Positions 1 to 64,000 of a stretch of DNA of 64,000 nt are shown one piece after another. Source of the stretch: Scylla paramamosain. Its lineage: Eukaryota; Arthropoda; Malacostraca; Decapoda; Portunidae. The number at the start of each line of letters is the position of its first letter. Position 1 is the stretch's first letter. The DNA lies in contig NC_087197.1 in the NCBI RefSeq assembly GCF_035594125.1, positions 8,788,110 through 8,852,109 of the forward strand. The letters are read 5' to 3'. The position numbers and the translations under genes are program-made. The notes under the pieces were generated by a model, which saw only the letters and a program-made list of their open reading frames with translations, made no database searches and was not told the origin of the DNA.

Positions 1-208
1 AAACACTGAAAATACATGTATTTGGTAATGTTTTTCTGTTTTTCCATAAAATGTATTTTGCATGCGTTTTAGCGTTTTGGTATATAAGGAGCTCAAAAAC
101 ATTTAAAGGCATGTTCTTGGTAAAATTTGGTTTTATTCCCATGTAATGTGATTGCCCTGGCTTTTAGTGCTTTATTTTCATAACACGCTCAAAAAACACT
201 AAAAAAAA

Positions 209-690
209 CATGCAAAGTCTCCCATGTGAGGAAATGAAAGACCTTACCAGAAATCTGTCTTTTGAGTGTTTTTCGGCTTGTTAGGCACCAAAAATATAAA
301 TAATAAGGAACTCTCTCTATGTGGGAATCAAAAAAAAAATTACTGAAAATGTGTCTTCTCAGTGTTTTACGTAGACAAAACGCTAAAATTGATGTAAACC
401 AACCAATATCAAGAAGCAGAAAAACATTACAAAAATGTATATTTTGAGTGTTTTTGAGCTTGTTACCTATAAAAAAAAAACGCAAAAAATTGATACAAAG
501 CACTCTATATTGGGAAACAAAGGGACATTGCGAAAAAAGTGTATAATGAATGTTTTATAGTTGAAAAAAAAAACACAAGGCAAAAAACGCAAAAACTCGT
601 GTATATGGAGAAGTTTCCTAGATACTAAAATGCTGAAACTCATGAATAACACTCTTAATTGAGAAACAGAACAACCTTACTAAATGCGTG
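209..690 (-). repeat. Inverted satellite module 1
   Basis: The + strand array flips at about 205-209 (cells read ...AACACTAAAAA then TGCAAAGTCTCCC) and reads as reverse-complement monomers H, G, F, E, D until about 690, where ...AAATGCGTG is followed by TCAAAAACACTAAAAGGCAAG in + orientation. The same two junctions bound every copy of this module in the window. Confidence 0.85.
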
Positions 691-2585
691 TCAAAAACAC
701 TAAAAGGCAAGTTCTTCGTAAAAGTTGGTTTTATTCCCATGTAATGTGATTGCCCTGCTTTTTAGTGCTTCATTGCCTAACAGTCTCAAAAACACTCAAA
801 GACACTTTTCTGGTAATGTCATTTTCCCATATAAAACTAATTTCGCATGGAATTTGGGATTCTGGTAACTAAGAATGTAAAAAAACACTCAAAATACACG
901 CATTCAGTAAGGTTGCTCTGTTTCTTGATTAAGAAAGATATTCATGAGTTTCAGCATTTTGGTATCTTGAAAACTTCTCCACACATACGAGTTTTTGCGT
1001 TTTTTGCCTTGTGATTCTGGTGAAACTATAAAACACTCATTATACATGTTTTTTGTTATGTCCTTTTTTTTCCTAATATACAGTGCTTTCCATCCATTTT
1101 TGTGTTTTTTTATGTAACAAGCTAAAAAACACACAAAATAAATTTTTCTGTTGGTTTGCATCCGTTTCAGCGTGTTTTAACGTAAATCTTTTAAAAGAGA
1201 CGTTTTCAGTAATTTTGTTTTGGATTTCCATATAGAGTGAATTTCATATTATCCATCGTTTTGGTACCTAACATGCGAAAAAACACTCAAAAGACAGGTT
1301 TCTTGTAAAGTCGCTAAATTTTCCCAAATAGGTGGCTTTGCATACACTTTATGGTTTGGTACATAACTCCGAAAAAAGGTAAAATTATCTTTTTCGATAA
1401 GGTTCTTTTTTCCACATAATTTCCCTGAATTTTTACAGAATTTTGGCATCTTGGTACCTATGAATATCAATAACAAAAGAATAAAAATGCTATTTTTTTT
1501 CTCTATAAAGAGTGTTATTTGTAGGTTTTAACGTTTTGGTACTTAAGGAACTTAAAAACATTCATAATACACATTTCTCGTAATGTCCTTTCGTTTCCCA
1601 AATATAGGGATCTTTGGATGTATTTAAGTGTTTTTATAGGTAACATGATAAAAAACACGTTTCTCGTAATGTCCTTTTGTTTCCCAATAGGGAGTGCTTT
1701 GCATCCATTTTCGCGTTTTTTGTAGGTAACAAGGTCAAAATCACTCAAAATGTACCTTTTTGGTAATGTTATTTTATTTCTTCCTATTGGTTGGTTTGCA
1801 TCCATTTTAGCGTTTTTCTACGTAAAACACCGAAAAGTCACGTTTTCAGTAATTTTGTGTTAGATTCCCATATAGAGTGACTTACATGTTATTTACCGTT
1901 ATGGTGCCTAACAAGTTGAAAAACATTCATAACACAGTTTTCTGGCAAAGACGTTTAATTTCCCCATATAGGTGGGTTTGCATGCACTTTAGGGTTTGGT
2001 ACATAACAGTACAAAAAAAAACCTAAATTTAAATTTTTTGATAATGTTCTTATTTCACATAATTTCCTGAATTTTGCCCAAATTTTGGCATCTCGGTACC
2101 TGTGAAGATGAAAAAGAAAGAAAAAATATCGTATTTTTTTATTTATTTATTTATTTTTGTCAATAAAAAGTGTTATTTGTGGCTTTTAGCTTTTTGATAA
2201 ATAATGATCTTAAAAACACTCGTAATACACGGCTCTCGCAAAGTCCTTTAATTTCCTAAAAAAAGGGTTCTTTGCATGTATTTAAGCGTTTTTATTGGTA
2301 ACATGATCAAAAACACTCAAAATATATGTTTTTGGTAATGCTATTCTCTTTCTCCATGAAGTGTGCTTTGCATGCGTTTTAGCGTTTTGGTATATAAGGA
2401 GCTCAAAAACACTTAAAGGCAAGTTCTTGGTAAAAATTGATTTTATTGCCATGTAAAGTGATTCCCATGCTTTTTAGTGCTTTATTGCCTATCAAGCTCA
2501 AAAACACTCAAAAGACACTTTTCTGGTAATGTCATTTTTTTCCCACATAAAGCTGGTTTCGCATGCAATTTGGGATTTTGGTAAC

Positions 2586-2701
2586 TAAGAATGTGAAAAG
2601 CACTCAAAATACACGCATTTAGTAAAGTTGCTCTGTTGCTCAATTAAGAATGTGAAAAGCACTCAAAATACACGCATTTAGTAAAGTTGCTCTGTTGCTC
2701 A
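2586..2701 (+). repeat. 59-bp tandem duplication inside monomers C/D
   Basis: A segment beginning TAAGAATGTGAAAAGCACTC is repeated exactly one after another, starting at 2586 and 2645, with a period of 59 bp. The same duplication exists at 13420-13535 in the second super-unit, so it arose before the two diverged. Confidence 0.9.
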
Positions 2702-4784
2702 GGGAGGAGCACTTAAGGAGTTTCAGCATTTTCATATCTAGGAAACTTCTCCATATACACGAGTTTTTGCGTTTTTTGCCTTGTGGTTCTTTTAACCTAT
2801 AAAACATTCATTATACACTTTTCTCGCAATGTCCCTTTGTTTTCCAATATAGAGTGCTTTGTATCAATTTTCGCGTTTTTTTTTTTTTTAGGTAACAACA
2901 TCGAAAACACTCAAAATATACCTTTTTGGTAATGTTTTTCTACTTCTTGATATATGTTGGTTTCCATCCGTTTTAGCGTTTTTCTACGTAAAACACTGAG
3001 AAGACACGTTTCCAGTAATTTTGTTTTGGTTTGCCATAGAGAGTGAGTTCCATATTATTTATCGTTTTGGTGCCTAACATGCTGAAAAACACTCAAAACA
3101 CAGATTTCTGGTAAGGTCGTTTAATTTCCTCATATGGGAGGCTTTGAGTGCACTTTAGTGTTTGGTACATAAAAGTCCGAAAAAAAGCTAATATCAACTT
3201 TTTTTTTACAATATTCTCTTATCATATAATTGCCCTAATTTTTCCTGGAACTTTGGCCTCTTGGTACCTATGAAGGTTAATAACAAAAAAAGAAAAGGAA
3301 AACCTTTCGTTTATTTTTTTTATTTATTTATTTTTTCTAAATAACGAATGTTATTTGTGGGTTTTAGCTTTTTGGAAGTTAAGGAACTTAAAAACACTCA
3401 TAATACACGTTTCTCGTAATGCCCTTACGTTTCCCAAACATAAGGTTCTTTGCATGTATTTAAGCGTTTTTATAGATAACATTATCAAAAACACTCAAAA
3501 TACATCTTTTTGGTAATGTTATTCTGGTTCTCCATAAAGTTTGTTTTGCATGCGTTTTAGCGGTTTAGTATATAAGGAGCTCAAAAACACTTAAAGGCAA
3601 ATTCTTTGTAAAAGTTGGGATTATTCCCATGTAATGTGATCGTTCTGCTTTTTAGTGATTTGTTGCATATCACGATGAAAAACACTCAAAAGACACTTTT
3701 CTGGTAATGTCATTTTTTTTCCCAAATGATGGTAGTTTCGCATGTAATTTGGCATTTTCGTAACTAAGAATGTGAAAAACACTCAAAATACTCAATTTGG
3801 TAAGGTAGTTCTGTTAATCGATTAAAAGTGTTATTCATGCATTTATTCATTTTGATATGTAAAAAATATCTCTATATATACGAGTTTTTGCATTTATTGC
3901 CTTGTGATTCTTTTAAAAACTATAAAACACTCATTATACACGTTTCTCGTAATATCCTTTTGTTTCCTAATAAAGAGTGCTTTACATCGATTTATTTGCA
4001 TTTTTTGTAGGTAACAAGCTCAAAAACAATCAAAATATATCTTTTTGGTAATGTTATTCTATTTCTTCATATAGGATGGTTTGTATCCGCTTTAGCGTTT
4101 TTCTACGTAAAACACTGAAAGGACACGTTTTCAGTAATTTTCTTTTGGATTCACATATTGACTGACTTCCATATTATTTATCGTTTTGGTGCCTAACATG
4201 CTGAAAAACACTGAAAAGACAGGTTTCTGTTAAAGTCCTTTAACTTCCTTATATAGGTGGCTTTGCATGCATTTAAAGGTTTGGTACATAACAAACCGAA
4301 AAAAAAGCTATAATTAACTTCTATGATAATATTCTTTTTTCCACATAAATTCCGTGAATTTTGGCAGAATTTTGGCATCTCGGTACCTATGAAGATGAAT
4401 AATAAAAAAAAATTCCCATTTTTTTAGTTTATTTATTTTTCAAAAGAGTGTTATTTGAGGGTTTTAGCTTTTTGGTACTGAAGGAAATTAAAAATCACTC
4501 ATAATACACGTTTCTCGTAATGTTCTTTCGTTTCCCAAAAATAAGATTCTTTACATGTATTTAAGCGTTTTTATACATAACATGATCAAATACGTGTATT
4601 TTGTAATGTTATTCTGTTTCTCCATCAAATGTATTTTGCATGCGTTTTAGCGTTTTGGTACATAAGGAGCTCAAAAACACTTAAAGGTAAGTTCTTGGTA
4701 AAATTTGGTTTTATTCCCATGTAATGTGATTGCCCTGGCATTCAGGGCTTTATTGCGTAACACGCTCACAAACACTTAAAAGAC

Positions 4785-5236
4785 ATGCAAAGCCTCCCAT
4801 ATGAGGAAATTAAAGATCTAACAAGAAATATGTCTTTTCAGTGTTTTTCAGCATATTAGGCAAAACGATAAATAATATGGAACTCACTCTATGTGGGAAT
4901 CCAAAAGAAAATTACTGAAAACGTGTCTTCTCAGTGTTTTACGTAGAAAAACGCTAAAACTGATACAAACCAACCAATATCAAGAAGCAGGATAACATTA
5001 CCAAAAATGTATATTTTGAGTGTTTTTATGCTTGTTTCCTACAAAAAAAAAAAACGCGAAAATTGATACAAAGCACTCTATATTGGGAAACAAAGGGACA
5101 TTGCGAGAAAAGTGTATAATGAATGTTTTATAGTTAAAAAAAACCACAAGGCAAAAAACGCAAAAACTCGTGTATATGCTGAAACTCTTCAATAACACTC
5201 TTAATTGAGAAACAGAACAACCTTACTAAATGCGTG
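4785..5236 (-). repeat. Inverted satellite module 2
   Basis: This is the same organisation as module 1: + monomer B ends at ...AACACTTAAAAGACA, then reverse-complement monomers begin with TGCAAAGCCTCCC, and orientation returns to + after ...AAATGCGTG at about 5236. It is slightly shorter than module 1 because part of monomer D is missing near 5177. Confidence 0.85.
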
Positions 5237-8200
5237 TCAAAAACACTAAAAGGCAAGTTCTTCGTAAAAGTTGGTTTTATTCCCATGTAATGTGATTACC
5301 CTGCTTTTTAGTGCTTTATTGCCTAACACGCTCAAAAACACTCAAAGACACTTTTCTGATAATGTCATTTTTTTCCTACATAAAGCTAGTTTCGCATGGA
5401 ATTTGGGGTTTTGGTAACTAAGAATGTAAAATAACACTCAAAATACACGCATTTAGTAAGGTTGTTCTGTTTCTTGATTAAGAGTGTTATTCATGAGTTT
5501 CAGTATTTTGGTATCTTATAAACTTCTCCATATAGTCGAGTTTTTGCGTTTTTTGACTTGTGATTTTGGTGAAACTATAAAACACTCATTATACACGTTT
5601 CTTGTTATGTCCTTTTTTTTTTTTTTTTTACTTATATAGAGTGCTTTGCATATATTTTCGCATTTTTTTAATGTAACAAGCTCAAGAACACACAAAATAT
5701 ATATTTTAGTAATGTTATTCTATTTCTTCATATTGGTTGGTTTGCATCTGTTTTAGCGTTTTTCTACGTAAATCTTTAAAAAGACACGTTTCCAGTAATA
5801 TTGCTTTGGATTTCCATATAGAGTGACTTTCATATTATTTATCGCTTTGGTGCCTAAAATGCTTTTTATTGCCTTTTGCCTCCCAATATAGAGTGCTTTC
5901 CATCCATTTTCGCGTTTTTTTGTAGGTAACAATATCAAAAACACTCAAAATATACGTTTTTGGTAATGTTATTCTATTTCTTCATTTTGGTTGGTTTGCA
6001 TCTATTTTAGCGTTTTCTACGTAAAACACCGAAAAGACACGTTTTCAGTAATTTATTTTTGGATTCCCATATAGATTGACTTCCTTGTGTTTTATCGTGT
6101 TGGTTCCTAACATGCTGAAAAACCCTCATAAGTCAGTTTTCTGGCAAAGACGTTCAATTTCCCCATATAGGTGGCTTTGCATGCAATTTAGGTGTTTGGT
6201 ACATAAGAGTACTTTTTTGATAATGTTCTTTTTTATATAATTTCCTGAACTTTGCCCGAATTTTGGCACCTCCTTACCTGTGAAGATAAATAAGAATGAA
6301 AAAAAAATATCGTATTTCTTTATTTATTTATATATTTTTTCTCAATAAAGAGTGTAATTTGTGGCTTTTAGCTTTTTCGTACTTAATAAACTTAAAAACA
6401 CCCATAATACACGTTTCTCGTAATGTCCTTTCGTTTCCCAAAAATAGGGTTTTTTGCATGTATTTAAGCGTTTTTATTGGTAACATGATCAAAAACACTC
6501 AAAATACATGTTTTTGGTAATGTTATTCTGTTTCACCCTAAAGTGTTTTTGCATGCATTTAAGTGTTTTGGTATATAAGGAGCTCAAATACACTTAAAGG
6601 CAAGTTCATGTTAAAAATTGGTTTTATTTCAATGTAATGTGATTGCCCTGCTTTTTAGTGCTTTATTGCTTAACTCGCTCAAAAACACTCAAAAGACATT
6701 TTTCCGGTAATGTCATTTTTTTCCCACATAAAGCTGGTTTCGCATGCAATTTGGGGTTTTGGTAACTAAGCATGTGAAAAGCACTCAAAATACACGCATT
6801 TAGTAAGATTCTTCTGTTTCTCAATTAAAAGTGTTGTTCCAGAGTTTCAGCATTTTGGAATGTAAGAAACTTCTCTATATACACGAGTTTTTGTGTTTTT
6901 TGCCTTGTAGTTCTTGTGAAACTATAAAACACTCATTATACACGTTTCCCGTAATGTCCTTTTGCTTTCCATCTATTTTCGCGTTTTTTGTAGGTAACAA
7001 TTTCAAAAACACTCAAAATATACCTTTTTGGTAATGTTATTCTATTCATTCATATTGGTTGGTTTGCTTCCGTTTTATCATTTTTCTACGTAAAACACCG
7101 AAAAAACACGTTTTTAGTAATATTGTTTTGGATTCCCATATAGACTGACTTCCATGTTATTTATCGTGTTGGTTCCTAAGATGCTGAAAAACTCTCATAA
7201 GACCGTTTTCTGGCAAACACGTTTCATTTTCCCATGCACTTTAGGGGTTTGGTACAAAATAGTCCGAAAAAAAAAACTAAACTTAACTTTTTTGATAATA
7301 TTCTTATTTCACATAATTTCCTGAATTTTGCCCGAATTTTGGCATCTCGGTATCTATTGAAGATAAATTGGTAATTGGTTGGTTTGCATCCGTTTTAGAG
7401 TTATTGTACGTAAAACTCCGAAAAGACACGTTTTCAGTAATTGTGTGTTGGATCCCTATATAGATTGACTTCCTTGGGTTTTATCGTGTTGGTTCCTAAC
7501 ATGCTGAAAAACACTCATCAGACAGTTTTTTGGCAAAGAGGTTTAATTTTTCCATATAGGTGCCTTTGCATGCACATTAGGGGTTTGGTACATAACAGTC
7601 CGAAAAAAAAGCTAAATTTAACTTTTTTGATAATGTTCTTATTTCATATAATTTCCTGAACTTTGACCGAATTTTGGCACCTCGTTACCTGTGAATATGA
7701 ATAAGAATGAAAATAAAATATCGTATTTTTTTTCTTTATTTATTTTTTCTCAATAAAGAGTGTAATTTGTGGCTTTTAGCTTTTTCGTACTTAATGAACT
7801 TAAAAACACTCATAATACACTTTTCTCGTAATGTCCTTTCGTTTCCCAAAACTAGGGTTGTTTGCATGTACTTGAGCGTTTTTATTTGATACCATGATCA
7901 AAAACACTCAAAAAACATGTTTTTGGTAATGTTATTCTGTTTCACAATAAAGTGTATTTTGCATGCGTTTTATTGTTTTGGTATATAAGGAGCTCAAAAA
8001 CACTTATAAGCAAGTTCTTATTAAAAATTGGTTTTATTCCAATGTAATGTCATTGCCCTGCTTTTTAGTGCTTTATTACCTAACACGCTCAAAAACACTC
8101 AAAAGACATTTTTCTGGTAATGTTATTTTTTTTCCCACATAAAGCTGGTTTCCCATGGAATTTGGGGTTTTGGTAACTAAGAATGCGAAAATCACTCAAA

Positions 8201-10030
8201 AAACACACTTTTAGTAAGATTGTTCTGTTTCTCAATTAAGAGTGTTGTTCATGAGTTTCAGCATTTTGTTATCTAGGAAACTTCTTCATATACACTAGTT
8301 TTTGCAGTTTTTGCCTTGTGGTTCTTTTGAACTATTAAACACTCATTATACACTTTCCTTGCAATGTACTTTTCTTTCCCATTATAGAGTGCTTTGCATC
8401 AATTTTCTTGTTTTTTTTTATAGGTAACAAGCTCAAAACACTCAAAATATACCTTTTTGGTAATGTTTTTCTATTTTTTTATATTGGTTTGTTTGCATCC
8501 ATTTTAGCGTTTTTCTACGTAAAACGCTAAGTAGACACGTTTTCAGTCTTTTTTTTTTTATTCACATATAGAGTGAGTTCCTTATTATTTATTGTTTCGG
8601 TGCCTAACATGCTGCAGAACACTCAAAAGAGAGATTTCTGATAAGGTCGTTTAATTTCCTCATATACGAGGCTTTGCATGCACTTTAGTGTTTGGTACAT
8701 GTCCCCCCAAAAAAAGCTAAAATTAACTTTTTTGATAATATTCTTTTATCATATAATTGCGCTGAATTTTTACCAGAATTTTGGCATCTCGGTATCTATG
8801 AAGATAAAAAAAAAATCCAATTTTTTTTATTTTTTTTATTTATTTATTTATTTTTCTCAATGAAGAGTGTTATTTATGGGATTTACCTTTATGGTACTTA
8901 AGGAACTTAAAAACACTCATAATACGCGTTTCTTGTAATGTCCTTTCGTTTCCCAAACAAAAGGTTCTTTGCATGTATTTAAGCGTTTTTATAGATAACA
9001 TGATCAAAAACACTCAAAATACTAGGTTTTGGTAATGTTATTCTGTTTCTCCATAAAGTGTGTTTTGCATGCATTTTAGCAGTTTTGTATATAAGGAGCT
9101 TAAAAACACTTATGGCAAGTTCTTGGTAAAAAATGATTTTATTCCAATGTAATGTGATTCCCCTACTTTTGAGTGGTTTATTACCTATCACGCTGAAAAT
9201 CACTCAAAAGAAACTTTTATGGTAAATTCATTTTTTTTCCCCCACAAAGCTATTTTCGCATGAAATTTGGGGTTTTTGGTTACTAAGAATGTAAAAAACA
9301 CTTAAAATCCACGCATTTAGTAAGGTTGTTCTGTTTCTCAATTAAGAGTGTTATTCATAATTTTCAGCATTTTGGTATCTAGAAAATCTCTACATATACA
9401 CGAGTTTTTGAGTTGTTTGCTTTGTGGTTCTTTTGAACTATAAAACACTCATTATACACTTTTCTTGCAATGTCCTCTTGTTTCCCAATATAGAGTGCTT
9501 TGCATCAATTTTCGCGTTTTTGTAGGTAAAAGATCAAAAACACTCAAAATATACCTTTTTGGAAACGTTTTTCTATTTCTTGATATTGGTTGGTTTGCAT
9601 CCGTTTTAACGTTTTTCTACGTAAAACACTGAGAAGACACGTTTTCTGTAACTTTCTTTTGGATTTCCATATAGAGTGAGTTCCTTATTATTTATCGTCT
9701 CGGTGCCTAACATGCTAAAAAACACACAAAACACAGATTTCTGGTAAGATCGTTTAATTTCCTCATAATGAAGGCTCTGCATGCAATTTCTGGTTTAGTA
9801 CATTAGTCCGAACAAAAAAAGCTGAAATTAACTTTTTTGATAATATTCTTTTATCACATAATTGCACTGAATTTTCCCAGAATTTTGGCATCTCGGTACC
9901 TATGAAAATGAATAACAAAAAAAAAAAAATCATATTTATTTTATTTTTCTATTATTTATTTTTTAAATAAAGAGTGTTATTTGTGGGTTTTAGCTTTTTG
10001 GTACTAAAGGAACTTAAAAAAACACTCATA

Positions 10031-10055
10031 AGAACATAAGAACATAAGAAATAAG
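10031..10055 (-). repeat. LINE 3' tail, short tandem repeat
   Basis: On the + strand the element edge reads as repeats of AGAACATA followed by AGAAATAAGGG. On the coding strand this is a TTCTTATG-type microsatellite at the extreme 3' end. It takes the place of a poly(A) tail and marks the 3' boundary of the LINE. Confidence 0.75.
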
Positions 10056-10114
10056 GGAAGCTGCAAGAAGCGACCAGGCTTACACGTGGCAGTCCCTGTA
10101 TGAAACACTCCTAC

Positions 10115-10870
10115 CTATTTCCACCTATCATCCCCATCCATAAACTTGTCTAATCTTCTCTTAAAGCTCTCTAGTGTCCTAGCACTAACTACATGATTAC
10201 TGAGTCCGTTCCACTCATCTACCACTCTATTCGAGAACCAATTTTTTCCTATCTCCTTCCTAAACCTAAATTTTTCAAGCTTGAACCCGTTATTTCTTGT
10301 TCTACCCTGGTTGCTGATCCTAAGAATTTTGCTTACATCTCCCTTGTTATAACCCTTATACCACTTAAAGACCTCTATCAGGTCCCCTCTTAACCTACGT
10401 CTCTCTAGAGAATGTAAATTTAACCGCTTCAACCTCGCTTCGTAAGGAATACTCCTCATCCCCTGTATCCTTTTAGTCATTCTCCTCTGTACTGATTCTA
10501 ATAGACCTATATCTTTCCTGTAATGTGGGGACCAGAACTGCACAGCGTAGTCTAGATGAGGTCTGACCAGCGCCAAGTATAACTTTAATATTACCTCCGG
10601 CCTTCTACTTTTAACACTCCTAAAAATGAATCCTAGTACCCTATTTGCCTTGTTTCTGGCTTCTATGCATTGTTTCCCTAGACGGAGTTCAGAGCTAACT
10701 ATAACTCCTAAATCTTTCTCGTACCCTGTACCTACCAGAGTTTGGGTGTTTAATGTGTACCTATTGTGTGGGTTTCCTCTACCTACGCTAAGCACTTTGC
10801 ATTTATTGATATTAAATTGCATTTGCCATCTATCCGTCCATTCATTCATTCTATCTAAGTCTGTCTGCAA
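10115..10870 (-). pseudogene. Reverse-transcriptase polyprotein, C-terminal fragment (LINE)
   Basis: About 251 codons are open without internal stops. The first residue is not a real start: the codon is TTG (Leu) at the truncation point, and the frame would continue upstream in an intact element. Recognisable landmarks are an NEWTDRW...NKCKVL stretch (residues 9-26), KDLGVIVSS (52-60), LVRPHLDYAVQFWSP (101-115), LESVQRRMTKRI (124-135) and RRRLRGDLIEVFKWYKGY (157-174). Together these are typical of the segment just after the reverse-transcriptase active site in CR1/Jockey-group LINEs. The catalytic YxDD-type motif and any endonuclease domain lie upstream and are absent, so the fragment cannot support transposition. 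The open frame with no stop suggests a fairly recent insertion. It has no gene neighbours, as satellite flanks it on both sides. Confidence 0.88.
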
Positions 10871-11163
10871 TACATGTTTCTCGTCATGTCCTTTTGTTTC
10901 CCAAATATAAGGTTCTTTGCATGTATTTAAGCGTTTTTATAAATAACATGATCAAAAACACTGAAAATACATGTATTTGGTAATGTTTTTCTGTTTCTCC
11001 ATAAAATGTATTTTGCATGCGTTTTAGCGTTTTGGTATATAAGGAGCTCAAAAACATTTAAAGGCATGTTCTTGGTAAAATTTGGTTTTATTCCCATGTA
11101 ATGTGATTGCCCTGGCTTTTAGTGCTTTATTTTCATAACACGCTCAAAAAACACTAAAAAAAC

Positions 11164-11642
11164 ATGCAAAGTCTCCCATGTGAGGAAATGAAAGACCTTA
11201 CCAGAAATATGTCTTTTGAGTGTTTTTCAGCTTGTTAGGCACCAAAAAGATAAATAATAAGGAACTCTCTCTATGTGGGAATCCAAAAAAAAATTACTGA
11301 AAATGTGTCTTCTCAGTGTTTTACGTAGAAAAAACGCTAAAATTGATGCAAACCAACCAATATCAAGAAACAGAAAAACATTACAAAAATGTATATTTTG
11401 AGTGTTTTTGAGCTTGTTACCTATAAAAAAAACGCAAAAAATTGATACAAAGCACTCTATATTGGGAAACAAAGGGACATTGCGAAAAAAGTGTATAATG
11501 AATGTTTTATAGTTGAAAAAAAAACACAAGGCAAAAAACGCAAAAACTCGTGTATATGGAGAAGTTTCCTAGATACCAAAATGCTGAAACTCATGAATAA
11601 CACTCTTAATTGAGAAAGAGAACAACCTTACTAAATGCGTGT
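11164..11642 (-). repeat. Inverted satellite module 3
   Basis: It is the direct counterpart of module 1 in the second super-unit. The left junction is ...CACTAAAAAAACA then TGCAAAGTCTCCC, and the right junction is ...AAATGCGTG then TCAAAAACACTAAAAGG. Confidence 0.85.
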
Positions 11643-13419
11643 CAAAAACACTAAAAGGCAAGTTCTTCGTAAAAAGTGGTTTTATTCCCATGTAATGTGA
11701 TTGCCCTGCTTTTTAGTGCTTTATTGCCTAACAGTCTCAAAAACACTCAAAGACACTTTTCTGGTAATGTCATTTTCCCATATAAAACTAATTTCGCATG
11801 GAATTTGGGATTCTGGTAACTAAGAATGTAAAAAAACACTCAAAATACACGCATTCAGTAAGGTTGCTCTGTTTCTTGATTAAGAAAGTTATTCATGAGT
11901 TTCAGCATTTTGGTATCTTGAAAACTTCTCCACACATACGAGTTTTTGCGTTTTTTGCCTTGTGATTCTGGTGAAACTATAAAACACTCATTATACACGT
12001 TTTTTGTTATGTCCTTTTTTTTCCTAATATACAGTGCTTTCCATCCATTTTTGTGTTTTTTTATGTAACAAGATAAAAAACACATAAAATATACTTTTCT
12101 GTTAATATTATTCTATTTTTTCATATTGGTTGGTTTGCATCCGTTTTAGCGTGTTTTAACGTAAATCTTTTAAAAGAGACGTTTTCAGTAATTTTGTTTT
12201 GGATTTCCATATAGAGTGAATTTCATATTATCTATCGTTTTGGTACCTAACATGCGAAAAAAACACTCAAAAGACAGGTTTCTTGTAAAGTCGATAAATT
12301 TTCCCAAATAGGTGGCTTTGCATACAGTTTATGGTTTGGTACATAACTCCGAAAAAAGGTAAAATTATCTTTTTCGATAAGGTTCTTTTTTCCACATAAT
12401 TTCCCTGAATTTTTACAGAATTTTGGCATCTTGGTACCTATGAATATCAATAACAAAAGAATAAAAATGCTATTTTTTTTCTCTATAAACAGTGTTATTT
12501 GTAGGTTTTAACGTTTTGGTACTTAAGGAACTTAAAAACATTCATAATACACATTTCTCGTAATGTCCTTTCGTTTCCCAAATATAGGGATCTTTGGATG
12601 TATTTAAGTGTTTTTATAGGTAACATGATAAAAAACACGTTTCTCGTAATGTCCTTTTGTTTCCCAATAGGGAGTCCTTTGCATCCATTTTCGCGTTTTT
12701 TGTAGGTAACAAGGTCAAAAACACTCAAAATGTACCTTTTTGGTAATGTTATTTTATTTCTTCCTATTGGTTGGTTTGCATCCGTTTTAGCGTTTTTCTA
12801 CGTAAAACACCGAAAAGACACGTTTTCAGTAATTTTGTGTTAGATTCCCATATAGAGTGACTTGCACGTTATTTACCGTTATGGTGCCTAACAAGTTGAA
12901 AAACATTCATAACACAGTTTTCTGGCAAAGACGTTTAATTTCCCCATATAGGTGGGTTTGCATGCACTTTTTTTTTTTTATTTATTTATTTTTCTCAATA
13001 AAGAGTGTTATTTTTGGCTTTTAGCTTTTTGATAAATAATGATCTTAAAAACACTCGTAATACACGTTTCTCGCAATGTCCTTTAATTTCCTAAAAAAAG
13101 GGTTCTTTGCATGTATTTAAGCGTTTTTATTGGTAACATGATCAAAAACACTCAAAATATATGTTTTTGGTAATGCTATTCTCTTTCTCCATGAAGTGTG
13201 CTTTGCATGCGTTTTAGCGTTTTGGTATATAAGGAGCTCAAAACACTTAAAGGCAAGTTCTTGGTAAAAATTGATTTTACTGCCATGTAAAGTGATTCCC
13301 ATGCTTTTTAGTGCTTTATTGCCTATCAAGCTCAAAAACACTCAAAAGACACTTTTCTGGTAATGTCGTTTTTTTCCCACATAAAGCTGGTTTCGCATGT
13401 AATTTGGGATTTTGGTAAC

Positions 13420-13535
13420 TAAGAATGTGAAAAGCACTCAAAATACACGCATTTAGTAAAGTTGCTCTGTTGCTCAATTAAGAATGTGAAAAGCACTCAA
13501 AATATACGCATTTAGTAAAGTTGCTCTGTTGCTCA
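13420..13535 (+). repeat. 59-bp tandem duplication, second super-unit
   Basis: Two copies begin with TAAGAATGTGAAAAGCACTC at 13420 and 13479 (period 59 bp). They match 2586-2701, with a base change in the second copy (ATACAC to ATATAC). Confidence 0.9.
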
Positions 13536-15626
13536 GGGAGGAGCACTTCAGGAGTTTCAGCATTTTCGTATCTAGGAATCTTCTCCATATACACGAGTTT
13601 TTGCGTTTTTTGCCTTGTGGTTCTTTTAAACTATAAAACATTCATTATACACTTTTCTCGCAATGTCCCTTTGTTTTCCAATATAGAGTGCTTTGTATCA
13701 ATTTTCGCGTTTTTTTTTTTTTAGGTAACAACATCGAAAACACTCAAAATATACCTTTTTGGTAATGTTTTTCTACTTCTTGATATTTGTTTTTTTCCAT
13801 CCGTTTTAGCGTTTTTCTACGTAAAACACTGAGAAGACACGTTTCCAGTAATTTTGTTTTGGTTTGCCATAGAGAGTGAGTTCCATATTATTTATCGTTT
13901 TGGTGCCTAACATGCTGAAAAACACTCAAAACACAGATTTCTGGTAAGGTCGTTTAATTTCCTCATATGGGAGGCTTTGAGTGCACTTTAGTGTTTGGTA
14001 TATAAAAGTCCGAAAAAAAGCTAATATCAACTTTTTTTTTACAATATTCTCTTATCATATAATTGCCCTAATTTTTCCTGGAATTTTGGCCTCTTGGTAC
14101 CTATGAAGGTTAATAACAAAAAAGAAAAGAAAAACCTTTCGTTTATTTATTTATTTTTTTTTTCTAAATAACGAATGTTATTTGTGGGTTTTAGCTTTTT
14201 GGAAGTTAAGGAACTTAAAAACACTCATAATACACGTTTCTCGTAATGTCCTTACGTTTCCCAAGCATAAGGTTCTTTGCATGTATTTAAGCGTTTTTAT
14301 AGATAACATTGTCAAAAACACTCAAAATACATCTTTTTGGTAATGTTATTCTGGTTCTCCATAAAGTTTGTTTTGCATGCGTTTTAGCGGTTTAGTATAT
14401 AAGGAGCTCAAAAACACTTAAAGGCAAATTCTTTGTAAAAGTTGGGATTATTCCCATGTAATGTGATCGTTCTGCTTTTAAGTGATTTGTTGCATATCAC
14501 GATGAAAAACACTCAAAAGACACTTTTCTGGTAATGTCATTTTTTTTTCCCAAATGATGGTAGTTTCACATGTAATTTGGCATTTTCGTAACTAAGAATG
14601 TGAAAAACACTCAAAATACTCAATTTGGTAAGGTAGTTCTGTTAATCGATTAAAAATGTTATTCATGCATTTATTCATTTTGATATGTAAAAAATATCTC
14701 TATATAGACGAGTTTTTGCATTTATTGCCTTGTGATTCTTTTAAAAACTATAAAACACTCATTATACACGTTTCTCGTAATATCCTTTTGTTTCCTAATA
14801 AAGAGTGCTTTACATCGATTTTTTTGCATTTTTTGTAGGTAACAAGCTCAAAAACAATCAAAATATATCTTTTTGGTAATGTTATTCTATTTCTTCATAT
14901 AGGATGGTTTGTATCCGCTTTAGCGTTTTTCTACGTAAAACACTGAAAGGACACGTTTTCAGTAATTTTCTTTTGGATTCACATATTGACTGACTTCCAT
15001 ATTATTTATCGTTTTGGTGCCTCACATGCTGAAAAACACTGAAAAGACAGGTTTCTGTTAAAGTCCTTTAACTTCCTTATATAGGTGGCTTTGCATGCAT
15101 TTTAAGGTTTGGTACATAACAAACCGAAAAAAAAGCTATAATTAACTTCTATGATAATATTCTTTTTTCCACATAAATTCCGTGAATTTTGGCAGAATTT
15201 TGGCATCTCGGTACCTATGAAGATGAATAATCAAAAAAAAATTCCCATTTTTTTCATTTATTTATTTTTCAAAAGAGTGTTATTTGAGGGTTTTAGCTTT
15301 TTTGGTACTAAAGGAAATTAAAAATCACTCATAATACACGTTTCTCGTAATGTTCTTTCGTTTCCCAAAAATAAGGTTCTTTACATGTATTTAAGCGTTT
15401 TTATACATAACATGATCAAAAACACTCAAAATACGTGTATTTTGTAATGTTGTTCTGTTTCTCCATCAAATGTATTTTGCATGCGTTTTAGCGTTTTGGT
15501 ACATAAGGAGCTCAAAAACACTTAAAGGTAAGTTCTTGGTAAAATTTGGTTTTATTCCCATGTAATGTGATTGCCCTGGCATTCAGGGCTTTATTGCGTA
15601 ACACGCTCACAAACACTTAAAAGACA

Positions 15627-16079
15627 TGCAAAGCCTCCCATATGAGGAAATTAAAGATCTAACAAGAAATATGTCTTTTCAGTGTTTTTCAGCATATTAG
15701 GCACCAAAACGATAAATAATAAGGAACTCACTCTATGTGGGAATCCAAAAGAAAATTACTGAAAACGTGTCTTCTCAGTGTTTTACGTAGAAAAACGCTA
15801 AAACTGATACAAACCAACCAATATCAAGAAGCAGGATAACATTACCAAAAATGTATATTTTTGAGTGTTTTTGTGCTTGTTTCCTACAAAAAAAAAACAC
15901 GAAAATTGATACAAAGCACTCTATATTGGGAAACAAAGGGACATTGCGAGAAAAGTGTATAATGAATGTATTATAGTTCAAAAAAACCACAAGGCAAAAA
16001 ACGCAAAAACTCGTGTATATGCTGAAACTCTTCAATAACACTCTTAATTGAGAAACAGAACAACCTTACTAAATGCGTG
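15627..16079 (-). repeat. Inverted satellite module 4
   Basis: It is the counterpart of module 2 in the second super-unit, with the same junction strings (AAGACA then TGCAAAGCCTCCC on the left, AAATGCGTG then TCAAAAACAC on the right). Its mirror partner in palindrome I is 26703-27154. Confidence 0.85.
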
Positions 16080-19000
16080 TCAAAAACACTAAAAGGCAAG
16101 TTCTTCGTAAAAGTTGGTTTTATTCCCATGTAATGTGTTTATCCTGCTTTTTAGTGCTTTATTGCCTAACACGCTCAAAAACACTCAAAGACACTTTTCT
16201 GATAATGTCATTTTTTCCTACATAAAGCTAGTTTCGCATGGAATTTGGGGTTTTGGTAACTAAGAATGTAAAATAACACTCAAAATACACGCATTTAGTA
16301 AGGTTGTTCTGTTTCTTGATTAAGAGTGTTATTCATGAGTTTCAGTATTTTGGTATCTTAGAAACTTCTCCATATAGTCGAGTTTTTGCGTTTTTTGCCT
16401 TGTGATTCTGGTGAAACTATAAAACAGTCATTAAACACGTTTCTCGTTATGTCCTTTTTTTTTTTTTTTACTTATATAGAGTGCTTTGCATATATTTTCG
16501 CATTTTTTTTTATGTAACAAGCTCAAGAACACACAAAATATATATTTTGGTAATGTTATTCTATTTCTTCATATTGGTTGGTTTGCATCTGTTTTAGCGT
16601 TTTTCTACGTAAATCTTTAAAAAAGACACGTTTCCAGTAATATTGCTTTGGATTTCCATATAGAGTGACTTTCATATTATTTATCGCTTTGGTGCCTAAA
16701 ATGCTTTTTATTGCCTTTTGCCTCCCAATATAGAGTGCTTTCCATCCATTTTCGCGTTTTTTTGTAGGTAACAATATCAAAAACACTCAAAATATACGTT
16801 TTTGGTAATGTTATTCTATTTCTTCATTTTGGTTGGTTTGCATCCGTTTTAGCGTTTTCTACGTAAAACACCGAAAAGACACGTTTTCAGTAATTTATTT
16901 TTGGATTCCCATATAGATTTACTTCCTTGGGTTTTATCGTGTTGGTTCCTAACATGCTGAAAAACCCTCATAAGTCAGTTTTCTGGCAAAGACGTTCAAT
17001 TTCCCCATATAGGTGGCTTTGCATGCAATTTAGGTGTTTGGTACATGAGTCCGAAAAAAAAGCTAAATGTAACTTTTTTGATAATGTTCTTTTTTTTATA
17101 TAATTTCCTGAACTTTGCCCGAATTTTGGCACCTCCTTACCTGTGAAGATAAATAAGAATGAAAAAAAAATATCGTATTTTTTTATTTATTTATTTATTT
17201 TTTCTCAATAAAGAGTGTAATTTGTGGCTTTTAGCTTTTTCGTACTTAATGAACTTAAAAACACCCATAATACACGTTTCTCGTAATGTCCTTTCGTTTC
17301 CCAAAAATAGGTTTCTTTGCATGTATTTAAGCGTTTTTATTGGTAACATGATCAAAAACACTCAAAATACATGTTTTTGGTAATGTTATTCTGTTTCACC
17401 CTAAAGTGTATTTTGCATGCATTTTAGTGTTTTGGTATATAAGGAGCTCAAATACACTTAAAGGCAAGTTCATGTTAAAAATTGGTTTTATTTCAATGTA
17501 ATGTGATTGCCCTGCTTTTTAGTGCTTTATTGCCTAACTCGCTCAAAAACACTCAAAAGACATTTTTCCGGTAATGTCATTTTTTTCCCACATAAAGCTG
17601 GTTTCGCAAGCAATTTGGGATTTTGGTAACTAAGCATGTGAAAAGCACTCAAAATACACGCATTTAGTAAGATTGTTCTGTTTCTCAATTAAAAGTGTTG
17701 TTCCAGACTTTCAGCATTTTGGAATGTAAGAAACTTCTCTATATACACGAGTTTTTGTGTTTTTTGCCTTGTAGTTCTTGTGAAACTATAAAACACTCAT
17801 TATACACGTTTCCCGTAATGTCCTTTTGCTTTCCATCTATTTTCGCGTTTTTTGTAGGTAACAATTTCAAAAACACTCAAAATATACCTTTTTGGTAATG
17901 TTATTCTATTCATTCATATTAGTTGGTTTGCTTCCGTTTTATCATTTTTCTACGTAAAACACCGAAAAAACACGTTTTTAGTAATATTGTTTTGGATTCC
18001 CATATAGACTGACTTTCATGTTATTTATCGTGTTGGTTCCTAAGATGCTGAAAAACTCTCATAAGACCGTTTTCTGGCAAACTCGTTTAATTTCCCCATG
18101 CACTTTAGGGGTTTGGTACAAAATTTTCCGAAAAAAAAAAACTAAACTTAACTTTTTTGATAATGATCTTATTTCACATAATTTCCTGAATTTTGCCCGA
18201 ATTTTGGCATCTCGGTACCTGTGAAGATGAATAAGAAAGAAAAAAATATCGTATTTTTTATTTATTTATTTATTATTTCTCAATAAAGAGTGTTATTTGT
18301 GGCTTTTAGCTTTTTGGTAATTAATGAACTTAAAAACACTCATAATATACGTTTCTCGTAATCTCCTTTCCTTTCTTAAGAATAGAGTTCTTTGCATGTA
18401 TTTTAGCGTTTTCATTGGTAACATGATCAAAAACACTCAAAATATATGTTTTTGGTAATATTATTCTGTTTCACCATAAAGAGTGTTTTGCATGCGTTTT
18501 AGTGTTTTGGTATATAAGGAGCTCAAAAAACACTTAAAGGCAAGTTCTTGGTAAAAATTCGTTTTCCTCCAATGTAATGTGATTGCCTTCCTTTTTAGTG
18601 CTTTATTGCCTATCACGCTCAAAAACACTCAAAAGACACTTTCCTGGTAAAGTCATTTTTTTTTCCCACAAATCTATTTTCGCATGCAATTTGGGGTTTT
18701 GGTAACTAAGAATGTGAAAAGCACTGAAAATACACGCATTTATTAAGGTTGTTCTGTTTCTAAATTAGGAATGTTATACATAAGTTTCAGCATTTTTGTA
18801 TCTAGGAAACCTCTCCATATACACGAGATTTTGCGTTTTTTGCCTTGTGGTTCTTTTGAACTATAAAACACTCATTATATACTTTTCTTGCAATGTCCTT
18901 TTGTTTTTCAATATAGAGTGCTTTGCATCAATTTTCGCGTTTTTCGTAGGTAATAAGCTCAAAAACACTCAAAATATACCTTTTTAGTAACGTTTTTCTA

Positions 19001-22000
19001 TTTCTTTATATTGGTTGCTTTGCATCCGTTTTAGCGTTTTTCTACGTAAAACACTGAGAAGACACGTTTTCAGTAACTTTGTTTTGGATCCCCATATAGA
19101 GGTGAGTTCCTTATTATTTATCGTTTTGGTGCTTAACATGCTAAAAAACACTCAAAACACAGATTTCTGGTAAGGTCGTAAAATTTTTTCATATAGGAGG
19201 CTTTGCATGCACATTAGGGTTTGGTACATAACAGTTCGAAAAAAAAAAAGCTGAAATTAACTTTTTTTATAATATTCTTTTATCATACGATTGCCCTGAA
19301 TTTTCCCAGAATTTTGGCATCTCGGTACTATGAAGATAACAAAAAAAAAATAATCCAATTTTTTATATATTTTTTTTATTTTTTTTATTTTCTCAATAAA
19401 GAGTGTTATTTGTGGGTTTTAGCTTTTTGGTACTTAAAGAACTTAAAAAAAAAAAACACTCATAATACACGTTTTCCAAACATAATGTTCTTTGCATGTA
19501 TTTCAGCGTTTTTATAGATAACATGATCAAAAAACGCTCAAAATATATGTTTTTGGTAATGTTATTCTGTTTCTCCATAAAGTTTGTTTTGCATGCGTTT
19601 TAGCGGTTTGTTATATAAGGAGCTCAAAAACACTTAAAGGCAAGTTTTTGGTATAAATTGGTGTTATTCTAATGTAATTTCATTGCCGTGCTTTTTAGTG
19701 CTTTATTGCCTATCACGCTCAAAAACACTTAAAAGACACTTTTCTGGTAATGTCATTTTTTTCTCACATAAAGGTGGTTTCGCATGTTATTTGGGGTTTT
19801 GATAACTAAGAATGTGAAAAGCACGCAAAATACACGCATTTAGTAAGGTTGTTCTGTTTCTCAGTTAAGAGTGTTATTCATGAGTTTCAGCATTTTGGTA
19901 TCCATATACACGAGTTTTTGTGTTTTTTGCCTTTTGGTTCTTTTGAACTATAAAAAACTCATTATACACTTTCTTGCAAAGTCCTTTTGTTTTCTTATGT
20001 AGAGTGCTTTGCATCAATTTTCCCGTTTTTTTGTAGATAACAAGCACAAAAACACTCAAAATATACTTTTTGGTAATGTTTTTCTATTTGTTGATATTGG
20101 TTGGTTTGCATCCGTTTCAGCGTTTTTCTACGTAAAACACTGAAAAGACACGTTTTCAGCAATTTTGTTTTGGATTCTCATATAGGGTGAGTTTCTTATT
20201 ATTTATCGTTTTGGTGCCTAACATGCTGAAAAACACTCAAAAAACAGATTTCTGGTAAGGTCGTTTAATTTCCTCATATAAGAGTCTTTGGATGCACTTT
20301 AGGGTATGGTATATAACAATCCGAAAAAAAAATAAAATTAACTTTTTTGATAATTTTCTTTTATCATATAATAGCCCTGAATTTTCCCAGAATTTTTGGA
20401 ATCTCGGTACCTCTGAAGATGAATAACAAAAAAAAAGAATCCTATTTTTTTATTTTCTTACTTTTTTTTCTAAATAAAGAGTGTTATTTGTGGGTTTTAT
20501 CTTTTTGGTACTTAAGGAACTTAAAAACACTTATAGTACACATTTCTCGTAATGTCCTTTCGTTTCGCAAACATAAGATTCCTTATATGTATATAAGCGT
20601 TTTTATAGATAACATGATCAAAACCCAAAAAATATATGTTTTTGATAATTTTATTCTATTTCTCCATAAAAGGTGTTTTGCATGCGTTTTAGCGTTTTGG
20701 TATGTAATGAGCTCAAAAACACATAAAGGCAAGTTCTTGGTAAAAGTTGTTTTTATTCCCATGTAATGTTATTACCCTGCTTTTTAGTGCTTTATTGCCT
20801 AACACGCTCAAAACACTCAAAAGACACTTCTCTGGTAATATCATTTATTTCCAAACATAAAGCTAGTTTTGCATGGAATTTGGGAATTTCGTAACTAAGA
20901 ATGTGAAAAAAAACTCAAAACAGAGGCATTAATAAGGTTTTTCTATTTCTTAATTAAAAGTGAGTTTAGCATTTTCGTAGGTAAGAAACTTTTCTAATAC
21001 ACACATTTGGTAAGGTATTTCTGTTTCAAAATTAAAAGTGTTATTCATGAGTTTCATCTTTTTTGGTATGTAAGAAACTTCTTTATGTACACGAGTTTTT
21101 TAGTTTTTTACCTTGTGGTTCTTGTCAAACTATAAAACACTCATACACGTTTCTCGTAATGTCCTTTTCTTTGCCAATATAAAGTGCTTTCCATCCATTT
21201 TTTGCTTTTTTTGTAGGTAACAAGCTCAAAAACACATCAAAATATATCTTTTTGGTAATGTTATTCTATTTCTTCTTATTGGTTGGTTTACATCCGTTTT
21301 AGCGTTTTTTTAAGTAAATCACTGAAAAGACACGTTTTCAGTAATATTGTTGAAATTGATGAAAAACACTCAAAAGACAGGTTTCTGGTAAAGTCGTGTA
21401 ATTTGCCCATATAGGTGGATTTGCATGCACTTCAGGGTTTGTACATAACTCCGGAAAAAGGCTAAAATTATTTTTTTTATAGTTTTTTTTTTACAAAATT
21501 TCCATAAATTTTGCCAGAATTTTGGCATCTCGGTACCTATGAAGATGAATAACAAAAAAAAAAAAAGTGTTTTTTTTCTCTCTATAAAGTGTTATTTGTG
21601 GGTTTTAGCATTTTGGTACTTAAGGAACTTAAAAACAATCATAATACACAATTTTCGTAATGTCCTTTTGTTATACAAACATAGGGTCCTTTACATGTAT
21701 TTAAGCGTTTTTATAGGTTAGATGATAAAAAAAACTGAAAATACATGTTTTTGGTAATGTTATTCTGTTTTGCATACGTTTTAGCGATTTGGTATGTAAG
21801 GAGCTGAAAAACACTTAAAGGCAAATTCTTGGTAAACATTGGTTTTATTCCCATGTATGTGCATGCAAAGCCACCTATATGGGGAAATCAAACGTCTTTG
21901 CCAGAAAACTTTCTTATGAGTGTTTTTCAGCTTGTTAGGCACCAAAACGATAAATAACATGGAATTCAGTCTATATGGGAATCGAAAACAAAATTGCTGA

Positions 22001-22227
22001 AAACGTGTCTTTTCGGTGTTTTACGTAGAAAAACGCTAAAACGGATGCAAACCAACCAATATGAAAAAAAATAGAATAACATTACAAAAAAACTATATTT
22101 TCAGTATTTTTGAGCTGGTTACCTACAAAAAAGGTGAAAATGGATGCAAAGCACTCCCTATTGCTAAAGAAAAGGACATTACGAGAAACGTGTATAATGA
22201 GTGTCTTATTATTTTCGAGCAAAAAAA

Positions 22228-22251
22228 CTTGTGGTTCACAAGAACCACAAG
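22228..22251. repeat. Perfect 10-bp hairpin (CTTGTGGTTC / GAACCACAAG)
   Basis: Two 10-base arms are separated by ACAA. The hairpin lies in a variant of reverse monomer D that carries about 30 extra bases. The hairpin recurs at 31088-31111 and 38317-38340, while most other monomer D copies have only the GAACCACAAG half. Confidence 0.85.
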
Positions 22252-25200
22252 CCAAAAAGCGCAAAAACTTGTGTATATAAAGAAGTTTCTTAGATACCAA
22301 AATGCTGAAACTCAAGAATAACAATCTTAATTGAGAAACAGAACAATATTACCAAAAGCGTGTATTTTCCGTGTTTTTCACATTGTTAGTTAGCAAAATC
22401 CCAAAAAGCATGCGAAACTAGCTTGATGTGAGAAAAAAATGACATTACCAGAGTGTTTTGAGTGTTTTTGAGCGTGTTTGGCAATAAAGCACTAGAAAGC
22501 AGGGCAATCACATTACATGGGAATAAAACCAACTTTGGCCAAGAACTTGCCATTATGTGTTTTTGAGCTCCTTACATACCAAAACGCTAAAGCACATGCA
22601 AAACACTCCTTTATGGAGAAGCAGAAAAAACATTAGAAAAAACATGTGTTTTAAGTGTTTTTAATCATGTTACCTATAAAAATGCTTAAATACATGCAAA
22701 GAACCCTATCTTTGGGAAACGAAAGGACATTACGAAAAACGTGTATTATGACTGTTTTGAAGTTCCTTAAGTACCAACACGTTAAAACCCACAAATAACA
22801 CTCTTTAAAGAGAAAAAATATTAAAAAAAAATAAAAAAATTCTGCCAAAATTCAGGGAATTTATGTGGAAAAAAAGAACATTATCAAAAAAGTTAATTAT
22901 AGCTTTTTTTTCGGATTGTTATTTACCAAACCTTAAAGTGCATGCAAAGCCACCTATATGAGGAAATTAAACGACTTTACCAGAAACCTGTCTTTTCAGT
23001 GTTTTTCAGTATGTTAGGCACCAAACCAATAAATAATATGGAAGTCAGTCAATATGTGAATCCAAAACAAAATTACTGAAAACGTGTCTAAAGCACTAAA
23101 AAGCAGAACAATCACATTACATGGGAATAAAACCAACTTTTACGAAGAACTTGCCTTTAAGTGTTTTTGAGCTCCTTATATAACAAACCGCTAAAACGCA
23201 TGGAAAACAAACTTTATGGAGAAACAGAATAACATTACCAAAAACATATATTTTGAGCGTTTTTTGATCATGTTAAATATAAAAACGCTTAAATACATGC
23301 AAAGAACATTATGCTTAAGAAACAAAAGGACATTACGAGAAACGTGTATTATGAGTGTTTTTTTTAAGTTCTTTAAGTACCAAAAAGCTAAAACCCACAA
23401 ATAATACTCTTTATTTAGAAAAAATAAATAAATAAAAAAAATATATAAAAAATTGGATTTTTTTTTTGTTATTCATCTTCATAGTACCGAGATGCCAAAA
23501 TTCTGGGAAAATTCAGGGTAATTATATAATAAAAGAATATTATAAAAAAAGTTAATTTCAGCTTTTTTTTTTGAACCCTAAAGTGCATGCAAATCCTCCT
23601 ATATGAAGAAATTTAAGGACCTTACCAGAAATCTGTGTTTTGAGTGTTTTTTTTTAGCATGTTAAGCACCAAAACAATAAATAATAAGGAACTCACCTCT
23701 ATATGGGGATCCAAAACAAAGTTACTGAAAACGTGTCTTCTCAGTGTTTTACGTAGAAAAAACGCTAAAACGGATGCAAAGCAACCAATATAAAGAAATA
23801 GAAAAACGTTACTAAAAAGGTATATTTTGAGTGTTTTTGAGCTTATTACCTACAAAAAACGTGAAAATTGATGGAAAGCACTCTATATTGAAAAACAAAA
23901 GGACATTGCAAGAAAAGTGTATAATGAGTGTTTTATAGTTCAAAAGAACCACAAGGCAAAAAAACGCAAAATCTCGTGTATATGGAGAGGTTTCCTAGAT
24001 ACAAAAATGCTGAAACTTATGTATAACATTCCTAATTTAGAAACAGAACAACCTTAATAAATGCGTGTATTTTGAGTGCTTTCCACATTCTTAGTTACCA
24101 AAACCCCAAATTGCGTGCAAAAAATAGATTTGTGGGAAAAAACATGACTTTACCAGAAAAGTGTCTTTTGAGTGTTTTTGAGCGTGATATTTTGAGCGTG
24201 AATTTTTACCAAGAACTTGCCTTTAAGTGTTTTTGAGCTCCTTATATACCAAAACACTAAAATGAATGCAAAACACTCTTTATGGTGAAACAGAATAATA
24301 TTACCAAAAACATATATTTTGAGTGTTTTTGATCATGTTACCAATGAAAGCGCTAAAATACATGCAAAGAACTCTATTTTTAGGAAACAAAAGGAGATTA
24401 CGAGAAACGTGTATTATGAGTGTTTTTAAGTTCATTAATTACCAAAAAGCTAAAAGCCACAAATAACACTCTTTATTGAGAAACAATAAATAAATAAAAA
24501 AAATAAGATATTTTTTTTCTTTCTTATTCATCTTCACAAGTACCGAGATGCCAAAATTCGGGAAAAATTCAGGAAATTATGTGAAAAAAAAAACATTATC
24601 AAAAAAGTTAAGTTTAGTTTTTTTTTTTCGGACTATTATGTACCAAACCCCTAAAGTGCATGGGGAAATTAAACGTCTTTGCCAGAAAACGGTCTTATGA
24701 GTGTTTTACAGCATCTTAGGAACCAACATGATAAATAACATGGAAGTCAATCTATATGGGAATCCAAAACAATATTACTAAAAACGTGTTTTTTTCGTTG
24801 TTTTACGTAGAAAAATGCTAAAACGGATGCAAATCAACCAATATGAAGGAATAGAATAACATTACCAAAAAGGTATATTTTGAGTGTTTTTGAAATTGTT
24901 ACCTACAAAAAACGCGAAAATAGATGGAAAGCTCTCTATATTGGGAAGCAAAAGGACATTACGAGAAACGTGTATAATAAGTGTTTTATAGTTTCACAAG
25001 AACTACAAGGCAAAAAACCGCAAAAACTCGTGTATATAGAGAAGTTTCTTACATTCAAAAATGCTGAAACTCTGGAACAACACTTTTAATTGAGACACAG
25101 AACAATCTTACTAAATGCGTGTATTTTGAGTGCTTTTCACATCCTTGGTTACCAAAACCCAAAATTGCATGCGAAACCAGTTTTATGTGGAAAAAAATGA

Positions 25201-26702
25201 CATTACCAGAAAAATGTCTTTTTATTGTTTTTGAGCGTGTTAGGCAATAAAGCACTAAAAAGCAGGTCAATCACATTACATTGAAATAAAACCAGTTTTT
25301 AACAAGAACTTGCCTATAAAAGTATTTGAGCTCCTTATATACCAAAACACTAAAATGCATGCAAAATACACTTTAGGGTGAAACAGAATAACATTACCAA
25401 AAACATGTATTTTGAGTGTTTTTGATCATGTTACCAATAAAAACGCTTAAATACATGCAAAGAACCCTATTTTTGGGAAACGAAAGGACATTACGAGAAA
25501 CGTGTATTATGGGTGTTTTTAAGTTCATTAAGTACGAAAAAGCTAAAAGCCACAAATTACACTCGTTATTGAGAAAAAAATAATAAATAGATAAAAAAAA
25601 TACGATATATTTTTTTTCATTGTTATTTATCTTCACAGGTAAGGAGGTGCCAAAATTCGGGCAAAGTTCAGGAAATTATATAAAAAAAGAACATTATCAA
25701 AAAAGTTACATTTAGCTTTTTTTTCGGACTGTTATGTACCAAACCCCTAAATTGCATGCAAAGCCACCTATATGGCGAAATTGAACGTCTTTGCCAGAAA
25801 ACTAACTTATGAGGGTTTTTCAGCATGTTAGGAACCAACACGATAAAACCCAAGGAAGTCAATCTATGTGGGAATCCAAAAATAAATTACTGAAAACGCG
25901 TCTTTTCGCTGTTTTACGTAGAAAACGCTAAAATCTATGCAAACCAACCAAAATGAAGAAATAGAATAACATTACCAAAAACGTATATTTTGAGTGTTTT
26001 TGATATTGTTACCTACAAAAAACGCGAAAATTGATAGAAACCACTCTATATTGGGAGGCAAAAGGCACCAAAAAGCATTTTAGGCACCAAAACGATAAAT
26101 AATATGAAAGTCACTCTATATGGAAATCTAAAGCAATATTACTGGAAACGTGTCTTTTAAAAGATTTACGTAGAAAAACGCTAAAACAGATGCAAACCAA
26201 CCAATATGAAGAAATAGAATAACATTACCAAAAAACTATATTTTGTGTGTTCTTCAGCTTGTTACATAAAAAAATGTGAAAATATATGCAAAGCACTCTA
26301 TATAAGTAAAAAAAAAAAAAAAAAAGGACATAACAAGAAACGTGTATAATGAGTGTTTTATAGTTTCACCAGAATCACAAGGGAAAAAACGCAAAAACTC
26401 GACTATATGGAGAAGTTTCTAAGATACCAAAATACTGAAACTCATGAATAACACTCTTAATCAAGAAACAGAACAACCTTACTAAATGCGTGTATTTTGA
26501 GTGTTATTTTACATTCTTAGTTACCAAAACCCCAAATTCCATGCGAAACTAGCTTTATGTAGGAAAAAAATGACATTATCAGAAAAAGTGTCTTTGAGTG
26601 TTTTTCAGCGTGTTAGGCAATAAAGCACTAAAAAGCAGGGAAATCACAATACATGGGAATAAAACCAACTTTTACGAAGAACTTGCCTTTTAGTGTTTTT
26701 GA

Positions 26703-27154
26703 CACGCATTTAGTAATGTTGCTCTGTTTCTCAATTAAGAGTGTTATTCAAGACTTTCAGCATATACACGAGTTTTTGCGTTTTTTGCCCTGTGGTTTTT
26801 TTAAACTATAAAACATTCATTATACACTTTTCTCGCAATGTCCTTTGTTTCCCAATATAGAGTGCTTTGTATCAATTTTCGTGTTTTTTTTTTGTAGGAA
26901 ACAAGCACAAAAACACTCAAAATATACATTTTTGGTAATGTTATTCTGCTTCTTGATATTGGTTGGTTTGTATCAGTTTTAGCGTTTTTCTACGTAAAAC
27001 ACTGAGAAGACACGTTTTCAGTAATTTTCTTTTGGATTCCCACATAGAGTGAGTTCCTTATTATTTATCGTTTTGGTGCCTAATATGCTGAAAAACACTG
27101 AAAAGACATATTTCTTGTTAGGTCTTTAATTTCCTCATATGGGAGGCTTTGCAT
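26703..27154 (+). repeat. Inverted satellite module 5 (plus within a minus block)
   Basis: The junctions are the mirror image of modules 1-4: ...TTTTTGA then CACGCATTTAG on the left, and GGGAGGCTTTGCA then TGTCTTTTAAGTG on the right. It is the palindromic partner of 15627-16079. Confidence 0.85.
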
Positions 27155-30100
27155 GTCTTTTAAGTGTTTGTGAGCGTGTTACGCAATAAAGCCCTAAATG
27201 CCAGGGCAATCACATTACATGGGAATAAAACCAAATTTTACCAAGAACTTACCTTTAAGTGTTTTTGAGCTCCTTACGTACCAAAACGCGAAAACGCATA
27301 CAAAATACATTTTATGAAGAAACAGAATAACATTACAAAATATATGTATTTTGAGTGTTTTTGATCATGTTATGTATAAAAACGCTTAAATACATGTAAA
27401 GAACCTTATTTTTGGGAAACGAAAGAACATTACGAAAAACGTGTATTATGAGTGATTTTTAATTTCCTTCAGTACCAAAAAGCTAGAACCCACAAATAAT
27501 ACTCTTTAGAAAAATAAATAAATAAAAAAAATGGGATTTTTTTTTTTGGTTATTCATCTTCATAGGTACCGAGATGCTAAAATTCTGCCAAAATTAACGG
27601 AATTTATGTGGAAAAAAGAATATTATCATTGAAGTTAATTATAGCTTTTTTTCGGATTCTTATGTACCAAACCCTAAAATGCATGCAAAGCCACCTATAT
27701 AAGGAAGTTAAAGGACTTTACCAGAAACCTGTCTTTTCAGTGTTTTTCAGCATGTTAGGCACCAAAACGATGAATAATATGGAAGTCAGTTAATATGTGA
27801 ATCCAAAAGAAAATTACTGAAAACGTGTCTTTTCAGTGTTTTACTTAGAAAAACGCTAAAGCGGATAGAAACCATCCTTTATGAAGAAATATAATAACAT
27901 TACCAAAAAGATATATTTTGAATGTTTTGAGCTTGTTACCTACAAAAAATGCAAATAATCGATGTAATGCGAAAACTACCATCATTTGGGAAAAAAAAAT
28001 GACATTACCAGAAAAATCCCAACTTTTACGAAGAATTTGCCTTTAAGTGTTTTTTAACCCCTTATATACCAAACCGCTAAAACGCATGCAAAACAAACTT
28101 TATGGAAAAACAGAATAGCATTACCAAAAACATGTATTTTTAGTGTTTTTTGATCATGTTATCTATAAAAACGCTAAAGTACATGCAAAGAACATTATGT
28201 TTGGGAAGCAAAAGGACATTACAAGAAACGTGTATTATGAGTGTTTTTTTTTAAGATCCTTAAGTACCAAAAAGCAAAAACAAACAAAAAACACTCTTTA
28301 TTTAGAAAATAAAAAAATAAATAAATAAATAAAATATATAGGATTTTTTTTTTTTTTTTTTGTAATTCATATTCATAGGTAACGAGATGCCAAAATTCTG
28401 AGAAAATTTAGGGCAATTATGTGATAAAAGAATATTATCAAAAAAGTTAATTTCAGCTTTTTTTTCGAACTGTTATGTACCAAACCCTAAATTGCATGCA
28501 AAGCCTCCTATATGAGGAAATTAAACGACCTTAAAAGAAATTTGTCTTTTGAGTGTTTTTCAGAATTTTAGGCACCAAAACGATAAATAAATAACTCACT
28601 TTATATAGGAATCACTTTTATATGGGAAAAAAAACTACTGAAAACGTGTCTTTTCAGTGTTTTACGTAGAAAAACGCTAAAACGGATGCAAACTAACCAA
28701 TATAAAAAAATAAAAAAAACATTACCAAAAAAGGTATATTTTGAGTGTTTTTGAGCTTATTACCTACAAAAAACGCAAAAAAATTGATGCAAAGCACTCT
28801 ATATTAGGAAATAAATGGACATTGCAAGAAAAGTATATAATGAGTGTTTTATAGTTCAAAAGAACCAAAAGGCAAAAAACGCAAAAACTTGCGGATATGG
28901 AGAAGTTTCTTAGATACCAAAATGCTTAAACTTATGAATAACATTCCTAATTGAGAAACAGAACAACCTTACTAAATGCGTGTATTTTGAGAGCTTTTCA
29001 CATTCTTAGTTACCAAAACCCCAAATTGCATGCGAAACCAGCTTTATGTGAGAAAAAAATGACATTACGAGAAAAATGTCTTTTGAGTGTTTTTGAGCCT
29101 GAGGGGCAATAAAGCACTAAAAAGCAGGGCAATCACATTACATTTCAATAAAACCAATTTTTATCAAGAATTTGCCTTTAAGTGTTTTTGAGCTCCTTAT
29201 ATACTAAACCGCTAAAACGCATGCAAAACAAACTTTATGGAGAACCAGAATAACATTACCAAAAAGATGCATTTTGAGTGTTTTTGATAATGTTATATAT
29301 AAAAACGCTTAAATACATGCAAAGAACCTTATGTTTGGGAAACGTAAGGACATTACGAGAAATGTGTATTATGAGTGTTTTTAAGTTCCTTAACTACCAA
29401 AAAGCTAAAACCCACAAATAACATTCGTTATTTAGAAAAAAAATAAAAAAAAATAAATGAAAGGTTTTTCTTTTCTTTTTTTGTTATTCACCTTCATAGG
29501 TACCGAGATGCCAAAATTCCGGGAAAAATTAGGGCAATTATATGATAAGAGAATATTATATAAAAAAAAAAGTTGATATTAGCTTTCTTTCGGACTGTTA
29601 TGTAGCAAACACTAAAGTGCACTCAAAGCCTCGCAAATGAAGAAATTAAACGACCTTACCAGAAATCTGTGTTTTGAGTGTTTTTCAGCATGTTAGGCAC
29701 CAAAACGATAAATAATATGGAACTCACTCTATATGGCAAACCAAAACAAAATTATTGGAAACGTGTCTTCTCAGTGTTTTATGTAGAAAAACGCTAAAAC
29801 GGATGAAAACCAACAAATATCAAGAAGTTGAAAAACATTACCAAAAAGGTATATTTTGAGTGTTTTCGATGTTGTTACCTAAAAAAAAAAAAAAACGCGA
29901 AAATTGATACAAAGCACTCTATATTGGAAAACAAAGGGACATTGCGAGAAAAGTGTATAATGAATGTTTTATAGTTTAAAAGAACCACAAGGCAAAAAAC
30001 GCAAAAACTCGTGTATATGGAGAAGTTTCCTAGATACCAAAATGCTGAAACTCCTGAATAACACTCTTAATTGAAAAACAGAACAAATTTACTAAATGCG

Positions 30101-31087
30101 TGTATTTTGAGTGCTTTTCACATTCTTAGTTACCAAAATCCCAAATTGCATGCGAAACCAGCTTTATGTGGGAAAAAAAACGACATTACCAGAAAAGTGT
30201 CTTTTGAGTGTTTTTGAGCTTGATAGGCAATAAAGCACTAAAAAGCCTGGGAATCATTTTACATGGCAATCAAATCAATTTTCACCAAGAACTTGCCTTT
30301 AAGTGTTTTGAGCTCCTTATATACCAAAACGCTAAAACGCATGCAAAACACACTTTATGGAGAAAGAGAATAGCATTACCAAAAACATATATTTTGAGTG
30401 TTTTTGATCATGTTACCAATAGAAACGCTTAAATACATGCAAAGATCCCTATTTTTAGGAAATTAAAGGACATTGCGAGAAACGTGTATTACGAGTGTTT
30501 TTAAGATCATTATTTATGAAAAAGCTAAAAGCCACAAATAACACTCTTTATTGAGAAAAAAAAAATAAAAAAATGCTATATTTTTTTTTCTTTTTCATAT
30601 TCACAGGTACCGAGATGCCAAAATTTGGGCAAAATTCAGGAAATTATGTTAAATAAGAACATTATCAAAAAAAATAAATTGCGCTTTTTTTTTTGTACTG
30701 TTATGTACCAAACCCTAAAGTGCATGCAAAGCCATCTATATGGGAAAATTAAACGTCTTTGCCAGAAAACTGTTTTATGAGTGTTTTTCAACTTGTTAGG
30801 CACCATAACGGTAAATAACATGCAAGTCACTCTATATGGGAATCTAAAACAAAATTAATGAAAACGTGTCTTTTCGGTGTTTTACGTAGAAAAACGCTAA
30901 AACGGATGCAAACCAACCAATAGGAAGAAATAAAATAACATTACCAAAAAGGTACATTTTGAGTGTTTTTGACCTTGTTACCTATAAAAAAACGCGAAAA
31001 TGGATGCAAAGCACTCCCTATTGGGAAACAAAAGGACATTACGAGAAACGTGTATAATGAGTGTTTTATTATTTTTGAGCAAAAGAA

Positions 31088-31111
31088 CTTGTAGTTCACA
31101 AGAACCACAAG
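31088..31111. repeat. Hairpin in variant monomer D, one mismatch
   Basis: It is the same inverted repeat as at 22228, but with CTTGTAGTTC in the left arm, giving one mismatch or G-T-type pair in the 10-bp stem. Confidence 0.8.
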
Positions 31112-31596
31112 GCAAAAAACGCAAAAACTCGTGTATGTAAAGAAGTTTCTTTGATACCAAAATGCTTAAACTCTTGAATAACAATATTAATTGAGAAACA
31201 GAACAACCTTACCAAATGCGTGTATTTTGAGTGTTTTTCACATTCACAGTTAGAAAAACCCGAAAGAGTACGCGAAACTATGTTGGAAAAAAAAGAAGAA
31301 GTGTCTTTTGAGTGTTTTTGAGCGTGTTAGACAATAAATCAGAAAAAAAACAGGGCAATCACATTACATGGGAATAAAACCAACTTTTACCAAGAACTTG
31401 CCTTGAAGTGTTTTTGACCTCCTTACAAACCTAAACGCTAAAACGCATGCAAAAAACTCCTTTATGGAGATGCAGAATAACATTACTAAAAACATGTTTT
31501 AAGTGTTTTTGATCATGTTACCTACAAAAACGTTTAAATACATGCAAAGAACCCTATGTGTGGGAAACGAAAGGACATTACGAGAAACGTGTATTA

Positions 31597-31629
31597 GGGC
31601 CATAGCACATTTTTTTTGGGGGGTTGATT
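31597..31629 (+). repeat. Left terminal inverted repeat of the DNA transposon
   Basis: It begins GGGCCATAGCACA, followed by a T-run, a G-run and TTGATT. It matches the reverse complement of 33551-33579 apart from the lengths of the T and G runs and one leading G. Confidence 0.9.
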
Positions 31630-32126
31630 AAAAATCATCATAGCCTTTTGTAAATTTTACTCAAAGTGTGTAACCATATGGTAAATGATGAGGCGAAGTT
31701 TCATCATGGTATCTGTAAAGGAAAAAATATGAAAATTAAAAAACTTGTAAAAAAGAGTACTTTAGAAATTGAATAATTCCTTAGTAATATGAGTCCAGAA
31801 ATCATTCACACTAAAGTTGTGTGTATACTAGAAGGGTTAATCTTCAATGCCTGTTTGCTAGTTTTCCCAAAAAATAATGATATACCTCTAATACATTTCA
31901 ATGAAAAACTGCATACCCGACATCATGAATAATAGAATTTTTTTAAATATATAATATATATATTTTTAAAAAGTAAGTAACAATTTTTGTAGAAAATTCA
32001 TTCACACAAACACACAAAAAAAATCAAGGAAATCGGTTGATAAATAAGAAAGTTATTTTGACTTAGAAGCGCTTACCTATAATTTGAGAAAAGAGGCTCT
32101 GAAGTTCTGGGAGTGTCGCTGCATGG
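31630..32126. other. Non-coding 3' region of the DNA transposon
   Basis: AT-rich sequence lies between the left terminal repeat and the transposase stop codon. It includes a TA-rich run near 31955-31985. It has no satellite monomers and no supported gene. It would form the 3' untranslated part of the transposase transcript. Confidence 0.7.
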
Positions 32127-32713
32127 CTAATGCGCACCAGATGCATATGCCTCCAGGTCCTTTTGCAGCTGTTTGCTTCTGATCTTCTTCTTGATCGGCC
32201 TGTCCATTTTGGTGTTTTCCTTTGTAAGGTATTTGTAGTTCTTGTCTGTGAAGGCCACTCCCAACTTACTGCACAGGTCGCTAGAAAGATATCCTCCATT
32301 GAAGTTGGACACCGCCTGTGCAGTTGCGAAGTCCAGCATTTCCTTCGTGGCATTTTTGTGCTTTGAGCAGTAGCGCCATATTCTGTGGTGTAATGACTCA
32401 TTGGGATTTTGAGTCTTCCCTCTGAGGCACCTCGTCATCATATCATCAGTTGTTAGCCTTTTGTAGACATCTTCTACTAGCCTCAGTCCTTCAGGATCCA
32501 ACCAGAATTTTATCTTCATAGTGGAATGGCTGGGTGGAGTGTTGCCCTTTGACAGAGCTTTTTGGTAGAAGCACCAGGATTCTTCAGATTTGGGGCAAAG
32601 GTTATGCTTGGGGTTCTCATCTGTAGAGGAGCAGTGGTAAAAAGAAGACATGATGTCATTTCGCATCTCCTCGGGAGTTGTATTGATAGTGTTGCATACA
32701 CTATCATTATTGT
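32127..32713 (-). pseudogene. Transposase C-terminal fragment (Mutator-like transposase domain family)
   Basis: The frame is open from the deletion junction near 32713; the first methionine is at 32666, giving 179 codons to the stop. From that methionine, visible landmarks are MRNDI (1-5), SSTDENPKHNLCP (13-25), SEESWCFYQKA (27-37), CLRGKTQNPNESLHHRIW (80-97) and a basic tail (about 157-169) ending in YASGAH. This order is characteristic of the arthropod transposase-derived proteins with a Mutator-like domain that I recall. The upstream in-frame residues NNDSV...TTPEEMRNDI fit the same family, so the methionine is internal, not a true start. The fragment is in a different frame from the N-terminal piece, so no joined product is expected. 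Product function cannot be retained without the missing catalytic core. Confidence 0.78.
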
Positions 32714-33127
32714 TATTTCATATATTCCTTTTTCCTTACTTTTGTGGTCTTCAGCAGTGTCTTTTGCTATATATGAACACTTTGTACACACAATTTTGAA
32801 GCTACTGTCTGCATGTTTTCTCGTGAATATGCACTTCATCTTCTCAAAACACTCAGGGCAGCACACATTCGATGCAAGTTCTTCTAAGCTTTGTTTCTTC
32901 AAAAAGACATTTTCTTGTGTTACCACTGGTATATCAGATTCTTTTGTCAAAAGGTTCTTCCTCTTCACGCTGGATGGTGATGGTGACATGCTGGGTGGTG
33001 GTGGTGGTGGTGACTCACTGCTTGTGGTCACGCGGGCATCAACACTCGGCGTCTGCTTTTTCTTCTTTTCTCTTGCCGCTTTTAGGTTCAGTCGGCTCTG
33101 CTTCACTCCCTTCTTTATTCTAGCCAT
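32714..33127 (-). pseudogene. Transposase N-terminal fragment with zinc-ribbon-like cysteines
   Basis: The frame starts at ATG 33127 and can be read to about residue 138 before it leaves the family-like sequence. Residues 1-25 are strongly basic (MARIKKGVKQSR, then a Lys-rich run), residues 39-52 are proline and serine rich, and residues 90-117 hold paired cysteines (CPEC ... CTKC) spaced like a zinc ribbon. A KEKGIYEI-like stretch near 131-138 is where intact relatives would run into the catalytic region. Instead, the sequence switches frame into the C-terminal fragment near 32710, consistent with an internal deletion of several hundred bases. The start is chosen because it is the first ATG after the 5' leader and precedes the basic region. 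An antisense frame of 194 codons over the same DNA is its shadow. Confidence 0.72.
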
Positions 33128-33550
33128 CTTCAGAAGAGTAAGGTGATGTAGCTACGTAGAAGTGCTAAAGAGTGCTAAAAGAGAAGTAATGATGCTGATC
33201 AGAGCAACACACCCTCCTTTCTTTCTCAACAGCCCGCCGCGGGCTACTGACTGTGAGACACCCCTCACTGCCCTCAGTGACTGCTTAGAGGCTTGCCTGA
33301 CGGGTGATGCTAGATTCGCCACAAAAAAAATTACAAAAATCTTCAAAAAATCAAGAAAAAATAGATGAGAAATGCAAATTTCTCGGATGTCAACGTAGAC
33401 CTTTAAATCACTCGCTGAGCACATGGGTTGGTTTAAATGCCGCTCAGAGGCATTTAAACGCTTCTCAGAGCCATACCACGCTTCTGAGGTATTGCCAAAG
33501 TGTTGATTATTTATGAGGGACGATCACCCTAAAACTCCAAAATTGCTTGA
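33128..33550. other. 5' leader region of the DNA transposon
   Basis: This is the region upstream of the transposase start on the minus strand. It is less AT-rich than the satellite. Between about 33410 and 33490 it has a repeated motif with GCTCAGAG/CTTCTCAGAG next to CATTTAAA. It should contain the element promoter, but no confident box can be named. Open frames on both strands here lack any recognisable domain. Confidence 0.6.
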
Positions 33551-33579
33551 AAATCACCCCAAAAATGTGCTATGGCCCC
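33551..33579 (-). repeat. Right terminal inverted repeat of the DNA transposon
   Basis: On the + strand it reads AAATCACCCCAAAAATGTGC then TATGGCCCC, the reverse complement of the left terminal repeat except for run lengths. The satellite resumes immediately after with TTATAGCTC. Confidence 0.9.
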
Positions 33580-36500
33580 TTATAGCTCTTTTTCGGATTT
33601 TTATGTACCAAACTCTAAAGTGCATGCCACCTATATAAGGAAGTTAAATGACTTTACCAGAAACCTGTCTTTTCAGTGTTTTTCAGCATGTTAGGCTCCA
33701 AAACGATAAATAGTATGGAAGTCAGTCAATATGTGAATCCAAAACAAAATTACTGAAAACGTGTCTTTTCAGTGTTTTACGTAGAAAAACGCTAAAGCGG
33801 ATATAAACCATCCTATATGAAGAAATAAAATAACTACCAAAAAGATATATTTTGAGATATGAAGAAATAGAATAACATTACCAAAAAGTGTTTTTGAGCT
33901 TTTTACCTACAAAAAACGCGCAAATATTTGGAAAGCAATCTATATTGTGAAGCAAAAGGACATTTAGAGAAACGTGTATAATGATTGTTTTATAGTTTCA
34001 CAAGAACTACAATACAAAAAAGGCAAAAACTCGTGTATATAGAGAAGTTTCTTATATACCAAAACGCTAAAACTCATGAATAATACTTTTAATTGAGAAA
34101 CAGAACTACCTTACCAAATGTGTGTATTTTGAGTGTTTTTCACATTCTTAGTTACGAAAATCCCAAATTACATGTGAAACTACCTTTATGGGGGAAAAAA
34201 AATGACATTTCCAGAAAAGTGTCTTTTGAGTGTTTTTGAGCGTTATATGCAACAAAACACTAAAAAGCAGAACAATCACATTACATTGGAATAAAACCAA
34301 ATTTTACGAATAACTTGCCTTTAAGTGTTTTTTAACTACTTACATACCAAAACGCTAAACGCATGCAAAACAACCTTTATGAAGAAACAGAATAACATTA
34401 CCAAAAACATATATTTTGATTGTTTTTGATAATGTCACCTATAAAATCGCTTAAATACATGCAAAGAACCCTATGTTTGTGAAACGAAAGGACATTACGA
34501 AAATCGTGTATTATGAGTATTTTTAAGTTCCTTAAGTACCAAAAATCTAAAACCCACAAATAACACTCTTTATAGAGAAAAAAATAATTTAAAATTTTTT
34601 TTTTTTGTTATTCATCTTCATAGATGCCAAAATTTTGAGAAAATTCAGGGAAATTATGTGAAAAAAAAACATTAAAAAAATGATTTTAGCTTTTTTCCGG
34701 AGTTATGTACGAAACCCAGAAGTGCATGCAAAGCCATCTATATGGGGAAATTAAACGACTTTACAAGAAACATGTCTTTGGGTGTTTTCAGCAATTTCAA
34801 CAATATTACTGAAAACGTGTCTTTTCAGTTTTAGCGTAGAAAACTAAAACGGATGCAAACCAACCAATATGAAGAAATAGAATAACATTACAAAAAAGTT
34901 GAGTGTTTTTGAGCTTGTTACCTACAAAAAACGCAAAAATGAATGCAAAGCAGTCTATATTGGGAAACAAAGGATATTACAAGAAAATTGTATAATGAAT
35001 GTATTAATAGTTTTCAAAAACCATAAGACAAAAAGCGCAAAACTCGTATATATGGAGAAGTTTCCTAGATACCAAAATGCTGAAACTAATGAATAACACT
35101 CTTAATTGAGAAACAGAACAATTTTAGGAAATGAGTGTATTTTGAGTGTTTTTTTTCAATTTCTTAGTGGTCCAACCCCAAATTACATGCGAAACTGTGG
35201 AAAAAAAATGAAATGACTAGAAAAGTGTCTTTTTAGTGTTTTTCAGCGTGTTAGGCAATAAAGCATTAAAAAGCAGGGCAATCACATTACATGGGAATAT
35301 AACCAACTTTTACCAAGAACTTGCCTTTAAGTTTTTTTGAGCTCCTTATATACTAAAACGCTAAAACACATGCAAAACACCCTGTATGGAAAAACAGAAT
35401 AATATCAAAAACATGTATTTTGAGTGTTTTTGAGCTTATTACCAATAAAAACGCTTAAATACATGCAAAGAACCCTATGTTTGGGAATAAAAGGACATTA
35501 CGAGGAATGTGTATTATGAGTGTTTATAAGTTCCTTAAGTACCAAAAAGCTAAAACCCACAAATAACACTATACAGAAAAAAAAATAAATAAAAATAAAT
35601 TAAAATATAACATTTTTTTATTGATCTTCATAGGCAACGAGATGCCAAAATTCTGGCAAAATTCAGGAAAATTACGTGAAAAAAGAATATTATGAAAGAG
35701 GTTAATTTTAGCTTTTTTTTTCGGACTGTTATGTACCAAACCCTAAAGTGTATGCAAAGCCACCTATATAGGGAAATTAAACGACTTTACAAGAAACCTG
35801 TCTTTTGAGTGTTTTTCAGCATGTTAGGCATCAAAACGATAAATAACATTGAAGTCACTCTATATGGGAATCCAAAAATTACTGAAAACGTGTCTTTTCT
35901 GTGTTTACGTAGAAAAACGCTAAACACGGATGGAAACCAACCAATATGAAGAAATAGAATAACATTACAAAAAAGGTATATTTTGAGTGTTTTTGATCAT
36001 TTTACCTATAAAAACGCTTCAATACATGTAAAGAACCTTATCTTTAGGAAACAAAAGGACATTACGAGAAACGAGTATTATGAGTGTTTTTACGTTCTTT
36101 AAGTACCAAAAAGCTTAAACCCACAAATAACACTCTTTATAGATAAAAAATAAATAAATGAAAAAATAACATTTTTTTTTTTTATTGATCTTCATAGGTA
36201 TCGAGATGCCAAAATTCTGGCAAAATTCAGGGAAATTATGTAAAAAAAAAAAGAATATCATAAAATTTAATTTTAGCTTTTTTTCAGACCGTTATGTACC
36301 AAACCCTAAAGTGCATGTAGAGCCACCTATATGGGAAATTAAACGTCTTTACCTGAAACCTGTCTTTTGCCTGTTTTTCAGTATGTTAGGCACCAAAACA
36401 GTAAATAATATGGAAATCACTCTGTATGGGAATCCAAAACAAAATTACTGAAAACGTGTCTTTTCAGTGTTTTACGTAGAAAAACGCTAAAAAGAAAGCA

Positions 36501-39500
36501 AATCAACCAATATCATGAAATAAAATAATATTACCAAAAAGGTATTTTTTGTGTTTTGAGCGAAAATGGATGCAAATCTCTCTATATTGGAAAACAAAAG
36601 GACATTACGAGAAACGTTTATAATGCTTTTTACCTACAAAAAACGCGAAAATGGATATAAAAGCACTCTATATTGGGAAGCAAAAGGACATTTAGAGAAA
36701 AGTGTATAATGATTGTTTTATAGTTTCACAAGAACCAGAAGACAAAAAACGCAAGAACTCGTGTATATTGAGAAGTTTCTTAAATACCAAAATGCTAAAA
36801 CTCATGAATAACACTTTTAATTGAGAAACAGAACTACCTTACCAAATGAATGTATTTTGAGTGTCTTTCACATTCTCAGTTACGAAAATCCCAAATTACA
36901 TGCGAAACTAACTTTATGTGGGAAAAAAATAACATTATCAGAAAAGTGTCTTTTGAGTGTTTTTGAGCGTGATATGCGAAAAAGCACTAAAAAGCAGAAT
37001 AATCACATTATATAGGAATAAAACTAACTTTTACGAAGAACTTGCCTTTAAATGTTTTTAACTCCTTAAATACCAAAACGCTAAAACGCATGCAAAACAC
37101 CCTTTATGGAGAAACAGAATAACATTACCAAAAACGTGTATTTTGAGTGTTTTTGATCATGTTACCTATAAAAACGCTTAATACATGCAAAGAACCCTAT
37201 GTCTGTGAAATGAAAGGACATAAAAAAAAAATTTGCTTTTTTCTGGAATTATGTACCAAACCCAGAAGTGCATGCAAAGCCACCTATATGGGGAAATTAC
37301 ACGACTTTACCAGAAATCTGTCTTTTGAGTGTTTTTCAGCAATTTCAACAATATGACTAAAAACGTGTCTTTTCAGTGATTTACGAAGAAAAACGCTAAA
37401 ACGGATACAAACCAACCAATATGAAGAAATAGAATAACTTTACCAAAAGGATATATTTTGAGTGTTTTTCAACTTGTTACCTAGAAAAAATGCGAAAATG
37501 GATGGAAAGTACTCAATATTGGGAAACAAAAGAACATTACGAGAAACGTGTACAATGAGTGTTTTATGGTTTCATACGAACCACAAGGCAAAAAACGCAA
37601 AAAAACTAGATATTACCAAAAAAGTGTCTTTTGAATGTTTTTGAGCGTGATATGCAACAAAGCACTAAAAAGCAGAACAGTCATATTACATGGGAATAAA
37701 ACCAACTTTTACGAAGAACTTGCCTTTAAGGGTTTTTTTTTTAACTCCTTACATACCAAAACGCTAAAACGCATGCAAAAACACACTCTTATGGAGAAAC
37801 AGAGTAACATTACGAAAAACATGTATTTTGAGTGTTTTTGATCATGTTATTTATAAAAACGCTTAAATACATGCAAAGAACATTATGTTTGGGAATCGAA
37901 AGGACAGTACGAGAAATGTGTATTATGAGTGTTTTTAAGTTCCTTAAGTACTAAGAAAGCTAAAACCCACAAATAAAGCTCTTTATAGAGAAAAAAAATA
38001 AATTTTTTTTTTTTTTGTTATTCATCTTCATAGGTACTAACATGCAAAAATTCTGGCAATATTCTTTGGGAATCAAAAACAAAATTACTGAAAACGTGTT
38101 TTTTCGGTGTTTAACGTAGAAAAACGTTAAAACGGATGCAAACATACCAATATGAAGAAATAGAATAACATTACCAAAAAGGTATATTTTGAGTGTTTTT
38201 GAGCTTGTTACCTAGAAAAAACGCGAAAACGAATGCAAAGCACTCCCTATTGGGAAAGAAAAGGACATTACGAGAAACGTGCATAATGAGTGTCTTTTTA
38301 TATTCGGGCAAAAGAACTTGTGGTTCACAAGAACCACAAGGCAAAAAGCGCATAAAGTGTATATAAAGAAGTTTCTTAGACACCAAAATGCTGAAACTTA
38401 TGAATAACAATCTTAATTCAGAACCAGAACAACATTACCAAATGCGTGTATTTTGAGTGTTTTTTTCACATTCTTAGCAAAACCTCAAATAGCATGCGAA
38501 ACTAGCTTTATGAGGGAAAAAAATGACATTACCAGAAGTGTCTTTTGAGTGTTTTTGAGCGTGTTAGGCAATAAAGCACTAAAAAGCAGGGTAATCATGT
38601 TACATTTGAATAAAACCAACTTTTACAAAGAACTTGCCTTGTGTTTTTCAGCTCCTTACATACCAAATCGCTAAAACGCATGCAAAACACTCCTTTATGG
38701 AGAAGCAGAAAAACTTTACGAAAAACAAGTGTTTTTGAGTGTTTTTTATCATGTTACCTATAAAAACGCTTAAATACATGCAAAGATCCCTATATTTGGG
38801 AAACGAAAGGACATTACGAGAAATGTGTATTATGAATGTTTTGAAGTTGCTTAAGTACCAAAACGTTAAAACCTACAAATAACACTTTTTATAGAGAAAA
38901 AAATTAAATAAATAAAAAAATAGCATTTTTATTTTTTTGTTATTCATTTTAATAGGTACCAAGATGCCAATATTCTGCCAAAATTTAGGGAAATTATGTC
39001 GAAAAAAGAACATTATCGAAAAAGTTAATTTTACCTTTTTTTTGGAGTTATGTACCAAACCATAAAGTGTATGCAAAGCCAACTATTTGGGAAAATTTAA
39101 CGTCTTTACAAGAAACCTGTCTTTTGAGTGTTTTTTACGCATGTTAGACACCAAAACGATAGATAATATTAAAGTCACTCTATATGGAAATCCAAAACAA
39201 AATTAATGAAAACGTGTCTTTTAAAAGATTTACGTAGAAAAACGCTAAAACGGATGCAAACCAACCAATATGAAAAAAATAGAATAATATTACCAGAAAA
39301 GTATATTTTGTGTGTGTTTGAGCTTCTTACATAAAAAAAAAAACCCAAAAATGGATGAAAAGCACTGTATATTAGGAAAAAAAAGGACATAACGAGAAAC
39401 GTGTATAATGAGTGTTTTATAGTTTCACCAGAATCACAAGCCAAACAACGCAAAAATTCGTCTGTGTAGAGAAGTTTCTAAGATACCAAAATGCTGAAAC

Positions 39501-39748
39501 ACTCTTAATCAAGAAACAGAACAACCTTACTAAATACGTGTATTTTGAGTTTTTTTTACATTCTTAGTTAGCAAAACCATAAATTCCATGCGAAACTAAC
39601 TTTATGTGGGAAAAAAATGACATTACCAGAAAAGTGTCTTTGAGTGTTTTTGAGCGTGTTAGGCAATAAAGCACTAAAAAGCAGGGCAATCACATTACAT
39701 GGGAATAAAACCAACTTTTACGAAGAACTTGCCTTTTAGTGTTTTTGA
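33580..39748 (-). repeat. Satellite block 4, minus orientation
   Basis: Reverse-complement units continue from the transposon edge to the flip at 39748 (...GTTTTTGACA then CGCATTTAG). The region is more scrambled than the other blocks. Partial monomers are duplicated near 33830-33900 and 36560-36690, and a shortened unit lies near 37220-37620. The part right of about 38345 is the outer left arm of palindrome II. No gene is supported. Confidence 0.88.
38317..38340. repeat. Perfect 10-bp hairpin in variant monomer D
   Basis: The arms and loop are the same as at 22228-22251. The mirrored position in palindrome II would fall just beyond the right edge of the window. Confidence 0.85.
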
Positions 39749-42700
39749 CACGCATTTAGTAAGGTTGTTCTGTTTCTTAATTAAGAGTGTTATTCATGAG
39801 TTTCAGCATTTTAGTATTTAGGAAGCTTCTCCATATACACGAGTTTTTGCGTTTTTTGCCTTGTGGTTTTTTTGAACTATAAAACACTTATTATACACTT
39901 TTCTTGCAATGTCCTTTTCTTTCCCAATATAGAGTGTTTTGCATAAATTTTCGCGTTTTTTGTAGGTAAAAAAGTAGCTCAAAAACACTCAAAATATACC
40001 TTTTTTTTAACGTTTTTCTATTTCTTGATATTAGTTGGTTTCCATCCGTTTTAACGTGTTTCTACATAAAACACTGATAAGACACGTTTTCAGTAACTTT
40101 GTTTTGGATTCCCATATAGAGTGAGTTCCTTATTATTTATCGTTTTTGTGCCCAACATGCTAAAAAACACTAAAAACACAGATTTCTGGTAAGGTCGTTT
40201 AATTTTGCATGCACTTTAGGGTTTGGTATATAACAGTCCGAAAAAAAAGCTGAAATTAACTTTTTTTGATAATATTCTTTTATCACATAATTGCCCTGAA
40301 TTTTCCCAGAATTTTGGCATCTCTGGCATTCCATTTCTGGAATTTTGGCATTTGGCACCTTTGAAGATGAATAACAAAAAAAAAATATTTATTTTATTTT
40401 TTTATTTATTTATTTTATTTTATTTATTTTTTTAATAAACAGTGTTATTTGTGTGTTTTAGCTTTTTTGGTACTTAAGGAACTAAAAAAAAACACTCATA
40501 ATACACGCTTCTCGTAATGTCCTTTTGGTTCCCAAACATAATGTTCTTTGCATGTACTTAAGCGTTTTTAAAGATAACATGATCAAAACCACTAGAAATA
40601 CATGTTTTTGGTATATGTTATTCTGTTTCTCTATAAAGTTTGTTTTCCATGCGTTTTAGGGGTTTGGTATATAAGGGGTTAAAAAATTCATCGTAAAAGT
40701 TGGTTTTGTTCCCATGTAATATGATCGTTCTTATTTTTAGTGCTTTGTTCCATATCACGCTGAAAAACACTCAAAAGACACTTTTCTGGTAATATCATTT
40801 TTTTTTCCCACATGAAGCTAGTTTCGCATGTAATTTGGCATTTTCGTAACTAACGATGGGAAAAACACTGAAAATACACAATTTGGTAAGGTAGTTCTGT
40901 TTATCTATTAAAAGTGTTATTCATGTATTGATTCATTTTGGTATGTAAGAAATTTCCCTATATACACGAGTTTTTGCGTTTATTGCCTTGTGGTTCTTTT
41001 AAAACCATAAAACACTCATTATACACGTTTCTCGTAATGTCCTTTTGTTTCCTAATATAGAGTGCTTTACATCCATTTTTGCATTTTTTGTAGGTAACAA
41101 GCTCAAAAACACTCAAAATATATCTTTTTGGTAATGTCATTCTATTTCTTCATATAGGATGGTTTGTATCCGCTTTAGCGTTTTTCTACGTAAAACACTG
41201 AAAAGACACGTTTACAGTAATTTTCTTTTGGATTCATATATTGACTGACTTCCAAATGATTTATCGTTTTGGTGCCTAACATGCTGAAAAACAATGAAAA
41301 GAGAGGTTTCTGGTAAAGTCGTTTAACTTTCCTATATAGGTGGCTTTGCATGCTGTTTAGGGTTTGGTACATAACAATCCGAAAAAAAAGCTATAATTAA
41401 CTTATATGATAATGTTCTTTTTTCCACATAAATTCCCTTAATTTTGGCAGAATTTTGGCATCACGGTACCTATGAAGATGAATAACAAAAAAAAATCCCA
41501 TTTTATTATTTTTTTATTCATTATATATATATTTTTTTTTCTAAAGAAAGTTATTTGTGGGTTTTAGCTTTTTGGTACTGAAGGAACTTAAAAATCACCT
41601 ATAATACACGTTTCTCGTGATGTTCTTTCTTATCCCAAACATAAGGTTCTTTGCATGTATTTAAGCGTTTTTATAGATAACATGATCAAAAACACTCAAA
41701 TGTAATGTAATTCTGTTTCTCCATTAAATGTATTTTGCATGAGTTTTAGCGTTTTGGTACGTAAGGAGCTCAAAAACACTTAAAGGAAAGTTTTTTGGTA
41801 AAATTTGGTTGTATTCCCATGTAATGTGATTGCCCTGGCTTTTAATGGTTTATTCCGTCCAAAACCTGAAAAGACATACAAAGCGTCCCATATGAGGAAA
41901 TTAAAGACCTTACCAGAAATCTGTCTTTTGAGTGTTTTTCAGCATGTTAGGCACCAAAACGATAAATAATAAGGAACTCACTCTATGTGGGAATCTAAAA
42001 GAAAATTAGTGAAAACGTGTCTTTTTCAGTGTTTTACGTAGAAACACGCTAAAACTGATACAAACCAACCAATATCAAGAAGCACAAAAACATTACCAAA
42101 AATGTATATTTTGAGTGTTTTTGAGCTTGTTACCTACAAAAAAAACGGAAAAATGGATACAAAGCACTCTATATTGGGATACAAAGGGACATTGCGAGAA
42201 AAGTGTATAATAAATGTTTTATAGTTCAAAAAAACCACAAGGCAAAAAACGCAAAAACTCGTGTATATGCTGAAACTCATGAATAACACTCTTAATTGAG
42301 AAACAGAGCAACTTTACTAAATGCTTGTCAAAAACACTAAAAGGCAAGTTCTTCGTAAAAGTTGGTTTTATTCCCACGTAATGTGATTGCCCTGCTTTTT
42401 AGTGTTTTATTGCCTAACACGCTTAAAAACACTCAAAGACACTTTCCTGCTAATGTCATTTTTTTCCCACATAAAGCTAGTTTCGCATGGAATTTGGGGT
42501 TTTGGTAACTAAGAATGTAAAAAAAACACTTAAAATACACGCATTTAGTAAGGTTGTTCTGTTTCTTGATTACGAGTGTTATTCATGAGTTTCTGTATTT
42601 TGGTATTTTAGAAACTTCTCCATATAGTCGAGTTTTTGCGTTGTTTGCCTTGTGAATCTGGTGAAACTACAAAACACTCATTATACACGTTTCTCGTTAT

Positions 42701-43202
42701 GTCCTTTTTTTTTCCTTATATAGAGTGCTTTGCATATATTTTCGCGTTTTTTTTTATGTAACAAGCTCAAGAAAACAAAATATATTTTTTGGTAATGTTA
42801 TTGTATTTCTTCATATTGGTTGGTTTGCATCCGTTTTAGCGTTTTTCTACGTATATCTTTTAAAAGACACGTTTCCAGTAATTTTGTTTTGGATTTCCAT
42901 ATAGAGTGAGTTTCATATTATTTATCGTTTTGGTGCCTAACACGCTTTTTGGTGCCTTTTGCCTCCCAATATAGAGTGCTTTCCATCCATTTTCGCGTTT
43001 TTTGTAGGTAACAATTTCAAAAACACTCAAAATATACATTTTTGGTAATGTCTATTTCTTTATTTTGGTTGGTTTCCAACCGTCTTAGCGTTTTCTACGT
43101 AAAACACCAAAAAGACACGTTTTCAGTAATTTTGTTTTGGATTCCCATATAGACTGACTTCCTTGGGTTTTATCGTGTTGGTTCCTAACATGCTGAAAAA
43201 CC
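39749..43202 (+). repeat. Satellite block 5a, plus orientation
   Basis: Regular + units run from the flip at 39749 to the R2-like insertion, with one inverted module (41877-42328). A variant of monomer I at 40319-40360 contains a partial second copy of TTCTGGAATTTTGGCAT. No gene is supported. Confidence 0.9.
41877..42328 (-). repeat. Inverted satellite module 6
   Basis: It has the same position and junctions as modules 2 and 4 (AAGACATACAAAGCGTCCC on the left, ...AATGCTTG then TCAAAAACAC on the right). Its mirror partner in palindrome II is 60029-60485. Confidence 0.83.
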
Positions 43203-43281
43203 GGGAGTAACTATGACTCTCTGAGGTCCCGGGATGGTGTCATGCCGTGACTCCCCGAGTGACGTGAAAAACCTCTTTGAG
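43203..43281 (+). ncRNA. Candidate HDV-like self-cleaving ribozyme (R2 type)
   Basis: The 5' end can be laid out in HDV-like order. P1 pairs GGGAGT (43203-43208) with ACTCCC (43250-43255). P2 pairs CTC and GAGGT (43217-43219 and 43223-43227) with ACCTC and GAG (43271-43275 and 43279-43281). A possible P3 pairs CGG (43230-43232) with CCG (43245-43247). P4 is not convincing: only a 2-bp stem near 43256-43264 is visible. R2 elements of many animals are known to carry such ribozymes, some cleaving inside upstream 28S sequence. The fold here is by eye only. Confidence 0.5.
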
Positions 43282-43996
43282 ACTTAGTTACAGGGGAAGC
43301 CTGCCTCCTAGTGGCGCCCGCTGGAAACGTAGGCACAAGCCCGAGGGATTGGGCCTACGGCTAAAGTGCTTACCCCGCGAGATGAATGTGGGGCGGGGAG
43401 TTGGACAAATATTCCATCCTCCCTTCTCAATAAATGTTCATAGAGTAATGGGGCTCCGCCAGGCTTCGGAGCCCAGAACAGTTTCACTGGTCCGGAGTCC
43501 TTTCTGCTCCTTCGAGTTCTCTACCTCGTTGGGTGGTGGGCCGTCAGGGTGATTTGCCGAGTCGGTGGGCTAAACCCACTAACCCTCGACAGCGGTAGTC
43601 ACTCTGGCGTTTCCGGGATGACGGCCCGCTGGTTTGGGGGGTAGCGCTCTTCCTGCCCCCAAGGGCCAGCGGGTTCATGGCTTTGAAATGGGGTACACGG
43701 GGCGGATGCGGTCCCAGTCCCCCTCGGGTCTGAGGGGCGTGCATAGAGCCTCCGTGCACGTCCTCTCAGACCCAGAGCGTCCTAGCAGAGCTCGTAGTCT
43801 GCGAACGGTTTGTCATGCTGCGGTGGGCCTAGTAGCTCAGGTAGCCAACCGTCTGGCTGAGGGTGGCGTCCTCAGAACCGGAATCCTGTCGGGGGCGACC
43901 TCGGCAGGTAGGTTTCGCATCGCCTGTGCCGTTGAAGACGGTAGGCGTGAGTAGTGCTGGCTTTAGCCCGCTACCCTATCGTCCCCTCCAAAGGGG

Positions 43997-44058
43997 TAAT
44001 TCTTGCCGCCGGTGCCGGCTGCTTGGTAAACAAGCGCCGGTGAACGGCGGCAGAATTA
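43997..44058 (+). other. Strong stem-loop at the 3' end of the R2-like insertion
   Basis: The outer stem pairs TAATTCT and GCCGCC (43997-44010, one bulged T) with GGCGGC and AGAATTA (44046-44058). The inner stem pairs CCGGC-T-GCTTG (44015-44025) with CAAGC-GCCGG (44031-44040) around the loop GTAAA. It resembles the structured 3' ends that R2-type reverse transcriptases recognise, but it could also act as a terminator-like or purely structural element. Confidence 0.7.
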
Positions 44059-46184
44059 AGTATGACGTTTAATTTCCCCATATAGGTGGCTTTGAATGCA
44101 ATTTAGGGGTTTGATACGTAAGTCCAAAAAAAAAAGCTAAATGTAACTTTTTTGATAATGTTCTTTTTTTATATAATTTCCTGAACTTTGCCCGAATTTT
44201 GGCACCTCCTTACCTGTGAAGATGAATAAGAATGAAAAAAAAATATCGTATTTTTTTATTTATTTCTTTATTTTTTTTCTCAATAAAGAGTGTAATTTGT
44301 GGCTTTTAGCTTTTTCGTACTTAATGAACTTAAAAACACTCATAATACACGTTTCTCGTAATGCCCTTTTGTTTCCCAAAAATAGGGTTCTTTGCATGTA
44401 TTTAAGCGTTTTTATTGGTAACATAATCAAAAACACTCAAAATACATGTTTTTGGTAATGTTATTCTGTTTCACCATCAAGTGTATTTTGCATGCATTTT
44501 AGTGTTTTGGTATATTAAGGAGCTTAAATACACTTAAAGGCAAGTTCTTGTTAAAAATTAGTTTTATTTCAATGTAATGTGATTGCCCTGCTTTTTAGTG
44601 CTTTATTGCCTAAAACGCTCAAAAACACTTGAAAGACATTTTTCTGGTAATGTCATTTTTTCCCACATAAAGCTGGTTTCGCTTGCAATTTGGGGTTTTG
44701 GCAACTAAGGATGTGAAAAGCACTTAAAATACACGCTTTTAGTAAGATTGTTCTGTTTCTCAATTGAAAGTGTTGTTCCAGAGTTTCAGCATTTTGGAAT
44801 GTAAGAAACTTCACTATATACACGAGTTTTTGCGTTTTTTGCCTTGTAGTTCTTGTGAAATTATAAAACACACATTATACACGTTTCTCGTAATATCCTT
44901 TTGCTTCCCAATATAGAGAGCTTTCCATCTATTTTCGCGTTTTTTGTAGGTAACAATTTCAAAAACACTCAAAATATACCTTTTTGGTAATGTTATTATA
45001 TTCCTTCATATTGGTTGGTTTGCATCCGTTTTAGCGTTTTTCTACGTAAAACACCGAAAAGACACGTTTTTAGTAATATTGTTTTGGATTCCCATATAGA
45101 TTGACTTCCATATTATTTATCGTGTTGGTTCCTAAGATGCTGTAAAACACTCATAAGACCGTTTTCTGGCAAAAACGTTTAATTTCCCCATATAGGTGGC
45201 TTTGCATGCACTTTAGGGGTTTGGTACATAATAGTCCGAAAAAAAAGCTAAATTTAACTTTTTTGATAATGTTCTTATTTCACATAATTTCCTGAATTTT
45301 GCCCGATTTTAGTATCTCGGTACCAGTGAAGATGAATAAGAAAGAAAAAAAATATTGTATTTTTTTTTTATTTATTTATTGTTTCTCAATAAAGAGTGTT
45401 ATTTGTGGCTTAAAGCTTTTTGGTAATTAATGAAGTTAAAAACACTCATAATACACGTTTCTCGTAATCTCCTTTCGTTTCCCAAAAATAGTGTTCTTTG
45501 CATGTATTTAAACGTTTTCATTGGTAACATAATCAAATGCACTCAAAATATATGTTTTTGGTAATATTATTCTGTTTCACCATAAAGAGTGTTTTGCAGG
45601 CGTTTTAATGTTTTGGTATATAAGGAGCTCAAAAACACTTAAATGTAAGTTCTTGGTAAAAATTCGTTTTCCTCCAATGTAATGTGATTGCCCTCCTTTT
45701 TAGTGCTTTATTGCCTATCACGCTCAAAAACACTTAAAAGACATTTTTCTGGTAAAGTCATTTTTTTCCCCACAATTCTATTTTCCCATGCAATTTGGGG
45801 TTTTGGTAACTTAGAATGTGAAAAGCACTCAAAATACACGCATTTATTAAGGTTGATCTGTTTCTCAATTAGGAGTGTTATACATAAGTTTTAGCATTTT
45901 TGTATCTAGGAAACCTCTCCATATACACGAGATTTTGCGTTTTTTGCCTTGTGGTTCTTTTGAACTATAAAACAATCATTATGCACTTTTCTTGCAATGT
46001 ACTTTTGTTTACCAGTATAGAGTGCTTTGCATCAATTTTTGCGTTTTTTGTAGGTAATAAGCTCAAAAACACTCAAAATATACCTTTTTAGTAACGTTTT
46101 TCTATTCCTTGATATTGGTTGCTTTCCATCCGTTTTAGTGTTTTTCTACGTAAAACACTGAGAAGACACGTTTTCAGTAACTTT

Positions 46185-46220
46185 GGATTCCCATATATAT
46201 ATATATGGATTCCCATATAG
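46185..46220 (+). repeat. Local 22-bp duplication around a TATATA run
   Basis: GGATTCCCATAT occurs at 46185 and again at 46207, separated by a TA run, within monomer G. The reverse complement of the same oddity is at 54565-54600, which makes it a clean marker for palindrome II. Confidence 0.9.
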
Positions 46221-47785
46221 AGGTGAGTTCCTTATTATTTATCGTTTTGGTGTTTAACATGCTAAAAACACTCAAAACACAGATTTCTGGTAAGGTCGTT
46301 AAATTTCTTTATATAGGAGGCTTTGCATGCACTTTAGGGTTTGGTACATAACTGTTTGAAAAAAAAAGCTGAAATTAACTAATTTCATAATATTCTTTTA
46401 ATATACGATTGCCCGGAATTTTCCAAGAATTTGGGCATCTCGGTACTATGAAGATGAATAACAAAAAAAAAAAAAAAAAATTCCTATTTTTTATGTATTT
46501 TTTTTTTATTTTCTAAATAAAGAAAGTTATTTGTGGGTATTAGCTTTTTGGTACTGAAGGAACTTAAAAAACACTCATAATACACGTTTCTCGGAAAGTC
46601 CTTTTGTTTCCAAAACATAATGTTCTTTGCATGTATTTAAACGTTTTTATAGATAACATGATCAAAAAACGCTCAAAATATATGTTTTTGGTAATGTTTT
46701 TCTGTTTCTCCATAAAGTTTGTTTTGCATGCGTTTTAGCGGTTTGTTATATAAAGAGCTCAAAAACACTTAAAGGCAAGTTTTTTGGTATAAATTGGTGT
46801 TATTCCAATGTAATATGATTGCCCTCCTTTTTAGAGCTTTAGTGCCTATCACGCTCAAAAACACTCAAAAGGCACTTTTTTGGTAATGTCATTTTTTCCC
46901 ACATAAAGTTAGTTTTGCATGCAATTTTTGGTTTTCGTAACTAAGAATGTGAAAAGCACTAAAAATACATGCATTTGGTAAGGTTGTTCTGTATTCTTAA
47001 TTAACAGTGTTATTTCTGAGTTTCAGCATTTTGGTATCTAAGAAACTTCTCCATATACATCGAGTTTTGCGATTTTTGCCTTGTGGCTGTTGTGAAACTA
47101 TAAAACACTCATTATACACGTTTCTCGTAATGTCCTTTTGTATCCCAATATAGAGTGCTTTCCATCCATTTTCGCGTTTTTTGAAGAAAAAAGCTCAAAA
47201 ACACTCAAAATATACCTTTTTGGTAATGTTATTCTATTTCTCCATATTCGTTGGTTTGCATCCGATTTAGCGTTTATCTACGTAAAACACTGAAAAGATA
47301 CTTTTTCAGTAATTTTGTGATGGATTCCCACATTTAGTGACTTCCATATTATTTATCGTTTTGGTGCCTAACATGCTGAAAAAAAAACACAAAAGACATG
47401 TTTCTGGTAAGGTCGTTTAATTTTCCCCATATAGGTGGCTTTGCATGCACTTTAGGGTTTGGTACATAACAGTCCGAAAAAAAGCTAAAATTAACTCTTT
47501 TTCATAATGTTCTTTTTTCACACAATTACCCTGAATTTTGGGCAGAATTTTAGCATCTCGGTACCTATGAAGATGAATAAAAAAAAATCCTATTTTTCTA
47601 TTTATTTATTTTTTTTTCTCTATAAATAGTGTTATTTGTGGGTTTTAGCTTTTTGGTACTTAAAGAACTTAAAAACACTCATAATACACGTTTCTCGAAA
47701 TGTCCTTTCGTTTCCCAAACATAAGATTCTTTGCATGTATTTAAGCGTTTTTATAGGTAACATGATCAAAAACACTCAAAATACA

Positions 47786-48873
47786 TGTTTTGGGTAATGT
47801 TATTCCGTTTCTAAATAAAGGGTGTTTTACATGCGTTTTAGCGTTTTGGTATATAAGGAGCTCAAAAACACTTAGAAAAAACACTTGGTAAAAGTTGATT
47901 TTATTTCCATGTAATGTGATTGCCCTGCTTTTTAGTGCTTTATTGCCTATCATGCTAAAATATAAAAAAAACACTTAAAAGACACTTTTCTGGTAATGTC
48001 ATTTTTTTTCCCACATAAAGCTACTTTCACATAAAATTTGGGGTTTTGGTAACTAAGAATGTGAAAAACACTCAAAATACACGCATTTGGTAAGGTTGTT
48101 CTGTTTCTCAATTGATAGTGTTATTCAGGAGTTTCACCATTTTGGTATCTAAGTATCTTTTTGCGTTTTTTGTCTTGTGAGTCTTGAGAATCTATAAAAC
48201 ACTCATTATACACGTTTCTCGTAATGTCCTTTTGTTAACCAATAGAGAGAGCTTTCCATCCATTTTCGCGTTTTTTTTTGTAAATAAAAAGCTAATAAAA
48301 CACTTAAATTATACCATTTTGGTAATCTTATTCTATTTCTTTATATTGGTTTGCTTGCATCCGTTTTAGCGTTTTTCTACGTAAAACACGAAAAAGACAC
48401 GTTTAAAGTAATTTTTTTTTTTGGATTACCACATAGAATGACTTCAATATTATTTATTGTTTTGGTGACTAACATGCTCAAAAACACTAGAAACACAGGT
48501 TTCTCGTAAAGTCGTCTGATTTCTCCATATAATTGGGTTTGCATGTACTTCACGGTTTGGTACATAACAGTCCGAAAAAAAACCTAAAATTAACATTTTT
48601 GATTATGTTCTTTTTACACATAATTTCCCTGAATTTTGCCAGAATTTTGGCATCTCAGTACCTATGAAAAAGAATAACAAAAAAAAAAAAAACTATTTTT
48701 TTATTATTTCTTTTTTTTCTTTATAAAGAAGTTTTAGCTATTTGGTAATTATGGAACTAAAAAACAAGCATAATACACGTTTTTCGTAATGTCCTTTCGT
48801 TTCCCAGACATAGGGTTCTTAGTATGTATTTAAGTGTTTTGAGAGGTAACATGATCAAAAACACTCAAAATAT
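47786..48873 (+). repeat. Reference satellite unit with monomers A to J
   Basis: One clean unit of about 1.09 kb. The approximate monomers are A 47786-47880, B 47881-47985, C 47986-48082, D 48083-48213, E 48214-48315, F 48316-48400, G 48401-48497, H 48498-48593, I 48594-48779 and J 48780-48873. Most are 85-105 bp. D is about 130 bp, with an added GTTTTTTG-CTTGTG segment. I is about double length and holds an A-run and T-run/TTTA tract. Monomers share the start GGTAATGT, a central GCATG, a GTTTTGGTA motif and the CTCAAAAACACT end, showing that they derive from one ancestral monomer. Confidence 0.85.
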
Positions 48874-49619
48874 ATGTTTTTGGTAATGTTAATCTGTTTC
48901 TCCGTAAAGGGTGTTTTGCATGTGTTTTAGCGTTTTGGTATATAAGGAGTTAAAAAACACTTAAAGGCAAGTTCTTGGTAAAAGTTGGTTTTATTCCGTT
49001 GTAATGTGATTGCCCTCCTTTTTAGTGCTTTATTGCCTAACTCTATCAAAAACCCTCAAAAGACACTTTTCTGGTTATATCATTTTTTTTCCCACATAAA
49101 GCTTGTTTCGCATGCAATTTGGTGTTCTAGTAACTAAGAATGTGAAAAACACTCAAAATACACGCATTTAGAAATGTTATTCTGTTTCTTAATTAAGAGT
49201 GTTATTCAGGAGTTTCAGCATATTGTTATCTAAGAAACTTCATATACACTAGTTTTTGCGTTTTTTGCTTTGTGGTTCTTGTGAAACTACAAAATACTCA
49301 TTATACACGTTTCTAGTAATGTCCTTTTGTTTCCCAATATACAGTGCTTTGCATCTATTTTCGCGTTTTTTTTTTTTTGTTGGTTACAAGCTCAAAAATA
49401 CTTAAAATATATGTTTTTGGTAATGTTATTCTATTTCTTCATATTGGTCTGTTTGCATCAGTTTTAACGTTTTTTACGTAAAACACTAAAAAGACACGTT
49501 TTCAGTAATTTTGTTTTGAATTCCCATATAGAGTGATTTCCATATTATTTTTCATTTTGGTGCTTAACATGCTAAAAAACACTCAAAAGACAGTTTTCTT
49601 GTAAAGTCGTTTAATTTCC

Positions 49620-50118
49620 TCGTAGAAAAACGCTAAAACGGATGCAAACCAACGAATATGAAAAAAATAAAATAATATTACCAGAAAAGTATATTTTGTG
49701 TGTTTTTGAGCTTGTTACATAAAAAAAAAACGCAAAAATGGATGCAAAGCACTGTATATTAGGAAAAAAAATGGACATAACGAAAAACGTGTATAATGAG
49801 TGTTTTATAGTTTCACCAGAATCACAAGGCAAACAACGCAAAAACTCGTCTGTGTGGAGAAGTTTCTAAGATACCAAAATGCTGAAACTCATGAATAACA
49901 CTCTTAATCAACAAACAGAACAACCTTACTAAATGCGTGTATTTTGAGTGTTTTTTTACATTCTTAGTTACCACAACTCCAAATTCCATGCGAAACTAAC
50001 TTTATGTGGGAATAAAATAACATTACCAGAAAAGTGTCTGAGTGTTTTTGAGCGTGTTAGGCAATAAAGCACTAAAAAGCAGGGCTAAAAAGCAGAACTT
50101 GCCTTTTAGTGTTTTTGA
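49620..50118 (-). repeat. Inverted segment at the axis of palindrome II
   Basis: At 49620 monomer H (TTTAATTTCCT) is joined directly to reverse monomer F (CGTAGAAAAACGC), a flip point not used elsewhere. Minus monomers F, E, D, C and B follow to about 50118, then the standard ...TTTTTGACG then CGCATTTAG junction starts the next + module. Confidence 0.82.
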
Positions 50119-50594
50119 CGCGCATTTAGTAAGGTTGTTCTGTTTCTCAATTAAGAGTGTTATTCATGAGTTTAAGCATTTTAGTATCTTGGAAGCTTTT
50201 CCATACATACGAGATTTTGCGTTTTTTGGCTTGTGGTTTTTTTGAACTATAAAACATTCATTATACACTTTTCTCGCAATGTCCCTTTGTTTCCCAATAT
50301 AGAGTGTTTTGTATCAATTTTGTGTTTTTTTGTATGTAACAAGCTCAAAAACACTCAAAATATATATTTTTGGTAATGTTTTTTTCTGCTTCTTGATATT
50401 GGTTGGTTTGCATCAGTTTTAGCGTTTTTCTACGTAAAAGACTAAGAAGACAAGTTTTCAGTAATTTTCTTTTGGATTCCCACATAGAGAGAGTTCCTTA
50501 TTATTTATCGTTTTGGTGCCTAACATGCTGAAAAACACTCAAAAGACAGATTTCTGGTAAGGTCTCTTATTTCCTCATATGCGAGGCCTTGCAT
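50119..50594 (+). repeat. Inverted satellite module 7 (plus within a minus block)
   Basis: It shows the standard module junctions: CGCATTTAGTAAGG on the left, and GCGAGGCCTTGCA then TGTCTTTTGAGTG on the right. It lies almost exactly on the calculated axis of palindrome II (about 50390). Confidence 0.83.
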
Positions 50595-53500
50595 GTCTTT
50601 TGAGTGTTTTTGAGCGTGTTACGCAATAAAGCACTAAAATCACATTACATGGAAATACTCGTAAAACCAAATTTTACCAAGAACTTGCCTTTAAGTGTTT
50701 TTGAGCTCCTTACATACCAAAACGCTAAAACGCCTGCAAAATACATTTTATGGAGAAACAGAATAATATTACCAAATACATGTATTTTGAGTGTTTTTGA
50801 TCATATAATCTATAAAAACACTTAAATACATGCAAAGAACCTTATATTTGGGAAACGAAAGGACATTACCAGAAACGTGTGTTATGAGTGTTTTTTAAGT
50901 TCCTTCAATACCTAAAAGCTAAAACCCACAAATAACACTCTTTATTTAGAAAAAAAATAATAAACAAAAATAAAAAAATGGGATTTTTTTTTTTTTTTTT
51001 TGTTACTAATCCTTATAGGTACCGAGATGCGAAAATTCTGCCAAAATTCAGGGTATTTATGTAGAAAGAAGAAAATTACCAAAAAAGTTAATTACAGCTT
51101 TTTTTTTCGGATTAAGTACCAAACCCTAAAGTGCATGCAAAGACACCTATATAGGGAAGTTAAACGACTTGATCAGAAACCTGTCTTTTCAGTGTTTTTC
51201 AGCATGTTAGGCACCAACACCATAAATAATATGGAAGTCAGTCAATATGTGAATCCAAAACAAAATTACTGAAAACGTGTCTTTTCAGTGTTTTACGTAG
51301 AAAAACACTAAAGCGGATGCAAACCAACCTATATGAAGAAATAGAATAACATTACTAAAAAGATATATTTTGAGTGTTTTTGAGCTTGTTACCTACAAAA
51401 AATGCAAAAATGGATGTAAAGCACTCTATATTAGGAAACAAAAGGACTTTACGAGAAACGTGTATAATGAGTGTTTTATAGTTTTAAAACAACCACAAGG
51501 CAATAAACACAAAAACTCGTGTATATAGAGAAATTTCTTACAAACCGAAATGATGAAATGCATGAATAACACTTTTAATCAATAAACAGAACTACCTTAC
51601 CATATTTTGAGTGTTTTTCACATTCTTAGTTACGAAAATGCCAAATTACATGCGAAACTACCTTCATGTGGGAAAAAAAAATGACATTTCCAAAAAAGTG
51701 TATTTTTAGTGTTTTTGAGCGTGATATGCAACAATGCCCTAAAAAGCAGAACAATCACATTACATGGGAATAAAACCAGCTTTTACGAAGAACTTGCCTT
51801 TAAGTGTTTTTTAACTCCTTACATACTAAATCTCTAAAACGTATGGAAAACAGACTTTATCGAGAAACAGAATAACATTACCAAAAACATGTATTTTGAG
51901 TGTTTTTGATATTGCAACCTATAAAAACGCTTAAATACATGTAAAGGACCCTATGTTTGTATAACAAAAGGACGTTACGAAAATCGTGTATTATGAGTGT
52001 TTTTAAGTTACTTAAGTGCCAAAAAGCTAAAACCCACAAATAACACTCTTTATAGAGAGATTTTTTTTTTGTTATTCATCTTCATAGTTACCGAGATGCC
52101 AAAATTCTGGCAAAATTCATGGAAATTTTGTAAAAAAAAAAAAAAATTAGCTTTTTTTCGGAGTTATGTACAAACCCTGAAGTGTATGCAAATCCACCTA
52201 TATGGGAAATTACAAGACTTTACCAGAAACCTGTCTTTTGAGTGTTTTTCAGCAATATCAACAATATTACTGAAAACGTGTTTTTTCAGTGATTTACGTA
52301 GAAAAACGCTAAAACGGATGTAAACCAACCAATATGAAGAAATAGAATAACATTACCAAAAAGATATATTTTTATGTGTTTTTGAGCTTGTTACCTACAA
52401 AAAATGAAAAAATGGATGGAAAGCACTTTATATTGGCAAAGAAAAGGACATTACGAGAAACGTGTATGAGTGTTTTATAGTTTGACAAGAACCAGAAGGA
52501 AAAAAACTCAAAAACTCGTGTAAAATAAAGAAGTTTCTTACATACCAAAAAACTGAAACTCATGAATAACACTTTTAATTTTGAAACAGAAATACCTTAC
52601 CAAATGTGTGTATTAGAAAAGTTTCTTACATACCAAAATGCTGGAACTTATGAATAATATTTTTAATTAAGAAATAGAACAACATTGCACTATGTCTGTG
52701 TTTTGAGTTTTTTTTTTCACATTCTTAGTTACCAAAACCCCAAATTTCATGCAAAACTAGCCTTATGTAAGAAAAAAAATGATATTACAAGAAAAGTGTT
52801 TTTTGAGTGTTTTTGAGCGTGTTAGGCAATAAAGCACTAAAAAGCAGGGTAATCACATTACATGGGAATAAAAACAACTTTTACCAAGAACTTGCCTTTA
52901 AGTGTTTTTGAGCTCATTACATACCAAAACGCTAAAACGCATGCAAAACACCTTTTATGGAGAAAGAGAATAAAATTACCAAAAACATATATTTTGAGTG
53001 TTTAGATTATGTTATCTATAAAAATGTTTAAATACATACAAAGAACCTTATGTTTGCGAAACGAAATGACATTACGAGAAATGTGTATTATAAGTGTTTT
53101 TAATTTCCTTAAGTACCAAAAAATTAAAACCCACAAATAACACTCTTTATTTCAAAAAAAAAAAAAAAAGTAAGAAAATAAAAAAAATAGGATTTTTTTT
53201 TTTTATTCATCTTCAGAGGTACTCAGATTCCAAAATTCTGGGAAAATTCAGGGCTATTATATGATAAAAGAAAATTATCAAAAAAGTTAATTTTAGCTTT
53301 TTTTTCGGACTGTTATATACCAAACCCTAAAGTGCATCCAAGGACTCCTATATGAGGAAAATAAACGACCTTACAAGAAATCTGTTTTTTGAGTGTTTTT
53401 CAGCATGTTAGGCACCACAACGATAAATAATAAGGAACTCACTCTATATGAGAATCCAAAACAAAATTGCTGAAAACGTGTCTTTTCAGTGTTTTACGTA

Positions 53501-54564
53501 GAAAAACACTGAAACGGATGCAAACAAACCAATATCAAGAAATAGAAAAACATTACCAAAAAGGTATATTTTGAGTGTTTTTTGAGCATGTTACCTACAA
53601 AAAAACGGGAAAATTGATGCAAAGCACTCTATATAAGAAAAGAAAAGGACTTTGCAAGAAAAGTGTATAATGAGTTTTTTATAGTTCAAACGAACCAAAA
53701 GGCTAAAAACACAAAAACTCGTGTATATGGAGAATGTTCCTAGATACCAAAATGCTGAAACTCATGAATAAAACTCTTAATTGAGAAACATAACAACCTT
53801 ACTAAATGCGTGTATTTTGCGAGCTTTTCACATTCATAGTTATCAAAACCACAAATTGCATGCGGAACCACCTTTATGTGAGGAAAAAAATGACATTACC
53901 AGAAAAGTGTCTTTTAAGTGTTTTTGAGCGTGATAGGCAATAAAGCACTAAAACGCACGGCAATCATATTACATTGGAATGAAATCAATTTATACCAAAA
54001 AACTTGCTTTTAAGTATTTTAGAGCTCTTTATATGACAAACTGCTAAAAGGCATGCAAAACAAACTTTATGGAGAAACAGAAAAACATTACCAAAAACAT
54101 ATATTTTGAGCGTTTTTTGATCATGTTACCTATAAAAACGTTTAAATACATGCAAAGAACATTATGTTTGGGAAACAAAAGGACTTTACGAGAAACGTGT
54201 ATTATGAGTGTTTTTTAAGTTCCTTCAGTACCAAAAAGCTAATACCCACAAATAACTTTCTTTATTTAGAAAATAAAAAAAATATATATATAAAAAATAG
54301 GATTTTTTTTTTTTTTTGTTATTCATCTTCATAGTACCGATATGCCGAAATTCTGGGAAATTTCAGGGCAATCGTATGATAAAAGAATATTATCAAAAAA
54401 GTTAATTTCAGCTTCTTTTATTTTTCAAACTGTTATGTACCAAACCCTAAAGTGCATGCAAAGCCTTCTATATGAAGAAATTTAACGAACTTACCAGAAA
54501 TCTGTGTTTTGAGTGTTTTTTAGCATGTTAAGCACCAAAACGATAAATAATAAGGAACTCACCT

Positions 54565-54600
54565 CTATATGGGAATCCATATATATATATATGGGAATCC
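54565..54600 (-). repeat. Mirror copy of the TATATA duplication
   Basis: CTATATGGGAATCC and ATGGGAATCC flank a TA run. This is the reverse complement of 46185-46220, with coordinates summing to about 100785. Confidence 0.9.
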
Positions 54601-57600
54601 AAAGTTACTGAAAACGTGTCTTCTCAGTGTTTTACGTAGAAAAACACTAAAACGGATGGAAAGCAAGCAATATCAAGGAATAGAAAAACGTTACTAAAAG
54701 GTATATTTTGAGTTTTTTTGAGCTTATTACCTACAAAAAACGCGAAAATTGATGCAAAGCACTCTATATTGGTAAGCAAAAGGACATTGCAAGAAAAGTG
54801 AATAATGATTGTTTTATAGTTCAAAAGAACCACAAGGCAAAAAACGCAAAATCTCGTGTATATGGAGAGGTTTCCTAGATACAAAAATGCTAAAACTCAT
54901 GTATAACACTCCTAATTGAGAAACAGAACAACCTTAATAAATGCGTGTATTTTGAGTGCTTTTCACATTCTAAGTTACCAAAACCCCAGATTGCATGGGA
55001 AAATAGATTTGTGGGAAAAAAAATGACTTTACCAGAAAAATGTCTTTTAAGTGTTTTTGAGCGTGATAGGCAATAAAGCACTAAAAAAGAGGGCAATCAC
55101 ATTATATTGGAGGAAAACGAATTTTTACCAAGAACTTACATTTAAGTGTTTTTGAGCTCCTTATATACCAAAACATTAAAACGCCTGCAAAACACTCTTT
55201 ATGGCGAAACAGAATAATATTACCAAAAACATATATTTTGAGTGTATTTGATTATGTTACCAATGAAAACGTTTAAATACATGCAAAGAACACTATTTTT
55301 GGGAAACTAAAGGAGATTACGAGAAACGTGTATTATGAGTGTTTTTAACTTGATTAATTATTAAAAAGCTAAAAGCCACAAATAACACTCTTTATTGAGA
55401 AACAATAAATAAATAAAAAAAAAAATACGATTTTTTTTTCTCATTCATCTTCACTGGTACCGAGATACCAAAATTCGGGCAAAATTCAAGAAATTATGTG
55501 AAATAAGAACATTATCAAAAAAGTTAAATTTAGCTTTTTTTTCGGACTATTATGTACCAAACCCATAAAGTGCATGCAAAGCCACCTATATGGAGAAATT
55601 AAACGTTTTTGCCAGAAAACGGTCTTATGAGTGTTTTACAGCATCTTAGGAACCAACACGATAAATAACATGGAAGTCAATCTTTATGGGAATCCAAAAC
55701 AATATTACTAAAAACATGTCTTTTCGGTGTTTTACATAGAAAAACGCTAAAATGGATGCAAACCAACCAATATGAAGGAATAAAATAACGTTACCAAAAG
55801 GGTATATTTTGAGTGTTTTTGAAATTGTTACCTATAAAAAACGCGAAAATAGATGGAAAGCCTCTATATTGGGAAGCAAAAGGACATTACCAGAAACGTG
55901 TATAATGTGTGTTTTATAATTTCACTACAAGGCAAAAAACGCAAAAACTCGTGTATATAGAGAAGTTTCTTACATTCCAAAATGCTGAAACTCTGGAACA
56001 ACACTTTCAATTGAGAAACAGAACAATCTTACTAAATGCGTGTATTTTAAGTGCTTTTCACATCATTAGTTAGCAAAACCCCAAATTGCATGCGAAACCA
56101 GCTTTATGTGGGAAAAAATAACATTACCAGAAAAATGTCTTTTGAGTGTTTTTGAGCGTTTTAGGTAATAAAGCACTAAAAAGCAGGGCAATCACATTAC
56201 ATTGAAATAAAACCAATTTTTAACAATAACTTGCCTTTAAGTGTATTTAAGCTCCTTATATACCAAAACACTAAAATGCATGCAAAATACACTTCATGGT
56301 GAAACAGAATAACATTACCAAAAACATGTATTTTGAGTGTTTTTGATCATGTTACCAATAAAGACGCTTAAATACATGCAAAGAACCCTATTTTTGGGAA
56401 ACAAAAGGGCATTACGAGAAACGTGTATTATGAGTGTTTTTAAGTTCATTAAGTACGAAAAAGCTAAAAGCCACAAATTACACTCTTTATTGAGAAAAAT
56501 TCATGAATAAATAAAAAAATACGATATTTTTTTTCATTCTTATTCATCTCCACAGGTAAGGAGGTGCCAAAATTCGGGCAAAGTTCAAGAAATTATATAA
56601 AATAAGAGCATTATCAAAAAAGTTACATTTAGCTTTTTTTTTTGGACTGTTATGTATCAAACCCCTAAATTGCATGCAAAGCCACCTATATGGGGAAATT
56701 AAACGTCTTTGCCAGAAAACTGTCTTATGAGGGTTTTTCAGCATGTTAGGAACCAACACGATAAAACCCAAGGAAGTCAATCTATATGGGAATCCAAAAC
56801 AAAATTAATGAAAACGTGTCTTTTTGGTGTTTTACGTAGAAAACGCTAAAACGGATGGAAACCAACCAAAATGTATTTTTTGAGTGTTTTTGAAATTGTT
56901 ACCTACAAGAAACGCGAAAATGGATGGAAAGCACTCTATATTGGGAGGTAAAAGGCACCAAAAAGTGTGTTAGGCACCAAAACGATAAATAATATGAAAG
57001 TCACTCTATATAGAAATCCAAAACAAAATTACTGGAAACGTGTCTTTTAAAAGATTTACGTAGAAAAACGCTAAAACGGATGCAAACCAACCAATATGAA
57101 GAAATAGAATAACATTACCAAAAAGGTCTATTTTGAGTGTTTTTGAGCTTGTTACCTAGAAAAAAACGGGAAAATTGATGGAAAGCACTCTAAATTAGAA
57201 AACAAAAGGACTTTGCAAGAAAAGTGTATAATGAGTTTTTTATTGTTCAAACAAACCAAAAGGCAAAAAACACAAAAACTCGTGGATCTGGAGTAGGTTC
57301 CTAGATACCAAAATGCTGAAACTCATAAATAACACTCTTTATTGAGAAACAGAACAACCTTACTAAATGCGTGTATTTTGAGTGCTTTTCACATTCTTAG
57401 TTACCAAAAATCCCAAATTCCATGCAAAACCATCTTTATGTGAGAAAAAAATGACTACCAGAAAAGTGTCTTTTAAGTGTTTTTAAGCGTGAGAGGCAAT
57501 AAAACACTAAAAAGCAGGGCAATTATATTACATTGGAATAACACCAATTTATACCAAAAACTTGCCTTTAAGTGTTTTTGAGCTCCTTATAAAACAAACC

Positions 57601-60028
57601 GCTAAAACGCATGCAAAACAAACTTTATGGAGAAACAGAATAACATTACCAAAAACATGTATTTTGAGTGTTTTTGATCATGTTAGCTATAAAAATGCTT
57701 AAATACATGCAAAGAACATTATGTTTGGGAAACAAAAGGACATTACGAGAAACGTGTATTATGAGTGTTAAGTTCCTTAAGTACCAAAAAGCTAAAATTC
57801 ACAAATAACACTCTTTATTTAGAAAATAAAACAAAAATAAGAATTTTTTTTTTTTCCTTATTCATCTTCATAGTACCGAGAGGACAAATTTTTGGGAAAA
57901 TTCAGGGCAATCATATGATAATAGAATATTAACAAAAAAGTTAATTACAGTTTTTTTTTCGGACTGTTATGTACCAAACCCTAAAGTGCATGCAAAGCCT
58001 CCTATATGAGGAAATTAAACGACCTTATCAGAAATCTGTGTTTTAAGTGTTTTTTTTTAGTATTTTAGGCACCAAAACGATAAATAATTAGGAACTCACT
58101 GTATATAGGAATCCAAAAGAAAGTGACTGAAAACGTGTCTTCTCAGTGTTTTACTTAGAAAAACGATAAAACAGATGCAAAGCAACCAATATCAAGAAAT
58201 AGAAAAACGTTACTAAAAAGTTATATTTTGAGTGTTTTTGACCTATAAAGTGTGTTTTGTTACCTATAAAAAACTCGAAAATTGATGCAAAGCACTCTAT
58301 ATTGGGAAACAAAAGGACATTGCAAGAAAAGTGTATAATGAGTGTTTTATAGTTCAAAAGAACCACAAGGCAAAAAACGGAAAATCTCGTGTATATGGAG
58401 AGGTTTCCTAGATACAAAAATGCTAAACTCATGTATAACACTCCTAATTGAGAAAAAGAACAACCTTAATAAATGCGTGTATTTTGAATGCTTTTCACAT
58501 TCTTAATTACCAAAACCTCAAATTTAATGCGAAAATAGATTTGTGGGAAAAAAAAAATGACTGTACCAGAAAAGCGTCTATTGAGTATTTTGACCGTGAT
58601 AGGCAATAAAGCACTAAAAAGGAAGGGAATCCCATTACATTGGAGGAAAACAAATTTTTACCAAGAACTTGCCTTTAAGTGTTTTTGAGCTCCTAAAAGG
58701 CATGCAAAACACTTTTTATGGTGAAAAAGAATATTATTACCAAAAACATGTTTTTTGAGTGTTTTTGATCATGTTACAAATGAAAACGCTTAAATACATG
58801 CAAAGAACACTTTTTTTGGGAAACGAAAGGAGATTACGAGAAATGTGTATTATGAGTATTTTTAAGTTTATTAATTACTAAAAAGCTAAAATCCACAAAT
58901 AACACTCTTTATTGAGAAACAATAAATCAATAAAAACTCATTTTTTTTCTTTCTTATTCATCTTCACAGGTACCAAGATGCAAAAATTTGGGCAAAATTC
59001 AGGAAATTATGTGAAATAAGAACATTATAAAAAAAGTTAAATTTAGCTTTTTTTTCGGACTGTTATGTACCAAACCCCTAAAGTGCATGCAAAGCCAACT
59101 GTATAAGGAAATTAAACGTCTTTGCCAGAAAACGGTCTTATGAGTGTTTTTCAGCATCTTAGGAACCAACACGATAAATAACATGGGGGTCAATCTATAT
59201 GGGAATCCGAAACAAAATTACTGAAAACGTGTCTTTTCGGTGTTTTACGTAGAAAAACGATAAAAAGAATGCAAACCAACCAAAATGAAGAAATAGAATA
59301 ATATTACCAAGAAGGTATATTTTGAGTGTTTTTGAAATTGTTACCTACAAAAAACGCGAAAATAGATGGAAAGCACTCTATATAGGGAAGCCAAAGGCAC
59401 ACAAAAGCATGTTATGTACCAAAACGATAAATAGTATGAAAGTCACTCTATATGGAAATTCAAAACAAAATTACTGGAAACATGTCTTTTAAAAAATTTA
59501 CGTAAAAAACGCTAAAACGCATGCAAACTAACCAATATGAAGAAATAGAATAACATTACCAAAAAACTATATTTTGTCTGTTCTTGAGCTTGTTATATAA
59601 AAAGAAATACGCGAAAATGGGTGCAAAGCACTCTATATAAGGAAAAGAAAGGACATAACGAGAAACGTGTATAATGAGTGTTTTATAGTCTCACTAGAAT
59701 CATAAGAAAAAAAACGCAAAAACTCGACTGTATGGAGAGGTTTCTTTTATACCAAAATAATGAAACTCATGAATAACACTCTTAATCAAGAAACAGAACA
59801 ACGTTTCTAAATGCGTGAATTTTGAGTGTTTTTTTTTACATTGTTAGTTATCAAAATCACAAATTCCATGCGAAACTAGCTTTATGTGGGAAAAAAATGA
59901 CATTACCAGAAAAGTGTCTTTGAATGTTTTTGAGCGTGTTAGGCAATAAAGCACTAAAAAGCAGGGCAATCACAATACATGGGAATAAAACCAACTTTTA
60001 CGAAGAATTTGCCTTTTAGTGTTTTTGA

Positions 60029-60485
60029 CACGCATTTAGTAAGGTTGCTCTGTTTCTCAATTAAGAGTGTTATTCATGAGTTTCAGCATATTCACGAGTT
60101 TTTGCGTTTTTTGCCTTGTGTTTTTTTTTTTAACTATAAAAACATTCATTATACACTTTTCTCGCAATGTCCCTTTGTTTCCAAATATAGGGTGCTTTGT
60201 ATCAATATTTTGAGCTTTTTTTTGTAGGTAACAAGCTCAAAAACACTCAAAATATACATTTTTGGTAATGTTTTTCTGCTTCTTGATATTGGTTGGTTTG
60301 CATCAGTTTTAGCGTTTTTCTACGTAAAACACTGAGAAGACACATTTTCAGTAGTTTTCTTTTAGATTCCCACATAGAGTGAGTCCCTTATTATTTATCG
60401 TTTTGGTGCCTAATATGCAGAAAAACACTCAAAAGACAGATTTCTGGTAAGGTCTCTTATTTCCTCATATGGGACACTTTGCATG
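60029..60485 (+). repeat. Inverted satellite module 8 (plus within a minus block)
   Basis: It has the standard junctions (TTTTTGACA then CGCATTTAG; CACTTTGCA then TGTCTTTTCAGTG). It is the palindromic partner of 41877-42328. Confidence 0.83.
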
Positions 60486-62590
60486 TCTTTTCAGTGATTT
60501 TGAGCGTGTAACGCAATAAAGCACTAAAAGTCAGGGCAATCTCATTACATGGGAATAAAACCAAATTTTACCAAGAACTTGCCTTTAAGTGTTTTTGAGC
60601 TCCTTACATACCAAAACGCTAAAACACATGCAAAATACATTTTATGGAGAAACAGAATTACATTACCAAATACATGTATTTTCATTGTTTTTGATCATGT
60701 TATCTATAAAAACGCTTAAATACATGCAAAGAACCTTATGTTTGGGGAACGAAAGAACATTACGAGAAACGTGTATTATGGGTGATTTTTAAGTTCCTTC
60801 AGTACCAAAAAGCTAAAACCCACAAATAACACTCTTTAGAAAAAAAAAAATATAATGAATAAAAAAATAATACAATGGGATTTTTTTTTTTTGTTATTCA
60901 TCTTCATAGGTACCGAGATGCGAAAATTCTGCCAAAATTCAGGGAATTTATGTGGAAAAAAGAACATTATCATATAAGTTAATTATAGCTTTTTTTTTGG
61001 ATTGTTATGTACCAAACCCTAAAAAGCATGCAAAGCATGCTATACTATACCAGAAACCTGTCTTTTCATTGTTTTTCAGCATGTTAGGCACCAAAACGAT
61101 AAATCATTTGGAAGTCAGTCAATATATGAATCCAAAAGAAAATTACTGAAAACGTGTCTTTTCAGTGTTTTACGTAGAAAAACGCTAAAGAAGATACAAA
61201 CCATCCTATATGAAGAAATAGAATAACATTACCAAAAAGATATATTTTGAGAGTTTTTGAGCTTGTTACAAAAAATGCAAAAATGGATGTAAAGCACTCT
61301 ATATTAGGAAACAAAAGGACATTACGAGGAACGTGTATAATGAGTGTTTTAAAGGAACCACAAGGCAATAAACGCAAAAACTCGTATATATAGGGAAATT
61401 TCTTACATACCAAAATGAATAAATGAATAACACTTTTAATAGATAAACAGAACTACCTTACCAAATTGTGTATTTTCAGTGTTTTTCCCATCGTTAGTTA
61501 CGAAAATGCCAAATTACATGCGAAACTAGCTTCATGTGAGAAAAAAAATGATATTACCAGAAAAGTGTCTTTTGAGTGTTTTTCAGCGTGATATGGAACA
61601 AAGCACTAAAAATAAGAACGATCATATTACATGGGAATAAAACCAACTTTTACGAAGAATTTTTTAACCCCTTATATACCAAACCGCTAAAACGCATGGA
61701 AAACAAACTTTATGGAGAAACAGAATAACATATACCAAAAACATGTATTTTTAGTGTTTTTGATCATGTTATCTTTAAAAACGCTGAAGTACATGCAAAG
61801 AACATTATGTTTGGGAAACAAAAGGACATTACGAGAAGCGTCTATTATGAGTGTTTTTTTTAGTTCCTTAAGTACCAAAAAGCTAAAACACACAAATAAC
61901 ACTGTTTATTAAAAAAAAAAAAATTAAAAAAATAAATAAAAAATAAAAAAAATATATTTTTTTTTTTATTCATCTTCAAAGGTGCCAAATGCCAAAATTC
62001 CAGAAATGGAATGCCAGAGATGCCAAAATTCTGGAAAAATTCAGGGCAATTATGTGATAAAAGAATATTATCAAAAAAAGTTAATTTTAGCTTTTTTTTT
62101 TCGGACTGTTATATACCAAACCCTAAAGTGCATGCAAAATTAAACGACCTTACCAGAAATCTGTGTTTTTAGTGTTTTTTAGCATGTTGGGCACAAAAAC
62201 GATAAATAATAAGGAACTCACTCTATATGGGAATCCAAAACAAAGTTACTGAAAACGTGTCTTCTCAGTGTTTTACGTAAAAACACGTTAAAACGGATGG
62301 AAACCAACCAATATCAAGAAATAGAAAAACGTTACCAAAAAGGTATATTTTGAGTGTTTTTGAGCTTTTTACCTACAAAAAACGCAGAAATTGATGCAAA
62401 ACACTCTATATTGGGAAAGAAAAGGACATTGCAAGAAAAGTGTATAATAAGTGTTTTATAGTTAAAAAAAAAACACAAGGCAAAAAACGCAAAAACTCGT
62501 GTATATGGAGAAACATCCTAAATACTAAAATGCTGAAACTCATGAATAACACTCTTAATTAAGAAACAGAACAACCTTACTAAATGCGTG

Positions 62591-64000
62591 TCAAAAACAC
62601 TAAAAGGCAAGTTCTCCGTAAAAGTTGGTTTTATTCCCATGTAATGTGATTGCCCTGCTTTTTAGTGCTTTATTGCCTAACACGCACAAAAACACTCAAA
62701 GACACTTTTCTGGTAATGTCATTTTTTTCCCACATAAAGTTAGTTTCGCATGGAATTTGCGGTTTTGTTAACTAGGAATGTAAAAAAAAAAAAAAAAAGC
62801 ACTCAAAATACACGCATTTAGTAAGGTTGTTCTGTTTCTTGATTAAGAGTGTTTCAGTATTTTGGTATCTTAGAAACTTCTCTACACAGACGAATTTTTG
62901 CGTTGTTTGCCTTGTGATTCTGGTGAAACTAAAAAACACTCATTATACACGTTTCTCGTTATATCTTTTTCCTAATATACAGTGCTTTGCATCTATTTTT
63001 GCGTTTTTTTTTATATAACAAGCTCAAACACATACAAAATATATTTTTCAGGTAATATTATTCTATTTTTTTCATATTGGTTGGTTTGCATCCGTTTTAG
63101 CGATTTCTACGTAAATCTTTTAAAAGACACGTTTTCAATAATTTTGTTTCGGATTTCCATATAGAGTGACTTTAATATTATCTATCGTTTTGGTGCCTAA
63201 CATGCGTAAAAACACTCAAAAGACAGGTTTCTTGTAAAGACGTTAAATTTTCCCAAATAGGTGGATTTGCATACACTTTATGGTTTTGTACATAACTCCA
63301 AAAATAAATAAGGTATAATTAACCTTTCCAATAATGTTCTTTTTTCGACATAATTTCCCTGAATTTTGGCAGAATTTTTGCATCTTGGTACCTATTAACA
63401 TGAATAGCAAAAAAATAAAAATGCTATTTTTTTATTTATTTAATTTTTTTCTCTATAAAAAGTGATATTTGTAGGTTTTAACGTTTTGGTACTTAAGCAA
63501 CTTAAAAACCTTCATAATACACATTTCTCGTAATGTCCTTTCGTTTCCCAAATATAGGGATCTTTGCATGTATTTAAGCGTTTTTATAGGTAACATGATA
63601 AAAAAAAACACTCAAAAACACTTGTTTTTCGTAATGTTATTCTGCTTCTCCATAAAGGAGTGTTTTGCATGCGTTTTAGCGATTTGGTATGTAAGGAGCT
63701 GAAAAATACTTCAAGGCAAGTTCTTTGTAAAAGTTGGTTTTATTCCAGTGTAATATGATTGCCCTGCTTTTTAGTGCTTTATTGCCTAACATGCTCAAAA
63801 ACACTCAAAAGGCACTTTTGGTAATGTCATTTTTTTTCCCCCATAAAGGTAGTTTCGCATGCTATTTGATGTTTTGCAAAGAATGTGAAAAAACACTCAA
63901 AATACACGCATTTGGTAATGTTCTGGTTCTGAATTAAGATTGTTATCCATAAGTTTCAGCATTTTTGTGTCTAAGAAACTTCTTTATATACACGACTTTA
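62591..64000 (+). repeat. Satellite block 7, plus orientation, to window end
   Basis: Orientation flips at the ...AAATGCGTG then TCAAAAACACTAAAAGG junction. Unlike the usual module, the minus segment on its left runs back about 2.1 kb (60486-62590). The block then follows monomer order B, C, D ... up to the start of monomer D at 64000. Confidence 0.88.

What the first reader, a model, noticed from the sequence alone, without database searches (positions are those of the whole stretch)
43203..44063. R2-like insertion outside rDNA that starts with 28S rRNA sequence
The first 20 bases of a GC-rich 861-bp insertion match the 28S rRNA segment immediately before the R2 target site, yet the insertion sits in a satellite. 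R2 elements are normally restricted to 28S genes. A ribozyme-processed R2 RNA keeps a short 28S leader, so this looks like an off-target R2 event or a short non-autonomous R2 derivative. It also replaced about 25-30 bp of satellite, which points to an unusual integration.
Basis: partly seen in the sequence, partly recalled or inferred. Interest (0 to 1): 0.78.

Follow-up and report, generated by a model that had tools for sequence, protein, structure and literature searches.

The report
Escaped self-cleaving R2-like jumping element
An 861-base non-coding insert in a satellite repeat is one of many scattered copies of a short jumping element that carries a piece of ribosomal RNA gene at each end and what looks like a self-cutting RNA, suggesting that parasites normally confined to ribosomal genes can have a short hanger-on that lives elsewhere.

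Summary
Window 43203-44063 is a GC-rich insert starting with 20 bases of 28S rRNA; it replaced 24 bp of satellite. It belongs to a family: a search of the same genome returned 42 matched stretches (92-100% identity), and the ribozyme core motif occurs at 187 places (reversed control 1). Of 36 independent fetched loci, 33 begin within the 28S leader and 13 exactly at 28S -28, the start I had predicted because the insert's P1' strand CCCGCU pairs with 28S GGCGGG, and the commonest published R2 ribozyme cleavage site. An HDV-like ribozyme layout follows. The 3' end is a diverged 28S segment (-46 to +6) spanning the R2 target. No coding content was found. R2 of at least three lineages sits in this genome's assembled 28S genes, and one broken R2 lies off-target with a -28 start. 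Best reading: a non-autonomous element copied through RNA, probably by R2-type machinery, like a Drosophila R2 SIDE but dispersed outside rDNA. Against it: the Rfam HDV score is below its cut-off, unconstrained folds do not show the ribozyme, and no R2 sharing its body was found. Self-cleavage, helper and source loci remain unproven.

The parts
43203..44063 (+). the inserted element copy, 861 bp, non-coding; the fullest copies have 3 more bases at 5' (GGC) and about 19 more at 3' (GACTCTCTCAAGGTAGCCA)
43203..43222 (+). 28S leader, 28S positions -25 to -6 (from -28 in 13 of 36 independent fetched loci)
   Evidence: numbering follows PMC3774820
43223..43292 (+). J1/2 region of the ribozyme; GTAACTA of the leader (43207-43213) can pair with TAGTTAC (43285-43291)
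   Evidence: z only -1.12, not significant
43293..43302 (+). ribozyme P2 5' strand GGGGAAGCCT, pairs with 43365-43376 with two single-base bulges
43303..43315 (+). ribozyme P3 / L3 / P3' GCC TCCTAGT GGC
   Evidence: 10 of 11 letters of the conserved R2 motif CCUCCUCGUGG quoted in PMC5035012
43317..43324 (+). ribozyme P1' CCCGCU (pairs with 28S GGCGGG, G.U at the cleavage site) followed by GG (P1.1)
43328..43359 (+). ribozyme P4 hairpin CGTAGGC...GCCTACG
43360..43376 (+). J4/2 GCTAA with the putative catalytic C (43361), then P2 3' strand AGTGCTTACCCC
43377..43996 (+). structured body (whole-insert fold z -5.83, 0 of 20 shuffles as stable); a hairpin at about 43726-43773 has a compensated pair among copies
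43997..44059 (+). 3'-terminal hairpin with three double-changed pairs among 34 copies
44028..44066 (+). diverged 28S-derived 3' terminus (28S -46 onward; fuller copies run on to about +6, TAGCCA), overlapping the hairpin; GAC 44064-44066 is shared with the satellite
42603..43202 (+). 5' flank, satellite
44064..47500 (+). 3' flank, satellite; 24 bp missing at the joint relative to empty copies

Best explanation
It is a copy of a non-autonomous, non-coding retroelement derived from, or parasitic on, the R2 group. Shown from sequence: the RNA-sense strand carries a 28S leader, an HDV-like ribozyme layout whose P1 5' strand is the 28S leader itself, a structured body, and a 3' end made of diverged 28S sequence spanning the R2 target. 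Inferred: a longer transcript cuts itself at 28S -28; R2-type reverse transcriptase copies the RNA, starting in the 28S-like tail where it can pair with a nicked target; the finished cDNA, ending at or near -28 and often with extra A (seen as T on the top strand), is joined to the upstream side with small target deletions or duplications. Because the leader travels with the RNA, a full-length copy outside rDNA has both strands of P1. The window copy lost the first 2-3 bases and has 5 of 6 P1 pairs, so it is probably a poor or dead ribozyme.
For: The start GGCGGG was predicted from P1' pairing in a note written before any other copy was seen (reread); that this is -28, the most frequent R2 cleavage site, came from PMC3774820. 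13 of 36 independent fetched loci then proved to begin exactly there. Ribozyme descriptor: 8 of 50,000 shuffles match with 28S-paired P1 and 633 with any P1; the insert's site is the only match in the window, both strands. Of 14 ribozymes picked for divergence, all pair 9-11 bp in P2 and 13 have a P4 of 4 bp or more, with different letters, e.g. P4 CGTAGGC/GCCTACG, CGGGG/CCCCG, TGGGG/CCCCA. 8 of 295 predicted pairs show changes on both sides among 34 copies. 3' 28S segment: 83.6% over 55 nt, E 3.7e-10. An R2 outside 28S (L068) also starts at -28 and ends in a 28S-like tail. T precedes -28 in 11 of 13 fetched loci (background T 0.35, P 3e-4) and in 15 of 17 with four more found by a -28 pattern, where 28S has C; L045 and L013 have 5 and 3 T not in the satellite. 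L018 joins two copies tail to leader, as template jumping would. Copies are young: median 1.1% from consensus in 42 (biased to best matches).
Against: Rfam's HDV model scores 19.9 bits, E 3.4, gathering score 50; the long J1/2 could explain this, but it is not a pass. The unconstrained folds do not form P2 and P3 of the ribozyme: the consensus fold forms P4 but pairs the core with distant body sequence; those programs cannot show pseudoknots. The conserved core among diverged copies is partly by construction, since L080-L089 were found by that motif and all 14 were picked with it. P2 is scored leniently: with strands swapped between the two ribozyme groups one direction still pairs 0-10 bp (12 of 24 reach 10), the other only 2-4, and shuffled 5' strands reach 9 in 3.4%. 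The double-changed pairs have no null control and the copies are related. The descriptor was loosened after its first version missed the site. 23 of 36 loci do not start at -28. No R2 with this ribozyme or tail was found, though only part of the R2 copies was read. All 6 assembled 28S upstream flanks found carry R2, none this element, and no uninserted 28S site is assembled. The leader's lack of shared changes is not significant (P 0.32). Self-cleavage was not tested.
Confidence: 0.8

Rival explanations
1. DNA-level capture: pieces of R2-bearing rDNA were pasted into breaks in the satellite and elsewhere by repair or recombination, without an RNA step.
For: 24 bp deleted with 1-3 nt microhomology and no duplication is repair-like; some copies share flanks and so probably spread by duplication (L022/L025/L026, L040/L041, L043/L044).
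Against: Independent loci share one 5' end at -28 (13 of 36) and a common 3' limit at TAGCCA (9 of 36 end there, 1 runs one base further). DNA fragments would be expected to have scattered ends and to carry more 28S.
Confidence: 0.06
2. A SINE or other element of an unrelated LINE (for example the CR1-like LINE in the window) that merely contains 28S pieces.
For: The body has no nucleotide similarity to the fetched R2 stretches; insertion sites are dispersed.
Against: R2-type ribozyme layout with a 28S P1 at the R2 site -28, and a 28S-like tail over the R2 target as on the off-target R2 L068. The insert shows no match to the window LINE (E up to 10).
Confidence: 0.1
3. One-off off-target insertion of a standard R2 SIDE that normally lives in the 28S genes.
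For: R2 SIDEs exist in Drosophila 28S genes (PMC3414825); rDNA is hardly assembled here, so such masters could be hidden.
Against: 36 independent fetched loci, 34 exact tails and 187 cores, with copies at 70-91% identity, make a long-lived dispersed family rather than one accident. Masters in rDNA remain possible.
Confidence: 0.2

Closest known systems
R2 SIDE (Short Internally Deleted Element) of Drosophila, PMC3414825
   Same: short, non-coding, R2-type ribozyme at the 5' end, presumed use of R2 machinery
   Different: Drosophila SIDEs sit in the 28S gene at the R2 or R1 site and share 3' ends with R2 or R1; this family is dispersed, keeps a 28S leader as P1, ends in 28S-derived sequence, and no R2 with the same 3' end was found
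R2 ribozymes cleaving at 28S -28 (earwig, Nasonia giraulti, silkmoth and others), PMC3774820
   Same: P1 5' strand supplied by 28S sequence, cleavage at -28, J1/2 insertions, L3/P1.1 core
   Different: here the copies read lie outside rDNA and the fullest carry the P1 strand with them; activity untested
Fish R2 families with 28S-derived 3' UTR (R2Gs and relatives), PMC5035012 section 13
   Same: 28S-like segment in the element's own 3' end
   Different: those are R2 families in 28S genes of fish; this is a non-coding dispersed element
R2 and R1 copies outside 28S (Drosophila, PMC2718515; R2NS families, PMC5035012)
   Same: R2-type elements found outside rDNA; for R1, insertion often into repeats and 28S bases in the transcript proposed to pair with the target
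   Different: this one is non-autonomous, with shared -28 ends

Membership tests
R2 SIDE | R2-type HDV-like ribozyme at the 5' end | tested here: met
   layout by sequence; controls mixed, Rfam below cut-off; activity not tested
R2 SIDE | no coding capacity | tested here: met
   0 Pfam families in 9 of the 28 stop-free frames listed; the longest run of 110 codons is reached by 1224 of 2000 shuffles
R2 SIDE | 3' end shared with an autonomous R2 of the same genome | tested here: inconclusive
   only a 28S-like tail is shared with R2 lineage 1; no other similarity to the fetched R2 3' regions; not all R2 copies were read
R2 SIDE | inserted at the R2 (or R1) site of 28S genes | tested here: not met
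   no fetched copy has a 28S gene flank; all 6 assembled 28S upstream flanks carry R2 instead; unassembled rDNA not testable
R2 SIDE | moved by R2 protein through TPRT | not testable with these tools
   inferred from ends and junctions only
HDV-like ribozyme | P1, P2, P3, P1.1, P4 nested double pseudoknot with catalytic C in J4/2 | tested here: met
   complementarity at the right places; Rfam RF00094 below its cut-off and not seen in unconstrained folds
HDV-like ribozyme | self-cleavage | not testable with these tools
   none
autonomous R2 | ORF with zinc finger, RT and endonuclease | tested here: not met
SINE | RNA polymerase III promoter | not tested
   none

The most novel reading that the evidence does not exclude
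The element has escaped rDNA altogether: dispersed copies are themselves the source, because each full-length copy carries the 28S leader that completes the ribozyme. Any read-through transcript from any promoter is then trimmed back to -28, so the leader is regenerated each cycle and a decoy 28S target in the tail recruits R2 protein. It would be an R2-dependent SINE-like element without its own promoter.
Probability: 0.35. Interest if true: 0.78.

Novelty: new variant of a known kind. Interest (0 to 1): 0.64.

Why it matters
R2 is a model for target-primed reverse transcription and a gene-insertion tool valued for its 28S specificity. A natural family of dozens to more than a hundred dispersed copies, with shared ends, target changes and microhomologies, is a ready record of off-target insertion. 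It makes testable what sets specificity, how second-strand joining works at sites without 28S, and whether a ribozyme that borrows its first strand from the host gene can become portable.

Tried and rejected
Chance 20-mer: rejected. Rfam at gathering scores gives nothing in the window; at lenient scores only a weak HDV hit, with ten other hits of E 1.5 to 8.8 taken as chance. My first ribozyme descriptor, requiring 5 unbroken P2 pairs, missed the site and its script then failed. I allowed up to two bulges and required 7 pairs; the 8-of-50,000 figure belongs to that post-hoc descriptor. The fold of the leader region alone is not significant (z -1.12). Viral-contig scans: no 28S leader; one 16-mer hit, judged chance. 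Coding remnant: none found. A test of whether the leader is renewed from 28S, by absence of shared changes, was not decisive (P 0.32). '285 candidates' was first read as hundreds of copies; the exact tail gives 34 and the core with up to 2 mismatches 187, of which only the first 100 places were listed. Search for an autonomous partner: 3' regions of six further R2-like RTs and two further 28S-flanked 5' ends did not match. The 34 exact tails: 31 lie at places, the other three at L071, L078 and L079, all this family. The host was not identified; 'decapod-like' is a recalled impression only. Also looked at without use: PMC13188248 (abstract, outline, passages; no 'non-autonomous' in it) and PMC10871703 (passages).

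Rows dropped before counts: L025, L026, L041, L044 (share flanks with L022, L040, L043) and the fragments of L018, leaving 36 loci; copies aligned over less than about 820 bases and the same duplicates, leaving 33 plus L070 = 34 in A1; 14 of 32 distinct ribozyme segments, chosen for divergence, went into A2; L071, whose J4/2 is deleted, was left out there. The first 40 copies are the best-scoring ones, so divergence and completeness are biased. L068-L071 entered the 17-junction T count because a -28 pattern found them; without them it is 11 of 13. Satellite comparison: 9 of 39 rows gave a pair; the 94-base gap of L039 rests on 72-75% identity and was not used.

Full report
Observation. The 20-base 28S match is exact and not chance, the insert is GC-rich, and eight aligned paralogous satellite copies show the empty site with 24 bp lost. 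The window lies at G000:C47:8788110-8852109 of a 1.21-Gb genome in 234 contigs.

Anatomy. Downstream of the leader there is an HDV-like ribozyme layout. P2 is GGGGAAGCCT / AGTGCTTACCCC with two bulges, P3-L3 is GCC TCCTAGT GGC, P1' is CCCGCU, then GG, a P4 hairpin, and J4/2 GCTAA. The P1 partner I proposed is 28S GGCGGG, which in 28S begins 3 bases before the insert's first base; I noted this, and that the RNA should start there, before any other copy was seen (reread). That first G is 28S -28. Eickbush and colleagues (PMC3774820; abstract, the whole Results section and passages read) report R2 ribozymes whose P1 uses 28S sequence, with -28 the most frequent cleavage site. In shuffled inserts the descriptor with 28S pairing is met 8 times in 50,000, with the caveat that the descriptor was adjusted. 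Against this: Rfam's HDV model gives 19.9 bits against a gathering score of 50, and the unconstrained folds put the P2/P3 core into other pairs, though the consensus fold forms P4; these programs cannot draw pseudoknots.

Family. A DNA search of the same genome returned 42 matched stretches at 92-100% identity, 40 of 285 candidates being scored; one is the window, three are one locus. I fetched 39 regions, besides the window copy (L002). Of 36 independent loci, 13 begin exactly at -28, 5 at -26/-27, 3 at -25, 12 further inside the leader and 3 in the body. The base before -28 is T in 11 of 13 of these (background T 0.35 in the same flanks, P 3e-4) and in 15 of 17 when four loci found by a -28 pattern are added; 28S has C there. 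The 3' tail reads ...TATGACTCTCTCAAGGTAGCCA: 9 of 36 end at TAGCCA, 1 runs one base further, and the others stop earlier in the tail or in the body. Some stops look like pairing with the target...CTCTCTC runs into a (TC)n tract in L012, and GGTA runs into TA-rich tracts in L016, L023 and L079; no control was run for this. The window copy stops at TATGAC, with GAC shared with the satellite. Exact 16-base tails number 34, control 0; ribozyme cores with up to 2 mismatches number 187, reversed control 1, first 100 listed. Ten regions around listed cores hold copies at 70-91% identity, and one of them (L086) also a second kind of element.

RNA structure. The whole insert folds far better than shuffles (z -5.83, 0 of 20). 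Among 34 copies, 8 of 295 predicted pairs show changes on both sides, three of them in the 3'-terminal hairpin. RNAalifold's covariation term is small (-1.33 of -384.85), as expected for young copies; no null control was run and the copies are related. Among 14 ribozymes chosen for divergence all pair 9-11 bp in P2 and 13 keep P4, with different letters, for example P4 CGTAGGC/GCCTACG, CGGGG/CCCCG, TGGGG/CCCCA, GGGGGACT/AGTCCCTC. Their conserved core is partly by construction, since the motif was used to find or pick them. The strand-swap control of P2 was mixed: 2-4 bp in one direction but 0-10 bp in the other. Exceptions: L048 lacks P4, L069 has one broken P1.1 pair, and L047 has changes in P3' and P1.1.

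Ends made of 28S. Aligning with the host's own 28S shows the 5' leader at 100% (-28 to -6 in L010) and the 3' end as a diverged 28S segment from -46 to +6, 83.6% identical in L010 over 55 nt. The R2 target site is therefore mimicked inside the tail. Similar 28S-derived 3' UTRs were reported for some fish R2 (PMC5035012, section 13).

R2 in this genome. Four of the 15 exact 23-mers of the leader have true 28S flanks and are followed by R2 5' ends. With a 31-base 28S flank pattern there are six places; all six were read and all carry R2-type 5' ends, none the short element (L064-L067, L090, L091). By identity to the RT query, R2 in 28S falls into at least three lineages: C38 (the query, with L064 and L068 as nucleotide relatives), C233 at 60% and C6 at 45-48%. 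Lineage 1 ends in ...ACTCTCTTAAGG before TAGCC or TATCC, while L072 on C233 has no such tail. L068 is a broken R2 of lineage 1 outside 28S that starts at -28 and ends ...GTGACTCTCTTAAGGT, so R2 itself has gone off-target with the same kind of ends. The RT search scored 90 of 18,700 candidates, so R2 was only sampled. Because no uninserted 28S site is assembled, rDNA-resident source copies can be neither shown nor excluded.

Integration. Where the satellite gives the empty site (9 of 39 rows), changes run from a deletion of about 24-28 bp in the window copy to a short duplication in L028. L045 and L013 have 5 and 3 extra T before GGC. L018 is two copies, the first internally deleted, joined tail to leader; L014, L036 and L042 have the tail followed by its inverted copy. 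These fit template jumping and snap-back by a reverse transcriptase; this is inference. In vivo template jumps by R2 are in the abstract of PMC3414825.

Comparison with print. Searches brought up R2 SIDEs inside rDNA (PMC3414825; first of six parts and passages read), R2 copies outside 28S in five Drosophila species (PMC2718515, passages) and two non-specific R2 families (PMC5035012, passages and section 13). None of these listings described a dispersed ribozyme-bearing R2-type element with 28S at both ends; I read only the papers named, and subscription journals are mostly missing from that library.

Verdict. A new variant of a known kind. What is shown: the family, its shared ends, the 28S origin of both ends, and a ribozyme layout kept in diverged copies, with the limits stated. 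What is inferred: self-cleavage, R2 as helper, and whether sources are in rDNA or dispersed.

Noticed in passing
window 1-64000: Most of the window is a diverged AT-rich satellite with a higher-order structure in both orientations, e.g. 38357-43201 matches 63993-59146 inverted at 93%, and 2134-7368 matches 12969-18232 direct at 97%.
   Followed up: partly
window 10043-10880: Minus-strand fragment resembling the C-terminal part of a CR1/RTE-type LINE reverse transcriptase (recalled; 273-aa frame at 10115-10936, no Pfam match at 0.01).
   Followed up: partly
window 32100-33500: Non-satellite block with a 211-aa and a 196-aa minus-strand frame and no Pfam match at 0.01; may be a decayed mobile element or processed gene.
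   Followed up: partly
L068 (G000:C13:15766600-15776500): A broken R2 of about 3.8 kb outside 28S that starts at 28S -28 and ends in ACTCTCTTAAGGT.
   Followed up: partly
L064, L065, L067, L072, L090: Several R2 lineages coexist in the assembled 28S genes, with differing ribozyme P1' strands (CCCACT or CTCCC in L064/L065, CTCCTGCC in L067 and L090) and different 3' ends.
   Followed up: partly
G000:C48: 15 of the 100 listed ribozyme cores lie on one 8-Mb contig, and the list was cut there; L080, L081 and L082 sit next to (AT)n and look like local duplicates.
   Followed up: no
L014, L036, L042: Element tail followed directly by its own inverted copy, a snap-back-like 3' junction.
   Followed up: partly
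L069 and L086 (first element): A second, diverged ribozyme-bearing family with the same P1' and core but different J1/2, P2 and P4; L069 starts at -28.
   Followed up: partly
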